A DNA stretch of 47,322 nucleotides from Acidobacteriota bacterium (GTDB lineage: Bacteria; Acidobacteriota; Holophagae; Holophagales; Holophagaceae), in the NCBI GenBank assembly GCA_016195985.1, contig JACPYP010000027.1, positions 1-47,322 of the forward strand, in the 5' to 3' direction. Position numbers and translations under genes: made by a program. Below are positions 1 to 47,322 of this stretch, piece by piece. A model generated the notes under the pieces. The model was not told where the DNA came from. It did not search any database and worked only from the letters and a program-made list of their open reading frames with translations. Position 1 is the stretch's first letter. Every line of letters begins with the position of its first letter.

Positions 1-210
1 ACACCCCACACTCCCGAGCAGAACGGCCTCTGCGAGCGCGTCATCCGCACACTCAAAGAGCAATGCGTCCACCATCACCGCTTCGAATCCCTCCAGCACG
101 CTTCCCGCGTTGTTAGCGACTGGATTCACTTCTATAACCACGAGCGACCCCACCAGACCCTCGACATGAAGACGCCTCGCCAAACTTACCTGCTTAATAC
201 CCAACCTTGA
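1..210 (+). CDS. IS3-family transposase (OrfB), C-terminal part, cut by window edge
   Basis: Frame 1 is open from the first base to a TGA at 208-210 and encodes 69 residues. It matches the end of the rve/DDE integrase core of IS3-family transposases: an EQNG...ER..RTLKEQ stretch carrying the last catalytic Glu, then the FYNHERPHQTL motif and a TPRQ.YL tail typical of OrfB. The enzyme cuts and joins IS ends during copy-out/paste-in transposition. The N-terminal part and the first two catalytic Asp residues lie outside the window, so intactness cannot be judged. No frameshift is visible in the part present. Confidence 0.9.
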   Translation, partial: TPHTPEQNGLCERVIRTLKEQCVHHHRFESLQHASRVVSDWIHFYNHERPHQTLDMKTPRQTYLLNTQP

Positions 211-233
211 GCAGCTTTTGCTAGGTCAGTACA
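1..233 (+). mobile_element. Right end of an IS3-family insertion sequence
   Basis: Downstream of the transposase stop, bases 211-233 end in GGTCAGTACA. Its reverse complement starts TGTACTGACC, the TG...CA terminus style of IS3-family elements. The sequence changes directly into the 88-bp tandem repeat at about 233, so I place the IS border there. The left end and the second inverted repeat are outside the window, so the border is inferred from one side only. Confidence 0.65.
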
Positions 234-430
234 GCGGAGCGTGGAACCCCCGGAGGAGATCCAGCCTGAGCGCGGCTCGGCCGGGATCAGGCGCGGGGGA
301 ACGGGGGTGTTCGCGCAGCAAAGCGGAGCGTGGAACCCCGGAGGAGATCCAGCCTGAGCCCGGCTCCGCTGGGTTCAGGCGCGGGGGTCCGGGGGTGTTC
401 GCGCAGCAAAGCGAAGCGTGGAACCCCCGG
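233..430. repeat. Tandem repeat, ~88-89 bp unit, about 2.2 copies
   Basis: Units start with AGCGGAGCGTGGAAC at 233, 322 and (as AGCGAAGC) 410, giving periods of 89 and 88 bases. Unit 1 is 233-321, unit 2 is 322-409, and unit 3 is cut off after about 21 bases. Each full unit contains an imperfect inverted repeat (CCTGAGCC...GGTTCAGG in unit 2) whose arms differ slightly between units. The array fills the gap between the IS end and the stop of the minus-strand TPR gene. No spacer structure is present, so it is not a CRISPR array. Function unknown. Confidence 0.8.
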
Positions 431-436
431 ACAACA

Positions 437-3241
437 TCAGGCCAGTCGCGCCGCCACGTCCCGGTAGTCGGGATCCATCTCGTGGACGGCCTTGAATTCT
501 TCGGCGGCCATGGCGGTCTTCCCCTGCTGCAGGTAGATCTCGGCGAGGTCGTAGCGCAGGCCGATGCTGTCTTCCGGCGGGAAGCCCGGGGCCATGATGC
601 CCTGGCGCAGCCATTCCACGGCGGCGTCCAGATCGCCCCGGGCCTGCTCGCAGATGCTCAGCATGGAGCAGCATTCCAGCGTGCGCTCGGGATCGCCCAT
701 GGCGATCTTGAACTCCTCGATGCCGGGTTCGATGAGCATCATTTCCTTGTAGGCGATGCCCAGGTTGTAGTGCGTGTCGTAGTCGTCGCCCTTGACCTGC
801 TTTTCCACGCCTTCGCGGAAGGCGCTGAACAACTCGTCGACACTCTGGATCTTCTCGACGACGTGGGTGGCGTCGTGCATTTCTTCGCCTTCCCCGGTGT
901 CCATGAGGGCGGTGCCCAGCACGTCCGTGAGGTCGAAGAAGGAGTTGGCGAAATCGCTCTCGTCGAGGGCGCTGGCCTTCTGGATGTGGCCCAGCTTCTG
1001 GAGCGCAGTCTCGGCCCGGTCCAGCCGGGATTCCAGGTCCGGGTGGGAGGGGAACTGCCTGAGGGCGGCCAGGATCTCGACCTTGGCCTCTTCAGGGCTC
1101 CCGTAATCCAGCTGGAAGTCGATGTCGCCCAGCAGGCTGTCGAGCTCCTCCGTGTTGGGCGCCGGGGCAGGCACGGTGAGGAGCGGCACCACCGGCTCCG
1201 GCTCCAGTTCCGGGAGCTTGGAGAGGGCTTCAAGCACCTCCGGCTCCAACTGCTGCGTCGGGATGGGCGGCAGAGGCGTGGTGGGAGCGGAGGCCTCGGC
1301 CTCTTTCCCGCGTGACGAGGGTCCCGTGAGGGTTGAATCCATCCAGCTGAGGTCCGAGGGCGTCAGAGCAGGGAGTTCGGACGGTGCCACGGGGGCCGCG
1401 GCCACGAAGGGATCCTTGCGCGGCTCGGGCGAGGCGAAGGGGTCCAGGGGGAGTTCTTCGATCTCCGGCAGCAGAGGCAGGCCCTCGGCTCCCGAACTCG
1501 GAGGCGGCACGGGCGGCAGGGGCGTGCGGGTGGGAGGGGCGGCCTCGTGGGGAAGATCCAGGGCGATGACCATGTCCACATCGCTGGAAGGCGGAGGCAG
1601 GGCGATGGCCTGGGTGGGGGCCAAGGTGGTGGGCGCCGGGGGCGAGAGCTTGTTGGCCACCGGAGCCCGGGAGGGCGGGGGAGGCAGCGCACCGGGTTCC
1701 GGCAGGCCCATGGCCCGACGGTGGATCCGGGTGGAGCCGGGGAAGAGCTGCTCGGCCAGATCCAGCAGGTGGGCGGCTTCGAGCTTCTTGCCCATGCCCA
1801 CCAGGGCCTGGGCGCTCTGCACGTACTGCATCTGCACCTGGGTGAGCCGGCCCGTGGTGCGGTGCACGGCCACGATGGATTCGATGATGGTGAGATCGGC
1901 GGGATCGAGTTCCAGGGCCTTCTTGTAGGTCTCGATGGCCCGCTCGGGGCTGCCGCCGCGGAGGAGGCTCTCCGCCTCGCGGGCGAACTGGTCGATGCGC
2001 ATGCGGCGGAGAGGGTCCGTCTCCGTTTCGCTGGGGGAGCGGCCGCTGTCCGCGCTTTCGGCGCCCAGGAACGCCGTCGCAGGGGACGGGAACGCTGGTG
2101 ATGGCGGGGCCACGGCGCCGGGAACCGCGCCCAGCGCCTGCAACTGGCCGGCCAGTTGCAGGATGAGGTTCTGGTCGTTGTTCTGGTAGGCCATGCCATA
2201 GGCGCTTTGCAGGGCCTGGATCTGTTCGGCGCGGTTGCCGCTCTGATGGGCGATCTCGGCGAGCAGGAGCCAGCCCTCGATGCCGATGTGGCCTTGCAGC
2301 GCGCTCCGCAGGCAGCGGCCCACGACATCGCCGGAACCCCGGCGGGCCATTTCCCGGGCGATGGGGGCGAAGAGCCGCAGACCCTCTTCGGCGCGGTCGG
2401 CGTTCACGAGGTTGCGCAGGGCCTTTTCGCAGATCGGAAGCGATTTCTCCGGAAGCTGGGGGATGTCCGCCATGGCCTCCAGGGCCCGGTCGGGATGGCC
2501 GCTGCGCAGCTCGATTTCCGCCAGCGCCTCCAGCAGCTCCATGTTCCGGGGGTTGCTGGCCAGGCCCTCCCGGAGATGCTGCGCGGCGGAGGTGTAGTCG
2601 CCCTGGATCACACCCAGGCGGCTCTGGGTCAGGTAGACCTGGGGCGTGGAGATCATGGCCTTGGCGCGGTCCAGGATCTGCCCGGCCTCGGCGTGCATCT
2701 GCTCCATGGCCAGGGACTCGGCCACCTCGAGGTAGATGCCGGCGGCGCGGTCCTTCATGCCCTCTTTGTTGTAGAGGTCCGCCAGCTTGACCTTCATCTT
2801 CAGGTTCTTGGGGTCGAGGTCGACGACCTTGTTGAACTCCTCCAGAGCGCGCTTGATGAGGCCCTTTTTCTGGAAGTGCTCGGCCACCTGCAGGTGGACC
2901 TTCACCGCGTCGCCGGTCTTGTTCATCTGCCGGTAGAGGTCCGCCAGGCGCTGGGCCGCGTCGATGTCCTCGGGGGCGTTGCGCACCACTTTCTGGAAGA
3001 TGGCGGCGGCGCGGGCGTGGAAACCGTCCCGCTCATAGGCGCCGCCCAGGCGCTTGTGGATCTCCACCCCTTCCTTCACCCGGCCGATCTGCACACAGAG
3101 GTCGCCGATCTGGTTGAGGGTGTTGTAGTCCTTGGGGTTGTCATCGACGAGCTTCTGGAATTCGTCGATGGCCCGCTCGACCTTTCCCGCCGTCAAGAAC
3201 TTGTCGGCTTCCTTCTTGACTTTGATGCGATCAATGGCCAT
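437..3241 (-). CDS. Large tetratricopeptide repeat protein
   Basis: 934 residues from ATG (3241), with a GAGG ribosome site about 8 bases upstream. The N-terminal ~370 residues are consecutive TPR units, for example A.DEFQKLVDDNPKDYNTLNQIGDL and further AL.EFNKVVDLDPKNLKMKVKLADLY-type repeats. One TPR pair lies around 425-510, then a Pro/Ala/Ser-rich disordered linker (about 525-700), then a further TPR block at the C-terminus. There is no signal peptide or membrane segment, so it is probably a cytoplasmic scaffold. TPR proteins mediate protein-protein contacts; the partner cannot be named from sequence. It is transcribed away from cdd/DUF58 in the same direction, with a 67-base gap. Confidence 0.85.
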   Translation of the reverse strand: MAIDRIKVKKEADKFLTAGKVERAIDEFQKLVDDNPKDYNTLNQIGDLCVQIGRVKEGVEIHKRLGGAYERDGFHARAAAIFQKVVRNAPEDIDAAQRLADLYRQMNKTGDAVKVHLQVAEHFQKKGLIKRALEEFNKVVDLDPKNLKMKVKLADLYNKEGMKDRAAGIYLEVAESLAMEQMHAEAGQILDRAKAMISTPQVYLTQSRLGVIQGDYTSAAQHLREGLASNPRNMELLEALAEIELRSGHPDRALEAMADIPQLPEKSLPICEKALRNLVNADRAEEGLRLFAPIAREMARRGSGDVVGRCLRSALQGHIGIEGWLLLAEIAHQSGNRAEQIQALQSAYGMAYQNNDQNLILQLAGQLQALGAVPGAVAPPSPAFPSPATAFLGAESADSGRSPSETETDPLRRMRIDQFAREAESLLRGGSPERAIETYKKALELDPADLTIIESIVAVHRTTGRLTQVQMQYVQSAQALVGMGKKLEAAHLLDLAEQLFPGSTRIHRRAMGLPEPGALPPPPSRAPVANKLSPPAPTTLAPTQAIALPPPSSDVDMVIALDLPHEAAPPTRTPLPPVPPPSSGAEGLPLLPEIEELPLDPFASPEPRKDPFVAAAPVAPSELPALTPSDLSWMDSTLTGPSSRGKEAEASAPTTPLPPIPTQQLEPEVLEALSKLPELEPEPVVPLLTVPAPAPNTEELDSLLGDIDFQLDYGSPEEAKVEILAALRQFPSHPDLESRLDRAETALQKLGHIQKASALDESDFANSFFDLTDVLGTALMDTGEGEEMHDATHVVEKIQSVDELFSAFREGVEKQVKGDDYDTHYNLGIAYKEMMLIEPGIEEFKIAMGDPERTLECCSMLSICEQARGDLDAAVEWLRQGIMAPGFPPEDSIGLRYDLAEIYLQQGKTAMAAEEFKAVHEMDPDYRDVAARLA

Positions 3242-3308
3242 TCAGATGCCTCGGGATGCCCGGCGGGAGTTCGGAAAGTGTAGGCGGGGGAGCTTGTCTT
3301 GAATAGGG

Positions 3309-3725
3309 TTACCGGAAATGTCCCCCGGTGAAGCTGTGGGGCAGGAGCTGCCCCAGGCTGTGCAGCTGGCGGCCATGGCGGTTGGCCAGCAGGACCGGCA
3401 ACTCCCCGGCGAATTCCGACAGAGCCTGGCGGCAGGCGCCGCAGGGCGGAGTCAGCTCGGCCACATCGGTCACCACGACCGCGGCCGCCAAACCCCCGGG
3501 CCGGAGGCCCGCCGCCACGGCCGCGCTGAGGGCGCCTCGTTCGGCGCAGAGGCAGACCGGGTAGGCCGCGTTTTCCACGTTGCATCCCGCGAAGATCGCG
3601 CCCTGCTTGGTCAGCAGGGCCGCGCCCACCTGGAACTTGGAATAGGGCGCGTGGGCGTGTTCCCGGGCCTGCCAGGCCGCATCAAGGAGGGGTTTCCAGG
3701 CGGGGGACTGCGGATCGTCGAACAA
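3309..3725 (-). CDS. cdd: Cytidine deaminase
   Basis: 138 residues, the usual size of homotetrameric cytidine deaminases (about 130-140). It deaminates cytidine and deoxycytidine to uridine and deoxyuridine in pyrimidine salvage. Zinc site visible: Cys60-Ala-Glu62 (Glu62 as proton shuttle) and PCGACRQ with Cys95 and Cys98. The substrate-binding segment FQVGAALLT and NVENAAYP are also present. I take the TTG at 3725 as start because a strong GGAGG lies 5 bases upstream and no ATG fits. It follows the DUF58 gene by 18 bases, so the two are probably co-transcribed. Confidence 0.93.
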   Translation of the reverse strand: MFDDPQSPAWKPLLDAAWQAREHAHAPYSKFQVGAALLTKQGAIFAGCNVENAAYPVCLCAERGALSAAVAAGLRPGGLAAAVVVTDVAELTPPCGACRQALSEFAGELPVLLANRHGRQLHSLGQLLPHSFTGGHFR

Positions 3726-3743
3726 CAGAGCCTCCAGAACCTT

Positions 3744-4727
3744 TCAGCTTAGCGGAGCTTCGGCCGGGGCGCCTTCTCCGGTCCCCGCCGCCTCGGCCAA
3801 GGCCAGGGCCCGCCAGCAGGGCGTGTGGCCGTGGACTTCCCGGATTCCTTCGAGGCCCTGCAGCTCCAGGCTGATGCTGCGCTTCTGAAGGCGGGCCTGA
3901 AGGATGGCCCCGGAAAGCCGCTCCAGCTCCCGCTCGAAGGGGCGCCCCGGCCCCCAGAGGGCGAGGTCGAGGCGGAGGTGCAGCCCCAGGGGCCTGTCCT
4001 CCTCGAAGGTGCGCACCCAGGGCTGGCTGCGCTGGGCCGTGCGTTTCCAGTGAACGCGGCTGGGCGCGTCGCCCAGCCTCAGGGGGCGGGCGCCTGCCGG
4101 GCTGCTGGTGCCGTCCTGGGCCAGGGTGCGGTGCCCCTCGCCCCGCCAACTGGCCGGCGGGGCTGGAGGCGTGCGGGGGTGAGGCAGCACCAGGATCTCC
4201 CGGTCCAGATCCACGAACCGGGATTTCTCCAACAAGCCGAAGGGGAAGCGCGTGCGGAACTCCAGGGTCCGGAGGCAGGCCCAGCCCCGGTGGCCGGCCC
4301 GCGCCTGCAGCACCATCAGGGTGTCCCCCTCGCGGGTGGCCGCGCCGAGGAAGGTGGGCTCCACGCGGCCATCCTCCAGGACGAGGTGCAGTTCGAGACC
4401 CCGGAGGCGGCCCCGCCCCGTGTCCTGCAGGTGCAGGCGGATGCCGCCCCGCACCCGCGCGAAGAGGTTGCCTTCCTTCAGGCCCGTCACCCGGAGTCCC
4501 TGCAGGGCGCGGCGGCTGAGGATGCCCGACACCAGGAAGAGCCCCAGCATGAGGGAGAACACCAGGTAGAACAGGTTGTTGCCGGTATTGACCGCGAAGG
4601 CGCCCACGGCCAGCAGGGCGATCAGATACTGGGCCCCCAGCCCTGTGAGGGACAAGCGCAGGTGGCGATCGCTCCAGAGCCGCATGGCCTTCAGACTAAT
4701 GTGCCTCGCCTGAAATAACTGGATCAT
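3744..4727 (-). CDS. DUF58 domain protein, membrane-anchored
   Basis: 327 residues. Two closely spaced hydrophobic segments near residues 30-70 (LIALLAVGAFAVNTGNNLFYLVFSL region) are followed by a beta-rich region and the DUF58 core with DGTS...RPLRLGDAPSRVHWKRTA. That core is the conserved R.Y..GD..R.IHWK signature of the family. DUF58 proteins are often encoded beside MoxR ATPases and transglutaminases and have a von Willebrand-like fold; their biochemical role is unsettled. No moxR is adjacent here. The ATG at 4727 is the longest start; an internal ATG at 4685 (MRLWSDRH) is equally plausible and would place the membrane segments nearer the N-terminus. Neither has a strong ribosome site. 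Confidence 0.82.
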   Translation of the reverse strand: MIQLFQARHISLKAMRLWSDRHLRLSLTGLGAQYLIALLAVGAFAVNTGNNLFYLVFSLMLGLFLVSGILSRRALQGLRVTGLKEGNLFARVRGGIRLHLQDTGRGRLRGLELHLVLEDGRVEPTFLGAATREGDTLMVLQARAGHRGWACLRTLEFRTRFPFGLLEKSRFVDLDREILVLPHPRTPPAPPASWRGEGHRTLAQDGTSSPAGARPLRLGDAPSRVHWKRTAQRSQPWVRTFEEDRPLGLHLRLDLALWGPGRPFERELERLSGAILQARLQKRSISLELQGLEGIREVHGHTPCWRALALAEAAGTGEGAPAEAPLS

Positions 4728-4780
4728 TCAGGGCAGCTGGCGAGGCACACTTCCATCGGGGCATGGCCCCTCTGGCGCAC

Positions 4781-4798
4781 GGGCGCGGGACCGCGCCC
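4781..4798. other. Perfect GC-rich hairpin, 8-bp arms
   Basis: GGGCGCGG at 4781-4788 pairs exactly with CCGCGCCC at 4791-4798 around a 2-base centre. It lies in the divergent gap between the DUF58 gene and the permease. There is no T-run on either side, so it is not a standard intrinsic terminator. Role unknown. Confidence 0.5.
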
Positions 4799-4847
4799 AT
4801 GCTGTCACCCCGCTGTGGGCGCTGCCACGCCCCCAGACCCCCGCCCC

Positions 4848-4898
4848 GTGGTGTCCATGGGCGTTGAGATCGCACCTGGTATTTCGAGCGGACACCAC
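4848..4898. promoter_or_regulatory. Inverted repeat GTGGTGTCC...GGACACCAC upstream of permease
   Basis: A perfect 9-bp inverted repeat, arms at 4848-4856 and 4890-4898 with a 33-base spacer. It ends about 68 bases before the permease ATG. Such a spacing could serve a dimeric regulator binding two sites or an RNA stem. It is followed at 4902-4932 by three 10-base tandem units of the type CCCTCTTGGG. Regulatory role is inference only. Confidence 0.4.
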
Positions 4899-4965
4899 TA
4901 GCGCCTTGGGCCCTCTTGGGCCCTCTTGGGCCCCTGCTAGCATGGACCTTCCCCCGAAGGTGCCC

Positions 4966-6540
4966 ATGCTCACGCGATTCTTCCGCACCAAGTCCCTGGA
5001 GCAGCTCCGCGCCAGCGCCGATGAGCCCGAGCATCAGCTCAAGAAGAACCTGGGGGCCTTCGACCTCACCATGTTCGGCATCGGCGCCATCATCGGCGCC
5101 GGCATTTTTTCCAGCATCGGCACCGCCGCGGCGGGGAACATGGCGGACGGCCGCCTGCCCGCGGGGCCCGGCCTGGTCATCTCCATCCTCGTGGTGGCCC
5201 TCATCTGCGGGTTCACGGCCCTGGCCTACGCCGAGATGGCCTCCATGATCCCGGTGTCAGGCAGCGCCTACACATACGCCTACGCGACGCTGGGAGAGTT
5301 GATGGCCTGGATCATCGGCTGGGACCTCCTGCTGGAATACGCCATTTCCAACGTGGCAGTGGCCATCTCCTGGGGCGACTACGCCCGCAGCTTCCTGTCC
5401 AGCGTGCTGCACCTGGACATCCCCGGCTGGCTGGGCATGGATCCCCGCAGCGCGCTGAAGCTGGCCCAGGGCGTTCCCGCCATGGATTTCGGCGCCAAGC
5501 TCCAGGCCCTGGCCCAGGCCAAGGCGGGCCTCATCAACGGTGCCGCCACCTTCGCCAACTGGGAGGTGCTGAAGGTGGCGCCCACGGTCGCCGGGTGTCC
5601 CATCACCATCAACCTGCTGGCGGTCCTCATCACGGGCCTCATCACCTGGCTGTGCTACATCGGCATCAAAGAGAGCGCCCGGGTCAACAGCGTCATGGTG
5701 GTGGTGAAGGTGGTCATCCTGCTGGCGGTGGTGGGCCTGGGGGCCAAGTTCATCAACCCCGGCAACTGGCACCCCTTCGTGCCCCACGGCTGGCCCGGCA
5801 TCCAATCGGGCGCGGCCATCATCTTCTTCGCTTTCATCGGCTTCGATGCGGTCAGCACCACGGCGGAGGAATGCCGCGATCCGGGCAGGGATCTGCCCCG
5901 GGGCATCCTCTGGTCCCTGCTCATATGCACGCTGATCTACGCTGCCGTGGCCCTGGTGGTCACGGGGATGCTGCACTACACGAAGCTGGGAGGCATCGCC
6001 GATCCGCTGGCCTACATTTTCACCGAACACAAGATGGCAGGCATCGCCGGGATCATCAGCTTCGGCGCCGTCATCGCCACCACCGCCGCGCTGCTCGTGT
6101 ATCAAGTGGGCCAGCCCCGCATCTTCATGAGCATGAGCCGCGACGGCCTGCTGGGGCCCTGGTTCGGCAAGGTGCACAGCAAGTTCAAGACGCCCTCCCA
6201 CGCCACGGTGCTCACGGGCTTCCTGGTGGCCATTCCCGCCGCGCTGCTCAACATCGACGAGGTGGTGGAGCTGGCCAACATCGGCACCCTCTTCGCCTTC
6301 GTCATCGTCTGTGCCGCGGTGCTCATCCTGCGCCACCGCCGCCCCGAGGCGCCCCGCAAGTTCATCATGCCCTTCGCGTGGGTCGTCGCGCCCCTGGGCA
6401 TCCTGGGCTGCGTGTGGATCGCCAAGGGCCTGCCCGCCGTCACCTGGTACCGGTTCTTCGTGTGGCTGGGCATCGGCCTGGTGATCTACTTCTTCTTCGG
6501 CTCCCGGCACAGCCGTCTCCAGGCCCCAACTGCGTCATGA
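4966..6540 (+). CDS. APC-superfamily amino acid permease
   Basis: 524 residues from ATG 4966, chosen because a GAAGG ribosome site lies just upstream; in-frame positions further upstream are TTG or lack a ribosome site. The protein is an inner-membrane transporter with about 12-14 hydrophobic helices. Its N-terminal signature is FDLTMFGIGAIIGAGIF, the helix I substrate and ion-binding loop of APC permeases (YfnA/CAT-like group). This is followed by ALAYAEMASMIPVSGSAYTYAY, another family hallmark, and FFAFIGFDAVSTTAEE in helix VI. Closest in style to cationic or general amino acid uptake permeases; the substrate cannot be assigned. It is followed 28 bases later by riboflavin synthase in the same direction. 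Confidence 0.93.
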   Translation: MLTRFFRTKSLEQLRASADEPEHQLKKNLGAFDLTMFGIGAIIGAGIFSSIGTAAAGNMADGRLPAGPGLVISILVVALICGFTALAYAEMASMIPVSGSAYTYAYATLGELMAWIIGWDLLLEYAISNVAVAISWGDYARSFLSSVLHLDIPGWLGMDPRSALKLAQGVPAMDFGAKLQALAQAKAGLINGAATFANWEVLKVAPTVAGCPITINLLAVLITGLITWLCYIGIKESARVNSVMVVVKVVILLAVVGLGAKFINPGNWHPFVPHGWPGIQSGAAIIFFAFIGFDAVSTTAEECRDPGRDLPRGILWSLLICTLIYAAVALVVTGMLHYTKLGGIADPLAYIFTEHKMAGIAGIISFGAVIATTAALLVYQVGQPRIFMSMSRDGLLGPWFGKVHSKFKTPSHATVLTGFLVAIPAALLNIDEVVELANIGTLFAFVIVCAAVLILRHRRPEAPRKFIMPFAWVVAPLGILGCVWIAKGLPAVTWYRFFVWLGIGLVIYFFFGSRHSRLQAPTAS

Positions 6541-6568
6541 TGGATGCCGGAGAGAAGGAAGCGCACGC

Positions 6569-7225
6569 ATGTTCACCGGATTGATCCGCGATCTAGGCAC
6601 CCTCGAAGCCCGCTCCTCCCGTCCGGGCGGCGCCCGCCTCCGCATCGCCGCGCCCGCCGGCCTGCTGGCCCGCGCCGAGCTGGGCGCCAGCATCGCGGTG
6701 AACGGCGCCTGCCTCACCAGCGTGGCCGCGGACGGCCGGGCCTGGGAGGCGGACCTCAGCGAGGAAACCCTGGAGAAGACCACCCTGGGCCGGTTGGCGC
6801 TGGGCGCCTCCTTGCATCTGGAACCCGCGCTGCGCGTGGGCGATCCCCTGGATGGCCATCTGGTGTCAGGGCACGTGGACGGCATCGGGCAACTGTTGTC
6901 CAGGCCCCAGGGCCCGGGCGGCCTGGACGAGGGCATCTGGCGCTTTGCCATGCCCGCGGGCCTCGCGCCCATGACCGCGGCCAAGGGATCCATGGCCGTG
7001 GACGGCATGTCGCTGACGGTGGTGGATTGCGGCGGCGACTGGTTCACCGTCGCCCTGATCCCGGAGACGGTGAGGAGCACCGCCCTGGATGGCCTGCGGC
7101 CGGGCGATCCGGTCAACCTGGAGGTCGATCCTGTCGGCCGCTTCGTGGCCCGGGCCTTGGCCCTGCGCGGCAGCGGCGAGAAGCTGGCGGCCTTCGCCCA
7201 GCGAGGCTGGGGCGGCCAGGGCTGA
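6569..7225 (+). CDS. ribE: Riboflavin synthase (alpha subunit)
   Basis: 218 residues, matching the ~210-220 of the family. It dismutates two 6,7-dimethyl-8-ribityllumazine molecules to riboflavin and the pyrimidine precursor. Two lumazine-binding repeats are seen: the first begins MFTGLI and contains VNGACLTS, the second contains GHLVSGHVDG and MAVDGMSLTVVD. A GAAGGAAG ribosome site precedes the ATG. No other riboflavin gene is nearby, so the pathway genes are dispersed. The gene converges on the MFS transporter with only 9 bases between stops. The symbol ribC is used in some organisms for the same enzyme. Confidence 0.94.
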   Translation: MFTGLIRDLGTLEARSSRPGGARLRIAAPAGLLARAELGASIAVNGACLTSVAADGRAWEADLSEETLEKTTLGRLALGASLHLEPALRVGDPLDGHLVSGHVDGIGQLLSRPQGPGGLDEGIWRFAMPAGLAPMTAAKGSMAVDGMSLTVVDCGGDWFTVALIPETVRSTALDGLRPGDPVNLEVDPVGRFVARALALRGSGEKLAAFAQRGWGGQG

Positions 7226-7240
7226 GCCCTTTGCTTAGTC
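7219..7240. terminator. Possible short bidirectional terminator between ribE and MFS gene
   Basis: AGGGCT-G-AGCCCT surrounds the ribE stop codon and is followed on the plus strand by TTTGCTT. The 6-bp stem is short with an impractically small loop unless the inner pairs open, so this is a weak candidate. Confidence 0.3.
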
Positions 7241-8539
7241 TGGCGTCTGAGGAGCGGCCGGCGAAGGCACGCCGATGTGGCGCAGCGAGGGCAGGGCGAG
7301 GCAGGAAAGGGCGATGGCGGTGAGGATCAGGCCCGCCCCCGCGAACATGGTGGTGAGTGGGATGACCTTGAGCAGGGCGCCCGCGGCGGCGGCCGAAATG
7401 GGGCCCACGCCCATGAAGATGAAGAAGAGGATGCTCATGGTGCGGCCCATCATGGCCATGGGCACCCGCCGCTGGATCCAGCTCATCACCCCCACTTGGG
7501 CCACCCCCGCGAAGGCGCCCATGACCACCAGCAGGAAGGCGGCGAGCCAAGTGGCCCGGGTCAGGGGCAGGGCCGCCAGCAGCAGGCCCGCGAGGCTGTC
7601 GAAGATGAGGATGAGAAGGCCCAGGCGTCCGCCGGAGAGCTTCAGGCCCGGGCGCGACGCGACGTTGCCGAGGAGGATGCCGCCGCCGTAGGCCGTCATG
7701 AGGATGCCAAGGGAGGCCGCCCCGTGGTGGAGGCGCGTATCAGCCAATAGCGGCAGGCCCACCTGCACGGGCCCGCCCACGAAGACCGAAACCAGGGCCA
7801 CGTAGAGGATGAAGGCCCGCATCTGCGTGTCGGCCCAGAGATGGCGGACGCCCTTGGCCACGTCGGCCAGCACGCCGCCTTCGAGTCGGGGCGGATGGTC
7901 GTCGCTGTGGAGGCGGATCATGAACAGAGAGGCCAGGGAGAAGAGGAAGCTCAGGGCATCGATGCCGAAGGCCAGGCCCATGCCCCTGGCCTCGGCCAGC
8001 CCCGCGTGGCCGGAGGAGGCGGATGCGGCGCTGCCGGTGATGAGCAGCCCCGCCAGCACGGGACCCACGAGCAGGCTCACCTGGCGCAGGCCCATGACGA
8101 GACCGTTGGCGGCCTGCAGCTGTTCAGCCTCCACCAGCTGAGGCAGGATGGCCGATCCTGCGGGAAAGGCGAAGGCGGTGGAAAGCCCGATGCCGACGGC
8201 GATGGCATACAGCATCCACATCTGGATGGTGCCGAAGAGCACCAGCAGGGCCAGCAGCGTCACGAAGGCGGCGTTGACCGCGCGGGACACCAGCAGCACC
8301 CGCCGCGGCGACATGCGATCCACCACGGCGCCGCCGATGAGCATGAAGGCCGCCCGGGGCAGGGCCATCACCGCCAGCACCAGGCCCAGCGCCCCGGGAT
8401 TGTTGGTGAGTTTCAGCACCAGCCAGGGCAGCGCCACCAGCGTGAATTGGTCCCCGATGGCGGAGATGCCGCTGCCGCCGAAAAGGAGGACGAAATCGCG
8501 GTTGGCGAAGAGCGAAGGGCGCTTGGTCTCAGGTTGCAT
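7235..8539 (-). CDS. MFS transporter (enterobactin-exporter-like, MFS_3 group)
   Basis: 434 residues from ATG 8539 (MQPETKRPSLFANRDF); the longer frame would need a TTG at 8584 and adds a tail unlike the family. About 12 hydrophobic helices are visible. The segment LFANRDFVLLFGGSGISAIGDQFTLVALPWLV is typical of the MFS_3/EntS-like start, and the loop 2-3 motif GGAVVDRMSPRRVLLVSR follows. The second half includes VMSWIQRRVPMAMMGRTMSI, the pseudo-repeat of the cytoplasmic loop. These proteins export small molecules (siderophores, drugs) by proton antiport; substrate unknown. Downstream of smpB on the same strand. Confidence 0.9.
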   Translation of the reverse strand: MQPETKRPSLFANRDFVLLFGGSGISAIGDQFTLVALPWLVLKLTNNPGALGLVLAVMALPRAAFMLIGGAVVDRMSPRRVLLVSRAVNAAFVTLLALLVLFGTIQMWMLYAIAVGIGLSTAFAFPAGSAILPQLVEAEQLQAANGLVMGLRQVSLLVGPVLAGLLITGSAASASSGHAGLAEARGMGLAFGIDALSFLFSLASLFMIRLHSDDHPPRLEGGVLADVAKGVRHLWADTQMRAFILYVALVSVFVGGPVQVGLPLLADTRLHHGAASLGILMTAYGGGILLGNVASRPGLKLSGGRLGLLILIFDSLAGLLLAALPLTRATWLAAFLLVVMGAFAGVAQVGVMSWIQRRVPMAMMGRTMSILFFIFMGVGPISAAAAGALLKVIPLTTMFAGAGLILTAIALSCLALPSLRHIGVPSPAAPQTPD

Positions 8540-8593
8540 GTTGCTTTCAAACTCCGGAGCGGGAAAACCTGCAGGATGAGCCAACGGGCGGGG

Positions 8594-9049
8594 CTACTCC
8601 CGGGCGCCCTTGCGGATGCGATCCATTTCGCGCTTCTGCTCCCGTTCCTTCAGGGCCTCGCGCTTGTCGCTGTGGGCCTTGCCTTCGGCCAGGGCCACCT
8701 TCACCTTCACCATGCCCTTCTCATTCAGGTAGATGGCCAGGGGGATAATGGTGAGGCCCTTGCGCACCACTTTGGCGGTGATCTTGGCGATCTCGGCCTT
8801 GTGCAGCAGGAGCTTGCGGGCGCGCAGGGGCTCGTGGTTGGCGTAGGTGCCGAACTCGTAGGGCGAGATGTGGGCCTGCTTGAGCCACAGCTCGCCCCCC
8901 ACAGCGTCCACATAGGCATCCTGCAGCTGGCCCAGGCCCGCGCGCAGGGCCTTCACTTCGGTGCCCAGCAGGGCGATGCCTGCCTCCCAGCTTTCCAGGA
9001 CGTGATAGTTGTGCAGGGCTTTGCGGTTGCGGACGAGATCCTCGGACAT
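8594..9049 (-). CDS. smpB: SsrA-binding protein SmpB
   Basis: 151 residues. It binds tmRNA and delivers it to stalled ribosomes for trans-translation. Signature segments are present: NRKALHNYHVLESWEAGIALLGTEVK, the GELWLKQAHISPYE region, and a basic C-terminal tail (KREALKEREQKREMDRIRKG) that enters the decoding centre. The start is the ATG at 9049, beginning MSEDLVRNRKA; upstream residues in the same frame do not resemble the family. It is divergent from the dedA-type gene with 46 bases between start codons. The tmRNA gene itself (ssrA) is not visible in this window. Confidence 0.96.
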   Translation of the reverse strand: MSEDLVRNRKALHNYHVLESWEAGIALLGTEVKALRAGLGQLQDAYVDAVGGELWLKQAHISPYEFGTYANHEPLRARKLLLHKAEIAKITAKVVRKGLTIIPLAIYLNEKGMVKVKVALAEGKAHSDKREALKEREQKREMDRIRKGARE

Positions 9050-9069
9050 GTTCCCAGTGTATCCGCCGT

Positions 9070-9075
9070 TAGACT
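9070..9075 (+). promoter_or_regulatory. Candidate -10 box TAGACT for DedA gene
   Basis: TAGACT ends 20 bases before the ATG at 9096. The same hexamer occurs 24 bases before dsbD and 18 bases before folD. No convincing -35 box is visible, so this is a motif-recurrence argument only. Confidence 0.3.
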
Positions 9076-9095
9076 TGTCCTTTTGGGATGGTCCG

Positions 9096-9752
9096 ATGCT
9101 GCACAAGATCCTCGCCCCGATCATCGCCTGGATGGTGGCCGTGATGGCCGCCATGGGGCCCCTGGGCGTCATGCTGCTCATGGCCATCGAGAGTGCCTGC
9201 ATCCCTCTGCCCAGCGAGGTGATCATGCCCTTCGCAGGCTTTCTCGCCTTCAAGGGCCAGCTCACCCTCTTCGGCCTGGGCGCGGGCAACCCCGTGGCCC
9301 AGATCTGGATCGCGGGCATTTTCGGGGCCCTGGGCTGCAACCTGGGCAGCATTCCGGCCTACGAGGTGGGCGCCTGGGGCGGACGCCGCGCCGTGGAGAA
9401 GTACGGCCGCTACATCTGGCTGCACACGGGCCACCTCGATCAGGCCCACCGTTTCTTCGAGCGTTTCGGCACCTGGGCCATCTTCATCGGCCGCCTGCTG
9501 CCCGTGGTGCGCACCTTCATCGCGCTGCCCGCGGGCATCGCCAAGATGGACCGCACCCGCTTCCACCTCTACACCTTCCTGGGCAGCCTGCCCTGGTGCC
9601 TGGCCCTGGCCTGGATCGGCTTCAAGTTGGGGGAGAAGTGGAACACGCTCGGCGTCTACTTCCACAAGCTGGATGCCGTCATCGGCGTGCTGCTGCTGGC
9701 GGGCGTGGCCTGGTTCGTCTACGACCATTTCAAGAACCGGGCCAAAGACTGA
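9096..9752 (+). CDS. DedA-family membrane protein
   Basis: 218 residues from ATG 9096 (GGGATGG upstream). Inner-membrane protein of the DedA/SNARE-associated family. E.IPLPSEVIMPFAGF near the N-terminus is the conserved acidic/Pro re-entrant motif. The central FGALGCNLGSIPAYEVGAWGGRRAVEKYG region and the R-rich RLLPVVRTFIALPAG motif are also family hallmarks. Members are implicated in membrane homeostasis and in recycling undecaprenyl phosphate and phospholipids (UptA/PopT work on relatives); the specific substrate here is not determinable. It converges on the histidine kinase gene with an 11-base gap. Confidence 0.93.
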   Translation: MLHKILAPIIAWMVAVMAAMGPLGVMLLMAIESACIPLPSEVIMPFAGFLAFKGQLTLFGLGAGNPVAQIWIAGIFGALGCNLGSIPAYEVGAWGGRRAVEKYGRYIWLHTGHLDQAHRFFERFGTWAIFIGRLLPVVRTFIALPAGIAKMDRTRFHLYTFLGSLPWCLALAWIGFKLGEKWNTLGVYFHKLDAVIGVLLLAGVAWFVYDHFKNRAKD

Positions 9753-9763
9753 CGGATCAGGCT

Positions 9764-11713
9764 TCAGGAAGGGCGGGCGTCCAGGAGCCCTTCAAGGCAC
9801 GTTTCAAGCTCCTTCATGCTGAAGGGCTTGGCCAGCAACCGCACCTTCGAGAAGGCGCGGGCCAGATCCTCTGAAGCCGCATCCACGCAGCCTGTGGCGA
9901 GAATCACGGGCACCCCGGGCAGGGCTTCTCGAAGGCGGGACAGGGTGGCCGGGCCGCCCATTCCGGGCATGTTCAGATCCAGGATCACCACCTGGGGAAG
10001 GTAGCCGGACTGGAGCAACTGCAGGCTCTGCTCGCCGGTGCGGGCCAGGCTCACGCGGTGGCCCAGACACTCGATGACCGGAGCCTGGGTAGCGAGGATC
10101 AGCTCGTCGTCATCCACCAGCAGGATGTCGAGGCTTCCCCCGGCTGGCGTCTTGGCAGGCGTCTGAGGGTCGGCGGGCGCGGCCGCGGCGCGAAGGAAGG
10201 CGGGGAACCGCAGCCGCACCTGGGTTCCCTGGCCCGGTTCGCTCTGGAGTTCCACCGTGCCCTGATGCGCCTTGACCGTGCTGTAGACGATGGAGAGCCC
10301 CAGCCCCGTGCCCTTTCCGACGGGCTTGGTGGTGAAGAAGGGATCCATGGCCTTCTCCATGACTTCCCGGGACATGCCGGTGCCGGTGTCTTCCACGTCG
10401 AGCTCGACGCAGTCCGGCGGGGCGTTCCGGGTGCGGAACGTCAGGCAGCCGCCTTGGGGCATGGCGTCGATGGCGTTGAGAGAAAGGTTCATGAGCGCAT
10501 GCACCAGGGCGGTCGCGTCGCCAAGGATGGGGTGCAGGTCTGGGTCCAGTTCGGAGGCGAAACGGATCTGGCCGAGGGTGGTCCGTTCCAGCAGCAGGAT
10601 TTCTTCATGGACCAGGATGTTCATGTCCACGGGTGCCGACTCGGCCAGGTTCTGGCGGGCGAAATCCAGCAGGCGGCGGACGACGCCCCCTCCCCGGATG
10701 CTGGCCTTGGTGATGATGGAGAAGGCGTGGTGGGCGGCCGTGTTCGGCGCTTGGATCTCCTGGTGCATGGAGGACATGCCCAGGATGGAAGCCAGCACGT
10801 TGTTTATCTCGTGGGCCACTCCGCCCGCCAGGCTGCCCAGGCTTTCCATCTTCTGCGACCGGTGGAGGATCCGCTCCAGCTGCAGGCGCTGTTCCTCGGC
10901 CGCTTTCAGGCTGCTGATGTCGAGATGGGATGCGACCAGGCAGGCAGACCCGGCTCCCTGGAGGCGCGTGAGGTGGATGCGAAACCAGCGCGGCCCCTTC
11001 TCCGGGGAGACGGGGCATTCGAGGACGAAGGCGGCCTGCTCGCCTCGCAGGATCGAGCGGAGCCCCTCGGCCATGGCCGGAAGCTGGCCGGCATCCAAGC
11101 CGATGGTGCGCCCACAGACGTCGAGGTAGTCGGTGCCGGCCCAGGGAAAGGCTGCGGGGCCTCCTTCCGCCCGGGCGGAATCACGCCAGGCCTGGTTGAC
11201 CTTCAGGATGCGGCCCTGCCCGTCGAGCACGGCCAGGATGTCGGGCAGGGTGTCGAGGATGCGGTCCGCGGACTGTTCGGAGGCCCGCAGGGCCGCCTGG
11301 GCTTTCATCCGTTCCGAAATGTCCCTGGAGTTGACCACGATGGCCTGGACAGATGGGTGATCGAGCAGGTTGACGGCCGCGGCCTCCATCCAGATCCAGG
11401 AGCCGTCCCTGCAGGCGTACCGGTATTCCACGCGCACGGGCGTGCCGGGCTGGCGCAGGCAGGACTGGAAGACCGCGGACACCGCCGGAGCGTCTTCGGG
11501 GTGGAAGAAATCGAAAGTGTTCCGGTTGGCCATCTCTTCCGGCGCGAAGCCGTGCAGGCGCTGGGCCGCAGGAGAGTTGTAGATGAGCCGCCCCTCCCGG
11601 TCCATCAGGCTGAGGATGTCGCAGGAATGGTCCAACAACGCGCGCACCCGTTCCGGAGACACGGCATCCAAAGCGGCTTCAGCCCGCCCGGCGGTTCCTC
11701 CTGATTCCGGCAT
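9764..11713 (-). CDS. Hybrid sensor histidine kinase, PAS-PAS-HisKA-HATPase-REC
   Basis: 649 residues. Domain order: PAS 1 (about 22-135, ending DISERMKAQ), PAS 2 (about 148-272), HisKA with GSLAGGVAHEINN (phospho-acceptor His301), HATPase_c with N box around N414 and the G boxes EDTGTGM (about 441-447) and GKGTGLGLS (about 467-474), then a REC domain with Asp pocket DDDE (534-537) and phospho-acceptor Asp579 (LDLNMPGMGG). No transmembrane segment or signal peptide, so it is a cytoplasmic sensor. The C-terminal REC indicates a phosphorelay or self-regulated kinase. It stands at the 3' end of a minus-strand run with its own candidate promoter; no cognate output regulator is adjacent. Confidence 0.93.
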   Translation of the reverse strand: MPESGGTAGRAEAALDAVSPERVRALLDHSCDILSLMDREGRLIYNSPAAQRLHGFAPEEMANRNTFDFFHPEDAPAVSAVFQSCLRQPGTPVRVEYRYACRDGSWIWMEAAAVNLLDHPSVQAIVVNSRDISERMKAQAALRASEQSADRILDTLPDILAVLDGQGRILKVNQAWRDSARAEGGPAAFPWAGTDYLDVCGRTIGLDAGQLPAMAEGLRSILRGEQAAFVLECPVSPEKGPRWFRIHLTRLQGAGSACLVASHLDISSLKAAEEQRLQLERILHRSQKMESLGSLAGGVAHEINNVLASILGMSSMHQEIQAPNTAAHHAFSIITKASIRGGGVVRRLLDFARQNLAESAPVDMNILVHEEILLLERTTLGQIRFASELDPDLHPILGDATALVHALMNLSLNAIDAMPQGGCLTFRTRNAPPDCVELDVEDTGTGMSREVMEKAMDPFFTTKPVGKGTGLGLSIVYSTVKAHQGTVELQSEPGQGTQVRLRFPAFLRAAAAPADPQTPAKTPAGGSLDILLVDDDELILATQAPVIECLGHRVSLARTGEQSLQLLQSGYLPQVVILDLNMPGMGGPATLSRLREALPGVPVILATGCVDAASEDLARAFSKVRLLAKPFSMKELETCLEGLLDARPS

Positions 11714-11733
11714 GGCCCACCCTCTGAGCCAAG

Positions 11734-11739
11734 ACTATA
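11734..11739 (-). promoter_or_regulatory. Candidate -10 box TATAGT for the histidine kinase gene
   Basis: On the minus strand TATAGT lies 20 bases upstream of the ATG at 11713, in the 81-base gap after the iminopeptidase gene. It matches five of six bases of the sigma-70 -10 consensus. No clear -35 box at the usual spacing. Confidence 0.35.
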
Positions 11740-11794
11740 GCCGCTGGATTGTCCCCCTGGGCCGGGATTTTGGCGTTGGGAATGGGCCCTGGTC

Positions 11795-12757
11795 TCACAG
11801 GGCGAGGCGGTCCGTGGCTGCCACCAGGGCCCGGGAAATGCCTGCGTCATAGGCGCTGTGCCCGGCGTCCGGAACGATGACCAGATCGGCCCCGGGCCAG
11901 GCCTTGGAGAGGGCCCAGGCGCTTTCGATGGGGCACACCATGTCGTAGCGGCCCTGGATGATGGCGCCGGGAATCCCCTTGAGCCGGTGCGCGTCCCGCA
12001 GCAGCTGAGCTTCCTCCATCCAGCCCTTGTTCAGGAAGTAGTGGCATTCGATGCGGGCGAAGGCGAGCGTCGTGGCCTCGTCGCCGTAGGAAGCGATGAA
12101 ATCGGGATCGGGAATCAGCTTGCTGGTGGCGCCCTCCCAGATGCTCCATGCTTTCGCGGCGGGCAGGTTCACGGCCGGATCCTCGCTCAGCAGGCGCTTG
12201 GCGTAGGCCCGCAGGAAGTCGCCCCGCTCGGCTTCGGGGATGGCGTCGCGGTAGGGTTCCCAGGCATCGGGGAAGATGCGGCTGGCGCCCTCCTGGTAGA
12301 GCCAGTCCACCTCGCGCTGGCGCAGGAGGAAGATGCCGCGGAGGATCAGCTCCGTCACGCGCTCCGGATGCTTCTCCGCGTAAGCGAGCCCCAGGGTGGC
12401 GCCCCAGGAGCCGCCGAAGACCTGCCACCGCTCGATCCCCAGGTGCAGGCGGATGCGTTCGATGTCGGCCACCAGCTCCCAGGTGCCGTTCTCCCGGACC
12501 TCCGCGTAGGGCGTGCTCTGGCCGCAGCCCCGCTGGTCGAAGAGGATGATGCGGTACTTCTCCGGATCGAAATAGCGCCGGTGCTTGGGGCTGGTGCCGC
12601 CGCCGGGGCCGCCGTGGAGGAAGATGACGGGCTTGCCCCCGGGGTTGCCGCTCTCCTCCACGTGGAGTTCGTGGAGATCCGACACCCTCAGGCGATGGAC
12701 CCGGTGGGGCTCGATGGCGGGATAGAGCCAGCTGAGGGGATCCTTGCGGAGCGGCAT
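11795..12757 (-). CDS. pip: Proline iminopeptidase (alpha/beta hydrolase)
   Basis: 320 residues, typical for the S33 family (about 310-320). It removes N-terminal proline from peptides in the cytoplasm. The oxyanion segment HGGPGGGTSPKHRRYFDP, then LFDQRGCGQSTP and the nucleophile elbow GGSWG (Ser117) are textbook for this enzyme. The remaining triad is likely Asp272 (GRYDMVCP) and His300 (AGHS). N-terminal residues YPAIEPH also match. The ATG is preceded by the EamA gene stop 9 bases earlier, so they are probably co-transcribed. Assignment is strong because the surrounding residues, not only the hydrolase motif, match. Confidence 0.95.
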   Translation of the reverse strand: MPLRKDPLSWLYPAIEPHRVHRLRVSDLHELHVEESGNPGGKPVIFLHGGPGGGTSPKHRRYFDPEKYRIILFDQRGCGQSTPYAEVRENGTWELVADIERIRLHLGIERWQVFGGSWGATLGLAYAEKHPERVTELILRGIFLLRQREVDWLYQEGASRIFPDAWEPYRDAIPEAERGDFLRAYAKRLLSEDPAVNLPAAKAWSIWEGATSKLIPDPDFIASYGDEATTLAFARIECHYFLNKGWMEEAQLLRDAHRLKGIPGAIIQGRYDMVCPIESAWALSKAWPGADLVIVPDAGHSAYDAGISRALVAATDRLAL

Positions 12758-12766
12758 GAAAGACTC

Positions 12767-13654
12767 CTACACGAAGAACAGCGCGGCGGCGCCGGCCAGG
12801 GCCAGCAGGGTGCCCAGAATGGCATGGCCGCCCACCTTTTCTTTGAACATGAAGTGGGACACGGGCAGCAGGATGACCGGCGACAGGGACATCAGCGTGG
12901 CTGCCACGCCCATGGAGGTGCGCGCGATGGCGACGAGGGAGAGCACCACGCCCAGCACCGGGCCGGTGACCGCGCCCAGGCCGATGAAGGCGGTGGCCCG
13001 GCCATCCCCCAGGGCGCCGAGGGTGCGGCGCATCTGGCCGCTGGCGGCGAAGTAGACCAGGAGCGCGGCCAGGCCCGCGGTGACCCGGATTAGGTTGGCG
13101 GAGATGGGAGGAAAGCCGCCCGCCAGGCCGAACTTGCTGAAGACCAGCCCGATGGATTGCCCCAGAGCCCCGCCCACGCCCAGCAGGATGCCGCGCCGGA
13201 GGTGGGGATGAGCTTCGCGTTCCCCGCCGTCCCAGACCACCCAGCCGATGCCGCCGAGGGTGACCGCCATGGCGGCCACCTTCGGAAGGCTCAGGTTCTG
13301 CCCCAGGAACAGCCAGGCCAGCACAGCGCTGAAGAGCGGAGAGAGGGTCATGAGCAGCATGGATAGCCGGGCGCCGAGAAGCACGAAAGCCTCGAAGAGC
13401 ACCGCATCGCCCAGGGCGAAGCCGATGAGCCCGGACACGCCCAGCCAGCCGAACCGCGCCGCGCCAGCGTGCAGGGGGAAAGGGCTCCCGTAGAAGAGGA
13501 GGTGCACCAGAACCAAGGTGCCCCAGGCCATGAGCAGGCGGCCGAGGTTCACGGAGGCCGAGCCCACGCGGCGGCCGGCCACGGTGAAGCACACAGAGTT
13601 CAACGACCAGCAGATGGCGGTGAGGAGGGCAGCGCTTTCGCCAAGGTAGGGCAA
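12767..13654 (-). CDS. EamA/DMT-superfamily transporter
   Basis: 295 residues with about ten hydrophobic helices in two EamA halves: the first from TAICWSLNSVCF to about 135, the second from RGILLGVGGALGQSIG to the C-terminus. The predicted role is efflux or exchange of a metabolite across the inner membrane; substrate unknown. The start is TTG at 13654 with GGAG about 6 bases upstream; the nearby ATG is out of frame. It sits between the CPBP protease and the iminopeptidase on the same strand. Confidence 0.88.
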   Translation of the reverse strand: MPYLGESAALLTAICWSLNSVCFTVAGRRVGSASVNLGRLLMAWGTLVLVHLLFYGSPFPLHAGAARFGWLGVSGLIGFALGDAVLFEAFVLLGARLSMLLMTLSPLFSAVLAWLFLGQNLSLPKVAAMAVTLGGIGWVVWDGGEREAHPHLRRGILLGVGGALGQSIGLVFSKFGLAGGFPPISANLIRVTAGLAALLVYFAASGQMRRTLGALGDGRATAFIGLGAVTGPVLGVVLSLVAIARTSMGVAATLMSLSPVILLPVSHFMFKEKVGGHAILGTLLALAGAAALFFV

Positions 13655-13728
13655 GTGGGCTCCGGGGGTTCCCCATCAAGGGGCGGGCATGGTCCAGTGT
13701 CGCAGCCGGAGATGCGCGTGTCCTCGTG

Positions 13729-14547
13729 TTACGAGGCTCGCCCGGGAAGATCTTGTGCCCGCAACAAACCCTGGTGTTCCGCCGTGGCCCGCTTCAGCGC
13801 AGCCAGCCCGGCTCCCAGCAGCAGAAAACCGAGAGCCCACATCCACGAGGGCTGGGGGCTGGTCCCAGACAGGTGGGGAATTCGGAACATGCGGATGAGC
13901 GGATCTGACAGATTGTTCAAGAAATGAGCGAAGACCGCCGGCCAGAGGGAGCCGGTTCGGACCGTGAGCCACCCGAGGAAGAGGCCCGCCAGCAGCGCGA
14001 TGGGGAGCTGCCAGGGGTTCATGTGGATGAGGGCGAACAGAAGGGTGGAGTAGAGGATCGCCTTGTGCGGTCCATAGCGCTGGAGGAAGCCCCCGAGGAT
14101 CAGTCCCCGGAACAGCAGTTCCTCCGACAGGGGCGCCCCGAGCACGATGCTGGGCCAACCCACGTCCTCGAAGAAGCGCTCGAACCAGGGGGGCGGAGGC
14201 AGGGTTTGGGCCATCCAGGCCTCCAAGCCGTTGCAGACGAGCATGAGCCCTGCGGTGGCGGGGAGCAGCAGGGGCCAGACGGGCCCGGGCACGGGCTGGC
14301 CGCGGAAGAAGGCGGTCCAGTCCTTCGCCCCGAAACGGCGGCAGACCCGCATCGTCAGGTAGGTGGCCCCGAGTTCGCCCAGCAGCGTGGTCCAGGAAGC
14401 CCAGTGGCGCAGCTTCAGGGCGCCCAGCACCCCGGCGGGAAGGGTGGTCAGGGCGCCGAACAAGAAGAAGAGGAGCAGGACGAGGAGGGCCTGGGCAAAG
14501 CCAGGATAGGGTTTCGCCGAGGGCGCGGACGGCTCCGGTGCGGTCAT
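13729..14547 (-). CDS. CPBP-family intramembrane metalloprotease
   Basis: 272 residues with about eight hydrophobic helices. The family's three motifs are visible: EELLFRG (paired glutamates plus Arg), FALIHMNPW (His) and FAHFLNN (His and Asn), which together form the CAAX protease/bacteriocin-processing (Abi/Rce1-like) active site. In bacteria these act on prenylated or membrane-bound peptides, bacteriocin immunity or membrane regulation; the substrate is not known. Starts at ATG 14547, 47 bases after the HemW stop, same strand. Confidence 0.92.
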   Translation of the reverse strand: MTAPEPSAPSAKPYPGFAQALLVLLLFFLFGALTTLPAGVLGALKLRHWASWTTLLGELGATYLTMRVCRRFGAKDWTAFFRGQPVPGPVWPLLLPATAGLMLVCNGLEAWMAQTLPPPPWFERFFEDVGWPSIVLGAPLSEELLFRGLILGGFLQRYGPHKAILYSTLLFALIHMNPWQLPIALLAGLFLGWLTVRTGSLWPAVFAHFLNNLSDPLIRMFRIPHLSGTSPQPSWMWALGFLLLGAGLAALKRATAEHQGLLRAQDLPGRAS

Positions 14548-14594
14548 GGGGGATCCTGTGGGGGGGGGAGGATTCCAGATTAGCGCCGCAGCCC

Positions 14595-15773
14595 TCAGAC
14601 GAACATCTGCAGAATGCCGTTGCTCAAGAGCATGCCGCGGCTGCTGAGGCGCACCCGGTCACCCTCCCACTGGACGAGACCCTCGGCGGCCAGGCCCCGC
14701 AGCCGGGTCTCCCAGGCATCGCAGAGGGGCCTGAGGTTCATCCGCTCGGCCTGTTCGCACAGGGCCCCCCAATGGATGCCGCGGTGCAGGCGCAGGCCCA
14801 GCAGGGGGATTTCCGAAAGCGATTCGGCGCCATCCAGTTCCTGGAGCTCCAACTCGCCGCGGCCCTCGGCCCAGGCCTGGATGACGCTACTTTCGGTCCA
14901 GCGGCAGGAGCCCAGATGGGAAGCGGCGCTGGGGCCCAGGCCCAGGTAGGGGCGGCGCTCCCAGTAGCGGGTGTTGTGGATGGATTCGCCGCCGGGCCGG
15001 GCGTAGTTGCTGATTTCGTAGGGCTGGAGGCCCAGGCGCGGGAGTTCGTCCTGAAGGGCCTCGAAGGCGTCGGCCACGTCATCTTCGGAAGGAAGGTGGA
15101 GACGGCCCGCGTCGATGTCGGCGCGCAGGGGACAGGCCTTGTCCAGATCCAGCAGGTAGATGCTGAGGTGTTCGAGCCCGGTGGCCGCCAGGGTGCGGGC
15201 GTCCTCCACCACTTTGGACAGCGATTGTCCAGGGATGCCCACCATGAGGTCGGCGCTGCGGCGGGCGAAGCCGGCGGCCCGGGCGAGATCGAGCGATTCC
15301 AGCGCCTGCGCGGCCCCGTGGATGCGGCCCAGGCGTGCCAGGAGGGCGTCGTCCAGGGCCTGCACGCCCAGGCTGACGCGGTCCCAGCCCAGGTCCCGCG
15401 CCAGGCCCAGCCAGCCTGCATCCACGGTGCCCGGGTTGGCCTCCAGGGTGGCTTCCACCAGGGGCGCCAGGTCAAAGGCATCGCGCACCGCGACGGAAAG
15501 GTCGGTCAATTCCGCGGCCGAAAGCAGGGATGGGGTGCCGCCGCCCAGGTAAAGGGTGTCCACGGGCGGGCGGCCCAGCTCGGCGCCCCAGTCCTTGACC
15601 TCCTGGACGAGCCGCCGGATGGTGTCGGGCTGAAGGCCGCGGTCCCGGGTGGTGGCGAAGGAACAATAAGTGCAGCGGTCCAGGCAGAAAGGGACATGGA
15701 GGTAGAGGCCGATGGGCGCGGCATGGGCCTCCCGCCGGAAGGAAGGCAGGTGGCGGCGAAGGTCAGGGTTCAA
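14595..15773 (-). CDS. hemW: HemW-type radical SAM protein (haem chaperone)
   Basis: 392 residues. The radical SAM cluster motif is Cys30-x3-Cys34-x2-Cys37 followed by Ser-Phe. The Phe, instead of the fourth Cys of HemN, marks HemW rather than true oxygen-independent coproporphyrinogen oxidase. YLGGGTPSLL (SAM-binding), SLGVQALDD and the IHNTRYWERRPYLGLGPSAAS region also fit. HemW is thought to deliver haem to respiratory proteins. The start is TTG at 15773, overlapping the end of the upstream gene by 11 bases and preceded by GGGTGGTGG. Initial annotation as coproporphyrinogen III oxidase would be a common mistake. Confidence 0.92.
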   Translation of the reverse strand: MNPDLRRHLPSFRREAHAAPIGLYLHVPFCLDRCTYCSFATTRDRGLQPDTIRRLVQEVKDWGAELGRPPVDTLYLGGGTPSLLSAAELTDLSVAVRDAFDLAPLVEATLEANPGTVDAGWLGLARDLGWDRVSLGVQALDDALLARLGRIHGAAQALESLDLARAAGFARRSADLMVGIPGQSLSKVVEDARTLAATGLEHLSIYLLDLDKACPLRADIDAGRLHLPSEDDVADAFEALQDELPRLGLQPYEISNYARPGGESIHNTRYWERRPYLGLGPSAASHLGSCRWTESSVIQAWAEGRGELELQELDGAESLSEIPLLGLRLHRGIHWGALCEQAERMNLRPLCDAWETRLRGLAAEGLVQWEGDRVRLSSRGMLLSNGILQMFV

Positions 15774-16503
15774 CCACCACCCGCTTCATGGCGTCGCGCA
15801 GTGCCTGCACTTCCCGGGGGAAGCGCCAGGGAACCTGAAAAGGCTCAGCGGCCTGATCCAAAGCCGCGTAGCGCTGCCGCATCCATTTCTGCTTCTCGGC
15901 GCCCAGGGGCTGGCCGGTGCCCAGGTGGCATTCCAGCAGCTCCAGGTTCTGATGGAGCCGGGCTGCCTGCGGGGTGTAGAGGAAGACGCTCAGCAGCAGG
16001 TGTCCCAGGGCCAGGCCCAGGAGGAGGAAGCCGCCCACCAGGGGGACCTTCGGGCCGGGCCCCAGGCCCAGGGCCAACCACCAGCCCAGCAAACCCATGA
16101 GGGCCACCGCGAGGACTGGCGCGGCGGGCATGAACCAGAGGCCATTGCCCCACAGGCAGTCGTGGATGAGCGATTCGGCCACGGCCTCCAGGCCGCGGCG
16201 GTTGCCGGCCGCGCGGGTCTTGGCCATGTGCCGGTCCAGCGCGTCCCAGGCCTCCTGCTGGGCGGGATTGAGCGTGGGCGCCAGACGCTTGCCGTCCAGC
16301 GTCCTCTTGGGACGGACCAGGACTTTCTGGACGGCCTTCTCGGGCTCCATGGCCGGAGGGGGCGGCGGCTCCAGGATTTCCGCGTCCGCAGGGGGCGGGG
16401 TGTTGGTGATGTGCCTCTGTCCGGCCGCGTCGCGCCAGTAGTAGGTGCGGGGCTGCGGCTGGCCGAGGAGGGCCAGGAGCGTCAGCCCGAGGGCGGCGAT
16501 CAC
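15763..16503 (-). CDS. DUF4124-like membrane protein
   Basis: 246 residues from GTG 16503. A short hydrophobic leader (IAALGLTLLALLGQ) precedes YYWRDAAGQRHITNTPPP, the pattern of the periplasmic DUF4124 domain. A Pro-rich linker follows, then a helical segment, two adjacent transmembrane helices (about 127-150 and 153-175) and a soluble C-terminal ~70 residues. The function is unknown. It overlaps the hemW start by 11 bases and begins 9 bases after gmhA stops, so it is translated within that operon. Confidence 0.75.
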   Translation of the reverse strand: MIAALGLTLLALLGQPQPRTYYWRDAAGQRHITNTPPPADAEILEPPPPPAMEPEKAVQKVLVRPKRTLDGKRLAPTLNPAQQEAWDALDRHMAKTRAAGNRRGLEAVAESLIHDCLWGNGLWFMPAAPVLAVALMGLLGWWLALGLGPGPKVPLVGGFLLLGLALGHLLLSVFLYTPQAARLHQNLELLECHLGTGQPLGAEKQKWMRQRYAALDQAAEPFQVPWRFPREVQALRDAMKRVVVEP

Positions 16504-16512
16504 CGGCAGGCC

Positions 16513-17076
16513 TTAGAAGTGGGCATCAAGGGCCTCGCACCAGAAGTGGTAGATCATCTGGTGGATTTCCTGGATGCGGGCCGTGACGGTGCTGGGCACC
16601 ACCAGGGCGTCGTCCATGAGCCCGGCCAGCTTCCCGCCGTCCCGGCCCAGGAGGCCGAGGGTGCGGACTCCCAATTCCTTGGCTGAGGCCGCGGCGCGGA
16701 TGACGTTGGGGCTGTTGCCGCTGGTGCTGATCCCGATGAGCAGGTCGCCGGGGCGGCCGAGGGCTTCCACCTGGCGGGAAAAGACCTGATCGAAGCCGTA
16801 GTCGTTGCCGATGGCGGTGAGGGCCGAGGTGTCCGTGGTGAGGGCGATGCCGGCGAGGGCCCTGCGCTCCTTGACGTAGCGCCCGCTGAGCTCGGCGGCC
16901 AGATGCTGGGCGTCCGCCGCGCTGCCGCCGTTGCCGCAGACCAGGATCCGCCCCCCGCGGCGCAGCCGCTCGGCCATGTCGTCGGCCTGGGCGACGATGC
17001 GGTCCATTTCCCGCCCGAAGAAGTCCTGCTTCAGCTGGATGGATGACTGGACATGCTGGAGGAGAATCTGTTTCAT
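16513..17076 (-). CDS. gmhA: Phosphoheptose isomerase (SIS domain)
   Basis: 187 residues, the usual length of GmhA (about 190). It converts sedoheptulose 7-phosphate to D-glycero-D-manno-heptose 7-phosphate, the first step of LPS inner-core heptose synthesis. The SIS fold is seen in [21 protein letters not shown] and [11 protein letters not shown] (phosphate loop). The C-terminal [15 protein letters not shown] matches GmhA over other SIS proteins (DiaA is a close relative). I start at ATG 17076 (TAGGGAC just upstream); a longer frame reaches 17166 without family resemblance. Divergent from the P460-like gene. Confidence 0.9.
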
Positions 17077-17165
17077 GTCCCTAAATATGACAGGAATTCC
17101 ACTCCCCAGTTTTGATGGGGGCTGGCAGACTGCGGTAAGTATTGCCCCGACAGGTAAGGGACCCA

Positions 17166-18152
17166 ATGGATTGGATTGCCCTCAAACACGCGCTGTTGTC
17201 CCACCTTCCAGTGGCTGTGGGGCTGTTGCTGCCTTGGCCCCTGTTCGCGGCGCAGCGCCCTGGACGCGGCATCCGTCCCTGGTGGACCGCGGCCCGGTAC
17301 CTGGGCTGGATGGGACTTTTTGGCACCCTTGCGGCCCTGATCAGCGGGTTGGCCTCGGGCCGTCTCATGGGGCTCATTCCGGCCCACCGGCTTCTGCCCG
17401 CGCCCGCCGCAGGCCAGGGGCCCGAGGCGCTTCTGTTCCGGCACGCGGTGCTGGCTGGGTTTTCCTTCGTGGTGGGCCTCGCGGCCACCTGGGCCATGAA
17501 CCGTTCCCGCAAGGATCATCAAAGCCTCGGTTTCCTGGCCCTGCTGTTGGGCCTGGGCTGGTCGGCGCTGCTGCTGATGGCGGGCGACGGCGGCTACCGG
17601 CTTGCCCATGCGCACGCGGCAAAGGCGGTGGAAGCGCCGGCACCGGTGCCGCAGGCCGTCCTTCCCCAGGCCGCAGGGGCCGCCGTAACTCCGGCCACTG
17701 GCGACACCGAGGAAAAGGCGCCGGTTCGGGCCTTGGACTATGCGGCGCTGGAATCCATCCACGCCGAGCCCGTGAAGTCCCCGGCCCACGGCGGCCGCTG
17801 GATCCGCGCCTGGGCCAGCCCGGAGGCCGCGGCGGCCTACCGGGCGGGCCAGCCGCTCCCCGAGGGTGCCCTGGTGGTGCTCAGCTCCATGGAGGACCGC
17901 TACGGCCGCCCCGGCTCCGAGACCGGCCCCCTCTACGCCCTGGAGATGAAGTCTGGGGGCCCTTCGCTGACCTTCTACTGGGCCCGCGTTCCCATGGAGC
18001 AGCGGGGAGCCTTCGGCGGCGAAGCCAGGGCCTACTGGCGCGGGAAGGATGCCCACCTGGATAGCTGCCGCAGCTGCCACGCCACTGGCATGGCCGACCC
18101 CGCCGCGCGAAGCCGCTGGCGCCTCAAACGGATCATCCCGGCGGAAGGATAG
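17166..18152 (+). CDS. Membrane-anchored cytochrome P460-like haem protein
   Basis: 328 residues from ATG 17166, with AAGGGA upstream. The N-terminal ~145 residues carry about four hydrophobic helices (from [14 protein letters not shown]), resembling the DUF2231 membrane module. An Ala/Pro linker follows, then a C-terminal soluble domain with a single c-type haem motif CRSCH (Cys301, Cys304, His305). The preceding W...[12 protein letters not shown] and [12 protein letters not shown] residues fit the cytochrome P460/cytochrome c' beta style of small haem enzymes acting on nitrogen compounds or NO. The domain should face the periplasm. Function beyond haem binding is inference. Confidence 0.75.
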
Positions 18153-18463
18153 GCCACGGTCCTGGCGTCGCCACAGGGGCACATGGGATGGGGATTTGGA
18201 CGGGATGCGCTTGCGCTTCTTGAATCCGTGTAAATCCGTGCAATCCGTGGTTCTCATGGCTTTTCAAAAACGGGTTGGCCACGGATGACACGGATTTACA
18301 CGGATTCACACGGATTTGAAAAGAGGTGTGCCTGGCCTCCTACATCGGATTGGGCAGGTTCTCAAGGCGTGGATAACCGGAACCACGCGAAGGCGAGGCG
18401 CATGCTGAATCCGTGTAATCCGTGGCGCGGCTTGCCTTCATCGGCCTTGGCGGCCCTGGGGGC
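18153..18463. other. Convergent intergenic region without a gene
   Basis: 311 bases between the P460-like stop and the ftsK stop. It holds the 88-base inverted repeat at 18221-18308, a third partial unit at 18406-18425 and otherwise no credible coding frame, tRNA or T-rich terminator. The composition is less GC-rich than the flanking genes. Confidence 0.8.
18221..18308. repeat. Long inverted repeat of the ACACGGAT family (copy D)
   Basis: Arms at 18221-18250 and 18279-18308 match 28 of 30 bases in inverted orientation around a 28-base loop. The arms are built of short direct units (ATCCGTG and its complement CACGGAT). Bases 18245-18297 also resemble 39380-39431 in the other repeat region. 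It lies between the convergent P460-like and ftsK genes. A further unit TGAATCCGTGTAATCCGTGG is at 18406-18425. Confidence 0.85.
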
Positions 18464-21058
18464 CTAGTCTGGTTCGGCCAGCACTTCCCGCGGTTTTCCT
18501 GCGCCGCGGTCGGGACCGACGATGCCTTCGTCCTCCATGCGGTCGATGAGCCTCGCGGCGCGGCCGTAGCCCAGGTTCAGCTTGCGCTGCAGCAGGCTGG
18601 TGCTGGCCTTGCGCTCGCGCTTCACCACGGCCAGGGCGCGCTGGTAGATGTCGTCGGCGCCATCCGTTTCCGCGGTGTCGAAGAGGGCGGTTTCTTCTTC
18701 CGTCTCCATGGCGCTGACCAAGGACTGGTTGTAGTCGGGCCGGCCCCGCTCCCGCAGCCAGGTGACCAGGCGCAGGGTTTCCTCCTCGCTGAGGAAGGGG
18801 GCGTGGATGCGCTTGGGATGGCTGGCTCCGTTGGGCAGGAAGAGGGCGTCGCCCGCGCCCAGCAGCTGCTCGCCGCCGCCGGAATCGAGAATGGTGCGGC
18901 TGTCGATCTTGGTGCGCACCCGGTAGCTGAGGCGGCTGGGGAGGTTGGCCTTGATGACGCCGGTGACCACGTCAACACTGGGGCGCTGGGTGGCCAGGAT
19001 GAGGTGGATGCCCACGGCGCGGGCCTTCTGCGCGATGCGGGCGATGCTGTCCTCCACCTCGCTGCGGGCCACCATCATGAGATCCGCCAGCTCGTCGATG
19101 ACCACCAGCACGTAGGGCAAGTGTTCGAGGACGGAGGGCCGGTCGGGCCAGCGGGGGTTGGGTGTGCGGTCCGTGAGGTCGATGCACCCCCCGGCATCGG
19201 CCACCTTGGTGTTGAAGCCCTTGAGGTCGCGCACGCTCAGCAGGGCCAGGCGCCGGTAGCGGTCCTCCATCTGGGCTACCACCCACTTGAGGACCCGGCC
19301 CGCCTCCTTCATGTCCGTGACCACCGGGGCCCAGAGGTGCGGGATGTCCTCGTAGACGCCCAGTTCCACCATTTTGGGATCCACCAGGATGAGCTTGACC
19401 TCATTGGGCAGGGCCCGCACCAGGCAGGAGCAGATCATGGCGTTCACGCCCACGCTCTTGCCGCTGCCCGTGCTGCCGCCGATGAGCAGGTGGGGCATCT
19501 TGTTGAGATCCGCCACCACGGGCCGGCCCGCGATGTCCTTGCCCAGGGCCAGGTGCAACAGGCCCCCGGCGTCGCGGAAACTGGGGCTGTCGATGACTTC
19601 GCGGAAGGTGATGATCTCGCGCTTGGGATTGGGCACCTCGATGCCCACCAGGTTCTTCCCGGGGATCCGGTCCATGCGCACGGCCTCGGCCTGGAGGGCC
19701 AGGGCCAGGTCCTCCTCCATGCCCAGAATGCGCGACAGGGGAATGCCCGCATCGGGCTGGAACTCGAAGACCGTGACCACGGGGCCGGGCTGCATGCCGG
19801 TGACGGCGCCCTTGATCTTGAATTCGGACAGTTTCTGTCCAATCAATTCCTTGATGTGCTCCAGCATGCCCATATCTGCCTTGGCGTGCTGGCCCGGGGG
19901 GTCGAAGAGGCGGCGGGGCGGAAGGCTTTCCCGGTCCGTGACGGAGGGTTCGGGCGCGGGCGGGGGAGGCAGGGGCGGCAGGGGCGGCAGGGGCCGGGCC
20001 GGGGTGGGCTCACTGAGGGGCAGCGGCGGCTGGACGATCTCGCGGCCGAAACGGTCCTTGGCCACCTGCGCCCGGGCCACGGTGGGCTTGGGTTTGGGCG
20101 GGGGCGGCGCTTCCGCCAGCAGCTTGGTGCGGAAAGGGGCTGAGGCTTCAGGGGTGGGAACGGGCCCCGTGGCGGGCCCCGCCGCAGGAAGAGCCTGGGC
20201 TTCGATGACCGCGGAGGCGGCATCGAGGTTGATGGAATGGATGGGCGGAAGCAGATCCTCGGTGCGGATGAGGGGTTGCCTGCGCTTGGCCTCGGCGGTT
20301 TCCAGCTCGGCCTTCAGCAGTGCCTCGCGCTGGTCCTCAAGGGCCTGCTGGCGCTGGGCCACGGCCTGAAGGGCCGCCACGTCGTTGGCGTCGATGTCCG
20401 CCTGCTGCGGGTTCCGCCCGCGCAGGAAGGGCCGCTTCACCATGCTGAGAAAGCCCTGGAAGCCCTTGGAAGGCATGGGTTTCACCCAGGGCCAGGCCTT
20501 TTCGCCCAGCCAGCGGTGGAGCAGGCGGCCCGCCGCGCGGGTGAGGGCTGGCGCCAGCACCAGGGCGCAGGTGATCACGATCAGGCAAAGGAGGAGGGGC
20601 AGGCCCACGGGCCCCAGGATGCGCTTCCCCACGGGCCAGAGGGCGCTGCCCAGCCAGCCGCCCCAGCGGAGTTGAAGGGTGCCGATTTCCGCGGGCCCCA
20701 CCCAGGCCCGGTTGCCGAAGGCGCCCAGGGCGGTCCAGGCCGACAGCGCCAGCCCCGGCCAGGCCAGACGGCCGGGCCAGTGGCGGCCTTCCCGGGGCCA
20801 GGCCTCCCACAGCAGGTAGGGCGGCACGATCCAGGCGCCCAGGCCCACCAGGGTTTGCAGCAGGCCCGCCAAGGCCGCGCCCACGGTGCCGCAGAGGTTC
20901 TGCACGGCGGCGACCGCGGCTCCCTGGGTGAAGGGATGGGGGTCCGGCGGATAGTAGCTGCCCAGGGAGAGCAGCAGCAGCAGGGCCGTGAAACCCAGCA
21001 CGGCCCTCAGCATCCAGCGCCCGATCCCCTGCAATGCGCCTCCCCGCGGTGATCCCAC
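18464..21058 (-). CDS. ftsK: DNA translocase FtsK/SpoIIIE
   Basis: 864 residues, the normal range. It pumps chromosomal DNA through the division septum and activates XerCD recombination. The N-terminal ~190 residues contain about four to five transmembrane helices; a Pro/Ala-rich linker follows (about 230-390). The motor domain carries Walker A GGSTGSGKS around residue 525 and Walker B LVVIDELADLM. The C-terminal winged-helix gamma domain (TSLLQRKLNLGYGRAARLIDRMEDEGIVGP) reads the KOPS orientation sequences. Start at GTG 21058; no better ATG gives the first helix. It is the last gene of a minus-strand run with the deacetylase. Confidence 0.96.
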   Translation of the reverse strand: MGSPRGGALQGIGRWMLRAVLGFTALLLLLSLGSYYPPDPHPFTQGAAVAAVQNLCGTVGAALAGLLQTLVGLGAWIVPPYLLWEAWPREGRHWPGRLAWPGLALSAWTALGAFGNRAWVGPAEIGTLQLRWGGWLGSALWPVGKRILGPVGLPLLLCLIVITCALVLAPALTRAAGRLLHRWLGEKAWPWVKPMPSKGFQGFLSMVKRPFLRGRNPQQADIDANDVAALQAVAQRQQALEDQREALLKAELETAEAKRRQPLIRTEDLLPPIHSINLDAASAVIEAQALPAAGPATGPVPTPEASAPFRTKLLAEAPPPPKPKPTVARAQVAKDRFGREIVQPPLPLSEPTPARPLPPLPPLPPPPAPEPSVTDRESLPPRRLFDPPGQHAKADMGMLEHIKELIGQKLSEFKIKGAVTGMQPGPVVTVFEFQPDAGIPLSRILGMEEDLALALQAEAVRMDRIPGKNLVGIEVPNPKREIITFREVIDSPSFRDAGGLLHLALGKDIAGRPVVADLNKMPHLLIGGSTGSGKSVGVNAMICSCLVRALPNEVKLILVDPKMVELGVYEDIPHLWAPVVTDMKEAGRVLKWVVAQMEDRYRRLALLSVRDLKGFNTKVADAGGCIDLTDRTPNPRWPDRPSVLEHLPYVLVVIDELADLMMVARSEVEDSIARIAQKARAVGIHLILATQRPSVDVVTGVIKANLPSRLSYRVRTKIDSRTILDSGGGEQLLGAGDALFLPNGASHPKRIHAPFLSEEETLRLVTWLRERGRPDYNQSLVSAMETEEETALFDTAETDGADDIYQRALAVVKRERKASTSLLQRKLNLGYGRAARLIDRMEDEGIVGPDRGAGKPREVLAEPD

Positions 21059-21080
21059 AGTGTAGCCGAGGGCCTGTGGA

Positions 21081-22544
21081 TCAGCGGGCCTGCGCGGAGG
21101 AGCCGTTCAGCAGGGACAGGCGCTGATGGGGGTCCCAAGCGGGTTTGCCCAAGTCATGGAGGAAGGAGCCCGCGGAAACAAAGGTCCAGCCTTCCTGCCG
21201 GGCGCGGTCCATGAAGGCGCCCAGGCCGTCGGTGGGGCGGTCCCCCGTGACCCGGGCCGAACCCAGGTGCATGAGCACGATGATGCCGTCGCCGTCCCGG
21301 TTCAGGCGCTGCTGGAGCCGCTGCACGATGGCTTCTCCGCTGCGGTACAGACGGCGCTCCTTGGGCGTGGCCCAGTCCAGCGTGTCGGCGCCCTCGCTCC
21401 AACCCACGTGGCGGTAGCCCAGCTCCTCGGCCCACTTGCGGATTTCCGCGGTGTGCTCGCCGTAGGGGGCGCGCCAGAAAGGATCCATGGGCCGGCCCAG
21501 CAGTTTCACGAGGGCGGCGTCGGCGTCCAGCAGCTCGCGCTGGATGCGCTCCTTCGTCCACTTGGGATCGCGCTTCATGCCCGGCGCGAAATGGGGGTGG
21601 TTCATGGTGTGGTTGCCCAGCTCGTGGCCTTCGGCGGCCATGCGCTTCACCAGGGCGGGAAAGCGGTGGATGAAGGCCCCCGTGAGGAACAGCGTGGTGC
21701 GCACGCCCCGGGCCTTGAGAAGGTCGAGCACCTCCGTGGCGACCTCGGCGCTGGAGCCGCCGTCGAAGCTGAGAAGGATGCGCTTGTGGCCTCCCGGGCC
21801 ACGGGTGAGGTTGAGGCCCTCGCCCATGCCGGGCCAGTGGGCAGGGCCCCGGGGCGGCACCCGGAGCGGCGCCACGAGGGAGGCGGGGGGCGTCCCTGGC
21901 TTGACCGAGGGCGTTTCCAGATCCGGCGTAACCGGAACGAAGACGGCGCTGTGGGTGGGATCCGCGGAGGGAACGGCGCTGGCGCTGGGGATGGACTGGG
22001 AAGGACGCTCGGGGATGGAGGGGACGGGAGCGCTCTTGAACCGGGCCCCGGCCTTGGTCTTCGCCGTCTCCACGGGGGCTTCAGGCTTCGTGAAGAGCCG
22101 TTGCAGCCAGGACTGCCCCGTGGATTTGGCATCAGGGCCTTCGGGGGCCCGCGCCAGTTCGGGCCCCTTGGGGGACTTCCGCTCCGGAAGGGGAGGAACC
22201 GCCCCGCCGCGCTGCCGTGCCACTGTGGAGAAGGTGAAACGGGCCAGTTCCCGCCGGTCCTGGGTGCGCAGCACGGCCACTTCGCCTTCGGGCGGGCGGA
22301 ACAATTCCCAGCGCACGGGGCCCGGCTCGGCGGAGCGCCGCTCCTGGATCGACCGGCCCTCCAGCACCAGTTCGGTGGGTTCATCCACCTCGCCTTCGAT
22401 GACCACCAGGCCGCCGAGGGGATGCCAGGACCAGGCGGCGGCCGGAAGGGAGGCTGTCTGGTCGGCCGCGGCCGGTTCCCGCAGATCTTTGCGTCCACAG
22501 GCCATCACCGTCAACAGCAGCAGCACGGCAGGCCCCAGCCTCAT
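21081..22544 (-). CDS. Polysaccharide deacetylase-like lipoprotein (NodB fold)
   Basis: 487 residues from ATG 22544. The leader ending LLLTVMACG looks like a lipobox with Cys at about residue 17, so it is probably a lipoprotein. Residues ~25-235 are low-complexity and beta-rich; the NodB domain begins at the RILLSFDGG segment. Visible motifs are H-T-M-N-H (zinc ligands), RAPYGEHT and the late LMHLG. Motif 1 is altered: the canonical TFDDG reads SFDGG, losing one of the paired Asp. In this family the first Asp is the catalytic base and the second binds metal, so activity is uncertain. ATGA overlap with the upstream QueD-like gene suggests translational coupling. Confidence 0.85.
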   Translation of the reverse strand: MRLGPAVLLLLTVMACGRKDLREPAAADQTASLPAAAWSWHPLGGLVVIEGEVDEPTELVLEGRSIQERRSAEPGPVRWELFRPPEGEVAVLRTQDRRELARFTFSTVARQRGGAVPPLPERKSPKGPELARAPEGPDAKSTGQSWLQRLFTKPEAPVETAKTKAGARFKSAPVPSIPERPSQSIPSASAVPSADPTHSAVFVPVTPDLETPSVKPGTPPASLVAPLRVPPRGPAHWPGMGEGLNLTRGPGGHKRILLSFDGGSSAEVATEVLDLLKARGVRTTLFLTGAFIHRFPALVKRMAAEGHELGNHTMNHPHFAPGMKRDPKWTKERIQRELLDADAALVKLLGRPMDPFWRAPYGEHTAEIRKWAEELGYRHVGWSEGADTLDWATPKERRLYRSGEAIVQRLQQRLNRDGDGIIVLMHLGSARVTGDRPTDGLGAFMDRARQEGWTFVSAGSFLHDLGKPAWDPHQRLSLLNGSSAQAR

Positions 22545-22891
22545 GTGTCCTCGCCAGTCCGGCACAGGGCCCAGTAGTTGCTTTTTTCGCGGATGCGTAC
22601 CCAGCGGGGCCGCAGGTCGGCCTTCCGCAGGTGGAGGAAGGCCCGCTCCGCGAGGAGCTCGGCGGTGGGGTTGCGTCCCGCCAGGTCGGGCCGGTCATTC
22701 AGAAGGCGGTAATCGATGGCGGCCACCCAGGCGTCCAGTGCTTCTGCGAAGGCCGGTTCGTCGGCTTCGCGGTCCAGTTCGACCGCCGCCTCCACTTCCC
22801 AGTTGTGCCCATGCCGGTCCTCCTGGAAGCCAGGCAGGTCGTGGAAATGATCGGCCACGAAGGCGCGGCGAAGGGAGAGGACGAAGGCCAT
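22541..22891 (-). CDS. 6-pyruvoyl-tetrahydropterin synthase/QueD-like protein lacking catalytic Cys
   Basis: 116 residues, normal for the T-fold PTPS/QueD family. Zinc ligands fit: His15 (F.ADH), His27 and His29 (HGHN). The rest of the active site departs from QueD: the catalytic Cys four residues before the first HGH His is Gln23, and the Asp-His pair reads Asp60-Tyr61. Glu102 is kept. It is a paralogue rather than a standard 6-carboxytetrahydropterin synthase; the reaction is unknown. The gene ends within an ATGA overlap with the deacetylase start and follows the HD hydrolase by 15 bases. Confidence 0.78.
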   Translation of the reverse strand: MAFVLSLRRAFVADHFHDLPGFQEDRHGHNWEVEAAVELDREADEPAFAEALDAWVAAIDYRLLNDRPDLAGRNPTAELLAERAFLHLRKADLRPRWVRIREKSNYWALCRTGEDT

Positions 22892-22906
22892 GGCAGAGTA
22901 TAGCCC

Positions 22907-23605
22907 TCAGCTGCCGGTGGCCCGAGTGGAGAGATCAGGGGGGAGATCGTGGCCCAACTCCGAACGGAGGGCGGCCAGGTAGGCCAGCATGGTGCGCTCG
23001 CGCTCCGCGGCCCGGCGCTGGCCCGAGGCCGTTTTCATGCCTGCGGCCAGCTTGAGGAGCTTCTTCTCGAAGTGATCCAGGCTCCAGGCCTTGTCGTCCA
23101 GCCCACGGTCCTCCGCCCAGGGATCCAAGGGGTGCCAAAGCCCCGCCCCGAAGCTGGCGCCCGTGGCGAAAACCCGCGCCACGCCGATGGCGCCCAGGGC
23201 TTCCAGCCGGTCCGCGTCCTGCACCACCGCGGCCTCCAGGGTGGCCGGTGTGCCCCCGCCGCTCCAGCTGTGGCTTTCCACGGCGGAGGCCACGGCCCCG
23301 GCGCGGCTTTCCAGCCCCGCCGTCTCCCGGCACCACTGGGGCACGAGTTCAGCGGCCATCTGGGCGGTGAGCGGGGATTCGGGATGGTTCTTGGGCCGGT
23401 AGACGAGGTCGTGCAGCAGGGCGGAGGCCACGCAGGTTTCCACATCGGCGCCCTCCTCCCCGGCCAGGCTTTGGGCCAGCCTGGCCGTGCGGAGGATGTG
23501 GCCCAGATCATGGGCTGCATCCCGGGTGAAGGGTTCGGCGGCCAGATGCTCACGCAACCGCGCCAGAAGCGGCTCGAACCAGGGGAAGGGAAGGGCGTGG
23601 GACAT
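22907..23605 (-). CDS. HD-domain phosphohydrolase
   Basis: 232 residues. The HD superfamily metal site is readable as H-x-L-G-H (around residues 32-36), LLHDLVY (His-Asp) and a later QDADRLEALG. This is the arrangement of YedJ-type HD hydrolases that act on nucleotide or other phosphoesters. No membrane segments, so it is cytoplasmic. First gene of the run HD, QueD-like, deacetylase, ftsK. Divergent from dsbD with 81 bases between starts. Substrate unknown. Confidence 0.87.
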   Translation of the reverse strand: MSHALPFPWFEPLLARLREHLAAEPFTRDAAHDLGHILRTARLAQSLAGEEGADVETCVASALLHDLVYRPKNHPESPLTAQMAAELVPQWCRETAGLESRAGAVASAVESHSWSGGGTPATLEAAVVQDADRLEALGAIGVARVFATGASFGAGLWHPLDPWAEDRGLDDKAWSLDHFEKKLLKLAAGMKTASGQRRAAERERTMLAYLAALRSELGHDLPPDLSTRATGS

Positions 23606-23656
23606 GCTTTCAGGCTACCGGTTCCAAGGGGTAGATGCATGTATCGTCATACGAGC

Positions 23657-23662
23657 TAGACT
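23657..23662 (+). promoter_or_regulatory. Candidate -10 box TAGACT for dsbD
   Basis: TAGACT ends 24 bases upstream of the dsbD ATG. It is identical to the hexamer preceding the DedA and FolD genes. No -35 box recognised. Confidence 0.3.
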
Positions 23663-23686
23663 AGAGGATTCCGGCCCGGAGGCCTC

Positions 23687-25444
23687 ATGCGTGTCCTCAA
23701 TTCGTTCCTGCTGAGCCTTGTCCTGGCCGTGGCGGCTTGGGCCCAGCGGGCGGATCCCTCCTTCGATCCAGTGAAGGACGTCTCCCTGCGCTTCGAGAAG
23801 GGCTCGGTGGTGGTGGGCACACCTGCGGGCTCCCACCTGAAGGCGGCATTCATGGAGGTGGCGAAGAAGGAGGGCCCCGGCACCCTGAAGATGGGCAAGC
23901 TGCCGCCGACCACGGCCAAGGATGAAATCGGCGACGGCATCTGGCACGGCCAGGTGCGGGTGCCTGTGAGCGGCGAGGGCCTGGTGGGAACGGTCAGGCT
24001 GCAGGTGACCTACCAGCCCTGCACCGAAGGCGAAGGCGGCGTCTGCTATCCGCCGACAACCCGGACCTTGGAGGTGAAGGCCGCGGACATTCCCGGGACA
24101 AAACCTGCGGTTTTGCCGGTGGAAAAAACGGCTGAGGCGCCTAAGGCCGACACGCAGGCAGCGCCTGCACCTGCGGCCGTCAGTGCCCCGGTGGCTGTGT
24201 CTGGAACGCCCTCTTCCCCCTCTCATCCAGGCCTGATCTGGTCTCTGCTGCTGGTCTTTCTGGCGGGCATGGGCGCTTCGCTCACGCCCTGCGTCTATCC
24301 CATGATCCCCATCACCATGGCCATCGTCGGCGCCAAGGGGGGCGGCAAGGCCCGGGGCTTCGCGCTGTCCGCCGTGCTCGTGCTGGGCATGGCGGTCACC
24401 TACACCACCCTCGGCGTGCTGGCGGCCAAGAGCGGCGCGGCTTTCGGGGCCTTCGCCCAGAAACCGGCCTTCCTCATCCCCGTGTCGCTGCTCTTCGCGG
24501 CCTTCGCGCTCTCCCTCTTCGGGGCCTTTGAAATCGCGCTGCCGCCCAGCCTCGCCATGAAGCTGCAAGGGGATGGCTCCCGCAAGGGCTTCGGCGGGGC
24601 CTTCCTCATGGGTCTGGTGCTGGGTCCTCTGTCGGCGCCCTGTGTGGGGCCCGTCATCGGCGCGGTGCTGGTGGGCATCGCGCAGCAGGGCATCGTCTGG
24701 CTCGGGGGGCTTCAGCTCTTCGTGTTCGCCCTGGGCATGGGCATGCTGTTCCTGGCTGTGGGCACCTTCTCTGCAGGGCTGCCCAAGAGCGGCGAATGGC
24801 TCACCCGGTTCAAGCAGGTCATGGGTCTGGTCGTGCTCGGCTTCGCGGCGTGGAATGTCCGGCTCATCGTGCCCGCCTGGGCCAACTACGCCATGTGGAC
24901 TTTCGTGATGCTGGCCGGTGCGGCGGTCTTGGGGCTCTTCGAGGCGGCCGACGACATGGTGGGCCAGTTCCGGAAGGCCCTCGCTATCCTCATGCTGGTG
25001 ATCGGGGCCCTGCTGTCCATCCGCATGGTGGAGGGTTTCCTTTCGGTGGAGCTGCTGCCCCGCGGGGGCACTGCCGCAGCCGCCAAGGATGAGCACAGCG
25101 GCTGGATGGAACAGGATCTGGAAGGGGCCCTGGCCAAGGCCAAGGCCGGGCGCAAGGTCGTGCTGGTGGACATCTACGCGGAATGGTGCGCCCAGTGCAA
25201 GGAACTGGACGAGAAGACCTGGCCCGAGGCAGGCGTGAAGCAATGGCTGGCCCAGAATGCAGTGGCCATCCGCATCGACACCGACGCCAAACGGAAGGAT
25301 CTGGCGGCGAAGCTGCAGATCCGGAGCTACCCCACCGTCATCCTGCTGGATGGCGAGGGGAAGGAACTGGGGCGGAGCCTGGGCTTCCAGAAACCGGAAA
25401 CCATGCTGGCCTTTCTTCAAGGAAGCGCTGGAGCCGCACGATAG
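23687..25444 (+). CDS. dsbD: Thiol:disulfide interchange protein DsbD
   Basis: 585 residues with the classic three parts. Signal peptide to about Ala19 (WAQ). A periplasmic alpha domain has Cys112 and Cys120 (YQPCTEGEGGVCYPP). A membrane domain of about eight helices carries GASLTPCVYPMIPI and LSAPCVGPVIG with the pair of conserved Cys-Pro motifs. A C-terminal thioredoxin-like domain has WCAQC (Cys501/Cys504). It moves electrons from cytoplasmic thioredoxin to periplasmic proteins. A GGAGG site lies 4 bases before the ATG. The neighbouring TlpA-type thioredoxin across the convergent gap is a plausible client. Confidence 0.96.
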   Translation: MRVLNSFLLSLVLAVAAWAQRADPSFDPVKDVSLRFEKGSVVVGTPAGSHLKAAFMEVAKKEGPGTLKMGKLPPTTAKDEIGDGIWHGQVRVPVSGEGLVGTVRLQVTYQPCTEGEGGVCYPPTTRTLEVKAADIPGTKPAVLPVEKTAEAPKADTQAAPAPAAVSAPVAVSGTPSSPSHPGLIWSLLLVFLAGMGASLTPCVYPMIPITMAIVGAKGGGKARGFALSAVLVLGMAVTYTTLGVLAAKSGAAFGAFAQKPAFLIPVSLLFAAFALSLFGAFEIALPPSLAMKLQGDGSRKGFGGAFLMGLVLGPLSAPCVGPVIGAVLVGIAQQGIVWLGGLQLFVFALGMGMLFLAVGTFSAGLPKSGEWLTRFKQVMGLVVLGFAAWNVRLIVPAWANYAMWTFVMLAGAAVLGLFEAADDMVGQFRKALAILMLVIGALLSIRMVEGFLSVELLPRGGTAAAAKDEHSGWMEQDLEGALAKAKAGRKVVLVDIYAEWCAQCKELDEKTWPEAGVKQWLAQNAVAIRIDTDAKRKDLAAKLQIRSYPTVILLDGEGKELGRSLGFQKPETMLAFLQGSAGAAR

Positions 25445-25494
25445 ATCCTCACTCAGGCCTCCTTCCAGCCTGAACCGGAACGACGGAGTGCCCC

Positions 25495-25881
25495 ATGCTT
25501 CCCATCAAGGTTCCGCCGGAAATCGAGCCTTATTACCGGGCTTGGCAGAGGGAGGATCTGGAAGCTCTCGCCGTCTGTTTCACCGAGGGCATCGAACTGC
25601 GGGCCAACACGCACCCTGCCCCCATCCGGGGCCGGGAGGGGCTCCGGGCCTACCACGCGGACTTGGTTCCCAGCGTCCGGGAGACGCGCATCCTCCGGCA
25701 CCGCTTCGTCTCGATGCCCGGGAGCACGGCCGTATCCACGGAAATGACCATGCGGCTGCCCGAGCGGGGCCCCGGACGCTACCTGGTGACATCCATGATG
25801 GTGTTTGAATTCGATCCCGCGGGTCTCATCTCAAGGCTGCTGGTGTTCGTGGACCGCGAAGGGATCGTGCCCATGGACTGA
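25495..25881 (+). CDS. NTF2-like (SnoaL-type) protein
   Basis: 128 residues. The pattern EPYYRAWQREDLEALAVCFTEGIELRANTHPAPIRGREGLRAYHADLVP is a SnoaL/NTF2-like fold: N-terminal helix, acidic strand and later DREGIV at the C-terminus. These small cone-shaped barrels are often uncharacterised ketosteroid-isomerase relatives. No residue set points to a particular chemistry. It is downstream of dsbD by 50 bases with a GGAG ribosome site and may be co-transcribed. Confidence 0.75.
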   Translation: MLPIKVPPEIEPYYRAWQREDLEALAVCFTEGIELRANTHPAPIRGREGLRAYHADLVPSVRETRILRHRFVSMPGSTAVSTEMTMRLPERGPGRYLVTSMMVFEFDPAGLISRLLVFVDREGIVPMD

Positions 25882-25899
25882 ATCCGCCGGGAGATTCAG
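25878..25899. terminator. Candidate bidirectional hairpin spanning both stop codons
   Basis: CTGAATC at 25878-25884 pairs with GATTCAG at 25893-25899 around an 8-base loop. The plus-strand stop TGA (25879-25881) lies in the left arm and the minus-strand stop TGA (25896-25898) in the right arm. TTTCCC follows on the plus strand. The symmetry fits a shared terminator between convergent genes, though the stem is short. Confidence 0.45.
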
Positions 25900-26930
25900 T
25901 TTCCCAGGATTTTCGCCAGGGTCTTCTCCAGGTTGGCGCCGCGCAGCTGCGCGCCGCTGGCGACGATCTTCCCGTCGGGGCCGATGAGCAGGGCCTTGGG
26001 GATGCTCTTCACGCCGAAGGCCTCGGCCAGGGGGCTCTGGAATCCCCCATCGATGAAGGCGTGCTTCCAGGGCATGGGCGTGGCGGCCTGCTGGCGGAAG
26101 GGCGCGATGTGCTCGATCCGGCGGTCGAAGGACAGTGAAAGGAAGTCGAGCCGGGCCGACTGGTGCTTGGCCCAGGCGGCGTGCAGGGCGGGCAGTTCAG
26201 CGCGGCAGTCGGGGCACCAGGTGGCCCAGAAATCGATGAAGAGGTAGCGGCCCTTGAAACTGTCGAGGGTGTACGTGACGTTGGCCTCACCCAGCGCCTT
26301 CACGGTGAAAGCGGGGGCAGGCTTGCCCGGCGCCGTCTTGGCTTCGGCATCCAGGAAGGCCTGGGCGCGCTCGGCCAGGGGAGGGAACTGCGCCTTGATG
26401 TCGGCCATGGCCGCCTGCCAGCCCGCTTCGTCGCCGGCATCCAGGCGGCCCAGGAACTGCTCGAAGAGCAGGGTGCGGCGCAGCCCCGCGTCCGGGTGCT
26501 TGGCCCGGGCTTCCGCGACGTAGGGACCCCAGGTTTGAGGGTCCTTCTCGGCACGCGCGGTCAGCAGCCCCGCGTCGAGGGTCCAGAAGGCAGAGGTGGG
26601 CGGAACCTCGCGAAGGGTCTGCTCCAGTTGTGCGGCGGTCGGGGCGCCCTTGGCGAGCTGAAGGTGGAAGAGGCGGCTCACCAGCAGGGCCTGCCGAACC
26701 TCGGGCCGCTTCTCGGCGGCCAGGCGCGCCTCCAGAGCCGCCAGCTCCTTGACGCAATCGCCCTTGAAGTCCTTCGTGTTGCCTCCGGACTTGACGAAGG
26801 CTGCCCGGGCTTCGGCCACGGACTTGGCCTTGGCGCGGGCGGCATCCACCACGGCCTGGGATGGGGAGACGGGCGCGGGGGCCTGGAATGCGGGGAGGCA
26901 GAGCAGGAGGGTGGGCAGGGCGAGGGGCAT
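25896..26930 (-). CDS. TlpA-type thioredoxin-fold periplasmic protein
   Basis: 344 residues from ATG 26930 (GGAG upstream). Signal peptide (LALPTLLLCLPAFQAP). Residues ~25-200 are an alpha-helical extension without a recognised domain. The C-terminal redoxin domain starts at about 205 (GKPAPAFTV) with WATWCPDC (Cys239/Cys242) and the cis-proline neighbourhood FGVKSIPKALLIGPDG. TlpA/ResA-type proteins reduce disulfides in periplasmic proteins such as apocytochrome c. Encoded on the opposite strand from dsbD, separated by the small NTF2-like gene. The helical N-terminal extension is unusual in length for TlpA. Confidence 0.88.
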   Translation of the reverse strand: MPLALPTLLLCLPAFQAPAPVSPSQAVVDAARAKAKSVAEARAAFVKSGGNTKDFKGDCVKELAALEARLAAEKRPEVRQALLVSRLFHLQLAKGAPTAAQLEQTLREVPPTSAFWTLDAGLLTARAEKDPQTWGPYVAEARAKHPDAGLRRTLLFEQFLGRLDAGDEAGWQAAMADIKAQFPPLAERAQAFLDAEAKTAPGKPAPAFTVKALGEANVTYTLDSFKGRYLFIDFWATWCPDCRAELPALHAAWAKHQSARLDFLSLSFDRRIEHIAPFRQQAATPMPWKHAFIDGGFQSPLAEAFGVKSIPKALLIGPDGKIVASGAQLRGANLEKTLAKILGN

Positions 26931-27006
26931 CGGAGCTCCGAAGGCGGTTCCGCCAAGGCTTGAGGATACCTCAAAAGCCGATGTCAAAATCGCTTTCCTG
27001 GCACCC

Positions 27007-28473
27007 CTAAGCGCGGAGGTCCTGCACCAGGTCCAACCCCGCTTCAGTGCGGCTCAGATACCAGGTCAGGGCCTGGCCATCCACCAGGTGGATGAGGGCC
27101 CGGGGGAAGCGTTTCTGCAGTTCAGCTTGGTGGCGGCGGTTGAAGCGGTAGGGTTCCGTGGGCAGGAGGATCACCTGCGGCGCCAGGCCCTCCAGATCTT
27201 CTTCCGACAGCACGGGATAGCGGTCCGGGCCGATGGGCGTGAGACCGCCCTGGCGCAGCAGGTCGCCCACGTAGGTGTCGGGGCCCGAGCTCATCCAGGG
27301 ATCCTTCCAGATCATGGCGAGGGCCCGGGGGCCCTTGCGGCGGCGCCCCTGGAGGCGGTCTTCCAGCTGGGCGGCGCGGGCTTCGGCCAGCTCCGGCACG
27401 CCCAGGCGTCCGCCGAGCTGGCGCAGGCCCGCGATGCAGTCTTTCACGGTGCGGATCTCCAGGGCCATCCAGGGCAGGCCCAGGGTCGTCAGGGCCTCGG
27501 CCACGGCCTTGGGATTCTCGTCCCTTTCGAGGATCACCAAATCCGGCGCCAGATCGCGGATGCGGTCCAGGTCGGGATCCTTGGTGCCGCCCACCATGGG
27601 CACGCTGTTGCGGATCCAGCGCGGTTCGATGCAGTAGCGGGTGCGGCCCACCAGCCGGGCGCCGAGGCCCCACTGCACCAGCAGCTCCGTCACTGAGGGC
27701 ACCAGGCTGACGATGCGCAGGGGGCCTGCTTCAGGCGGAGCCTGCGTGCTGAAGACCTTGGCGGGAAGCTGCGGGACGGCTGCCGCCCGTTTCACGCCGA
27801 GATGGGGATCCTTCGCCTCTCCCAGCCCCGTGGGGCAAAGATCGAGCAGGGGACACACCGCGCAGTCGGGGCGTCGGGCATCGCACACGCGGCGGCCGTG
27901 GTGGATCAGCTGGTGGTGCAGGTCGATCCAGGATTCCCGCGGGAAGAGGCGGCACAGATCCGCTTCCACCTTCTCGGGAGTGGAGGCCTTGGAGAGGCCC
28001 AGGCGCCGCGCCACGCGGAAGATGTGGGTGTCCACGGGAAGGGCAGGCACGCCGAAGGCGTTGGAGAGCACCACGTTCGCCGTCTTCTGGCCCACGCCCG
28101 GCAAAGCCGTGAGGGCGGCGAGCTCCGAGGGCACCACGCCGCCGTGCCGCGCCATCAGGGCCTGCCCCAGGCCGATGAGGTTTCGGGCCTTGTTGCGGAA
28201 GAAGCCCGTGGACTTGATGAGCCCCTCCAGCTCGGCCAGCGGCGCCTGCGCCAGGCTGGCCGCATCAGGAAAGCGGGCGAACAGGGCCGGCGTCGTGAGG
28301 TTCACCCGCGCATCCGTGCACTGGGCGCTGAGAATGGTGGCCACCACCAGCTGGAAGGGATCCTGGTGGTCCAGGGCGCAGCGGGCGTCGGGATAGGCGG
28401 CGCGCAGCCGAAGCTGGAGGTCGCCCACCTTGGGGCCAGGCTTGGGTCCGGACTTGGGCTTGGCTGGGCTCAT
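27007..28473 (-). CDS. nth: Endonuclease III fused to a BtuF-like metal-receptor domain
   Basis: 488 residues in one open frame from ATG 28473. Residues ~20-215 are a complete endonuclease III: helix-hairpin-helix LPGVGQKTANVVL with catalytic Lys130, VDTHIFRV with Asp148, and the 4Fe-4S ligands Cys197-x6-Cys204-x2-Cys207-x5-Cys213. It excises oxidised pyrimidines from DNA and nicks abasic sites. After a ~35-residue linker, residues ~252-488 form a BtuF-like periplasmic-binding fold without a signal peptide: LRIVSLVPSVTELL, D..RI..L.PDLVILERDENP and SSGPDTYVGDLLRQGG. No stop separates the parts. Only a GTG at Val227 could restart translation, without a visible ribosome site. Whether one or two products form needs protein data. 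Confidence 0.88.
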   Translation of the reverse strand: MSPAKPKSGPKPGPKVGDLQLRLRAAYPDARCALDHQDPFQLVVATILSAQCTDARVNLTTPALFARFPDAASLAQAPLAELEGLIKSTGFFRNKARNLIGLGQALMARHGGVVPSELAALTALPGVGQKTANVVLSNAFGVPALPVDTHIFRVARRLGLSKASTPEKVEADLCRLFPRESWIDLHHQLIHHGRRVCDARRPDCAVCPLLDLCPTGLGEAKDPHLGVKRAAAVPQLPAKVFSTQAPPEAGPLRIVSLVPSVTELLVQWGLGARLVGRTRYCIEPRWIRNSVPMVGGTKDPDLDRIRDLAPDLVILERDENPKAVAEALTTLGLPWMALEIRTVKDCIAGLRQLGGRLGVPELAEARAAQLEDRLQGRRRKGPRALAMIWKDPWMSSGPDTYVGDLLRQGGLTPIGPDRYPVLSEEDLEGLAPQVILLPTEPYRFNRRHQAELQKRFPRALIHLVDGQALTWYLSRTEAGLDLVQDLRA

Positions 28474-28521
28474 GGAATCAGCATAAGAGCGCGGCCCGCC
28501 GATGAGGGGGCCAGGATTCGA

Positions 28522-28527
28522 TAGACT
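28522..28527 (+). promoter_or_regulatory. Candidate -10 box TAGACT for folD-like gene
   Basis: TAGACT ends 18 bases before ATG 28546, in the 72-base divergent gap with the nth fusion gene. Third occurrence of the hexamer at a divergent start. No -35 box recognised. Confidence 0.3.
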
Positions 28528-28545
28528 ACGGAATTGAGGTGATTC

Positions 28546-29406
28546 ATGCTCACGACGCTGTCCGGGAAGCTCGACTGCCAGGAAACCGCCCGCCACTACC
28601 TGGATCTGGTGCGCACCAACATCAAGAAACTGGGTTTCGCGCCGGGCCTGGGCGTCATCCTCGGCAGCGAAGATGCAGGCAGCGTCACCTACCAGCGCTG
28701 GCTCATGAAGGATTGCGAGGATGTCGGCATCAACGCGGCGGATCTCCGCGTGGAAAACGGCATGCAGATGGTGAAGCTGGTGGCGCGGCTCAACCAGGAT
28801 GAGAAGACCCACGGCGTGTTCATCTTCTATCCCCTGCGCTACGCCGAGATCAAGGATGACGAGGTCATGGACCTGGTGGATCCGGGCAAGGACATCGAAG
28901 GTCTCCACGCCATCAACATCGGCTTCTTGAACAAGTACCGGAAGCGCATGGATGACGGCACCCAGCACCGCTGCATGACGCCGTGCACGGCGCGGGCCAT
29001 CGTGAAGACGCTGAAACGGGGCTTCGGCGAGGCCTGGCTGGCGGGCAAGACCGTGCTGGTGATCAACGACAGCCTGCGCATCGGCCGCCCTCTCACGGCC
29101 ATGGTGGCCAACCTCAAGGCCACGCCCATCCTCTGCCACGCCGCCACCAACAAGGAACACCTGGAGGGCTTCATCCGCATGGCCGACGTCATCGTCAGCG
29201 CCGTGCCTGCGCCGGGTTACCAGATCAACACGGGCTGGATCAAGAGCGGCGCCCTCTGCTTCGATCTCAGCGGCGACGGCAACTTCGACTACGAAGCGCT
29301 CGACGCCCGCGGCATCCCCTACACCGACACCACCAAGAACAGCGTGGGCAAGGTCACCCGGGCCATGGCCCTGCTGAACCTCACCTATGCGGCGGGGCTG
29401 GGCTGA
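28546..29406 (+). CDS. folD: Divergent FolD-like methylene-THF dehydrogenase/cyclohydrolase
   Basis: 286 residues, the usual FolD length. FolD interconverts 5,10-methylene-, methenyl- and 10-formyl-tetrahydrofolate. The fold is recognisable: PGLGVILGSEDAGSVTY, MTPCTARAIV, the NADP loop NDSLRIGRP (family GRS..VGRP) and VGKVTRAMALLN. But the conserved Tyr-x3-Lys reads Tyr49-QRW-Leu53, so the cyclohydrolase Lys is missing, and the QLPLP motif is FYPLR. In studied FolD enzymes that Lys is needed for cyclohydrolase activity while dehydrogenase activity tolerates its change. It may therefore be a dehydrogenase-only enzyme. GAGGTGA ribosome site. Confidence 0.82.
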   Translation: MLTTLSGKLDCQETARHYLDLVRTNIKKLGFAPGLGVILGSEDAGSVTYQRWLMKDCEDVGINAADLRVENGMQMVKLVARLNQDEKTHGVFIFYPLRYAEIKDDEVMDLVDPGKDIEGLHAINIGFLNKYRKRMDDGTQHRCMTPCTARAIVKTLKRGFGEAWLAGKTVLVINDSLRIGRPLTAMVANLKATPILCHAATNKEHLEGFIRMADVIVSAVPAPGYQINTGWIKSGALCFDLSGDGNFDYEALDARGIPYTDTTKNSVGKVTRAMALLNLTYAAGLG

Positions 29407-29593
29407 TACCAGGTTGCGTTCAATCCAATCGAAAAAAGGTCTTTCACCACCAAGACACCAAGGCACCAAGTTTCTTTTTGTCTCGTGTATCGCCGCAGGC
29501 GATACCGAGAAGAACTGCATAAACAGTGGCGCTGGTTTTCCTTGGTGTCTTGACGTCTTGGTGGTGTTCCTTGTCTTTTGTATTCAAATCCGT
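29405..29593 (+). repeat. Dispersed hairpin repeat, copy A
   Basis: Begins at the folD stop codon with TGATACCAGGTTGCGTTC. Outer arms CACCACCAAGAC... (29445-29470) and CTTGGTGTC...GGTGGTG (29541-29566) are inversely complementary. Inside is a second hairpin, TATCGCC (29488-29494) with GGCGATA (29498-29504), extending outward with a one-base bulge. Closely similar to copy B (39421-39593, opposite strand) and copy C (46675-46806). Lies between convergent genes. Confidence 0.88.
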
Positions 29594-29597
29594 CTCA

Positions 29598-29613
29598 GCG
29601 CCGGCGCCGGCGC
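29598..29613. other. 16-bp perfect GC palindrome
   Basis: GCGCCGGCGCCGGCGC is its own reverse complement and is made of GCCGGC units. It directly follows the right end of repeat copy A. No T-run follows. Possible structural block or repeat boundary; function unknown. Confidence 0.5.
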
Positions 29614-29679
29614 CGCGGCGGATCAGCTCAGACAGCAGCGCGGTACCGCCGCCTGCTCGCGTCATTCATGGTTCGGGCG

Positions 29680-30129
29680 TCAGAACCTCGCTGTGAGCGC
29701 CAGCCCGAGATTGCTGCGGCGCCGGGGGGTCAGGCCGCTGGCGAAGGGCTTTTCCAGATGCTCGCCTTCGACGCTGATGGCCCAGTTGGGGTGGAACATC
29801 CAGCCCACGCGGAGCCGGGGGCCGATGTAGGCGCCGTCGCCCGAGGGCACTTCCGCGACTGCGCCGAAGGCCAGGAAGGTAGCGTGGACGTTGGCGTTGG
29901 CGTCGGCGATGAAGCGGAAAGCGTTGCTTCCGTCATCCCAATGGCGCAGACCCAACCCCACGCCGATGTGGATGCGTGAAAGGTCGCCGGGGTTCTTCAG
30001 CTCGATTTCGGTGACCGGCGTGGTGAATTCAGCGGCAGTGGCCTTGGGCTGACGGATCACCGAAACGATGGCCGACTGGGCGGAAAGGGGCAGGGAGGCG
30101 AGAAGGAGCAGGGGCAGGAAGCGTCGCAT
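29680..30129 (-). CDS. Small outer-membrane beta-barrel-type protein
   Basis: 149 residues from ATG 30129. A clear signal peptide (MRRFLPLLLLASLPLSAQS) is followed by alternating hydrophobic strands: IHIGVGLGLRHW, HATFLAFGAVAEVP, AYIGPRLRVGWMFHPNWAISVEGEHLEKPF and a C-terminal LGLALTARF. The terminal Phe and aromatic ends suit a barrel inserted by the BAM machinery. Too short for a full 8-strand OmpA/OmpW barrel with loops, so it may be a truncated or minimal barrel. Third gene after kdsA and the GNAT gene on the same strand (32-base gap). Confidence 0.65.
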   Translation of the reverse strand: MRRFLPLLLLASLPLSAQSAIVSVIRQPKATAAEFTTPVTEIELKNPGDLSRIHIGVGLGLRHWDDGSNAFRFIADANANVHATFLAFGAVAEVPSGDGAYIGPRLRVGWMFHPNWAISVEGEHLEKPFASGLTPRRRSNLGLALTARF

Positions 30130-30161
30130 GGCCTGGTCTACTTCTGGCTGGTGGCGGTGGT

Positions 30162-30710
30162 TTAGCGGGCGCCCCACTCCGCGGCAAGCAGGCCATAGAC
30201 CGCGTGGTCCACGAAGCGGTCGCCCAGGCGCTCGGCCTGCCGCAGAGTGCCTTCGTGCCGGAAGCCCAGGCGCTGGGGGATGGCGCGGCTTCGCCGGTTG
30301 CGGGTCCCGGCGCGGATCTCGATGCGGTTGAGTTTCAGGCTGCGGAAACCGTGGCGGAGCAGGGCCGATACGGAGGCGGTCATGAGGCCGTGGCCCTCCA
30401 CTTCCCGGGCCAGCCAGTAGCCGATGGCGGCACTGCGGTTGGCAGGATCGATCCAGACGAAACCGGCGATGCCCACCAGCCGCTCCTCCCACCAGAGGCC
30501 GAAGGATTGGGCGGAGCCCAGCCGAGCCTGGACCCGAACGCGAAGGATGAAGGCCCGGGAATCGAGCACGCTGCGGTTGGCGTCGGGCCAGGGCAGCCAG
30601 CGCCGCAGCCGGTCGCGGTTGGCCTCCACCAGGGCGAAGAGGGCCCGGGCATCGCGCAGGTTGAGCGGACGCAGTTCCAGGCCGCGGCCAGCCTTGAGGA
30701 CTTCGGCCAT
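30162..30710 (-). CDS. GNAT acetyltransferase (RimJ/RimL type)
   Basis: 182 residues from ATG 30710 with a strong AGGAGG 4 bases upstream. ELRPLNLRDARALFALVEANRDRLRRWLPW is the typical RimJ/RimL opening. The later AAIGYWLAREVEGHGLMTASVSALLRHGF covers the acetyl-CoA binding beta-4/alpha-3 region, though the usual Q/RxxGxG/A loop reads EVEGHG. The end segment IPQRLGFRHEGTLRQAE is also characteristic. Members acetylate N-termini of ribosomal proteins or small amines; the substrate cannot be told. It starts 8 bases after the kdsA stop, so it is co-transcribed with kdsA. Confidence 0.9.
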   Translation of the reverse strand: MAEVLKAGRGLELRPLNLRDARALFALVEANRDRLRRWLPWPDANRSVLDSRAFILRVRVQARLGSAQSFGLWWEERLVGIAGFVWIDPANRSAAIGYWLAREVEGHGLMTASVSALLRHGFRSLKLNRIEIRAGTRNRRSRAIPQRLGFRHEGTLRQAERLGDRFVDHAVYGLLAAEWGAR

Positions 30711-30718
30711 GGCGCCTC

Positions 30719-31549
30719 CTACTTGCCCGCGGCGTCCTGCAGCGCCGCGGCGCGGCCCGCGCGCCAGAGCGCCAGCAGTTGGTCGAGCAGGTCGCCGAAG
30801 GCCTCGAGGCGCATGGCGTTGGGCCCGTCGCTGTGGGCCTTCTCGGGGCACTCGTGAACCTCGAAGAAGAAACCATCCACCGAGGTGGCGGCGGCCCGGG
30901 CCAGGGTGGGGATCATCTCCCGGGCGCCGCCCGTGGCATTGCCGAGGGCGCCGGGCTTCTGAACGCTGTGGGTGGCGTCGAAGATCACCGGGCAACCGGT
31001 CTTCCGCAGGTGGGGAAAGCTTTGGAAATCCACCACCAGGTTGCCGTAGCCGAAGCTGGATCCGCGTTCGGTGACCCACACGGGACCGTGGCCCGGGATC
31101 GACTGGAGCTTTTCCACGCCATGTTTGAGGTCCCAGGGCGCCAGAAACTGGCCCTTCTTCAGGTTCACGGTGCGGCCCGTGCTGGCGGCGGCGATGAGCA
31201 GATCCGTCTGCCGGCAGAGGAAGGCCGGAATCTGGAGCACGTCCACGGCTTCGGCGGCGGGCGCGCACTGGTCGCTCTCGTGGACGTCCGTGAGCACGGG
31301 CACCCCGTAGCGGCTCCGCACTTCGGCGAGGATGTCGAGTCCGCTGGTCATGCCCGGCCCGCGATGGCTGCCGCCGCTGGTGCGATTGGCCTTGTCGAAA
31401 CTGGATTTGTAGATGAAGGGGATGCCCCGGGCTTCGGCCAGATCGCGCAGGCTCGAAGCCATGAAGTGCGCGTGCTCCCGGCTCTCGATGACGCAGGGCC
31501 CGGCGATGAGGAAGAAACTCTGATCGGTGTAGGGGCGGGCGAAATCCAT
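30719..31549 (-). CDS. kdsA: 3-deoxy-8-phosphooctulonate synthase
   Basis: 276 residues from ATG 31549 (GAGGTAGCC upstream). It condenses arabinose 5-phosphate with phosphoenolpyruvate to Kdo 8-phosphate for lipopolysaccharide. Key motifs: IAGPCVIES, YKSSFDKANRTS, TDVHE, CRQTDLL, KKGQFLAPWD and FDATHSVQKPG. Cys19 in GPCVIE is the metal ligand that marks the metal-dependent class (as in Aquifex), in contrast to Asn in the E. coli type. A longer in-frame start exists but lacks a ribosome site. The downstream GNAT and barrel genes share the operon. Confidence 0.96.
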   Translation of the reverse strand: MDFARPYTDQSFFLIAGPCVIESREHAHFMASSLRDLAEARGIPFIYKSSFDKANRTSGGSHRGPGMTSGLDILAEVRSRYGVPVLTDVHESDQCAPAAEAVDVLQIPAFLCRQTDLLIAAASTGRTVNLKKGQFLAPWDLKHGVEKLQSIPGHGPVWVTERGSSFGYGNLVVDFQSFPHLRKTGCPVIFDATHSVQKPGALGNATGGAREMIPTLARAAATSVDGFFFEVHECPEKAHSDGPNAMRLEAFGDLLDQLLALWRAGRAAALQDAAGK

Positions 31550-31624
31550 GGCTACCTCGGTCACAAGTTTAACCTCCACCGGGGCCCATTGACGGGTTGT
31601 CATCGGTGTTCCCGGTTCCGCTGT

Positions 31625-31630
31625 CATAAT
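31625..31630 (+). promoter_or_regulatory. Candidate -10 box CATAAT for Lrp-type regulator gene
   Basis: CATAAT lies about 40 bases upstream of the ATG at 31670 in the 120-base divergent gap with kdsA, leaving a short leader. A TTGTCA at 31597-31602 is 22 bases upstream, too far for an ideal spacer. A GGGGATTCCCC palindrome follows at 31638-31648. Promoter assignment is tentative. Confidence 0.35.
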
Positions 31631-31669
31631 GTGTAAAGGGGATTCCCCGCCTTTTGCCTGGAGCCGCTC

Positions 31670-32173
31670 ATGGCGAAGCTGCTGATGGAAGATGACCTCA
31701 ACCGGCGGTTGGTGGCCCTGCTCCAGCAGGAGGGCCGCATGAGCCATGCGGAGCTGGCCGAGCGCCTGGGCGTGAGCCGTCCGACCATCATCGACCGGGT
31801 GAAGCGCCTGGAGGCCGATGGCGTCCTGGGCGGCTACGCGGCGCGGGTGACCCCCGCCTCCGTGAACAAGCCCACAGTGGCCTTCGTGGCGGTGCGATAC
31901 AAGGATAACAACGAAGGCATCGAGCAGCGCTTCATCAAGGCCCTGGAGGAGGAGCCCGACATCCTCGAAGCGCACACCATCGCGGGCGAGGATGCCCTGC
32001 TGTTGAAGATCGTGGCCGACACGCCTGCGGGCATCGCCGAGCGCCTGCGCCGCATCCGCGTGCTGGGCCCCATGGTCACCACGCGCACCACCATGGTGCT
32101 GGAGACGCACTGGGAGAAGGCGGGCCCGAGCCCCTTCCCCATCGAAAACGGGATCAAGAAGGCCAAGAAATGA
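31670..32173 (+). CDS. Lrp/AsnC-family transcriptional regulator
   Basis: 167 residues. An N-terminal winged helix-turn-helix (MSHAELAERLGVSRPTIIDRVKRLEADGVLGGY) is followed by the ligand-binding RAM domain (TVAFVAVRYKD...ILEAHTIAGEDALLLKIVADTP). Lrp-type proteins sense amino acids as octamers. The likely target is unknown, but the EamA transporter starts 10 bases downstream on the same strand, so it may control that gene. A CATAAT box at 31625-31630 could be the -10 element. GGAG ribosome site 8 bases before ATG. Divergent from kdsA. Confidence 0.93.
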   Translation: MAKLLMEDDLNRRLVALLQQEGRMSHAELAERLGVSRPTIIDRVKRLEADGVLGGYAARVTPASVNKPTVAFVAVRYKDNNEGIEQRFIKALEEEPDILEAHTIAGEDALLLKIVADTPAGIAERLRRIRVLGPMVTTRTTMVLETHWEKAGPSPFPIENGIKKAKK

Positions 32174-32183
32174 GCGGGGCCTG

Positions 32184-33044
32184 ATGTTCGCCTGGCTGGC
32201 CTATGTGACGGTGGCGGTCGTGTGGGGTTCCACCTACTTCGCCATCGCCCTGGGACTCGAATCCTTCACGCCCTACGGCATGGTGGCCAGCCGGTTCACG
32301 GCGGCGGCCATCCTGGCGCTCGGGGCCGGGCGCCTGCGCCGGGAACCCTGGCCCTCGCTCCGGGAGGCGGGCCACCTGATGGTGGTGGGCGCGCTCCTGC
32401 TGGGCGGCTCCAACGCCCTGGTGAGCTACGCGGAGCTGCATGTTTCCACGGGTCTGGTGGCGGTGATGGCCGCGCTGGTGCCGCTCTGGCTCGCGGTGTT
32501 CACCATGGCCAACGAGCCCCTGGGTCCCAAGGGCTGGGCAGGCATCGCCCTGGGCATCGCCGGGGTGGCGGTGCTCGTATGGCCCGCCGGAGGCATGCGC
32601 CTCCATCCGGGCGGCCTGGCGGCCATGGTGGCCGCGCCGCTCATCTGGTCCTGGGGCACGCTCCACGGCAAGCGCTTCGTCCATGGCGGCGGGCTGCTGA
32701 CCAACGTGGGCATCCAGATGGCCACGGCGGCGGTCATCGGCCTCCTGGTGGCGCCGCTCACGGGCGGGTTCCTGCGGGGCGCCCTCACCCACAAAGCGGT
32801 CTATGCCGTGGGCTACCTGGCCCTCTTCGGTTCCATGCTGGCGTTCTCCGCCTACATCTACCTCGCCAAGGCCTGGCCTCCGGCGAAGATGGGCACCTAC
32901 GCCTACCTCAATCCCGTGGTGGCGGTGCTGCTGGGGAGCCTTGTCCTGAAGGAGCCCTTCGGCCTGCGGGAAGCCCTGGGCATGGCCGTGATCCTGGCCG
33001 CCGTGGCCCTGGTTCAGATGAGGCCCGCTTCGGCCAAGGCCTGA
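32184..33044 (+). CDS. EamA/DMT-superfamily transporter (RhaT/YedA-like)
   Basis: 286 residues and about ten hydrophobic helices in two EamA repeats. VWGSTYFAIALGLESFTPYGMVASRFTAAA is the hallmark opening of YedA/DMT exporters, and AYIYLAKAWPPAKMGTYAYLNPVVAVLLG the matching segment in the second half. These export small metabolites or amino acids by exchange; substrate unknown. Placed directly after the Lrp-type regulator, a common arrangement for amino acid exporters. Confidence 0.92.
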   Translation: MFAWLAYVTVAVVWGSTYFAIALGLESFTPYGMVASRFTAAAILALGAGRLRREPWPSLREAGHLMVVGALLLGGSNALVSYAELHVSTGLVAVMAALVPLWLAVFTMANEPLGPKGWAGIALGIAGVAVLVWPAGGMRLHPGGLAAMVAAPLIWSWGTLHGKRFVHGGGLLTNVGIQMATAAVIGLLVAPLTGGFLRGALTHKAVYAVGYLALFGSMLAFSAYIYLAKAWPPAKMGTYAYLNPVVAVLLGSLVLKEPFGLREALGMAVILAAVALVQMRPASAKA

Positions 33045-33142
33045 TTTCTGGCCGGCTCCTCGGAGCTTTGCCTTTGGCAATCTCCCCTGGCCGCGGACTG
33101 CGTGGTGCCGACCCTCGCCGCGGAACGGAGCGCGGCGGCCGG

Positions 33143-34360
33143 CTATGCGGCCGGTTCCTGCTTGAAGAGCCGCCAGGCCACAGCCCCGAGCACCAGGAGG
33201 GCCAGTCCCGCCACCCAGGGCATCCAAGGCCGCGCGCGCTGATCGGGGCCTTCGCGGTGAGGGATGCCCTGGTCATCGGGTTCGCGGGGGCCCAGGGCCA
33301 GGGGCGTGGTGGAAGCCAGGGCGCGGATGGAGGGCAGGGCTCCCAGGCTGCCGGGCGCGGGCTTGGTCTCGCCGCCGAGGTGCAACGCGTAGGCCTGGCC
33401 CGCCTCCGCCGGGAAGAGCAGGGTCTGGCGCCGCACCAGCACCTTCATGCGGGTGGGCGTGGCGCCCTCGGGCAGGGTGATCGTGAAGGTCTTGGCTTCC
33501 ACGGGATGGAGGGCGATGCGGCTGGAGCGGGTGTTCAGGGCCGGCAGGTTCCACACCAGATCGGCGCCGTACCCGGCCTGGAACGCCTCCGCGTCCTCCC
33601 CGAGGCGTATCTCGGGCTGCAGGGGGGCCGCCGGGGGCGCCAGCTCCAGGTCCAGGCCCACGATGCGCTCGCTTTCCGGAAGCTCCGCCCGCCAGGTGTG
33701 CGGGCGCTTCGGATCCGGCCGCAGTGCCACATCCTGGCTCAGTTCCGCCTCCAGGGCCTCGGGGCGGGTCTCGGCGCGCACCGAAACGCTGCGGATCCGC
33801 GGGGCGCTGCCTTGGGAGGGCAGCAGCGTCAGGCGGTAGCGTTCGCCGTCCCAGGGGAGGGTCAGGTGGCGGCGTCCCCCGGAGGGGGCCAGGTCATAGA
33901 GATGCAGCGGGGATGCGGGATCGTAGGCGATGAAGCCGCCGCCCCCATTCTCGTATTGCCGCTGCCGTTCGGCCTTCACCTGGGCCACCCAGGGCGCATG
34001 GCCCTCCAGATCCAGCTCCAGATGCAGGGCCTCCCGCTCGCCCACCTGCCAGCCCTCAGGCAGCTTCAGGGCGAACTCGGCCGTGGGATGCCCTGCGGCG
34101 TCCTTGCCTACCAGAAGATGTTCCACCGGAAGGTTGCGGCTCTCCCACAGGCCTTCGCGGGCGATGAGGAAGGGGACGCTGCGCCCGGCGGCGTCGCCGA
34201 TCCAGGCGGTCTGGATCTGGCGCTGGGCGGCAGCGTCGAGGCTCGCCCGGGCCCAGCCGCTGGCGGGTGCGGGGGCAAGGGAGCGGCGGTGGAGGGAGGC
34301 CCGGTCCTCGCGGACGCAGGCCAGGCTTGCCAGGAGGAGGAGGGGGGCGGCGAATTTCAC
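33143..34360 (-). CDS. DUF3999 family protein
   Basis: 405 residues from GTG 34360. A lipoprotein-like leader (FAAPLLLLASLACVRE, Cys ~15) precedes a large beta-rich extracytoplasmic region and one C-terminal transmembrane helix (PWMPWVAGLALLVLGAVAWRLF). The neighbourhood and architecture match DUF3999, which is regularly encoded beside DUF2339. The start overlaps the DUF2339 stop as GTGA, a sign of coupled translation. Role of the pair is unknown; an envelope-associated function is inferred from topology. Confidence 0.8.
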   Translation of the reverse strand: MKFAAPLLLLASLACVREDRASLHRRSLAPAPASGWARASLDAAAQRQIQTAWIGDAAGRSVPFLIAREGLWESRNLPVEHLLVGKDAAGHPTAEFALKLPEGWQVGEREALHLELDLEGHAPWVAQVKAERQRQYENGGGGFIAYDPASPLHLYDLAPSGGRRHLTLPWDGERYRLTLLPSQGSAPRIRSVSVRAETRPEALEAELSQDVALRPDPKRPHTWRAELPESERIVGLDLELAPPAAPLQPEIRLGEDAEAFQAGYGADLVWNLPALNTRSSRIALHPVEAKTFTITLPEGATPTRMKVLVRRQTLLFPAEAGQAYALHLGGETKPAPGSLGALPSIRALASTTPLALGPREPDDQGIPHREGPDQRARPWMPWVAGLALLVLGAVAWRLFKQEPAA

Positions 34361-36111
34361 GAAGCGGCTCCCGGCTGCTTGCGGTTGGCCACGATGGCGG
34401 CGGCCATGCCGATGGCGCCCACGCCCAGGAAGGCCAGGGCGCGCAGGGGCGTGTTGGCCGTGGAGAGGTCGGCGGCGATGAGCTTGAAGCCGGCGAGGCC
34501 CATCCAGACGTAACCGGCCGCCATGAGCGCGCGGCGCGCTCCGCCTTCCATGCGCAGGCCCCGAATCCACTGCCAGGCGCCGGAAAGGGCCCACACCAAC
34601 GTGATGGCGATGGAGGCCGCGCGGGAGGGTCCGTAGCGCCAGGACCCGGGTGCCTGGAGATGCTGCACCAGGCGGCCTGCCTCGAAGGCCAGGGTGAGGT
34701 TGGCGGTTACCTCCAGCGCCAGGAAGGCCAGGATGCCCAAGGGACCGGTCCGGCGGGCCAGCAGGAACCAGGTGGCCGAGGCGAGAGCCCCTTCCGCGAA
34801 CACGGTGTTGAAGAAGGGCGTGAGGGTGCGGGTGCTGAAGAACAGGGTGTCCCCGCCATGGATGGCCCAGCGCACGGTGGTCGCGAGAGCCAGGGCGGCG
34901 GCCAGCCACCGGAGGGCGGCGGCATCTTCCGCGTAGGCGCTCTCCTCGGCTTTCGAGGACGTCCAGGCCAGGCCCAGGGCGAAAGTGCCCCAGAGCGGGC
35001 CCACCCAATGCCAGGCCAGGGCCACGGGCACCGCCAGGGCAAGATGGCCCGCCGCCAGGGCCAGCAGGCCCCAGTCGGCCCGGCGTCCGCCCATGCGCTC
35101 CCGCAAGGGTTTCACGAGGGCCAGGTTCAGGGCGGCCACGGCGAGAACGGGCAGGGCGAAGGTTTCCGCGGCGAGGTCCATGCGCTTCCAGAGCAGCCAG
35201 CCGTAGGTGGTGGCCAGGATGGAAGCCACGAGCCAAAGCACCGTGGGCGTGCCCGGCGTTTCCTCGGTGAGTGGCAGCCAGGCCCAGAGTCCCGCCAGCA
35301 GCAGGTGGAGGACGAGCAGCAGGGAAACCTGGGCGGCATCGGCCTTGAGGACTTCGGTGCAGGCCGGCAGCAGCAGCAGCCACACGCCCAGCAGGGCGGT
35401 CCAGCGGGTCCCATGCCAGGAGCCGCCGGCGCGGGCCAGGTAGGGCACGGCCAGGGTGGCGGCCATGAGCACCGCGAGGTAGACCGCCAGGGCCACTTCG
35501 TGGTGCTCATGGCTGAAGACCAGGGGCGCGGCGAGGCCGGACACCAGGGCCACCGTGAGCGCGCCGCCGCTGCGGCTGCGCGCGGCCAGCGCGCCCGCCA
35601 CCAAGGTGACCAGGGCCGTGGCCGCGAGGCCTAGGGGGGCCGGGTAGAAGAGATACTCCATGGCCCCGGCGCGGAAGGTGAACTGCAGGGTGCCGAGGCC
35701 CGCCAGCAGCAGGGAGATGCCCAGGCGGCGGCTGTCGCCCAGGATCATCTTCGCCGCGAAGGCGGTGATGCCGCCGCCCGCCAGGAGGCCCAGGATGAAG
35801 CGGATCTCCGGTCCCACCCAGCCCTGCTGGATGGCCCAGCGGAAGAAGAAGATGGCGCCCAGCAGAAAGATGGAGGCGCCGATGCCCGCGATCCACACCA
35901 CGGGAGAGATCTCGCGCCGGGGCGCGGTGGGGCGGATCACGGGCCGAGGTTGAGGCTGGGGTTGAGGCTGGGGACGGGCTGGGGCTGCCGCTTGAGGCGC
36001 CGCCGCGGCCTGCTGGCGCTGGAGCAGCCACGCCACCTGGGCCTCCAGCCGGGTCACCCGGTCGGCAAGATCTGGAGGAAGGGCCGGATCCTTGGGATCT
36101 TGGGATTCCAT
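34357..36111 (-). CDS. DUF2339 polytopic membrane protein
   Basis: 584 residues. An N-terminal short coiled-coil (VTRLEAQVAWLLQRQQ), then a Pro/Gln repeat stretch (RPQPQPQPQPRPV), then about fifteen or more hydrophobic helices starting at SPVVWIAGIGASIFLLGAIFFFRWAI. IGASIFLLGA.FFF..AIQQGW is the DUF2339 hallmark. Function unknown in the family. ATG 36111 has GGAG upstream, inside the hairpin at 36118-36137. Operon with DUF3999 (GTGA overlap). Confidence 0.88.
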   Translation of the reverse strand: MESQDPKDPALPPDLADRVTRLEAQVAWLLQRQQAAAAPQAAAPARPQPQPQPQPRPVIRPTAPRREISPVVWIAGIGASIFLLGAIFFFRWAIQQGWVGPEIRFILGLLAGGGITAFAAKMILGDSRRLGISLLLAGLGTLQFTFRAGAMEYLFYPAPLGLAATALVTLVAGALAARSRSGGALTVALVSGLAAPLVFSHEHHEVALAVYLAVLMAATLAVPYLARAGGSWHGTRWTALLGVWLLLLPACTEVLKADAAQVSLLLVLHLLLAGLWAWLPLTEETPGTPTVLWLVASILATTYGWLLWKRMDLAAETFALPVLAVAALNLALVKPLRERMGGRRADWGLLALAAGHLALAVPVALAWHWVGPLWGTFALGLAWTSSKAEESAYAEDAAALRWLAAALALATTVRWAIHGGDTLFFSTRTLTPFFNTVFAEGALASATWFLLARRTGPLGILAFLALEVTANLTLAFEAGRLVQHLQAPGSWRYGPSRAASIAITLVWALSGAWQWIRGLRMEGGARRALMAAGYVWMGLAGFKLIAADLSTANTPLRALAFLGVGAIGMAAAIVANRKQPGAAS

Positions 36112-36117
36112 GGGAAC

Positions 36118-36137
36118 TCCATACGGAAGCGTATGGA
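36118..36137 (-). promoter_or_regulatory. Perfect hairpin overlapping the DUF2339 ribosome-binding site
   Basis: TCCATACG (36118-36125) and CGTATGGA (36130-36137) are exact complements around a 4-base GAAG loop. On the transcript the 3' arm ends TATGGA, and the GGAG of the ribosome site is partly within the stem, 6 bases before ATG 36111. It could restrict translation or be an operator. Inference only. Confidence 0.45.
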
Positions 36138-36181
36138 ATCATCCGGCCAGAGCCAAGCCCCTGTCAAGGGCATTCCGCGGC

Positions 36182-37639
36182 CTAGCCGCAGACCCGGTTG
36201 CGTCCTTCCGCCTTGGCCTTGTAGAGGGCCAGGTCGGCGCGGGCCATAAGGCGCTCAGCCGTGTCCTCCGGCCCCTCCCACATGGCCAGGCCGATGCTGA
36301 GGGTCATGCGGTCGTGGTCGGGCAGCCCGGGAATGGGATCCATCATCACCTGTTCGCGCAGGCGGTCCGCCAGAGCCCTGGCCCCGTCCAGGTCGGTTTG
36401 GGGGCAATAGGCCAGGAACTCTTCGCCGCCGATGCGCCCTAGCTGGTCGACCTTGCGCAGCCCGAAGGCCATGCGCTGCGCCATGACGCTCAGCACCTGA
36501 TCGCCGGCAGCATGGCCGAAGCGGTCGTTGATCGCCTTGAAGTGGTCGAGATCCATGAGCATGATGGACACGCCCTGTCCAAACCGCCCGCACTGGTTCA
36601 GCTCCATGCCCAGCATGTCGAGAATGTGGCGGCGGTTGTAGAGGCCGGTGAGCGGATCGCGGATGGCCTGGTGGTAGAGGCGCAGCCGGGAATCCTCCAG
36701 GCTCAGCAGGCGGCCCAGCTCTTCGGCGGCGATCTCGAACAGGCGCTCGAATTCCTCGGCGGCGCGCCGTTCCGTGATGAAGGCCAGGGAACCCACGGAG
36801 GGATATCCCGGCGTGGTGGCGGAGAAGTGGCGGAGCACGGGATCGCGCAGGCTGCGGCGGCGCTCGTCGTCATCCGCCGCATGCTCCCAGTGGCAGCCCG
36901 TGGGGGGCTGGAAGAGGCCCTGCTCGGCCACGTGCTTCTCCAGGGATTCCCGGTCCTCGCGGGAGGTGGAGGAACCGTGCACGCCCTGGCACCAGAGGCC
37001 GTCCTCGCCCAGGTAGGCCACGATGAGCGCCCCGGGCAGCACCAGCTCCTGCAGGATCTCGATGAAGCCCTGGATGAGGCGCTGGGTGTCGTGGTCCGAG
37101 GTGTAGAGGCGGGCGATGGAATCGCGCAGGGCCGTTTCCAGCAGACGCTGCTCCAGGGCTTGGCCCAGGCGACGCTGGATGGCGTCCACTCCGAAGTTCT
37201 CCTGAGCCAGTCTGGGAGTGGCGTGGACGGTGCGGGGCCGACTGGACAGCCGCGCCAGGGATTCCGCCACCTCCACCACGTGATCGAGATCCCGCCCCTT
37301 CACCAGGAAGCGGTCAGCGCCGCAGGTCTTGGCCCAGAACCGGGCCAGGCCGGTGCCCTGGGCCGTGAGCAGCAGGACGGGCAGGTGCCGGGTGGCGCGG
37401 TCGTCCTTCACCAGGCGGCAGAACTGGTAGCCGTCCAGCAGGGGCATGACGCAGTCGCTCACCACCACGTCCGGGAATTCCGTGGCCAGCACGATGAGGG
37501 CTTCCGCGCCGTTGCGGGCTTCGATGGTCATGTGTCCGTGGCGCTGGAAAAGATGCCGGAGCAGGCTCAGCTGGATGGGGTTGTCATCCACCAGGAGGAC
37601 CTGGAGGGATGGGCGACCATTCGCAGCAGCGTTTGTCAT
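36182..37639 (-). CDS. Diguanylate cyclase response regulator (REC-GGDEF)
   Basis: 485 residues from ATG 37639 (GGAG close upstream); two upstream ATG codons would add a non-conserved tail. Receiver domain at 10-130 with DD pocket (Asp18-Asp19) and phospho-acceptor Asp62 (SDCVMPLLDG). The middle ~170 residues resemble a GAF-like sensor region without a clear match. C-terminal GGDEF domain: GGEEF at 404-408, preceded five residues earlier by RKVD, a c-di-GMP inhibitory I-site (RxxD). It makes cyclic-di-GMP from two GTP. Expected to be activated by an unlinked histidine kinase. Divergent from the NFACT gene. Confidence 0.92.
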   Translation of the reverse strand: MTNAAANGRPSLQVLLVDDNPIQLSLLRHLFQRHGHMTIEARNGAEALIVLATEFPDVVVSDCVMPLLDGYQFCRLVKDDRATRHLPVLLLTAQGTGLARFWAKTCGADRFLVKGRDLDHVVEVAESLARLSSRPRTVHATPRLAQENFGVDAIQRRLGQALEQRLLETALRDSIARLYTSDHDTQRLIQGFIEILQELVLPGALIVAYLGEDGLWCQGVHGSSTSREDRESLEKHVAEQGLFQPPTGCHWEHAADDDERRRSLRDPVLRHFSATTPGYPSVGSLAFITERRAAEEFERLFEIAAEELGRLLSLEDSRLRLYHQAIRDPLTGLYNRRHILDMLGMELNQCGRFGQGVSIMLMDLDHFKAINDRFGHAAGDQVLSVMAQRMAFGLRKVDQLGRIGGEEFLAYCPQTDLDGARALADRLREQVMMDPIPGLPDHDRMTLSIGLAMWEGPEDTAERLMARADLALYKAKAEGRNRVCG

Positions 37640-37801
37640 AGACTCCACGTTATCGATCCGGGCGGAGCCCCCCATGAAATCGGCGGGCCTTCGGGAGAAT
37701 GCCATGCCCGTGGGATGCTGGGGCAGGAGGAGCCTCCATCATGACCGCGGGCATCGAAAAACGACAGGGGACGCAACTTTGAGCGCGCGGAGGCCCTAGC
37801 C

Positions 37802-39247
37802 ATGGAAGCGCCGATGTTGCTGGCCTTGGCCCGCGCCTGGGGACGGGAGCGCGGCGAGCTGCCTCTGGACGGCGTCTGGGCCTCGAACCGGGCCGTGGGA
37901 TTGCGCTGGGCTGGCCGGAAGCTGGCCGAGGGCTGGGTGCTGCTGCTGCAACCGAAACCCGAGCTGTGGCTGCTGGGCGCGGAGCACCCGGCCTGGAAGC
38001 GCCTGCAGGCGGAGGCCCCCAAGGACAGCGCCAAGCTTTGGAGTCCCTGGTTTCAGGGGGCGCGTCTCCGCGAGGTGCAGGGAGACCCCCGGGAACGTTG
38101 GCTGGGCCTGGTTTTCCAGCGCCGCGCCATCACGGGCCGCCTTGAAACCCTGCGCCTGGCCTTCCAGGCCATTCCTGGAAGGCCGGGGATCCGGGTGGAC
38201 GGAGTGGACACCCAGGTTCCGCGGCTGGGCCTCGGTTCGCCCTTTCCCGCCGCGGCGCCCGAACCTCACGAGGATCCACCGCCCCTCCGCCGCTGGAAGG
38301 AACGATGGGGAACGGGCCTGGAGGCGGCCCTGTCGGGATTGGAGCCGGAGGTCCTGGAGGGCGCGGGGAGCCTGCTGGAGCGGCACCGGGCCTGGTCCGA
38401 AGGGCGCGCGGAGGCGCTGATCCTCGGCCCCGCCAAGGCGGCGGAGGAGCGCAAAAGACAGGCGGAATCCGCGCGGCTGGACCGCCTGGCCCAGGCCCTG
38501 GCCCGGGACCGGGCCCGGCATGAAGCACAGATTCCGTTGAAGGACATGGCCCGCAAAGTGTCCGCGGAACTCTACCGGTTGAAGGGCGCCACGGGCGAGG
38601 TCCGCCTGCTGGAGGGCGGCTGCGTCGTCCTGCCGGAGGGCGTTTCAGCGGAGCGGGCGGCGCAGGGCTGGTTCGCGGCGGCGAAGAAGGCCGAGCGGGG
38701 GCTGGCGCGGGTGGCCGAGCTGGAAAGTGAATTGGCCCGGGAAAGGGCGGCCTGGGCCGCGCGGGCAGAGGCCGGGGCCCTTGCGCCGGAGCCGCTCCCT
38801 GCGCGACAAACGAAGGGGAAGAAGGGCCCGGTCAAGGCGAAGGAGACGAAGCGGATGCAGGCGGATGGCGGCAAGCGCAAGGACGGCAAGGGCGCGGCTT
38901 TCCGCAGCGTCATGGTGGACGGGTTCGAGGTGCTCATCGGAAAAGGCGACGCGGAGAACGACCAGCTCACCTTCAAGGTGGCCGACAACCTCGATTTCTG
39001 GCTGCACGTGGCCAGCGTGCCCGGCAGCCACGTGGTGATCCGCAATCCGGACAAGCTCAGCGAGCTTCCGCGCAGCGTCATCGAGCGCGCCGCCGAATTG
39101 GCCGCCTACCACAGCAAGGCCCGCGACGGCGGCAAGGTGGAAGTGCACCTCGCCCGCATCGCCGACATCAGCAAGCCGCGCGGCTACGCGGCAGGCAAAG
39201 TCATCTTAAAAAAGTGGACGGGCATCCGCGTCTATCCCAAGCCTTAA
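37802..39247 (+). CDS. NFACT/RqcH-family RNA-binding protein
   Basis: 481 residues, ATG 37802 with GGAGG upstream. The N-terminal ~170 residues are a divergent NFACT-N region, followed by a helical and coiled-coil middle (about 200-340, LDRLAQALARDRARHEAQIPLKDMARKV and ...WFAAAKKAERGLARVAELE). A basic linker follows. The conserved C-terminal NFACT-R domain spans about 380-481: VLIGKGDAENDQLTFK..DNLDFWLHV..VPGSHVVIRN and the SKPRGYAAGKVILKKWTGIRV end. RqcH proteins bind 50S ribosomal subunits and add alanine tails to stalled chains. It is shorter than typical RqcH (about 550-600), so function is only probable. Confidence 0.87.
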   Translation: MEAPMLLALARAWGRERGELPLDGVWASNRAVGLRWAGRKLAEGWVLLLQPKPELWLLGAEHPAWKRLQAEAPKDSAKLWSPWFQGARLREVQGDPRERWLGLVFQRRAITGRLETLRLAFQAIPGRPGIRVDGVDTQVPRLGLGSPFPAAAPEPHEDPPPLRRWKERWGTGLEAALSGLEPEVLEGAGSLLERHRAWSEGRAEALILGPAKAAEERKRQAESARLDRLAQALARDRARHEAQIPLKDMARKVSAELYRLKGATGEVRLLEGGCVVLPEGVSAERAAQGWFAAAKKAERGLARVAELESELARERAAWAARAEAGALAPEPLPARQTKGKKGPVKAKETKRMQADGGKRKDGKGAAFRSVMVDGFEVLIGKGDAENDQLTFKVADNLDFWLHVASVPGSHVVIRNPDKLSELPRSVIERAAELAAYHSKARDGGKVEVHLARIADISKPRGYAAGKVILKKWTGIRVYPKP

Positions 39248-39260
39248 TCCCAAGTTCCGT

Positions 39261-39366
39261 TCAAAGTCGGTTTCTCAGCCAGTCGCCCATGTGGTTGAGG
39301 GTTCGCTCGAGACGGTCTTCCACCTCATCCCTGGACGGGAACACCAGGTGGTCAAACCACGCCGCT
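39261..39366 (-). pseudogene. Possible 3' remnant of a degraded gene (34 codons)
   Basis: In one minus-strand frame the sequence between two stop codons reads FDHLVFPSRDEVEDRL and then ERTLNHMGDWLRNRL, with an amphipathic helical pattern that looks like a real protein C-terminus. There is no start codon and the repeat region lies upstream of it on this strand, so the rest of the gene is lost. I do not recognise the family. It may be chance. Confidence 0.3.
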
Positions 39367-39420
39367 CAGAGGTTTGGGCCCGTGGTTCCCATGGTTTTCA
39401 AAAACAAGTTGGCCACGGAT

Positions 39421-39593
39421 GACACGGATTTGAATTCAAAAGATAAGGAACACCACCAAAACACCAAGAAGAACAAGAGCCAATGTTCATGCAAGTCTTC
39501 TCGGTATCGCCTGTGGCGATACCGAGACAAAAAGAAACTTGGTGTCTTGGTGGTGAAAGTCCTTTTCCATTTGGATTGAACGCACCTTGGTAT
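39421..39593 (-). repeat. Dispersed hairpin repeat, copy B
   Basis: Inverted relative to copies A and C and therefore in the same orientation to its upstream (minus-strand) gene, whose stop is about 11 bases from the repeat end. Outer arms CACCACCAAAACACCAAG (39451-39468) and CTTGGTGTCTTGGTGGTG (39538-39555). Inner hairpin: a perfect 13-bp stem TCTCGGTATCGCC (39499-39511) / GGCGATACCGAGA (39515-39527) with a TGT loop. Confidence 0.88.
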
Positions 39594-39604
39594 AAAGCCC
39601 GGCC

Positions 39605-40291
39605 TCAGGGCTGGCTTGGATCGAAGGGCTGGCCGATGATCGGTTTCCACTCGCGCCATTCGGCCACTTCCTCCATCGGGAACAGCCGCGCCAGGTCGAG
39701 CAGCACGCCGACGCCGTGGAAGGAAATGAACACCCCGCGTCCCAGATAGGGAAGGCGGTCCATGGGCACGCCCGAGAAGGCGCGGTTGCCCGGGTCGGTC
39801 TTGACGGTCGCCTGGCCCGCGGAACTGTCGATGGACAGGATGCCCGGGCCGCTGGTGACCCTGAGGAAGCCCGCCGATCCTTTGACGGTGAACGTGTTGG
39901 CGTTCCGCTCGAACACCACGGTGTCCCTGGGCGCGTTCGAGGCCAGGGTGTAGTTCCCGTTCTGGCCGCGGAGGGTCCAGACCTTTTCGCGCCACCGGAT
40001 TTCGATGTCCGAGTTGACGAGCTTGATGGTCAGAACGTCGTTCCCGGCCACGAGGCGGTAGCCGTTGACGTCCGACCCGAGGACTTTCACCATGCCGTGC
40101 CCCGACTTGATCAGCACATCGTCGCCATTCGCCTCCATTCCGTGGTTTCCGGCGGCGACGGGGTCATAGAAAATGGAACCCCAGGGGGCCTTCTTGATGG
40201 TCCAGTGACCGGGACCGGAAAGGTCGTCGGCCGGGCAGGGCGTGATTCCCGCCAACAACAAACCCACGGACAGAAGCGCGTTTTTCAACAT
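39605..40291 (-). CDS. Secreted protein of unknown function
   Basis: 228 residues from ATG 40291 with AGGAGG upstream. Signal peptide (MLKNALLSVGLLLAGITPCPADD). The body is rich in short beta strands: GHGMVKVLGSDVNGYRLVAGNDVLTIKLVNSDIEI, TLASNAPRDTVVFERNANTFTVKGSAGFLRVTSGPGILSI. This suggests a stacked beta-strand or beta-helix architecture. I recognise no family. Last 30 residues (VAEWREWKPIIGQPFDPSQP) are conserved-looking but undefined. Located after the polyketide-like operon, 31 bases from the SPOR gene, so possibly its last member. Confidence 0.6.
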   Translation of the reverse strand: MLKNALLSVGLLLAGITPCPADDLSGPGHWTIKKAPWGSIFYDPVAAGNHGMEANGDDVLIKSGHGMVKVLGSDVNGYRLVAGNDVLTIKLVNSDIEIRWREKVWTLRGQNGNYTLASNAPRDTVVFERNANTFTVKGSAGFLRVTSGPGILSIDSSAGQATVKTDPGNRAFSGVPMDRLPYLGRGVFISFHGVGVLLDLARLFPMEEVAEWREWKPIIGQPFDPSQP

Positions 40292-40322
40292 GGCTGCCTC
40301 CTGGCTGATGGAACGGGATGTC

Positions 40323-40826
40323 CTACTCCACCTTGACGGCAAAGGGTTTGAACCCAGCCTTTTTCAGTTTCTCGGCGGCCTTGTCGATGGTGGCGCGGTC
40401 GGCGGGCTTGGCGAGGCGCACCTTCAGCTGGCCCTTGTCCTTCACCGTGGCGGTGGCGAAGCCGGCGGCCTTGGCCTTGTCGGCGGCTTTCCTGGCCTCG
40501 GTGGTGTCGGCGGTGGCCACGAGCTGGAGCGTCCAGGTTTCGGCCTCGGGCTTGGCCGGTTCCTTCGGGGCGGCGGCGTCCACTTTCTGGGTCGGCACCA
40601 GCTTGTCGGGGCCGTCGCCCTCGAAGACTTTGAGCTGGTCCAGGAGGGGTTCGGGCAGGTCCTTCAGCTCTTCTTCCACGCCTTTCTGGGCCGGGCGCCG
40701 CAGCGCGGCGCTCTGCTTGCCCACCTGCACGCCCAGGACGAAGGCGAGGGTCAACAGGCCCACACCCACGCCCGCCACCCAGAGGATGGATTGGCTGCCG
40801 ATGCTGATCTGATCCCGGTGGTTCAT
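40323..40826 (-). CDS. SPOR-domain-like membrane protein
   Basis: 167 residues from ATG 40826, overlapping the upstream stop by one base (TGATG). One transmembrane helix (SILWVAGVGVGLLTLAFVLGVQVG), a charged linker, then an ~80-residue domain: WTLQLVATADTTEARKAADKAKAAGFATATVKDKGQLKVRLAKPADRATIDKAAEKLKKAGFKPFAVKV. This has the RNP-like pattern of SPOR domains that bind denuded peptidoglycan at division sites. Divergent sequence, so assignment is moderate. Being in an ACP/ketosynthase operon is odd for a division protein. Confidence 0.7.
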   Translation of the reverse strand: MNHRDQISIGSQSILWVAGVGVGLLTLAFVLGVQVGKQSAALRRPAQKGVEEELKDLPEPLLDQLKVFEGDGPDKLVPTQKVDAAAPKEPAKPEAETWTLQLVATADTTEARKAADKAKAAGFATATVKDKGQLKVRLAKPADRATIDKAAEKLKKAGFKPFAVKVE

Positions 40827-41929
40827 CACGGATCCAGCCTAACGCCTTCCAGCAAGGCCACGAACTGGGCGCCGCTGCTGGCGGGGGCGCTCACCAACAC
40901 CTGGGCCGCCGGTCTCAGCAGGGCCGCGGCCAGAAGCTGGCCGCCGGAGCCGCAGAATTCGCCCCAGAGCAGCTTGGGGTGGAGGGCGCGGGGCCAGTGG
41001 GGATGGGTTTCCGCCAGGCCCGCCTCCAGGGCGTCCAGGCGGGGGGAGCCGCTGGCGCCCCCGATGCGGCAGTCCGGCTGGCAGGATTCGAGGGAGGCGG
41101 CCGCCTTGCGCAGGGCGGACAGGCCATCGGCCTCGGTGGGGCTGGCGCCGGACCGGGAGGCCAGGCTGCGGAACCGGGCCCGGGGCCGGGCTCCCCGGGC
41201 TTCCGCGTGATCCAGGGATTCAAGGAGGAATGCCTGGGCTCCCTCGCCGGGGAGAAAACCCCGTTCCGAATCCTGCTCAGGGTTGCCCCGCCGGTCCAGC
41301 AGGCGGGCCCCCGCGCAGAGATCGAGCAGCAGGGGGAAGAGGCCATCGGCGCCCACCACCAGGGCGGCGTCGGCCATGCCTGAGCGGATCCAGCGAGCGG
41401 CCTGTTCCAGGGCCGAGAAGGCGGCGTTCTCCCGGTCCACGAAGGTGGCGCTGGGGCCCTTCAGGCCGAAGGCCAGGGCCAGATGGCCGCTGGCGGCATT
41501 GGCCACGGTGTTGGGGAAGAGCATGGGCGAGGCGCCCTCGGGGCCCCGCTGCAGGTAGGGGCGCATGAAGGCCTCGCTGGCCTCGCTGCCCCCCGTGAGG
41601 GTGCCCACGGCCACGGCGAGGCGCTCGCCCCATCCGCTCACGCCGGCCTTGGGATCCAGGCCCGCGTCGGCGAGGGCCTGGTGGACGGCCACCCAGGCGA
41701 AGCGGCTGGGGCGGTCCAGGCGCCGCAGCTGCATGGGCGGGATGATGCCCGCCGGGCTGAAGGCGGCGCAGGCGGCGCCACGGCCCCGGCCCAGGGTGTC
41801 GGGAAGGTCGCTGAAGCAGGGGGTTCCGGAGACCAGGCCCGCCCGCGCCGCCTCCAAGCCATCCCCGCAGGGCAGGACCAGGCCCAGGCCGGTGATGACG
41901 AGATCGACGAGATCGGTGGAGTGGCTCAT
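40826..41929 (-). CDS. Ketosynthase-like chain length factor (KS-beta), no catalytic residues
   Basis: 367 residues from ATG 41929. Thiolase fold: LVITGLGLVLPCGDG opening, LDRPSRFAWVAVHQALADAGL and FPNTVANAASGHLALAFGLKGPSATF. The nucleophile Cys of the paired ketosynthase (Cys160 there) aligns with Glu167, the HGTAT loop is absent and the FGHTLG motif reads WGEFCGSGG. Thus all three of Cys, His, His are lost, as in type II polyketide chain length factors, where Gln commonly replaces Cys. It probably forms a heterodimer with the neighbouring KS and helps set chain length. ATGA overlap with that gene. Confidence 0.85.
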   Translation of the reverse strand: MSHSTDLVDLVITGLGLVLPCGDGLEAARAGLVSGTPCFSDLPDTLGRGRGAACAAFSPAGIIPPMQLRRLDRPSRFAWVAVHQALADAGLDPKAGVSGWGERLAVAVGTLTGGSEASEAFMRPYLQRGPEGASPMLFPNTVANAASGHLALAFGLKGPSATFVDRENAAFSALEQAARWIRSGMADAALVVGADGLFPLLLDLCAGARLLDRRGNPEQDSERGFLPGEGAQAFLLESLDHAEARGARPRARFRSLASRSGASPTEADGLSALRKAAASLESCQPDCRIGGASGSPRLDALEAGLAETHPHWPRALHPKLLWGEFCGSGGQLLAAALLRPAAQVLVSAPASSGAQFVALLEGVRLDP

Positions 41930-43140
41930 GCGCCCTCCCAGCGAGCGAGGAGCAGGCTCACGTTGTTGCCGCCGAAGGCGAAGGCGTTCACCAGGGCCGC
42001 CCGCACCTGCCGCTCCTTGGCCTGGAGGGGGGTGCAGTCCAGGTCGCAGGCCGGATCGGGATCCTCCAGGCGCAGGGTGGGGCTCACCACTTGGTCGCGC
42101 AGGGCCAGAATGGCCGCGGCGGCCCCGAAGGCTCCGGCCGAGCCCAGGGTGTGGCCGAACTGGCTCTTGGTGCTGGTTACCGACACGGTTTTGGCCGCGG
42201 CGCCCAGGGCCTGGCGGATGGCCAGGCATTCGGATCCGTCGTTGGCCGGGGTGGCGGTGCCGTGGGCGGAGACCAGGTCGACATCCGCGGCTTCGCGGCC
42301 CCCCATGCGCAGCGCCATGGCCATGGCCCGGGCCGCGCCCTCGCCTTCGGGGTGCGGAGCCGTGGCATGGTGGGCGTCCATGCTGGCGCCATATCCCAGC
42401 ACTTCGGCATAGATGGTCGCGCCCCGGGCGCGGGCGCCCTCCAGGGTTTCCAGCAGAACCTGCACGGAGCCCTCACCCAGGTTCAGACCGGCACGGTCCC
42501 GGCTGAAGGGCCTGCACTTCCGCGAATCCACGGCCTTGAGGCAGGAGAAGCCCGCGTAGGTGGTTCGGCAGAGGCTTTCGGCGCCCCCCGCCACGGCCGC
42601 GTCCAGTTCCCCGGAGGCGAGGCGCTCCCAGGCCTGGCCGAGGGCCAGGAGGCTGGATGAGCAGGCGTTCATGATGGTGCTCCGCGGGCCTTCGGCGCCC
42701 AGGCGGCGGGCCAGGGCATCGGTGATCACGCAGGGACTCTGGTAGGCGGGCTCCGCCGCCCGGCCCCGGCGCCCGGCCAGGCGCGTCTCCAGGTAGGCCT
42801 CAGCCACGGGCAGGCCGCTGGTGCCGGCACCTTGAAAAACGCCCAGCCGGCCCGGGTCGCCCTTGAACCGGTGCCCCTCCAAGGCCTCCTCAAGCGTCTT
42901 CAAGGCCATGCACTCGCAGAGGGTTTGATGCCGCCCGGGTTCCATGGCCACCTGTCCGGCCACCTGCGCGGGTTCCATGGGCAGGCTCAGCCGCGTGAGG
43001 GGCCCCAGCCCATCCCTGCCTTCCAGCATGGCGGCCCAGGTGCTTTCGCGGTCCAGGGCCAGGGAGGACAGCAGGCCGAGGCCCGTGACGACGACACGGC
43101 GGGGTGGATGGCTGGGGGGGCGGTGGGGTGGGAGGGTCAT
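41926..43140 (-). CDS. Beta-ketoacyl-ACP synthase (FabF-like KS-alpha)
   Basis: 404 residues. RVVVTGLGLLSSLA opening; catalytic Cys160 in STIMNACSSSLLALG, His293 in SAHGTATPAND and His330 in STKSQFGHTLGSAGA, all intact. It extends acyl chains by decarboxylative condensation of malonyl-ACP. It is paired with a Cys-less homologue, unlike ordinary FabF, and located beside its own ACP and dehydratase. It therefore belongs to a dedicated pathway, not the core fatty acid set. Starts at ATG 43140 within an ATGA overlap with the dehydratase stop. Confidence 0.93.
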   Translation of the reverse strand: MTLPPHRPPSHPPRRVVVTGLGLLSSLALDRESTWAAMLEGRDGLGPLTRLSLPMEPAQVAGQVAMEPGRHQTLCECMALKTLEEALEGHRFKGDPGRLGVFQGAGTSGLPVAEAYLETRLAGRRGRAAEPAYQSPCVITDALARRLGAEGPRSTIMNACSSSLLALGQAWERLASGELDAAVAGGAESLCRTTYAGFSCLKAVDSRKCRPFSRDRAGLNLGEGSVQVLLETLEGARARGATIYAEVLGYGASMDAHHATAPHPEGEGAARAMAMALRMGGREAADVDLVSAHGTATPANDGSECLAIRQALGAAAKTVSVTSTKSQFGHTLGSAGAFGAAAAILALRDQVVSPTLRLEDPDPACDLDCTPLQAKERQVRAALVNAFAFGGNNVSLLLARWEGA

Positions 43141-43556
43141 AGGCGCTTCACCAGCAAGGACGCAGTGCAGAGTTCGCGGCCCTCGCAGCTCACCGTGCCC
43201 CGGATTTTCATCAGGCCGGCGAAGGCGCCCTCGGCCTGGACTTCCAGGCGCAGGCGGTCGCCGGGCAGGGCCGGGGCCTTGAAACGGGCATCCTGCACTC
43301 CGGCCAGGAAGATGGCGGCGCCGTGCAGGGACTCCGCCTCCAGGAAGCCGCCGGCCTGGGCCAGCATCTCCAACAGCAGCACGCCGGGCACCAGGGGGCG
43401 CCCCTCGAAGTGCCCCTGCAGGTAAGGTTCGCCGTTGGTGACGAGTTTCTCTGCTACCGCGCGAACCCCAGGCTCCCGCTCAATGACTCGATCCACCAGC
43501 AGGAAGGGGTAGCGGTGCGGCAGGTGGGCCGGGATGCCGGTCAGTTCAGGCAGCAT
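43137..43556 (-). CDS. FabZ-like 3-hydroxyacyl-ACP dehydratase
   Basis: 139 residues, typical hot-dog length. HRYPFLLVDRV at the N-terminus, then GHFEGRPLVPGVLLLEMLAQAGG with catalytic His49 and Glu63, and the LVKRL end. It dehydrates 3-hydroxyacyl-ACP to the trans-2-enoyl form. Normal FabZ has GHFP; here GHFEGRP. Starts 7 bases after the ACP stop and overlaps the KS start by ATGA, so it belongs to the same operon. It may work on the polyketide or polyene-like chain made by the adjacent KS pair. Confidence 0.9.
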   Translation of the reverse strand: MLPELTGIPAHLPHRYPFLLVDRVIEREPGVRAVAEKLVTNGEPYLQGHFEGRPLVPGVLLLEMLAQAGGFLEAESLHGAAIFLAGVQDARFKAPALPGDRLRLEVQAEGAFAGLMKIRGTVSCEGRELCTASLLVKRL

Positions 43557-43563
43557 CCGGGAC

Positions 43564-43821
43564 TCAGGCCTTGGTGGGCTCGGCGATGAAATCCGTGAGC
43601 GACTGCACGGATCTGAAGGCCTTGAGTCCCGCAGCCTCGTCCTCGATCTTCACGCCGAAGACCTGCTCGATGCCCAGCACCAGTTCCAGGGCGTCGATGG
43701 AATCCAGGCCCAGGCCCTCGCCGAAAAGAGGGGCGTCGTCATCGATCTGGTCGGGGGTCATCCCCTCGAGCTTCAGGCGCTCGATGATCATCTCTTTGAC
43801 GCGCAGCTTCAGATCGCTCAT
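43564..43821 (-). CDS. Acyl carrier protein
   Basis: 85 residues from ATG 43821; longer in-frame starts lack the fold. Contains the 4'-phosphopantetheine attachment motif GLDSIDALEL with Ser41, acidic throughout (EGMTPDQIDDDAPLFGEG). First gene of the operon ACP, dehydratase, KS, chain length factor, SPOR protein. The usual housekeeping AcpP motif is DSLD; DSID here suits a dedicated carrier. A TAGAAT box 29 bases upstream is a candidate -10. Confidence 0.92.
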   Translation of the reverse strand: MSDLKLRVKEMIIERLKLEGMTPDQIDDDAPLFGEGLGLDSIDALELVLGIEQVFGVKIEDEAAGLKAFRSVQSLTDFIAEPTKA

Positions 43822-43850
43822 GGGTTTCCCGTCGACAGGTGGAAAGGGCC

Positions 43851-43856
43851 ATTCTA
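43851..43856 (-). promoter_or_regulatory. Candidate -10 box TAGAAT for the ACP/ketosynthase operon
   Basis: On the minus strand TAGAAT matches five of six bases of TATAAT and lies 29 bases before the ACP ATG. No clear -35. It would drive all five genes down to 40323. Divergent from nuoA. Confidence 0.35.
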
Positions 43857-43955
43857 GCCTGGACCAGGCCGGATCCACCGCCGCGAGATGACTGGGCCGT
43901 CCCAGGCAAAGGGCGCTAAGCTGTTTCTTCGCGGAATCCTCCGCCCGAGAGCGCC

Positions 43956-44336
43956 ATGGCCCATCCCGCATCGCCCTTCCTGCCGGTCCTGATCCTGATG
44001 CTGGTCGCCGCCGTGACGGCGGCCGCCATCCTGGTCCTGTCGGGCTGGCTGCTGCCCATGCTGAAGCCCAACAATCCGAAAGAAGCCAAGATGCGCCCCT
44101 ACGAGTGCGGCGTGCCGCCCATCCAGACCGGCGCCCGGCACAAGTATTCGGTGAAGTTCTACCTGACGGCCATGCTCTTCATCCTGTTCGATGTGGAAGC
44201 CGCGTTCCTGCTGCCCTGGGCCGTGAACTTCAAGGCCGCCCTGTGGACCTTCGGAGCCATGCTGAGCTTCATGGCCACCCTGCTGGTGGGCTTCATCTAC
44301 GCCTGGGGCAAGGGCGCCTTCGAGTGGGAGCGCTGA
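43956..44336 (+). CDS. nuoA: NADH-quinone oxidoreductase subunit A
   Basis: 126 residues, typical for NuoA. Three transmembrane helices, with the loop [41 protein letters not shown] that is the family signature (conserved Cys near the quinone site). A small membrane subunit next to the quinone-binding site of complex I. First gene of nuoABCD; start at ATG 43956 with a weak GAGAG site. nuoB starts two bases after its stop codon begins the gap, so they are tightly coupled. Confidence 0.96.
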
Positions 44337-44337
44337 G

Positions 44338-44946
44338 ATGGCCGAAATGAGCATCAACGATGCCGTGATGACCACTCGCCTGGACGCGGTGGTCAACTGG
44401 GGCCGCAAGAACAGCCTGTGGCCCATGCCCTTCGGCGTGGCCTGCTGCGCCATTGAGTTCATGAGCATGATGTCGTCGAAGTACGACCTCAGCCGCTTCG
44501 GCGCCGAGGCCATGCGTTTCAGCCCCCGCCAGAGCGACATGATGCTGATCCTGGGCACCATCACCAACAAGATGGCGCCAGTGCTGCGCACCATCTACGC
44601 CCAGATGGCCGAGCCCAAGTGGGTGATCAGCGTCGGCGTCTGCGCCAGCTCCGGCGGCATGTACCGCACCTACGCCACCCTGCAGGGCGTGGACCGGGTC
44701 ATCCCCGTGGATGTCTACGTGCCGGGCTGCCCGCCGCGGCCTGAGAGCATCATCTACGGCGTGATGAAGCTGCAGGAGAAGATCGAGAAGGAATCCCTCT
44801 CCATGCGCAAGGACCACATCGAGCGCTTCTACGAGAGCCTGGCCAGGCAGGAATCCATCCAGGCGGAGAAGGGCCTCACCAGCCAGCAAACCATCCGCGA
44901 GATGCTGATGGATGCCGGCGAGCGCGGCGTGGGAACGATTTTCTAG
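44338..44946 (+). CDS. nuoB: NADH-quinone oxidoreductase subunit B
   Basis: 202 residues. Carries the terminal 4Fe-4S cluster N2 that reduces quinone; ligands Cys36-Cys37 (ACCAIE), Cys102 (GVCASSGG) and Cys131 (VPGCPPRPE). YARFSRFGAE-type segment [25 protein letters not shown] and [30 protein letters not shown] are full family hallmarks. Length is slightly above the ~160-200 typical. Starts right after nuoA with GAG before ATG. Confidence 0.97.
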
Positions 44947-44958
44947 GCGGGGCGGGAC

Positions 44959-45462
44959 ATGATCATCGAACACATCGACGCACAGCTGCCCGGCGCCGTC
45001 ACTGACCGGCACGATTTCCGCGGCGATCAGACCATCGTCATCGCCAAGGAAACGTTCCTGCCCGTGGTGGATCTGCTTCACCGCGAAGGGTTCCAGATGC
45101 TGGTGGACATCACGGCCGTGGACTGGCCCGAGCGGCCCGAAAGCCAGGGCATCGGCCGTTTCGACGTCGTCTACCACTGGCTGAACCTGGCCAGCCAGGA
45201 GCGTCTACGGGTGAAGGTGGCCTTGGCAGACGGCGAGGCCATGCCCACCCTGGCCACCCAGTTCAAGACCGCCAACTGGTTCGAGCGGGAGGTCTTCGAC
45301 CTCTTCGGCATCCGTTTCGAGGGCCACCCCGACATGCGGCGCCTGCTGACCTGGGATGACTTCCAGGGCCACGCCCTGCGCAAGGACTTCCCCCTGGATG
45401 GCGGCGACGTCTTCTGCATGGAAGGCTGCACCGCCCCCTACAACAACGGCGAACGGAACTAG
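44959..45462 (+). CDS. nuoC: NADH-quinone oxidoreductase subunit C
   Basis: 167 residues, the free (not NuoCD-fused) form. Peripheral arm subunit. The signature region is TANWFEREVFDLFGIRFEGHPDMRRLLTWDDFQGHALRKDFPL. Starts at ATG 44959 after a GGGCGGGAC site, 12 bases after nuoB. Ends 6 bases before nuoD. Confidence 0.97.
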   Translation: MIIEHIDAQLPGAVTDRHDFRGDQTIVIAKETFLPVVDLLHREGFQMLVDITAVDWPERPESQGIGRFDVVYHWLNLASQERLRVKVALADGEAMPTLATQFKTANWFEREVFDLFGIRFEGHPDMRRLLTWDDFQGHALRKDFPLDGGDVFCMEGCTAPYNNGERN

Positions 45463-45468
45463 GGAGCG

Positions 45469-46674
45469 ATGACCATGGAATCCATCGCCATGACCCGGCA
45501 GATGCTCGACGGCGACAAGATGATCGTCAACATGGGGCCGTCGCACCCCACCACCCACGGCACCCTGCGCATCGTGCTGGAACTGCAGGGCGAGACCATC
45601 GCCAAGGCCACGCCGGAGATGGGCTACCTGCACCGGGGCGTCGAGAAGCTGGGCGAAAGCCTCAGCTACCAGCAGTTCATCCCCCTGACGGACCGTCTGA
45701 ACTACTGCAGCGCCATCATGAACAACGTGGGCTACGCCTGCGCCGTGGAGAAGCTGCTGGGCATCGAAATCCCCAAGCGCGCCCAGCAGATCCGCGTGCT
45801 CGTCTCGGAGCTGGCCCGCGTGGCCGACCACATCGTGTGCATCGGCGTGAACGCAGTGGACATCGGCGCCTTCACCGCCTTCCTCTACCTCTTCAAGCAG
45901 CGCGAGACCGTCTACGACCTCTTCGAGATGGCGGCGGGCCAGCGTCTGCACACCAGCTTCACCCGCATCGGCGGCCTCTTCCGCGACATCCCCGAGGGCT
46001 TCGTGCCCGCCACGGAGCGCTTCCTGGTGGAGTGCACGGAGGCCATCGACGAGATGGAGCGCCTGCTCACCCGCAACCCCATCTGGCATGACCGCACCAA
46101 GGGCATCGGCGTCATCAGTGCCGAGGATGCCGTGAACTGGGGCTACACGGGCCCCTGCCTGCGCGCCGCCGGCGTGCCCCAGGATCTGCGCAAGGCCCAG
46201 CCCTACCTGGGCTACGAGACCTACGACTTCGACATCCCCGTGGGCACCACGGGCGATGTGTTCGACCGCTACCTGGTGCGCGCCGAGGAGATGCGCCAGA
46301 GCCTGCGCATCATCCGCCAGGTGCTGGACCGCCTCGAACCCGGCCCGGTCAACGTGGACGATCCCAAGATCGCGCTGCCCTCCAAGGAGAAGGTCTACAC
46401 CCGGATGGAAAGCCTCATCCACCACTTCAAGCTCATCATGCACGGCATGGACATGCCCGTGGGCGAGGTCTACAGCGCCACCGAAGCCGCCAACGGCGAG
46501 CTGGGCTTCTACATCGTGAGCGACGGCGGCAAGAACCCCTACCGCATCCGCGTCCGTCCCCCCTGCCTCCCCATCTTCAGCAGCTTCGAGGACCAGGTGA
46601 AGGGCGGGCTGATCGCCGACGCCGTCGCCGTCTTGGGAGCGATGAATATCATTGCAGGCGAACTGGATCGCTGA
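45469..46674 (+). CDS. nuoD: NADH-quinone oxidoreductase subunit D
   Basis: 401 residues. The 49-kDa quinone-site subunit related to NiFe hydrogenase large subunits. Visible motifs: NMGPSHPTTHGTLRIVLELQGE (the His of this loop lines the quinone site), YLHRGVEKLGE, TDRLNYCSAIMNN and the C-terminal RIRPPC..IF. Starts at ATG 45469 (GGGAGCG), with an alternative ATG six bases later. The stop is directly followed by repeat copy C, so nuoE and later subunits are not next to it. Confidence 0.97.
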   Translation: MTMESIAMTRQMLDGDKMIVNMGPSHPTTHGTLRIVLELQGETIAKATPEMGYLHRGVEKLGESLSYQQFIPLTDRLNYCSAIMNNVGYACAVEKLLGIEIPKRAQQIRVLVSELARVADHIVCIGVNAVDIGAFTAFLYLFKQRETVYDLFEMAAGQRLHTSFTRIGGLFRDIPEGFVPATERFLVECTEAIDEMERLLTRNPIWHDRTKGIGVISAEDAVNWGYTGPCLRAAGVPQDLRKAQPYLGYETYDFDIPVGTTGDVFDRYLVRAEEMRQSLRIIRQVLDRLEPGPVNVDDPKIALPSKEKVYTRMESLIHHFKLIMHGMDMPVGEVYSATEAANGELGFYIVSDGGKNPYRIRVRPPCLPIFSSFEDQVKGGLIADAVAVLGAMNIIAGELDR

Positions 46675-46806
46675 CATCAAGTTGCGTTCAATCCAATCGA
46701 AAAAGGCCTTTCACCACCAAGACACCAAGACACCAAGAATCGCATGAACAATGGCTCTGGTTCTTCTTGGCGTCTTGGTGGTGGCCCTTATCTTTTGAAC
46801 TCAAGT
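46675..46806 (+). repeat. Dispersed hairpin repeat, copy C (short form)
   Basis: Begins at the nuoD stop codon (TGACATCAAG, then GTTGCGTTCAATCC at 46681). Outer arms CACCACCAAGACACCAAG (from 46712) and CTTGGCGTCTTGGTGGTG (46766-46783). It lacks the inner TATCGCC/GGCGATA hairpin found in copies A and B, being about 40-57 bases shorter. Right end resembles the others (CTTATCTTTTGAA). Between the convergent nuoD and beta-helix genes. Confidence 0.88.
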
Positions 46807-46835
46807 CGGTACGACTCCGGTTCCCGAATCCGCTG

Positions 46836-47322
46836 CTAGAAGGTCAGGTCGTTGATCATCGCCTGGTCGGTGGCATCCAGGCCGCCGATCCGGCAGCCGG
46901 CGTTCGCCTTCACGTGGTTGGCGGCGCTGGTGGCATCCGTGGCCGACACCTTCGCGGCCGAGGGCACGGAGAAGGCGGAGGTGGTGTTGCCGGACGGCGC
47001 GGAGCCGCCCTTGCGGTAGTTGCCGTTGCAGTAGGCCTGGGCCAGATTGGCGGGATCGCCCACTTCGAAGGCCGTGCCGCCGCTGTCCGACCAGTACCAG
47101 TTGCCGATGACGTTGCCCTTGGCGCCCCAGTAGATGGAGGTGCCGTAGCCGCCGAACTTGTAGATCACGTTGTTTACGACTTCGGCCACGAGCCCAGGGG
47201 CGGCCTGCGGATAGTCCGGGTTGTCCTTGTCGGCCCAGCCCACGGCGGGGTTGCGGTAGTCGCCGCCATACATGAGGTTGTTGAGCAACGTGACGTTGTA
47301 GCACTTCTCGGAGATCAGCACC
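46836..47322 (-). CDS. Parallel beta-helix protein (pectate lyase-like), N-terminus outside window
   Basis: At least 161 residues, open to the window edge, so the start is unseen (a GTG at 47321 is only the edge). NVTLLNNLMYGGDYRNP, VNNVIYKFGGYGTSIYW and GNVIGNWYWSDSGGTAFEVGDP are right-handed parallel beta-helix coils with stacked Asn and aromatic residues, as in pectate lyases and polysaccharide lyases. The tail (ANAGCRIGGLDATDQAMINDLTF) is the typical end. Likely a secreted carbohydrate-active enzyme, but catalytic residues are not in the visible part. Confidence 0.7.
   Translation of the reverse strand, partial: VLISEKCYNVTLLNNLMYGGDYRNPAVGWADKDNPDYPQAAPGLVAEVVNNVIYKFGGYGTSIYWGAKGNVIGNWYWSDSGGTAFEVGDPANLAQAYCNGNYRKGGSAPSGNTTSAFSVPSAAKVSATDATSAANHVKANAGCRIGGLDATDQAMINDLTF

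Follow-up and report, generated by a model that had tools for sequence, protein, structure and literature searches.

The window analyzed here comprises 47,322 nucleotides of contig JACPYP010000027.1 from an Acidobacteriota bacterium of the family Holophagaceae (GenBank assembly GCA_016195985.1). At the locus of interest, an endonuclease III (Nth) is joined in frame to a domain with the TroA/BtuF fold. The gene, its parts, and its two immediate neighbors are listed below (residue numbers are those of the fusion protein).

27007–28473, minus strand: nth-troA fusion gene, 488 amino acids, with its ATG at 28473 and its stop codon at 27007–27009
27835–28416, minus strand: endonuclease III domain (HhH-GPD core plus iron-sulfur loop), residues 20–213, TIGR01083
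28084–28086, minus strand: K130, the predicted catalytic lysine, in the HhH; 100% conserved in 52 fused and 11 unfused Nth rows
28030–28032, minus strand: D148, the predicted catalytic aspartate, in the VDTH motif; 100% conserved in the same 52 fused and 11 unfused rows
27835–27885, minus strand: iron-sulfur loop with Cys 197/204/207/213 (C-X6-C-X2-C-X5-C); 100% conserved in 63 rows
27796–27810, minus strand: DPHLG motif of the Nth C-terminal tail, residues 222–226; DPH is also present in eight unfused loci of the family
27724–27795, minus strand: linker, residues 227–250, with a GTG at 27793–27795; pLDDT 60–68 for residues 231–250
27010–27723, minus strand: TroA/BtuF-fold domain, residues 251–488, with C281, K298, E319, N320, W389, E440, F444, and W471 conserved
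28546–29406, plus strand: folD (methylenetetrahydrofolate dehydrogenase/cyclohydrolase), the divergent neighbor; its family recurs in 23 clustered loci
25896–26987, minus strand: TlpA-like thioredoxin-fold protein, next downstream; its family recurs in 16 clustered loci

An earlier note on this DNA placed a single frame of 488 residues at 27007–28473. Both the coordinates and the frame are correct, and the frame is on the minus strand, which that note left unstated (the plus-strand reading of the same interval is interrupted by a stop). Just upstream, at 28470–28484 on the minus strand, a four-codon frame (ATG CTG ATT CCA TGA) terminates within the ATGA at which the fusion gene begins, possibly a case of translational coupling and possibly chance. 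On the other side, the listed frame of the TlpA-like gene begins 19 bp past the fusion, and its true start may lie further on. Thiol-redox proteins thus adjoin the fusion, the second being DsbD-like (23687–25441). No Rfam family reached the gathering threshold in the window, so no cobalamin riboswitch was seen.

The first half of the protein is a complete Nth, as had been proposed. It scores 252.1 bits against the curated equivalog TIGR01083 (cut-off 211.7; residues 20–204), and K130, D148, and the four cluster cysteines are all present; the catalytic roles predicted for K130 and D148 are those of the Nth family. The Pfam model EndIII_4Fe-2S falls just below its threshold (19.8 versus 20.5). 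In an AlphaFold2 model of the 488-residue protein (pLDDT 94.6), residues 12–232 match 1orn/1p59 with Z 28.9 in a fold search, and the likeness to endonuclease III structures (1orn, 1p59, 2abk) extends to the whole domain, the Lys/Asp pair, the four Cys, and the fold (Z 25.9–29, 40%–44% identity). Compared with known Nth, the fusion adds the DPHxG tail and the second domain, and no structure matching both domains was found among the matches listed by the fold search. Nth is a very widespread housekeeping repair enzyme. Also among the matches listed for the same genome are a 368-residue HhH-GPD frame, which looks like MutY, and a TroA-type gene.

The second half is complete as well. NF038402 (“helical backbone metal receptor,” TroA_like) matches residues 253–472 at 147.3 bits (versus 30), spanning model positions 1–217 of 219, and Peripla_BP_2 matches at 52.8 (cut-off 27.5). 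From residue 251 onward, ten-residue blocks of the AlphaFold2 model have pLDDT values of 90–98, and this half resembles BtuF and heme receptors with Z 21–24 (23.9 to BtuF 1n2z, 24.1 to 2r7a); these pLDDT values and fold matches identify the predicted structure as a class III binding-protein fold with a helical backbone. The domain begins at residue 251, after Nth and in the same frame, and because it is internal to that frame it has no signal peptide, in agreement with the earlier description. BtuF shares the fold (23% identity to 1n2z) and an equivalent of its Tyr50, but the window domain is internal, lacks a signal peptide, and scores 41.8 against the BtuF equivalog NF002894, for which the cut-off is 234. 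ShuT, HmuT, and RhuT likewise share the fold, at about 20%–25% identity, and are described as periplasmic, unlike the window domain.

Standalone relatives that match NF038402 have the motifs YCxxP, GGTK, ExEN, IWKxPWM, and EPYxF in common with the window domain, which differs from them in being joined to Nth, in belonging to its own clade, and in being altered at six positions. Across 52 fused and 52 standalone rows, C281, K298, E319, N320, W389, F444, and W471 are 100% conserved, and E440 is conserved in 96% of the fused rows. The six fused-only changes are 268 W, 316 E, 338 L, 415 G, 470 T, and 473 L, several of which adjoin conserved motifs in sequence. From this placement we infer that the six positions belong to the cleft region, and changes of this kind make a modified ligand or mode of binding possible, which the fused branch may indeed have. 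Another reading is that the TroA half has lost ligand binding and now serves as a protein- or DNA-contact domain for Nth. The changes do fall at otherwise conserved sites (e.g., N to E at 316 and G to L at 473), but the TroA residues conserved family-wide are still 96%–100% conserved in fused copies, and we consider this reading highly improbable.

That the gene is a true in-frame fusion, as the earlier note held, is borne out by a search of relatives: Nth and TroA occur in one uninterrupted frame in 60 of 77 genomes of the window's family, four of them (G010, G021, G034, and G067) with one domain incomplete. Nth occurs alone in eight genomes (G073, G074, G075, G086, G094, G095, G096, and G099), pieces cut by contigs are all that is present in three (G012, G017, and G029), and six have no match at E 1e-25. 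Four of these six give weaker matches, mostly of MutY-like length, and the other two, G097 and G098, have no Nth- or MutY-like match at E 1e-4. Both belong to genus g25 (G098 is reported as 92% complete), and they may have lost both glycosylases, or the contigs may be missing. The fusion is retained in g16, a genus with genomes of 0.9–1.2 Mb. Acidiparvus (UBA12189) is described as the sole streamlined genus of Holophagaceae and as auxotrophic for B12, with btuB present in every genome (PMC11561045).

A chance open frame is excluded by the conservation of the joined frame (about 45%–84% identity) and by dN/dS. For close pairs (Nei-Gojobori), the medians are 0.17 for Nth and 0.27 for TroA (875 pairs each) and 0.93 for the linker (683 pairs), the last being a rough value owing to alignment and saturation. 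Both halves are under purifying selection and the linker is nearly unconstrained. The main alignment (A3) draws on 52 of the 60 genomes with the fusion and omits near-copies and cut rows; an alignment of 18 TroA domains was too diverse for scanning. Measured from the last cluster Cys to TroA, the linker ranges from 21 to 74 residues, and the frame runs through it uninterrupted in every one of the 62 fused rows (from 60 genomes, two of them represented twice). Long linkers share recurring stretches such as RPSGVRKSDTPG...LGGRPRPPSP (L022, L024, L026, L029, L030, L114, L118, L119, and L124), and a stretch ASEASRRSPR recurs in the linkers of L016, L025, L027, L112, and L113; to judge from their sequences, it is as if a small repeat had been inserted in frame.

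The linker is also where a second protein could begin. It had been described as free of ATG and TTG and as holding one GTG, and this is so, GTG227 being its sole start codon. The accompanying argument, that this GTG lacks a ribosome site, is a weak one because the main start has none either: Shine-Dalgarno pairing is absent at the main ATG (+0.6 kcal/mol), weak and distant at GTG227 (−4.8), and also weak at a GTG at residue 266, within the TroA domain (−5.8). These values could favor two products, made by internal initiation at a linker or TroA start or by cleavage, with the common frame incidental, and 57 of the 62 fused rows do have some linker start codon. However, the remaining five have no ATG, GTG, or TTG anywhere in the linker, linker length differences preserve the frame in every case among the 62 rows, and GTG227 encodes the valine in a recurrent DPHxGV stretch. 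It is the linker open throughout the 62 rows, together with the five rows that lack any start codon in it, that provides the stronger evidence for a single product, and we think two products quite unlikely.

Beyond the family, TroA matches were found in 52 other genomes among 297 sampled from the window's phylum, where ordinary receptors may account for many of the weaker matches. The phylum of G357 has matches in 63 of its 324 sampled genomes, and Bacteroidota (the phylum of G362, that of Niabella) in 140 of 395. In 13 named genomes there was no Nth-type match beside TroA (for G360, the identity of the Nth is itself doubtful), and among 121 standalone TroA loci with flanks, some of which are copies of one genome, tblastn found TroA in 121 and Nth in none. 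Therefore, Nth and TroA are not general partners, and their link is special to the window's family. The earlier note had named separate genes in relatives as evidence against the fusion; such genes are the arrangement outside the family and not within it. Fusions elsewhere were considered on the basis of long frames (at least 440 residues) around TroA, seven of the 63 in the phylum of G357 and two outside the family in the window's phylum, and rejected: none contains Nth, and in all nine the TroA part and the stretch preceding it differ in codon-position GC. Among Bacteroidota, no TroA frame exceeds 342 residues. The fusion search covered samples of these three phyla, and the scan of named genomes covered the best 80 of 570 relatives.

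The standalone copies form a group for which no described role was found in an open-access literature search, among the matches listed. Of 103 distinct copies, 49 have no start codon farther than 15 residues upstream of the SLxPS motif, so a signal peptide would not fit; the other 54 may have the space, since possible starts occur at greater distances. Among the 95 standalone loci in which a TroA gene was called, 12 have methylmalonyl-CoA mutase genes nearby (L157, L160, L162, L166, L193, L195, L200, L205, L211, L239, L243, and L251). These 12 come from records of Planctomycetota, Binatia, and Desulfurellaceae and from genomes of the phylum of G357, and the independent cases are fewer, several of the loci being near-copies (L193 and L205 share a contig). 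The TroA-like gene at these loci is a candidate cytosolic cobalamin-related protein. Many of the mutase loci also have a small HTH protein, an acyl-CoA dehydrogenase, and a gene of the metallo-beta-lactamase fold. Near the 95 standalone genes overall, we counted acyl-CoA dehydrogenase nine times, metallo-beta-lactamase-fold genes 10 times, fructosamine kinase nine times, and GTP cyclohydrolase I three times. In Balneolaceae-type genomes, the TroA-like gene sits by the fructosamine kinase gene, mostly along with a low-molecular-weight phosphatase (the fructosamine kinase loci are L145, L148, L158, L159, L161, L170, L188, L189, and L206). A tie between TroA and folate genes was considered and set aside, in that folD adjoins the fusion but folE is near just three of the 95 standalone copies (seven loci in a looser cluster).

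The history of the fusion can be approached from two trees. When 21 fused TroA domains are placed in a tree with 52 standalone ones, they group as one clade (100/98), in which g16 is sister to the rest. As the Nth tree is too poorly resolved to tell loss from gain, RpoB was used for the genera (G086 and G094 had no usable RpoB, and that of G095 is partial). The Nth-only genera g17, g24, and g25 lie within a clade (97/99) with the fused g21, g22, and g23; g18 is just outside that clade (90/89), and the fused g1, g16, g19, and g20 are further out, mutually unresolved. On this tree the Nth-only label needs three changes, two of them forced by starred branches. Genus g21 is mixed, with G086 Nth-only and G083 and G084 fused. 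The single origin of the fused TroA domains and the nested position of the Nth-only genera favor an ancestral fusion from which the TroA half probably disappeared on more than one occasion, with Nth kept, although regain by transfer is possible. All eight unfused loci end within about 30 residues past the DPH motif, and five keep a downstream neighbor known from fused loci (the tlpA-like gene, directly following nth, in L092, L093, and L095, and cluster c3 in L096 and L098), as expected of deletion in place. Nth-only genomes have no close TroA elsewhere in the genome, and every uncut close TroA copy found in the family is fused.

Taken together, we favor, with some confidence, a protein whose two modules, an ordinary Nth and a cytosolic small-molecule binder, are joined by a flexible tether and work largely independently. 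An nth gene would have been joined once to a TroA-like gene in the ancestor of the Holophagae family, giving a bifunctional tandem protein. Its Nth half would carry out ordinary base-excision repair as a glycosylase/AP lyase on oxidized pyrimidines, and its TroA half would act largely on its own as a cytosolic binder, with a small molecule bound in the cleft of the fold. The tether would mainly provide co-expression and a fixed 1:1 amount, and the cleft region would have been altered on the fused branch, at the six fused-specific positions. Independence is argued for by the loss of TroA in several lineages and by how little Nth changes with it: at positions at least 95% conserved in fused copies, only two of 94 shift in the seven Nth-only rows of the family. 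Some observations pull the other way, in that the AlphaFold2 model of the window protein has a global pTM of 0.86, which may reflect a defined interface between the domains (a short-linker homolog gives 0.72), and the tether could matter, given that the fusion is kept in a streamlined genome and all close copies are fused.

The earlier note had suggested ligand-controlled repair; in such a scheme, a metabolite on the TroA half would switch or target the glycosylase. The two-of-94 result and the probable repeated loss of TroA speak against this, as do the nearly free length and sequence of the linker, the absence of Nth near TroA at the 121 loci outside the family, and the lower pTM of the homolog. 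Retention of the tether in most family genomes is in its favor; otherwise, the only possible hints of such control are the confident arrangement in one of the two models and the altered residues of the cleft region, several beside conserved motifs. We judge it unlikely. The same note also raised the possibility of a chaperone for the iron-sulfur or metal state; the TroA half would then be a chaperone or delivery domain for the cluster or metal state of Nth. Transport relatives of the fold bind heme, corrinoids, and iron chelates (according to structure titles), and Cys281 is invariant. Against this, unfused Nth has the same four Cys without TroA, standalone TroA genes are not near Nth, and the 25 commonest neighbor families include none for iron-sulfur assembly, so that a chaperone role appears very unlikely.

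For the TroA half of our two-module protein, the choice of ligand is a separate question. Five BtuF residues (Y50, W66, F162, F168, and W196) are named as involved in cobalamin binding (PMC5662663). Their window equivalents are Y280, T297, I388, M394, and Y419, of which only that of Y50 is identical; the alignment used the BtuF W66L chain, and position 66 is equated by place. With four of these five contacts different, cobalamin itself is not supported as the ligand, and the label BtuF, judged at the level of residues, overstates what can be said of it. Our leading guess is nevertheless a corrinoid or other B12-linked compound. The mutase genes near standalone TroA hint at a cobalamin link. 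The idea that TroA presence tracks B12 enzymes, in contrast, fared poorly. B12-binding domains occur in all 77 family genomes. By frame length alone, a mutase of about 558 residues is present in six of the seven fused genera (not g22), and, of the Nth-only genomes, no mutase was found in g17, g24 and g25 have a longer MutA/MutB-like pair, and G086 and G075 seemingly have the 558-residue type. TroA loss thus matches mutase type badly, and the comparison is confounded by ancestry; this mismatch and the changed BtuF contacts weaken the corrinoid guess. Each of 13 genomes with the fusion that were examined has another Peripla_BP_2 gene, and therefore uptake need not rely on the fused copy.

The earlier note knew of no described system of this type, and an open-access literature search (titles and abstract openings) likewise found no description of the Nth-TroA combination among the matches listed. 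Both halves are already known; it is the domain architecture that is new. A fusion that is family-wide and under selection and that pairs Nth with a small-molecule receptor domain is architecturally unusual, and the analysis also brings to attention a relative of periplasmic receptors that is common and, at least in part, intracellular. The fusion is a ready test case for a possible link between base-excision repair and a metabolite. A metabolite-sensing glycosylase, in which the remodeled TroA half would sense a cofactor-type compound and tune the activity or location of endonuclease III, is in our estimation unlikely; if true, it would mean that cofactor or redox status is coupled to base-excision repair across a bacterial family.
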